Positions 1 through 13,127 of a stretch of DNA of 13,127 nt are shown here, piece by piece; within the stretch, counting starts at the first letter, position 1; each line of letters opens with the position of its first letter. The position numbers and the translations under genes were made by a program. Origin of the DNA: Clostridia bacterium (GTDB taxonomy: Bacteria > Bacillota_A > Clostridia > Oscillospirales > CAG-272); NCBI GenBank assembly GCA_017414605.1, contig JAFQLG010000022.1, positions 1 through 13,127 on the forward strand. The letters run 5' to 3'. The notes beneath the pieces were generated by a model. That model had not been told where the DNA came from. It worked only from the letters and a program-made list of their open reading frames with translations, and did not search any database.

Positions 1-17
1 ACGGGAGGTTAAAAACA

Positions 18-569
18 ATGCCTAGTAACGCAATACTCGAACAGAAGAAACAGGTAGTTGCAGACCTCGCAGAGCAGATCAAGGCAAGCGCATCCGGAGT
101 TATCGTTAACTATCAGGGTATCACTGTAGATAACGACACAGCTCTCCGTAAGGCTCTTCGTGAAGCAGGTGTTAAGTACGTTGTTATGAAGAACACCCTC
201 ACCGGCAGAGCATGCGACGAGTGCGGCTACGGAGATATCAAGCAGTACCTCAACGGTATGACTGCTATCGCAATCTCCAGCCCCGAAGATCCTGTCGCTC
301 CCGCGAAGATCCTCAAGGAATACGCTGAAAAGATCGAGTCCTTCCAGATCCTCGCAGGTTACTGTGACGGAGAGGTTCTTGATGCAGCAGGTGTTAACAC
401 CCTTGCAGAGATTCCTTCCAAGGAAGTTCTCATCGCAAAGTTCCTCGGCTCTATCAAGTCTCCTATCTACAACTTCGCATATGCTCTCCAGGCTATCATC
501 GACAAGGATGGCGAGGGAGAGAAAGCAGAGGAAGCTCCTGCAGAAGCAGAAGCACCCGCTGCAGAATAA
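18..569 (+). CDS. rplJ: 50S ribosomal protein L10
   Basis: Ribosomal protein L10 anchors the L7/L12 dimers of the stalk to 23S rRNA, where the stalk recruits translation GTPases. The 183-residue product has the usual L10 opening (an N-terminal stretch of helix with Gln/Lys, then a VNYQGIT segment and the KNTL motif near residues 58-61) and the long C-terminal helix that binds L7/L12. It is slightly longer than the usual 165-175 residues because of an acidic Ala/Glu/Pro tail from about residue 166. The ATG is supported by GGGAGG at 3-8, nine bases upstream. It is followed 63 bp later by rplL, the standard rplJL order. In many bacteria L10 represses its own operon through the leader mRNA, but that leader lies outside the window, so this cannot be checked here. 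Confidence 0.97.
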   Translation: MPSNAILEQKKQVVADLAEQIKASASGVIVNYQGITVDNDTALRKALREAGVKYVVMKNTLTGRACDECGYGDIKQYLNGMTAIAISSPEDPVAPAKILKEYAEKIESFQILAGYCDGEVLDAAGVNTLAEIPSKEVLIAKFLGSIKSPIYNFAYALQAIIDKDGEGEKAEEAPAEAEAPAAE

Positions 570-632
570 TCGACTTTACGTCGCATAAAACAAAAAACAT
601 TTATATTTCCATAATTCAGGAGGTAATTTAAC

Positions 633-1010
633 ATGGCATCCGAAAAGATCACAAATATTGTTGAAGAAATCAAGACACTTACAATTCTCGAGCTCGCTGA
701 CCTCGTAAAGGCAGTTGAGGAAGAGTTTGGCGTATCCGCAGCAGCTCCCGTAGGCGTAGTTGCAGTTGCAGGCGCAGCAGCTCCCGTTGTTGAGGAGAAG
801 ACTGAGTTCGACGTAGTCCTCACCGGCTTCGGCGACAAGAAGCTCAACGTTATCAAGGCAGTTCGTGAGATCACCGGTCTCGGACTTAAGGAAGCTAAGG
901 ACCTCGTTGAGGGTTGTCCTAAGGCTGTTAAGGAAGGCGTTTCTAAGGAAGACGCTGAAAAGGTTAAGGCAGACCTCGAGGCTGCTGGCGCAACCGTTGA
1001 GATCAAGTAA
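633..1010 (+). CDS. rplL: 50S ribosomal protein L7/L12
   Basis: L7/L12 forms the mobile stalk that binds elongation and initiation factors and stimulates their GTPase activity. The 125-residue length is typical. Three parts are visible: an N-terminal dimerisation region (about 1-37, with the [14 protein letters not shown] segment), a flexible Ala/Val/Pro hinge (about 38-53), and the globular C-terminal domain (about 57-125), with the conserved [13 protein letters not shown] stretch and the terminal GATVEIK. The start is fixed by AGGAGG at 618-623, nine bases before the ATG. It is the last gene of the plus-strand ribosomal operon and is followed by a strong hairpin terminator at 1066-1107. Confidence 0.98.
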
Positions 1011-1065
1011 TTCAGTTTACGCTCAATAACCTTAAAACAAGATAATTAGCTGTTAATTTTGGATA

Positions 1066-1110
1066 ACAGAACGAGCCGCGTGGCAATAGCTGCGCGGCTC
1101 GTTCTGTTTT
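1066..1110 (+). terminator. Rho-independent terminator of the rplJ-rplL operon
   Basis: A perfect 15-bp stem pairs 1066-1080 with 1093-1107 around a 12-base loop. It is GC-rich at the loop end (GAGCCGCG / CGCGGCTC) and runs into TTTT and further T-rich sequence. It lies 56 bases after the rplL stop and faces the correct way to end the ribosomal operon before the convergent glyS gene. Confidence 0.92.
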
Positions 1111-1173
1111 AATTTTCACATGTTTTATTAACATTTTATTTATTTTGAAATGTTTTGTTTGTTTTTTATCCCA

Positions 1174-1215
1174 AAATCAAGCCGCAACACCTCAAAAAGC
1201 GCTGCGGCTTGATTT
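1174..1215 (-). terminator. Hairpin at the 3' end of glyS, probable terminator
   Basis: A perfect 13-bp stem pairs 1174-1186 with 1203-1215 around a 16-base loop, with the first pair 18 bases past the glyS stop. Read on the minus strand, the stem ends in a short TTTT run and then GGG, so the U-tract is weak. It could also act as a back-up for plus-strand transcripts passing the first terminator. Confidence 0.7.
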
Positions 1216-1232
1216 GTTTATAGTTCCACAGA

Positions 1233-2654
1233 TCAGAACTCGATCTTTTTCTCGATGTATGCGCGGAGCTCGGAAATGGGCAGTCTTACCTGCTCCATGG
1301 TATCTCTGTCGCGAACGGTAACGCAGCCGTCGCCCGCCTTTTCGGCGTCACCAACGGTGTCAAAGTCAACCGTGATGCAAAGAGGCGTTCCTATCTCGTC
1401 CTGGCGACGATATCTCTTACCGATAGAGCCTGCCTCGTCATAGTCAACCATAAAGTACTTGGAAAGCTCGGCATAGATCTCGCCTGCGGGCTCGGAGAGC
1501 TTTTTGGAGAGAGGAAGGATAGCAGCCTTTATGGGCGCTATAGCGGGGTGGAAGTGCATAACGGTTCTGACGTCATTCTTAGATGCGTCAATGATCTCCT
1601 CGTCATAAGCGTCACAAAGCACGGAAAGCACAGTTCTCTCAACGCCAAGCGAGGGCTCGACAACGTAAGGAATATATCTTTCATTAGTTTCGGGATCAAA
1701 ATAGGTGAGATCCTTCTTGGATTCGTTCTGATGCTGAGTCAGGTCATAGTCGGTTCTGTCCGCAACGCCCCAGAGCTCACCCCAGCCAAACGGGAAGAGG
1801 AACTCAAAGTCGGTAGTTGCCTTGGAATAGAAGCAAAGCTCCTCGGGATCATGGTCGCGAAGACGGATGTTCTCATCCTTAAGACCGATGGCAAGCAGCC
1901 AGTTGTGGCAAAACTCTCTCCAATATGCAAACCACTCAAGGTCGGTGCCGGGCTTGCAGAAGAACTCAAGCTCCATCTGCTCAAACTCACGAACGCGGAA
2001 GATAAAGTTTCCGGGAGTGATCTCATTACGGAAGGACTTGCCTATCTGTGCGATACCAAAAGGCATCTTCTTTCTGGTTGTTCTCTGAACGTTTACAAAG
2101 TTTGTAAATATACCCTGAGCCGTTTCGGGTCGGAGATAAACGGTATTTTTTGCATCCTCGGTAACCCCCTGGAAGGTCTTGAACATCAGGTTGAACTGGC
2201 GAATGTCGGTAAAGTTGTGCTTACCGCAGGAGGGGCAAGGAATGTTATGCTCCTCAACGAATTCCTTCATCTCGGCATGCGTGAAAGCATCGATAGGCTT
2301 TGCAAGCTCAAAGCCCGTTTCCGCGCACCAATCCTCGATTATCTTGTCAGCTCTAAAGCGCTCCTTGCACTCCTTACAGTCCATAAGGGGATCGGAGAAG
2401 CCGGCGAGGTGACCCGATGCCACCCAGGTCTGAGGATTCATAAGTATAGCGGCGTCAAGGCCTACGTTGTACTTGTTTTCCTGAACGAATTTCTTCCACC
2501 AAGCCTTTTTAACGTTGTTCTTGAGCTCAACGCCAAGAGGACCGTAATCCCAGGTGTTAGCGAGTCCGCCATATATCTCGGAGCCCGCAAATATAAAGCC
2601 GCGTCCCTTACAGAGAGCAACGATCTTGTCCATTGTCTTTTCGGTATTTTTCAT
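1233..2654 (-). CDS. glyS: Glycyl-tRNA synthetase, alpha2 (single-chain) class II type
   Basis: This enzyme charges tRNA-Gly with glycine using ATP. The 473-residue product is the homodimeric, eukaryote/archaea-like type (also called GlyQS or glyS) rather than the alpha2-beta2 enzyme. Visible features are the RPETAQG motif (175-181), class II motif 2 with FRNE (208-211), motif 3 with GVER (337-340), and a C-terminal anticodon-binding domain (about 365-473). Two CxxC pairs (C93/C96 and C140/C143) suggest a zinc site in the insertion domain. An upstream extension to 2771 is open, but the ATG at 2654 is preferred: GGAGG at 2665-2661 sits six bases upstream, and the predicted transcription start near 2706 lies inside the longer frame. 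Protein and leader show no break. The roughly 50-nt leader is too short for a T-box. Confidence 0.96.
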
Positions 2655-2665
2655 TTTTAACCTCC

Positions 2666-2686
2666 AAGGCACGCATAAAGTGCCTT
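2666..2686 (-). promoter_or_regulatory. Small hairpin in the glyS leader next to the ribosome binding site
   Basis: A perfect 7-bp inverted repeat (AAGGCAC / GTGCCTT) with a 7-base loop sits immediately upstream of the GGAGG of glyS, inside the predicted leader. It could stabilise the 5' end or affect access to the ribosome binding site. No T-box features are seen, so its role is unknown. Confidence 0.4.
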
Positions 2687-2712
2687 CTATCCAAAATTTT
2701 ATCCAATTATAG

Positions 2713-2741
2713 ATTTTAGCATATTTGCCCTGCTTTGTCAA
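2713..2741 (-). promoter_or_regulatory. Sigma-70-type promoter of glyS
   Basis: On the minus strand, a consensus -35 TTGACA (2741-2736) and a TAAAAT -10 (2718-2713) are separated by exactly 17 bp. A TG one base before the -10 makes it an extended -10. Transcription would start near 2706 and give a leader of about 50 nt before the ATG at 2654. Confidence 0.85.
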
Positions 2742-2754
2742 TAGTTTTTCAGCT

Positions 2755-2772
2755 TTTGCAGGGCGCTGCAAA
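2755..2772. promoter_or_regulatory. 18-bp palindrome upstream of the glyS promoter
   Basis: TTTGCAG and CTGCAAA form a perfect 7-bp inverted repeat around GGCG, 13 bp upstream of the glyS -35 box and between two divergent promoters. It has no T-tract on either side, so it does not look like a terminator. It may be a protein-binding site, but no regulator is identifiable. Confidence 0.3.
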
Positions 2773-2866
2773 CAAAATTGTCGGTTTTGGACGAAGCAGG
2801 CCTTATGTTTACAAAATATTAACCTTGAAGTCTTAAACAGTCCACCTTGTAAGCTGCGTTTTATAC

Positions 2867-2872
2867 TATAAT
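2867..2872 (+). promoter_or_regulatory. Probable -10 of the DUF1538/PII-like operon promoter
   Basis: A TATAAT hexamer lies at 2867-2872 and a second TATAAT overlaps the next bases (2873-2878), in an AT-rich stretch just upstream of the 2903 ATG. A TTGTAA at 2847-2852 is the nearest -35-like box, but its spacing is 14 or 20 bp, so the -35 is poor. The ATG is preceded by an AGAGGA ribosome binding site. Confidence 0.45.
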
Positions 2873-2902
2873 TATAATGAAGAAGTATGCAAAGAGGAAA
2901 TA

Positions 2903-4537
2903 ATGAAACATATACGGTTTGAATTTATTATAGAAAAAATAAAAGAAGCCTGTGGGTCGGTAATGCCCATTGCGCTGATCATCTTGCTGCTGTCATTTAC
3001 AGTGTGCCCCTTGCCAAACGACATATTTTTGGCATTCATTGTGGGTACTTGTATGTTGACGGTCGGATTGGGGCTTTTCTCCATGGGCGCGGATATGTCC
3101 ATGTCGCGTATCGGCGGGCACATAGGCGCAAACCTGACCAAATCAAGAAACATTCCCATAATCGCTCTCATCTCCTTGATAGTGGGCGTGCTTATCACCA
3201 TAAGCGAGCCCGACCTGCACGTGCTTGCGGGCTACACGGGAGATATGAAGATGCCCTTTATCCTCGCCGTTGCGGCAGGACTTGGCGTATTCCTGGTCCT
3301 CGCGGTATTCAGAATAGTTTTCAACGTCAAGATGAAATACATACTTGCCGCAGGATACGGAATAATTCTCATCCTTGCCATAATTGCTTATTGCATAGAC
3401 CCCAAATTTTTAGCCATCGCGTTTGACGCGGGCGGTGTTACAACGGGCGCCATGTCCGTACCATTCGTAATGGCGATAGGCGCAGGTATCGCGGCGATTT
3501 CCTCGCAAAATTCCGATGACGATAACACGTTCGGTCTTATGGCAATATGCTCCATAGGTCCGATAATCGCCGTTCTCGTTATGGGACTTGCGGGCGGCTT
3601 TGATAAGATATTCTACACGCCGCACAATCCTCCCGTGTTTAACAACTCTCAGCAGATGGGCCTTGCTTTTCTGGAAAAAATACCGCACGTTATAGGCGAC
3701 GTGCTTATGGGACTTTTGCCCATTCTCGCATTCTTCCTTATATATCAGTACCTCACCGTTCGCGTTCACAAAAAGGAAATGACACAGATATTCGTGGGCG
3801 CGGGATATACCTTTGTTGGAATGGTCTTGTTCTTGGTGGGCGTTAACGTTGGCTTTATGCCCGTTGGCAGCTACCTTGGCGAAACCTTTGGACAAATGGA
3901 GCATGCTTGGGTGATAGTGCCTATAGGAATGCTGATAGGATTTTGTATGACCTATGCCGAGCCCGCAGTTGGCGTGCTTGAAAAGCAGGTAGAGGAAGCG
4001 ACCTCGGGCACGATACCTAAAAAGATCCTGCCCTTGACTATGGCGACAGGTGTTGCGATCTCGGCGGGAATCGCCATGCTTCGCTCGCTTACGGGAATAT
4101 CCATTCTCCCGTTCCTTATTATTGGTTACATTGCGGCAGTAGTACTTGCATTCTACGCGCCCCCTCTGTTCACGTCCATAGCATTTGACGCAGGCGGAGT
4201 TGCCTCGGGCGTTATGGCGGCAACCTTCCTCTTGCCGCTCTCCATCGGCGTTTGCACGGCGGCAGGCAGAGGAGCAGGTAGCGTTATGATAGATGCCTTT
4301 GGCACGATAGCGCTTGTTGCAATGACACCGACCATAACTATTCAGATAGTTGGTATAAGCTTCAAGTCCAGACACAAGCAGGCCGAGGAGCACGAGGCAG
4401 AGCTCGACACAACGGTTATCGAGCTTATGCAGCACGGCAACGCGCCTGTGGACGACTATGACGTAGAAATAATTGAATTTTCCACATATAAGCCCGCTCG
4501 AGCATCGAGAGGTGCAAGAAAAGCGAGAAAGGAGTAA
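2903..4537 (+). CDS. DUF1538 family multi-pass membrane protein, putative transporter
   Basis: I recognise this as the DUF1538 family, whose transported substrate is not known to me. The 544-residue product is very hydrophobic with about a dozen membrane segments and is clearly two homologous halves. SEPDL (101-105) is matched by AEPAV (352-356), and [10 protein letters not shown] (173-182) by [10 protein letters not shown] (427-436). The two AFDAGG motifs are 254 residues apart. The conserved Glu-Pro and Asp-Ala-Gly-Gly motifs inside hydrophobic segments suggest an inverted or tandem repeat transporter with residues lining a substrate path. Residues from about 488 form a charged, non-membrane tail ending in Arg/Lys. 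The stop is five bases before the next start, so the PII-like gene is co-transcribed. Function as a transporter is inference from topology and partner. Confidence 0.88.
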
Positions 4538-4542
4538 GCCTT

Positions 4543-5220
4543 ATGCAAAGCTTGTATTTGTTCTTAAGTATCATTAAAAGAGCCGATGCCGAACAGTTTT
4601 CGCAGTTTTTCAGAGAGCATGGGGCATCTCCCATATACGCCTCTCTTTGCGAGGGTGCCGCGAGGTCCGAAACGCTTGACATGTTAGGCCTCGAGCATTC
4701 GGAAAAGGTGCTGATGCAGTCCATCGTTACACATAACAAGGTGTATGAGCTCAAGGATGGGCTGACACACAAAATGAATATAGACCTGCCGGACCGCGGA
4801 ATAGCACTTGCCATTCCCCTGCAAAGTCTGGCATCGAGAAAGGTCCTTTCTCACATCGTTAAAGACGAAAACGAGGAAAATTTCACCCCACCATACGCTT
4901 ATGAAAGGAAAATAGATATGGAACTTGTGATCTCAATTTGCGCAAAGGGTCATAGCGACGAGATAATGAAGGCGGCAAGAGCCGCAGGAGCAACGGGCGG
5001 AACTATTATGAAGGCAAAGGGTACCGCTGCTTTCGGCACCGACACCTTTTTCGGTATGTCTATCTCGGACGAGAAGGAGATAACCTACATAGTGACGAAG
5101 AAGGAGCAGAGATCGGACATAATGCGTGCGATCGCGTCCTACACCTATGCTGAGGGTGCGCACCCCATCGTGTTCTCTCTTCCCGTAACGGAAACGGCAG
5201 GATTCAGACTGCTTGATTGA
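4543..5220 (+). CDS. Tandem PII-like (GlnB-fold) regulatory protein paired with the DUF1538 protein
   Basis: PII-family proteins are small ferredoxin-fold sensors of nucleotides and metabolites that often bind and gate transporters, as GlnK does AmtB. Here 225 residues appear to hold two such domains. The C-terminal one (about 126-214) is clear: a hydrophobic strand ELVISICAKG, a helix ending AARAAGATGGT, a GTA/GTDTFF turn and a closing strand PIVFSLPV. The N-terminal one (about 4-98) follows the same order (YLFLSIIK strand, FFREHGASPIYAS, a strand and turn, and GIALAIPL) but is more diverged. A long canonical T-loop is not apparent. The ATG lies five bases after the upstream stop, with AAGGAG at the end of that gene as ribosome binding site. 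Ligand and the two-domain reading are inferences. Confidence 0.82.
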   Translation: MQSLYLFLSIIKRADAEQFSQFFREHGASPIYASLCEGAARSETLDMLGLEHSEKVLMQSIVTHNKVYELKDGLTHKMNIDLPDRGIALAIPLQSLASRKVLSHIVKDENEENFTPPYAYERKIDMELVISICAKGHSDEIMKAARAAGATGGTIMKAKGTAAFGTDTFFGMSISDEKEITYIVTKKEQRSDIMRAIASYTYAEGAHPIVFSLPVTETAGFRLLD

Positions 5221-5237
5221 TCTTAACAAACCAAATT

Positions 5238-5268
5238 AAAAATGGCGGAGCATATCTCCGCCATTTTT
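5238..5268 (+). terminator. Rho-independent terminator after the PII-like gene
   Basis: A perfect 13-bp stem pairs 5238-5250 with 5256-5268 around the loop CATAT, with core GGCGGAG / CTCCGCC and a run of five T in the 3' arm. It begins 17 bases after the stop and ends the DUF1538/PII-like operon. The flanking A-run also gives T-tract potential on the other strand. Confidence 0.93.
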
Positions 5269-5522
5269 ATTTAGCTTACTTAACTATTTTTGCAGGATTT
5301 CTTTGTCGTTTTGACAACTTGTTAAGTTTGCTTATTTATTTTTGCCATAATTATTAAGTTTATTTAATTAGCCAAGATATATTTGCCGTTTTCGATAAAT
5401 ATATTAAGTTTTATTAACTAAATTTTTATTATGCGCAAAAACTTCAACTCAAATTATTAAGTTTGCTTAATTTATAAGATATTTCGCGTTGAATTTGTGT
5501 CGTATAATTAAGCTTCCTCAAC
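5269..5522. repeat. AT-rich array of operator-like 16-mers (ATTAAGTTTGCTTAAT type)
   Basis: This non-coding stretch holds six related 16-mers at 5269-5284 (on the minus strand), 5321-5336, 5353-5368, 5403-5418, 5456-5471 and 5507-5522. The best copy (5456) is a perfect inverted repeat ATTAAG-TTTG-CTTAAT. The others keep ATTAAG or TTAA arms with mismatches, and the sixth is weak and overlaps the stop of the small gene. Start-to-start distances are 52, 32, 50, 53 and 51, so the set may be a decayed tandem repeat of about 50 bp. Pieces between copies also look alike (AAGATAT...CGCGTT or GCCGTT). It could be a protein-binding array; no function is assigned. Confidence 0.5.
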
Positions 5523-5759
5523 TTCTCCCTCGCGACATATAAGCTGTGCCTTTCCGCCGCGCTTAACATCCAAAATCGCCTGCGCTCCGCCAACCATAAT
5601 GGTTTCGCGACGTTCAAGTCCTATCCCAAATAGCTTTCCTCGAACCGCGAAGCTGTCGCCGTCAACTATAAGCCGGGTCTTTCCAAAGATAGCCGAGCAT
5701 TCGTATTCCACGGTATGATCGCCACCGTCAACCGTGACCGTCCACTTTTGCTTTATCAT
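5508..5759 (-). CDS. Small beta-rich protein resembling one half of FAIM1
   Basis: The 83-residue product has no signal peptide or membrane segment and reads as alternating short beta strands. Its pattern is W6-x-V-x-V, D-G-G-D-H, V-E-Y-E, then G-K-T-R-L-x-V-D-G (26-34), then E-T-I-x-V-G-G-A (52-59) and an alternating hydrophobic strand. This order matches a half domain of the eukaryotic FAIM1 beta sandwich as I remember it, but the match is by eye and distant. A similar small beta protein of unrelated origin is possible. The ATG is preceded by GAGAGGT, and a near-perfect promoter lies upstream, so it is likely a real, independently transcribed gene. The araC-type gene upstream on the same strand ends 85 bp away and may read through. 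Confidence 0.8.
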   Translation of the reverse strand: MIKQKWTVTVDGGDHTVEYECSAIFGKTRLIVDGDSFAVRGKLFGIGLERRETIMVGGAQAILDVKRGGKAQLICREGEVEEA

Positions 5760-5794
5760 AAATTACCTCTCTATTTATTTGTGTTGCATTTGAT

Positions 5795-5823
5795 ATTATA
5801 TACTGTGGATGCGCGTTTGTCAA
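5795..5823 (-). promoter_or_regulatory. Near-consensus promoter of the small FAIM1-like gene
   Basis: On the minus strand, TTGACA (5823-5818) and TATAAT (5800-5795) are 17 bp apart, an almost ideal sigma-70 promoter. The start would be near 5788, about 30 nt before the ATG at 5759. It sits between this gene and the end of the araC-type gene, so the small gene can be expressed independently and probably strongly. Confidence 0.85.
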
Positions 5824-5844
5824 GCAGATTGCGCAGCACCCGTC

Positions 5845-6795
5845 TTATTCCGCTCTTTTGTACTTTTTGGGGCTCTCTCCAAATCGCTCTTTGAAAATGC
5901 GATAAAAATAGCTTTTGTTTTCATAGCCAACGGCAAGCGCAACCTCTTCCACCGAGAGTGGCGTATTCTTGAGCAAAAATGCCGCCTGCGACAAGCGCTT
6001 TTCCTGAAGATGCTCCGTGTAAGTCTTGCCCGTTCTATTCTTTATTTCGCGGCTGAGCCAACAAAAATCGTAATGCAAAAGCCGTGCCGCCTCGCAGAGA
6101 GTTCCGTCCTTATAGTTGTCCTCAATATATCGGAGAACGTCTATTATTGCCCTGTCCTCGCGGTTGTCGTGTGCCAGCTTGTCGGTGTGATTTATGAGCT
6201 GCATAAAGAGCAGTCCCATTGTAGTCTGGTTTATATTTCTCTTGTTGGGAAGATCGTTTATCAAGGTCCAAATAAGGTTTTCAACAAGGTTCTGGACGGG
6301 TAGCACTCCCGACACCTTGAAATGCAGATATCCCCTATTGTCATCACCCAAGAGCGCATGTAGCAAAAAGTTTTTTATCGGCGTCTGTTCTGCCCCCAAC
6401 ATCTCCAGAGTTTTATCGAAAAATGTAGGCTGGATAATAAAATTAACCGCTATATCTCCGGCATCCGCAGGCAATATCTCCTGCTTCGCATTCTGACCGA
6501 GAAAGAGCAGCTCACCCTGCCGCAATATCAGCTTTTTACCGTTAATGATATGCGTGGTTTGCCCCGCGCACATATATACCGCCTCAACGTAATCGTGGGT
6601 ATGCTCGGGAAAGTGGACAAATCGCGTGTGCGTTCTGACCCTTATCAAGCGCCCGTCCGGCACAAGCTTTTTATGCCTTATAACGTTGCCGCCGCTCGTG
6701 GTATATATGCTTCTGTCAACGCCCTCTCCCTCAAGAATGGCTTTTTCCTCATCGGTTATCGGTATGAACATATTGAGTATTTCTTGCCTGATCAT
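5845..6795 (-). CDS. AraC-family transcriptional regulator, probable rhamnose regulator
   Basis: The 316-residue product has the two-part build of sugar-responsive AraC proteins. An N-terminal cupin-like sensing domain includes the FPEHTHDY metal/ligand motif (62-69). A C-terminal pair of helix-turn-helix motifs lies at about 232-253 and 280-303, ending in FGESPKKYKR. It is divergent from rhaB with 142 bp between the starts, as RhaR/RhaS are in other bacteria, so it probably activates rhaBAD in response to L-rhamnose. The substrate is inferred from context. I chose the ATG at 6795, with GAGGT 7 bases upstream. A GTG at 6804 in the same frame would add three residues, but it lies at the predicted transcription start. 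Confidence 0.9.
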   Translation of the reverse strand: MIRQEILNMFIPITDEEKAILEGEGVDRSIYTTSGGNVIRHKKLVPDGRLIRVRTHTRFVHFPEHTHDYVEAVYMCAGQTTHIINGKKLILRQGELLFLGQNAKQEILPADAGDIAVNFIIQPTFFDKTLEMLGAEQTPIKNFLLHALLGDDNRGYLHFKVSGVLPVQNLVENLIWTLINDLPNKRNINQTTMGLLFMQLINHTDKLAHDNREDRAIIDVLRYIEDNYKDGTLCEAARLLHYDFCWLSREIKNRTGKTYTEHLQEKRLSQAAFLLKNTPLSVEEVALAVGYENKSYFYRIFKERFGESPKKYKRAE

Positions 6796-6812
6796 AAAAA
6801 TCACCTCACCTT

Positions 6813-6841
6813 ATATTACCACATATCGAGCAAAAAATCAA
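6813..6841 (-). promoter_or_regulatory. Promoter of the AraC-type regulator gene
   Basis: On the minus strand, TTGATT (6841-6836) and TAATAT (6818-6813) are 17 bp apart. The start would be near 6806, leaving a leader of about 11 nt with an AGGTG ribosome binding site before the ATG at 6795. Confidence 0.6.
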
Positions 6842-6848
6842 TACAAAT

Positions 6849-6879
6849 AAGGACACTTTTTTAGTCAAACGGTGTTCTT
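6849..6879. promoter_or_regulatory. Candidate AraC-type operator for rhaBAD
   Basis: AAGGACAC (6849-6856) and GTGTTCTT (6872-6879) form an inverted repeat with 7 of 8 positions matching and a 15-bp spacer, about two helical turns centre to centre. The right half touches the expected -35 of rhaB, the usual place for an AraC-type activator, and the left half borders the regulator's own -35. Binding is inferred. Confidence 0.5.
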
Positions 6880-6900
6880 TTATTTTTTAGCCTTATGTGC

Positions 6901-6906
6901 TATTAT
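6901..6906 (+). promoter_or_regulatory. -10 box of the rhaBAD promoter
   Basis: TATTAT at 6901-6906 is preceded by TGC, giving an extended -10. The -35 position (6878-6883) is a poor TTTTAT run, as expected for a promoter that needs an activator. The predicted start is near 6913, about 25 nt before the TTG start of rhaB. Confidence 0.55.
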
Positions 6907-6937
6907 TAAGATGAAAAGCTGTGAAAGGAGATATGCC

Positions 6938-8236
6938 TTGACTTATTATTTAGCAATAGATATCGGCGCCTCGTCCGGCAGGCACATCGTTGGCTGGCGA
7001 GAGGACGGTAAAATAAAAACCAACGAGGTCTTCCGCTTTCCAAACGGAGTAAAGGAAAGCGACGGACATCTTGTTTGGGATATAGAGGAGCTATACCAAA
7101 ACGTGATCGCGGGCATCAAAGCGGCGTTTATTCAATACCCAAAGATAGAAAGCCTTTCAATAGATACCTGGGGCGTTGACTACGTACTGCTCAGGGGTGA
7201 GCGCGAGGTGCTCCCCGTTTACGCATACCGCGATAGCCGAACTGAAGCCGTTATTCCACAAGTGCACAGTCAGATTCCCTTCTCCGAGCTTTATGCAAAA
7301 ACGGGTTGCCAATTTCAACCCTTTAACACCGTCTATCAGCTCTATGACGACAAGATCAAGGGGCGCCTGATTGACGTTACCGACGTCTTGATGATACCGG
7401 AATACCTTTTGTGGAAGCTATGCGGAATAAAGGCACGCGAGTTTACAAACGCCACGACTGAGGGCTTGATAAACGCAAAAACGGGAGATTTTGATGCCGA
7501 CATCGTAGCCGCTCTGGGCCTTCCCACGCAGCTGTTTCCAAAGCCTTCAAGCCCCGGGCGAGTGCTTGGCGATCTGCTGCCCGAAGTGGCTCTCCGCACC
7601 GGCGGCAACTGTGCTGTTGTACTATGTGCAACTCACGACACGGCTTGCGCCGTTGAGGGTATCGAAATGGACGCAAACCAACCCTACATCTCCTCTGGCA
7701 CCTGGTCGCTGCTCGGAGTTAAAACGGAGCGCCCGATCACAGACAATGCAAGTCGGCTTGCCAACTACTCAAACGAGGGAGGCGTTGGATACAACCGCTA
7801 TCAGAAAAACATAATGGGAATGTGGCTTGTCAACGAGCTGCGGCGCGAGCTGTGCCTCGACACGTCTTTTGAGGATATTGTAAAAATGGCACAGTCCAGT
7901 AGATGTGGGGCCCTTGTTGATGCCAATTCGCCACAATTTTTATCCCCAAAGAGCATGAGGGCGGCATTCGACGCGGCAACGGGCGGTTTTTCGGACATCG
8001 GCGATTATTTCCGATGCGCTTATCACAGTCTGGCGCAAAGCTACAAGCGCGCCATAGCCGAGCTCGAGGCAAATACGGGCAAGACCTATGAGAAAATATA
8101 CGTTGTCGGCGGAGGGGCCAAAAACGGCTATCTCAATAACCTCACCGAATTGGCGACGGGCAAAAAAATAGTTGCCCTACCCATTGAGGCAACCGCGCTT
8201 GGCAACCTGAAAATACAAATGGAGGCAATCAAATGA
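6938..8236 (+). CDS. rhaB: L-rhamnulokinase
   Basis: RhaB phosphorylates L-rhamnulose at O1 with ATP in the cytoplasm. The 432-residue product belongs to the FGGY/hexokinase-like kinase fold. It has DIGASSGR (8-15) in the N-terminal phosphate loop, WDIEELY and DTWGVDY in domain 1, the catalytic Asp in THDTA (D234), SSGTWSLLG (252-260), and the adenosine-binding VVGGGAKN (389-396). The start is a TTG at 6938, because AAAGGAG (6924-6930) lies seven bases upstream and homology begins at once; an upstream extension to 6872 is less likely. The protein stops at GNLKIQMEAIK, roughly 25 or more residues earlier than RhaB proteins usually end, though the core is complete. Its TGA overlaps the rhaA ATG. 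Confidence 0.94.
   Translation: MTYYLAIDIGASSGRHIVGWREDGKIKTNEVFRFPNGVKESDGHLVWDIEELYQNVIAGIKAAFIQYPKIESLSIDTWGVDYVLLRGEREVLPVYAYRDSRTEAVIPQVHSQIPFSELYAKTGCQFQPFNTVYQLYDDKIKGRLIDVTDVLMIPEYLLWKLCGIKAREFTNATTEGLINAKTGDFDADIVAALGLPTQLFPKPSSPGRVLGDLLPEVALRTGGNCAVVLCATHDTACAVEGIEMDANQPYISSGTWSLLGVKTERPITDNASRLANYSNEGGVGYNRYQKNIMGMWLVNELRRELCLDTSFEDIVKMAQSSRCGALVDANSPQFLSPKSMRAAFDAATGGFSDIGDYFRCAYHSLAQSYKRAIAELEANTGKTYEKIYVVGGGAKNGYLNNLTELATGKKIVALPIEATALGNLKIQMEAIK
8221..8235 (+). promoter_or_regulatory. Strong ribosome binding site and ATG of rhaA
   Basis: A perfect GGAGG (8221-8225) is seven bases before ATG 8233-8235, which overlaps the rhaB TGA as ATGA. This marks the ancestral rhaA start and is the reason for placing the gene start upstream of the TAG at 8248. 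Confidence 0.9.
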
Positions 8237-9471
8237 GTAGATATACATAGGCAAAAAGAATATACGCCGAATACGGTATAGACACGGAAAAGGCGCTGCA
8301 CACGTTGCGCCACGTGTGCATCAGCGTTCATTGCTGGCAGGGCGACGACGTTATCGGCTTTGACAGCCGCGAGTCGCTTTCGGGCGGAATTCAGACCACA
8401 GGCCACTATCCCGGCAAGGCACGCACACCCCAGGAGCTTATGGCGGATTACGACAAGGCGTTCTCGCTCATCGGCGGCAAAAAGAAGCTCAATCTGCACG
8501 CGTCATACGCCATTTTTGAGAAAGGCGAGGAAGTTGGCAGAGATAAGATAGAGCCACGCCATTTTGCAAAATGGGTGCAGTTTGCAAAGGATCGCGGAAT
8601 GGGCATCGACTTTAACCCCACATTTTTCTCGCATCCCATGGTAAAGGACAACCTGACCTTGTCTTCTCCCGATGAAGAGGTCAGAAAATATTGGGTGAAC
8701 CACGGCATTGCCTGCCTTAAAATAGCCGAGTACTTTGCGAACGAAACTGGCATTCCCTGCGTTATGAACATATGGATACCCGATGGATACAAGGAGATCC
8801 CCGCAGACCGTCTGTCGCCGAGAGCACGCTTCAAGGCATCACTTGACGAGATACTCGACACCCCTTACGACAAGTCAAAGGTATACGTAACGCTTGAAAG
8901 CAAGGTGTTCGGCATAGGACTTGAAAGCTACACGGTTGGAAGCGCGGAATTCTGCCTTTCCTACTCCGATCATAAGGGCATAACGCCCCTTATGGACAAC
9001 GGCCACTATCACCCAACCGAGATGGTGAGCGACAAAATATCGTCGCTCCTGCTTTTCAACGAAAAGATAGCTCTGCACGTAACGCGCGCGGTGCGCTGGG
9101 ATAGCGATCACGTTGTAATATTTGATGATGAAACTCGCGAGATAGCCAAGGAGATCGTCAGAAATAACGCCCTTAACCGCGTGTTTATCGCTACAGACTA
9201 TTTTGATGCGTCCATAAACCGCATTTCCGCTTGGGTAACGGGTGTCAGAAGTCTGCAAAAGGCGCTGCTCTTCGCCCTGCTCCAGCCCCATGCAGAGCTT
9301 AAAGCAAAGCAGGATCAAAACAACTTTACCGACGTGATGTATCTTTCGGAAGAGATGAAAACAATGCCATTAGGTGACGTCTGGAATGAATTTTTGAGCC
9401 GCGAGAGCGTTCCTCACAACTATTTGTGCGAGGTCAGAAAATACGAAAGCGAGGTCTTGGCAAAGAGATGA
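8233..9471 (+). CDS. rhaA: L-rhamnose isomerase with in-frame TAG at codon 6
   Basis: RhaA converts L-rhamnose to L-rhamnulose with a divalent metal (Mn or similar) in a TIM barrel. Read from 8233 it begins M-S-R-Y-T, then TAG at codon 6 (8248-8250), then AKRIYAEYGIDTEKAL and on without interruption for 412 positions, close to the usual length. Conserved parts include HCWQGDD (33-39), NIWIPDG, ESKVFG and ESYTVGS (metal and substrate loops), DNGHYHPTE (255-263) and RWDSDHV (288-294). Relatives have Gln where the TAG is, so CAG to TAG is the likely change. TTG at 8305 could restart translation, keeping the active site but losing the first 24 residues; its upstream AAGG is 11 bases away and weak. 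The gene may therefore be broken, rescued by restart or suppression, or the base may be an error. Confidence 0.9.
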
Positions 9472-10292
9472 AAAACATTTTAAGCGCTCCTTTTGTTGAG
9501 CAAATGAAAAAGACCACTGCCAACATGTACCGTCTGGGCTGGGACGAGCGCAACGGAGGCAATATCAGCTATATGCTTGAGGAAGATGAGGTTGCGGAGT
9601 ATCTTGACTTAAGCCGCGTTATCCGCGAGATACCCTTGGGTTTTGACGCGAGCGCCCTTGTGGGCAAAATATTCATCGTTACGGGAACGGGCAAATATTT
9701 CAAGAACGTAACGGATGATCCCGAGGCAAATCTCGGCATAATCCGCATAGGCAAAAGCGGTAACGTTGCCGAGCTTTTGTGGGGATACAGCGACGGCGGC
9801 CGCTTTACAAGTGAGCTCCCGGCACACCTTATGAGCCATATCGCGCGCCTTTCCGTTGACCCCGACAACCGCGTTATCATGCATTCACACCCCACTCATA
9901 CTCTGGCAATGAACTACGTTCACGAGTTGAACGAGAAAAAGCTCACGCATACACTCTGGGAGATGTGCACCGAATGTATCGTGGTCTTTCCGGACGGAGT
10001 TGGCGTTCTGCCATGGATGCTTTGCGGCACAAACGAGATAGGCAAGGCAACCGCAGAAAAAATGAGGCAATTCCGCCTTGTTATCTGGGGAATGCACGGC
10101 ATATACGGCGCGGGCAAGACAATGGACGAAACCTTTGGCCTGATCGAAACCGTTGAAAAAGCGGCCCAGATCTATATGCTGACCGCTCATCTTCCCCGCA
10201 TAAATACAATAAAGGACGATGAGCTTGTAAGGCTTGCCGAGTTCTTTGGAGTAAATTACAGAAAAGACTTTTTGGATAACAAAAGATCGTAG
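9468..10292 (+). CDS. rhaD: L-rhamnulose-1-phosphate aldolase
   Basis: RhaD cleaves L-rhamnulose 1-phosphate to dihydroxyacetone phosphate and L-lactaldehyde, and is a zinc-dependent class II aldolase of the AraD/FucA fold. The 274 residues equal the usual RhaD length. The zinc and catalytic residues are visible: E116 in TSELPAH, H139 and H141 in MHSHPTH, and H210 in WGMHG. The GWDERNGGNIS segment (24-34) is the family's phosphate-binding region. The ATG at 9468 overlaps the rhaA TGA (ATGA), which suggests translational coupling; the nearest Shine-Dalgarno is weak. It ends in TAG, showing that TAG acts as a stop in this genome. A terminator follows at 10325. Confidence 0.95.
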   Translation: MKNILSAPFVEQMKKTTANMYRLGWDERNGGNISYMLEEDEVAEYLDLSRVIREIPLGFDASALVGKIFIVTGTGKYFKNVTDDPEANLGIIRIGKSGNVAELLWGYSDGGRFTSELPAHLMSHIARLSVDPDNRVIMHSHPTHTLAMNYVHELNEKKLTHTLWEMCTECIVVFPDGVGVLPWMLCGTNEIGKATAEKMRQFRLVIWGMHGIYGAGKTMDETFGLIETVEKAAQIYMLTAHLPRINTIKDDELVRLAEFFGVNYRKDFLDNKRS

Positions 10293-10324
10293 TTCAATTT
10301 ATCTGCAAGACCGTATGAAAAAGC

Positions 10325-10353
10325 GCCCGCCGAGATTTCTCGGCGGGCTTTTT
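10325..10353 (+). terminator. Terminator between convergent rhaD and protease gene
   Basis: A perfect 10-bp stem GCCCGCCGAG / CTCGGCGGGC (10325-10334 with 10339-10348) has a 4-base loop and is followed by five T. On the minus strand, a run of five T lies just beyond the other arm after a short GC bulge. It therefore probably ends both the rhaBAD transcript and the convergent protease transcript. Confidence 0.9.
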
Positions 10354-10382
10354 GTTTTTATTCAGCTTTTCGCATCTGCTTT

Positions 10383-13127
10383 TTACTGCCTTGTGATGCG
10401 GATCGTAGCCGTAGGCTCTTCACCCTCGGTTATCTCAACTATTTCTATCGTGTAGCCAAACTCGGTGCGGTCGTCCATAAGTCCGTTATGGAAAAACTCG
10501 GTGTATTCTTCAACCTTAAAGACATCGCCTGCCAAGAAGAGATCGTCCTTGCTCAGCTGAGTTCGAAGATTAGCGAGATCGGTAAAGGTATTGTCGCCGC
10601 CTCTCTGAATGACCTCAAGGAGATAGGAGCCTTTTTCGTTATACGAGTTGGTTTTGTTTATAGTTCCGATAGGATAGAGTGTTTCTTCCGTTTCTCCCTC
10701 GGGAACGAGGCCATCTATGTCAACGTCGCGCGCCTCCATAGTACCGTTAACGTGAGATATGCGTATGCCAAGCGCGCCGCCAAGCCCGTTAGCCGCCGCA
10801 TCAACCGCGTTGACGCCGAGGTCGGTAAACAGGTCTATAATGATGTATTCGCAGAAAGGTGTGCCGTTATAATCGCTGTCAGCACCCGGGATAACGATGG
10901 CTTCACCCGTGGTTGCCAATGCGCCTATCGTTACCTCAACGCTCTCGCCCGACTCAAGAGAATCAGGGAGTATCACCTCGGGTGATATCCAGCCAACCGA
11001 GTACTTGGAGTAAGCGTTCCAGTCACCCGAGTTGCCCGATTGCATATCAAAGCCTCCAACCGCATTGATACCCGTGTAGGTTACGTCATAGTAATCCACG
11101 ATTCCGAGATTGTGGCCAAACTCGTGTATGATAACGTTGCCATCAATACTGTCTATCGGGATATTGGAATAGCAGTTTATGCCAAGCTTGCCGTCTGCGC
11201 CCGCGCCCTTGGGGGTGTAGAAATTCTGGGTCATGGTTCCTACAGTCTGTACGTTTATAAATATAACGGAATCAAAATATCCGTTTTCGTCGCCGTCAAA
11301 TGCGGAGAAATCCATATCGGGATACATCTCGTATACCTTGTCTATGATCTCCGATGCGACCTCATGGCTCAAAGCAAAGGTGTTGTCGGCGCGGTTACGA
11401 TCCATGTAGCACCAATCGGTTAAGAAAGACGTTATCTTAAGCTTTCCGTATGATGCCGTGTTAAAGTAATCGCTAAGCGAATGCTTTTGGCGCAGGGTGG
11501 CGTCGGTATAGTCTGTAACGTTGCCGTCCTCATCCATCACGCGACCAAGAGCCCGAAGTATCTCTGCAAGCTGTTCATCCGTCACAACGTCGGGCGTATC
11601 CTGCCAAACGATAGGAACAACGAGAACGTTGAGTTCAACGTCAACCACCGCAGGATAAGCGTTTGGCACAAGCTGATTGTTGTTATTTGCGTCATTTTTG
11701 CGAGGAAGCACCCATAAGGGAGCGGGCAGCGTGTAATCGCCAATGGTAACGTCAATGGTGGCACCCGGCTTTAAGCCGTCCTTTTCCTTATCCATAACGT
11801 TTCCGTCCTTGTCGCGCAGATCACCTACCGTGAACCACTCGTCCGACTCAAAGGTTGTATTGATGTATATCTCGTGATTGCCTATATATCCCTCGGGCTT
11901 AACGGCATATTTCAAATAGAAGCTATATTGATTTATTTCGGGGCGGAACACCTCTCTTGAAGGATCGTAAAACTCGCCGTACATATAAGACCCTGTAAAG
12001 TGTCGGTCAAAATCACGCGCCAGGATACTTGCGGTATAGCTTTCGGTATCATAATATATGACCAGCTTATCCACCTCATAGTTGTTTTCTTTTTCATGCT
12101 CAAAGCCGCGCGTCGACAAAAGCGAGAAGAAGTTGCCCTGTGTGTCATATGCCATGATGCGGAAATAATCCTGAGCTCCGCGGATATTGCTGTTGCCGTT
12201 CCTATTTCCCTTATAAAGCTCCGCGGGGCTGTCAACGCTCAGCTTGCTTGCCTTAAAGGTATAAGCCGGCTCATACATAACGCCGAAATAGTTGGGAAAT
12301 TCTCCGGTGGTGTGAACGTCGGTTGCCAAAATGCGTCCCAACGCGTCAAGGCTCCATATGCCGCCACCGTCCTTCATATAGAGATTTCCGTTCTTGTACT
12401 CTACGTTTTGCCCGTAAAAGCGTATGACCCTGCCATCAGGCGAGGTTGCGCTGAAGGTGAGAACTCCATCCTCGCCCTGCACTACGCTGTCCTCAATTAT
12501 ATTTTCAAGCACGTCAAAGGCGTAGAGATCCGCCCAATAGAAATCATAGTCTTGAGCTAAAACGGCCATCTCAAAGGGATATGCGTAAGGCTTTCTTTCC
12601 GAAAGCTCACCGAAAATATCCAAAACAAGCTCGCATCCGATATCTATTTCGTTTTTGTCCGCATCAAGAGGTATTACCTCGATGCCGTATCCGCGGGGAA
12701 GATACGTATGGTTGTAGCTGCTTGCGTATTGGTATGCAATATTGGTATATTCTATAACGTCTACCCTCTCACCATCTTCAAGGGTGTAAACCTTTATAAG
12801 ATAATAAGCAGCGTCGGGGACCACGTCCCAATCCGCGCTTCCGAAATCATTCGCCGGGTACACACTTATAGAATACGGCGGCTCGGTTTCCTCGGGCACG
12901 GACTCGGTAGTTTCCGTAGTTGCAGGCTCGGTCGTTTCCGTAGTCGTGGGCTCGGTCGTTTCCGTAGTCGCAGGCTCGGTTGTTTCCGTGGTCGCAGGCT
13001 CGGTGGTTTCCGTAGTTACGGGCTCGGTGGTTTCCGTAGTTACGGGCTCGGTCGTTTCCGTAGTTGCGGGCTCGGTCGTTTCCGTAGTCGCGGGCTCGGT
13101 CGTTTCCGTAGTCGCGGGCTCGGTAGT
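10383..13127 (-). CDS. Secreted M6-family metalloprotease (immune-inhibitor-A-like), 5' end outside the window
   Basis: The frame is open to the right edge, so the N-terminus is missing, including the expected signal peptide. About 914 residues are visible. From the N-side there are 9.4 copies of a PATTETTE linker (codes 13127-12903), then a fibronectin-III-like or similar beta region, a long beta-rich segment, and the M6 catalytic domain. The zinc motif HEFGHNLGIVD is coded at 11126-11094, followed by GGFDMQSGN (Met-turn) and YSKYSVGW, which fit the M6 family. It has no membrane anchor in the visible C-terminus. It probably degrades extracellular protein; a GTG at 12899 is not taken as start because the repeats continue in frame. 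Transcription ends at the shared terminator. Confidence 0.9.
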   Translation of the reverse strand, partial: TTEPATTETTEPATTETTEPATTETTEPVTTETTEPVTTETTEPATTETTEPATTETTEPTTTETTEPATTETTESVPEETEPPYSISVYPANDFGSADWDVVPDAAYYLIKVYTLEDGERVDVIEYTNIAYQYASSYNHTYLPRGYGIEVIPLDADKNEIDIGCELVLDIFGELSERKPYAYPFEMAVLAQDYDFYWADLYAFDVLENIIEDSVVQGEDGVLTFSATSPDGRVIRFYGQNVEYKNGNLYMKDGGGIWSLDALGRILATDVHTTGEFPNYFGVMYEPAYTFKASKLSVDSPAELYKGNRNGNSNIRGAQDYFRIMAYDTQGNFFSLLSTRGFEHEKENNYEVDKLVIYYDTESYTASILARDFDRHFTGSYMYGEFYDPSREVFRPEINQYSFYLKYAVKPEGYIGNHEIYINTTFESDEWFTVGDLRDKDGNVMDKEKDGLKPGATIDVTIGDYTLPAPLWVLPRKNDANNNNQLVPNAYPAVVDVELNVLVVPIVWQDTPDVVTDEQLAEILRALGRVMDEDGNVTDYTDATLRQKHSLSDYFNTASYGKLKITSFLTDWCYMDRNRADNTFALSHEVASEIIDKVYEMYPDMDFSAFDGDENGYFDSVIFINVQTVGTMTQNFYTPKGAGADGKLGINCYSNIPIDSIDGNVIIHEFGHNLGIVDYYDVTYTGINAVGGFDMQSGNSGDWNAYSKYSVGWISPEVILPDSLESGESVEVTIGALATTGEAIVIPGADSDYNGTPFCEYIIIDLFTDLGVNAVDAAANGLGGALGIRISHVNGTMEARDVDIDGLVPEGETEETLYPIGTINKTNSYNEKGSYLLEVIQRGGDNTFTDLANLRTQLSKDDLFLAGDVFKVEEYTEFFHNGLMDDRTEFGYTIEIVEITEGEEPTATIRITRQ
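12903..13127 (-). repeat. 24-bp tandem repeat coding a PATTETTE linker
   Basis: Nine complete exact-period 24-bp units (12903-13118) and a part-unit reach the edge. Each codes P-[A/V/T]-T-T-E-T-T-E on the minus strand: six A, two V and one T variant. The unit keeps the reading frame and the copies are very similar, so copy number could change by slippage. Such Thr/Pro-rich stretches are common linkers in secreted Clostridia proteins. Confidence 0.95.

Follow-up and report, generated by a model that had tools for sequence, protein, structure and literature searches.

How can a gene for L-rhamnose isomerase that seems intact over almost its whole length carry a stop codon only five codons behind its start, and what would become of its product? 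This question is raised by rhaA in the window analysed here, a stretch of 13,127 nucleotides from a Clostridia bacterium in which the gene order is rplJ, rplL, glycine-tRNA ligase (minus strand), an UmpAB-like antiporter, a P-II-like gene, a small gene, an AraC-family gene (minus strand), rhaB, rhaA, rhaD, and an M6-peptidase-like gene (minus strand). The features on which the argument turns are as follows:

5845..6804, minus strand: AraC-family regulator, divergent from rhaBAD, with RhaS as its best NCBIfam match (79.8 bits, cut-off of 288 not reached)
6938..8236, plus strand: rhaB, rhamnulokinase, 432 amino acids, TTG start, intact; TIGR02627, E 1.1e-116
8221..8225, plus strand: Shine-Dalgarno GGAGG of rhaA, 7-nt spacer to ATG 8233
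8233..8250, plus strand: rhaA codons 1-6, ATG to TAG; 0 stops at codon 6 in the 115 loci read
8251..9471, plus strand: remainder of rhaA, 406 open codons and TGA; NF002203 match, invariant columns kept
8305..8307, plus strand: TTG, first in-frame ATG/GTG/TTG after the stop, candidate restart with a weak AAGG upstream, judged weak
9468..10292, plus strand: rhaD, rhamnulose-1-phosphate aldolase, intact, ending in TAG; TIGR02624, 415 bits, cut-off 400.95

From ATG 8233 the frame reads M-S-R-Y-T-stop-A-K, with the in-frame TAG at 8248-8250 (codon 6), and an open frame from the rhaA start codon is consequently absent. Past the TAG, 406 sense codons follow up to the TGA at 9469-9471, and the total, when the stop is counted as one residue, comes to 412, a length found in 87 of the 120 listed homologues (411 in 31 more). 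A perfect GGAGG with its ATG, more than 400 open codons after the stop, and an otherwise intact rhaA had all been reported in a preliminary description of this DNA, and each of these points held. In the NCBIfam profile search, codons 25-412 reached 587.5 bits against NF002203 (cut-off 572) and 541.6 against TIGR01748 (cut-off 584.95), the N-terminus having been left out of the query. Furthermore, of 204 columns that do not vary among 28 relatives, the window gene keeps 202, the two exceptions being N58 to H and D188 to E. Since the interrupted gene is otherwise intact in frame, length, and conserved residues, the placement of the TAG is more than a chance matter. The locus is like known L-rhamnose isomerase RhaA (NF002203, TIGR01748; PDB 3p14, 1d8w) in that codons 25-412 score over the NF002203 cut-off, and like RhaA systems in that its operon holds a kinase, an aldolase, and an AraC-type regulator; it is unlike RhaA in that the stop cuts the start codon off from the remaining frame.

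The neighbouring genes of the operon are whole. The match of rhaB to TIGR02627 (390 bits) lies under the cut-off of that model (527.95), and rhaD, with 274 amino acids and its TAG stop at 10290-10292, covers positions 1-270 of 270 of TIGR02624. As had been claimed, ATGA overlaps flank rhaA on both sides, joining the rhaB TGA to the rhaA ATG at 8233-8236 and the rhaA TGA to the rhaD ATG at 9468-9471; among 19 relatives checked, the corresponding rhaA/rhaD-like junction showed the same ATGA in 10, a one-base overlap in two, and neither in seven. These overlaps suggest that translation of RhaB, RhaA, and RhaD is coupled. Through the ATGA that rhaA shares with rhaD, a loss of RhaA would probably lower RhaD as well, and the earlier proposal that loss of rhaA affects RhaD coupling is plausible in the light of the two overlaps and of published reinitiation data (PMC10666635). 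Other broken frames were not seen among the named genes of the window, a look that was not a systematic test, and searches of the window with Rfam (gathering thresholds) and ARAGORN returned no match. Outside the operon, the M6-peptidase-like gene (10383-13127, minus strand) carries TTEPATTE-type repeats and extends past the window edge.

The backbone genes of the window match the genus of genome G318. At the DNA level, its glycine-tRNA ligase gene is 85-87% identical to that of eight genomes in one small genus (n = 12), while the remaining four gave one partial match of 83%, two of 69-70%, and one no match. This genus is probably a gut Clostridia lineage, given the family that it has in common with genome G001 (L001), from roe deer cecum. 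In eight genus-mate regions (L145-L152), the ligase gene shares its stretch with umpAB, the P-II gene, and the small gene; the small gene (5514-5762, minus strand) is kept in the genus at 55-70% in the eight regions and has a weak Pfam match to FAIM1, under the cut-off. At that spot, none of the eight regions, which reach 3.3 to 10.9 kb past the small gene, yielded a match to araC, rhaB, rhaA, or rhaD (E 1e-10). A genus-type rhaA was found elsewhere in 10 of the 12 genomes, with 60-66% identity to the window rhaA (one copy is a contig-end fragment), and no window-type rhaB or rhaD matched near it in the six loci examined (L153-L158). In one of these, L153, the genus-type rhaA (8049-9299) has a type I asparaginase, a reductase, and AraC-type regulators as neighbours. 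The same order araC-rhaB-rhaA-rhaD was met in L005 (genome G005), with identities of 70, 47, 80, and 86%, respectively. It was also observed that the window rhaB is only 43-47% identical to rhaB of L004 and L005, although rhaA reaches 80-82%. From these comparisons, the rhamnose operon (5845-10292) was probably gained horizontally in the window lineage, the alternative being loss of the operon in the eight genus-mates.

The preliminary description had placed Gln (CAG) at codon 6 in relatives, and this proved wrong for most of them. Of 120 listed proteins, 119 could be read at this position (P0053 was left out, as its predicted start lies downstream of codon 6), and they carry Glu in 117, Ser in one, and Asp in one. 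In the DNA of 115 loci, codon 6 specifies Ser in 36, Glu in 33 (27 GAA and 6 GAG), Tyr in 19, Gln in four (all CAG), other residues in 23, and a stop in none; these loci come from 144, of which 121 had a match, and are not all independent, as two overlapping collections contributed duplicates. The six matched loci left unread are L001, at a contig end, and L052, L057, L113, L132, and L137, which are without the anchoring motif. One fairly close locus (L010, 79% identity) carries CAG. Codon 6 of rhaA, as aligned across these sequences, thus tolerates many residues, and a C-to-T change is only one possible origin of the TAG, since Gln/CAG holds for a minority of relatives. A comparison of related strains for CAG or TAG had been proposed; the 115 loci read here show four CAG codons and no stop.

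A common stop in relatives was also sought in 395 family genomes with a narrow exact pattern (this start type plus TAG at codon 6), which differently spelled starts would escape, and no true case was found. The sole match, in G018 (L114, 1501-1524), was rejected as a coincidence: it lies inside rhaA in another frame, and a reversed control pattern also matched once. Likewise, the start-region DNA, with the first base of codon 6 left free, had no match in viral contigs. The nearest rhaA DNA among 390 family genomes is 76% identical, so these genomes hold no close copy, and the closest proteins among the best 120, drawn from the 7995 candidates sharing most words that were scored, are 88-90% identical, with none above 90%. 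Two of these homologues are unusual in themselves. P0001, of 617 residues, carries a stretch of about 200 residues in tandem repeat, by internal duplication or as an assembly artefact, and P0053, of 403 residues, has its predicted start at a Met equivalent to codon 10, either a disturbed start or a choice of start prediction. Codon 10 (8260-8262) is ATA in the window and Met, hence a spare start, in 43 of the 120 listed relatives.

Over codons 7-412, comparison of the window with L002-L005 and L010 gave pN of 0.13-0.16 vs pS of 0.68-0.91. Against all five loci, synonymous change has reached or come close to saturation, and because dS was not computable or exceeded 1.7 in all five window pairs, pN/pS and tree lengths were used. 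On these sequence comparisons, rhaA was under purifying selection until recently. In a FastTree phylogeny of 127 rows with a genus-type rhaA as outgroup, the window root-to-tip path (0.708) lies below the median of 0.736 over 126 rows (range, 0.679-0.862). At 0.104, its end branch ranks fifth in length among 127, at a position without strong support, and is long because no close relative is present in the tree set. In the remaining rhaA, 127 of 406 codons are one change away from a stop, and no second stop occurs over these 406 codons; under neutral change, the probability of another stop would reach 95% at about 0.07 changes per site, in an estimate that assumes a transition weight of 2 and ignores indels. 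The marks of an old pseudogene, namely further lesions and faster change, were thus not seen. As rhaA is without a second lesion and its path is not lengthened, three readings are left: a young stop, a gene that is still in use, or a wrong base. Behind the TAG, the first 24 codons, which reach just past TTG 8305, show pN of 0.17-0.28 vs 0.09-0.28 among the other loci; they are no less conserved than in relatives, a result that does not separate these three possibilities. Judged by the alignment and the tree, the stop looks young.

Whether TAG terminates in this lineage was assessed in genus-mates, which stand in for the RF1 and tRNAs of the window organism itself. Among long mechanical ORFs, not all of which are genes, TAG was the terminator of 4 of 129 in genus-mates, 14 of 260 in G253 (401 kb), and 6 of 194 in G193 (318 kb); L145 and L146 enter more than one of these ORF sets. 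A protein comparison limited to 20 and 22 alignments, some of them in spurious frames, showed a few internal stops, including one TAG in an alignment apparently out of frame, and was given no weight. Moreover, rhaA itself ends in TAG in two of the 19 relatives checked (L011 and L021). RF1 was above the cut-off in 10 of the 12 genus genomes, although the match in G331 holds one TGA, and G303 has sub-threshold RF1 pieces on two contigs. No RF1 match exceeded the cut-off in G253, the closest genus-mate by umpAB, where the sole match (255 bits) resembles the second match of the other genomes, probably RF2. The gene for threonylcarbamoyladenylate synthase, which adjoins prfA in G193 and G318, was not found in G253 either, in a search run without a positive control, and for this reason the prfA stretch is probably missing from that assembly.

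A search for a CUA-anticodon tRNA, as had been recommended, found none among 35 tRNAs in G253 (ARAGORN), all with ordinary anticodons; this genome of a relative is incomplete, and so is its tRNA set, from which those for Ala, Asn, Ile, Pro, and Trp are missing. A pattern scan for CUA tRNAs was negative in all 12 genus genomes (0/12), and so was its tRNA-Gln (UUG) control (0/12), though G253 has that tRNA according to ARAGORN, which leaves the scan uninformative. PylS gave no match over the cut-off in the same 12 genomes, and pyrrolysine at TAG was rejected on that ground; seven weak matches (20-31 bits) fall in frames of 586-810 residues. The chance that this lineage reads TAG as a sense codon is close to nil: the lack of an RF1 match over the cut-off in G253 and the lack of TAG-ending frames among 13 long ORFs in one 16.8-kb region of that genome (L145) would speak for it, and against it stand the 14 of 260 long mechanical ORFs that end in TAG over 401 kb of G253, the probable assembly gap behind its missing RF1, the lack of a CUA tRNA among those found there, and the TAG at which the window rhaD stops at normal length. 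General recoding was rejected on the basis of TAG usage and RF1 in genus-mates together with the rhaD stop, in line with the preliminary description, which had considered TAG an unlikely sense codon.

Restart of translation at TTG 8305, an option raised previously, was weakened by its distance from the stop and by the helices it would remove. Such a restart, or one at GTG 8314, would yield a shortened, working RhaA of about 388 residues, and the weak AAGG upstream of the in-frame TTG and the NF002203 score of the gene from codon 25 are consistent with it. However, the TTG lies 54 nt beyond the TAG, whereas in a reporter study reinitiation at 38 nt was already down by 80-90% in two Escherichia coli gene pairs and abolished in a third (PMC10666635). 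Furthermore, in the modelled structure of homologue P0002, where pLDDT averages 80.7 overall and 90-96 in each of the first three blocks of ten residues, predicted helices 3-12 and 18-26 precede the first strand (29-34), and a start at codon 25 would lose the first helix and most of the second; the fragment also falls under the TIGR01748 cut-off (541.6 vs 584.95). A functional product by this route is therefore very unlikely, though there may be a weak independent start downstream of the stop.

Taken together, the explanation that we consider probable is that codon 6 of rhaA recently mutated to a stop, a change either fixed or still segregating, and that the rhamnose operon around it was probably acquired horizontally. 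A recent pseudogene was among the options offered earlier, and a recent nonsense lesion fits best with the stop, the intact remainder, the lack of a stop in the relatives read, the use of TAG as a terminator in genus-mates, and the ordinary root-to-tip path. If the base is real, ribosomes would initiate at the strong ATG 8233 and release a five-residue peptide at TAG 8248; RhaA would largely not be made, its activity being mostly or wholly lost, and translation of RhaD would probably be lowered via the ATGA overlap. Against a young nonsense allele, post-stop conservation would be expected as well if ribosomes still read through the TAG, the end branch is the fifth longest in the tree, RF1 over the cut-off is absent in G253, and a consensus error would look identical. 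Such an error, or a minority allele picked by the assembler, with rhaA intact in the organism, is the main rival and a possible one, clearly less likely than a real lesion. It agrees with a change confined to a single codon of an otherwise intact gene, with relatives that read without a stop, and with the lack of any protein above 90% identity among the best 120, none of which can thus count as an independent sequence of the species. Substitution errors are, however, uncommon in well-covered consensus sequences, and the other named genes of the window showed no broken frame in a look that was not systematic.

Leaky reading of the amber codon at a low level, by a near-cognate or suppressor tRNA, would supply a little full-length RhaA, and since codon 6 varies widely, slight readthrough might give a working enzyme. 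The conserved codons after the stop accord with this, as does the report that constrained bacterial genes with in-frame stops are widespread, with possible lowering of expression (Belinky et al., 2021; PMC7918605). We nevertheless regard it as improbable, given that the 35 tRNAs found in the incomplete G253 genome include no CUA anticodon, that PylS was under the cut-off in all 12 genus genomes, that TAG terminates in genus-mates, and that the stop occurs in no relative read. A still more doubtful extension, to which we attach very little probability, is that the TAG is kept as a leaky brake, where inefficient amber readthrough at this variable position would hold RhaA and the coupled RhaD low and would serve the acquired sugar operon as a reversible switch.

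Among bacterial genes under purifying selection, in-frame stops have been described as widespread and mostly short-lived, on a polymorphism scale, with carbohydrate transport and metabolism (6126 cases) among the commonest categories, and that study also discusses readthrough and lowered expression (Belinky et al., 2021; PMC7918605). The rhaA described here resembles those cases in that one in-frame stop interrupts a gene which purifying selection otherwise constrains, and in its apparent youth, and differs from that set, which comprises stops common to two or more species, in that the window stop was seen once. Our literature search found no paper joining rhaA, rhamnose isomerase, and a premature stop.

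In brief, the window case is of the ordinary kind: rhaA, apparently an acquired gene, probably carries a real and young nonsense allele, and a consensus error is the main rival. The weight of the finding would rise only if strains had the stop in common and still made RhaA. As it stands, it adds one more probably young loss-of-function allele, in an apparently newly acquired sugar operon, and illustrates that homology searches can see such a gene as intact despite its cut-off start.
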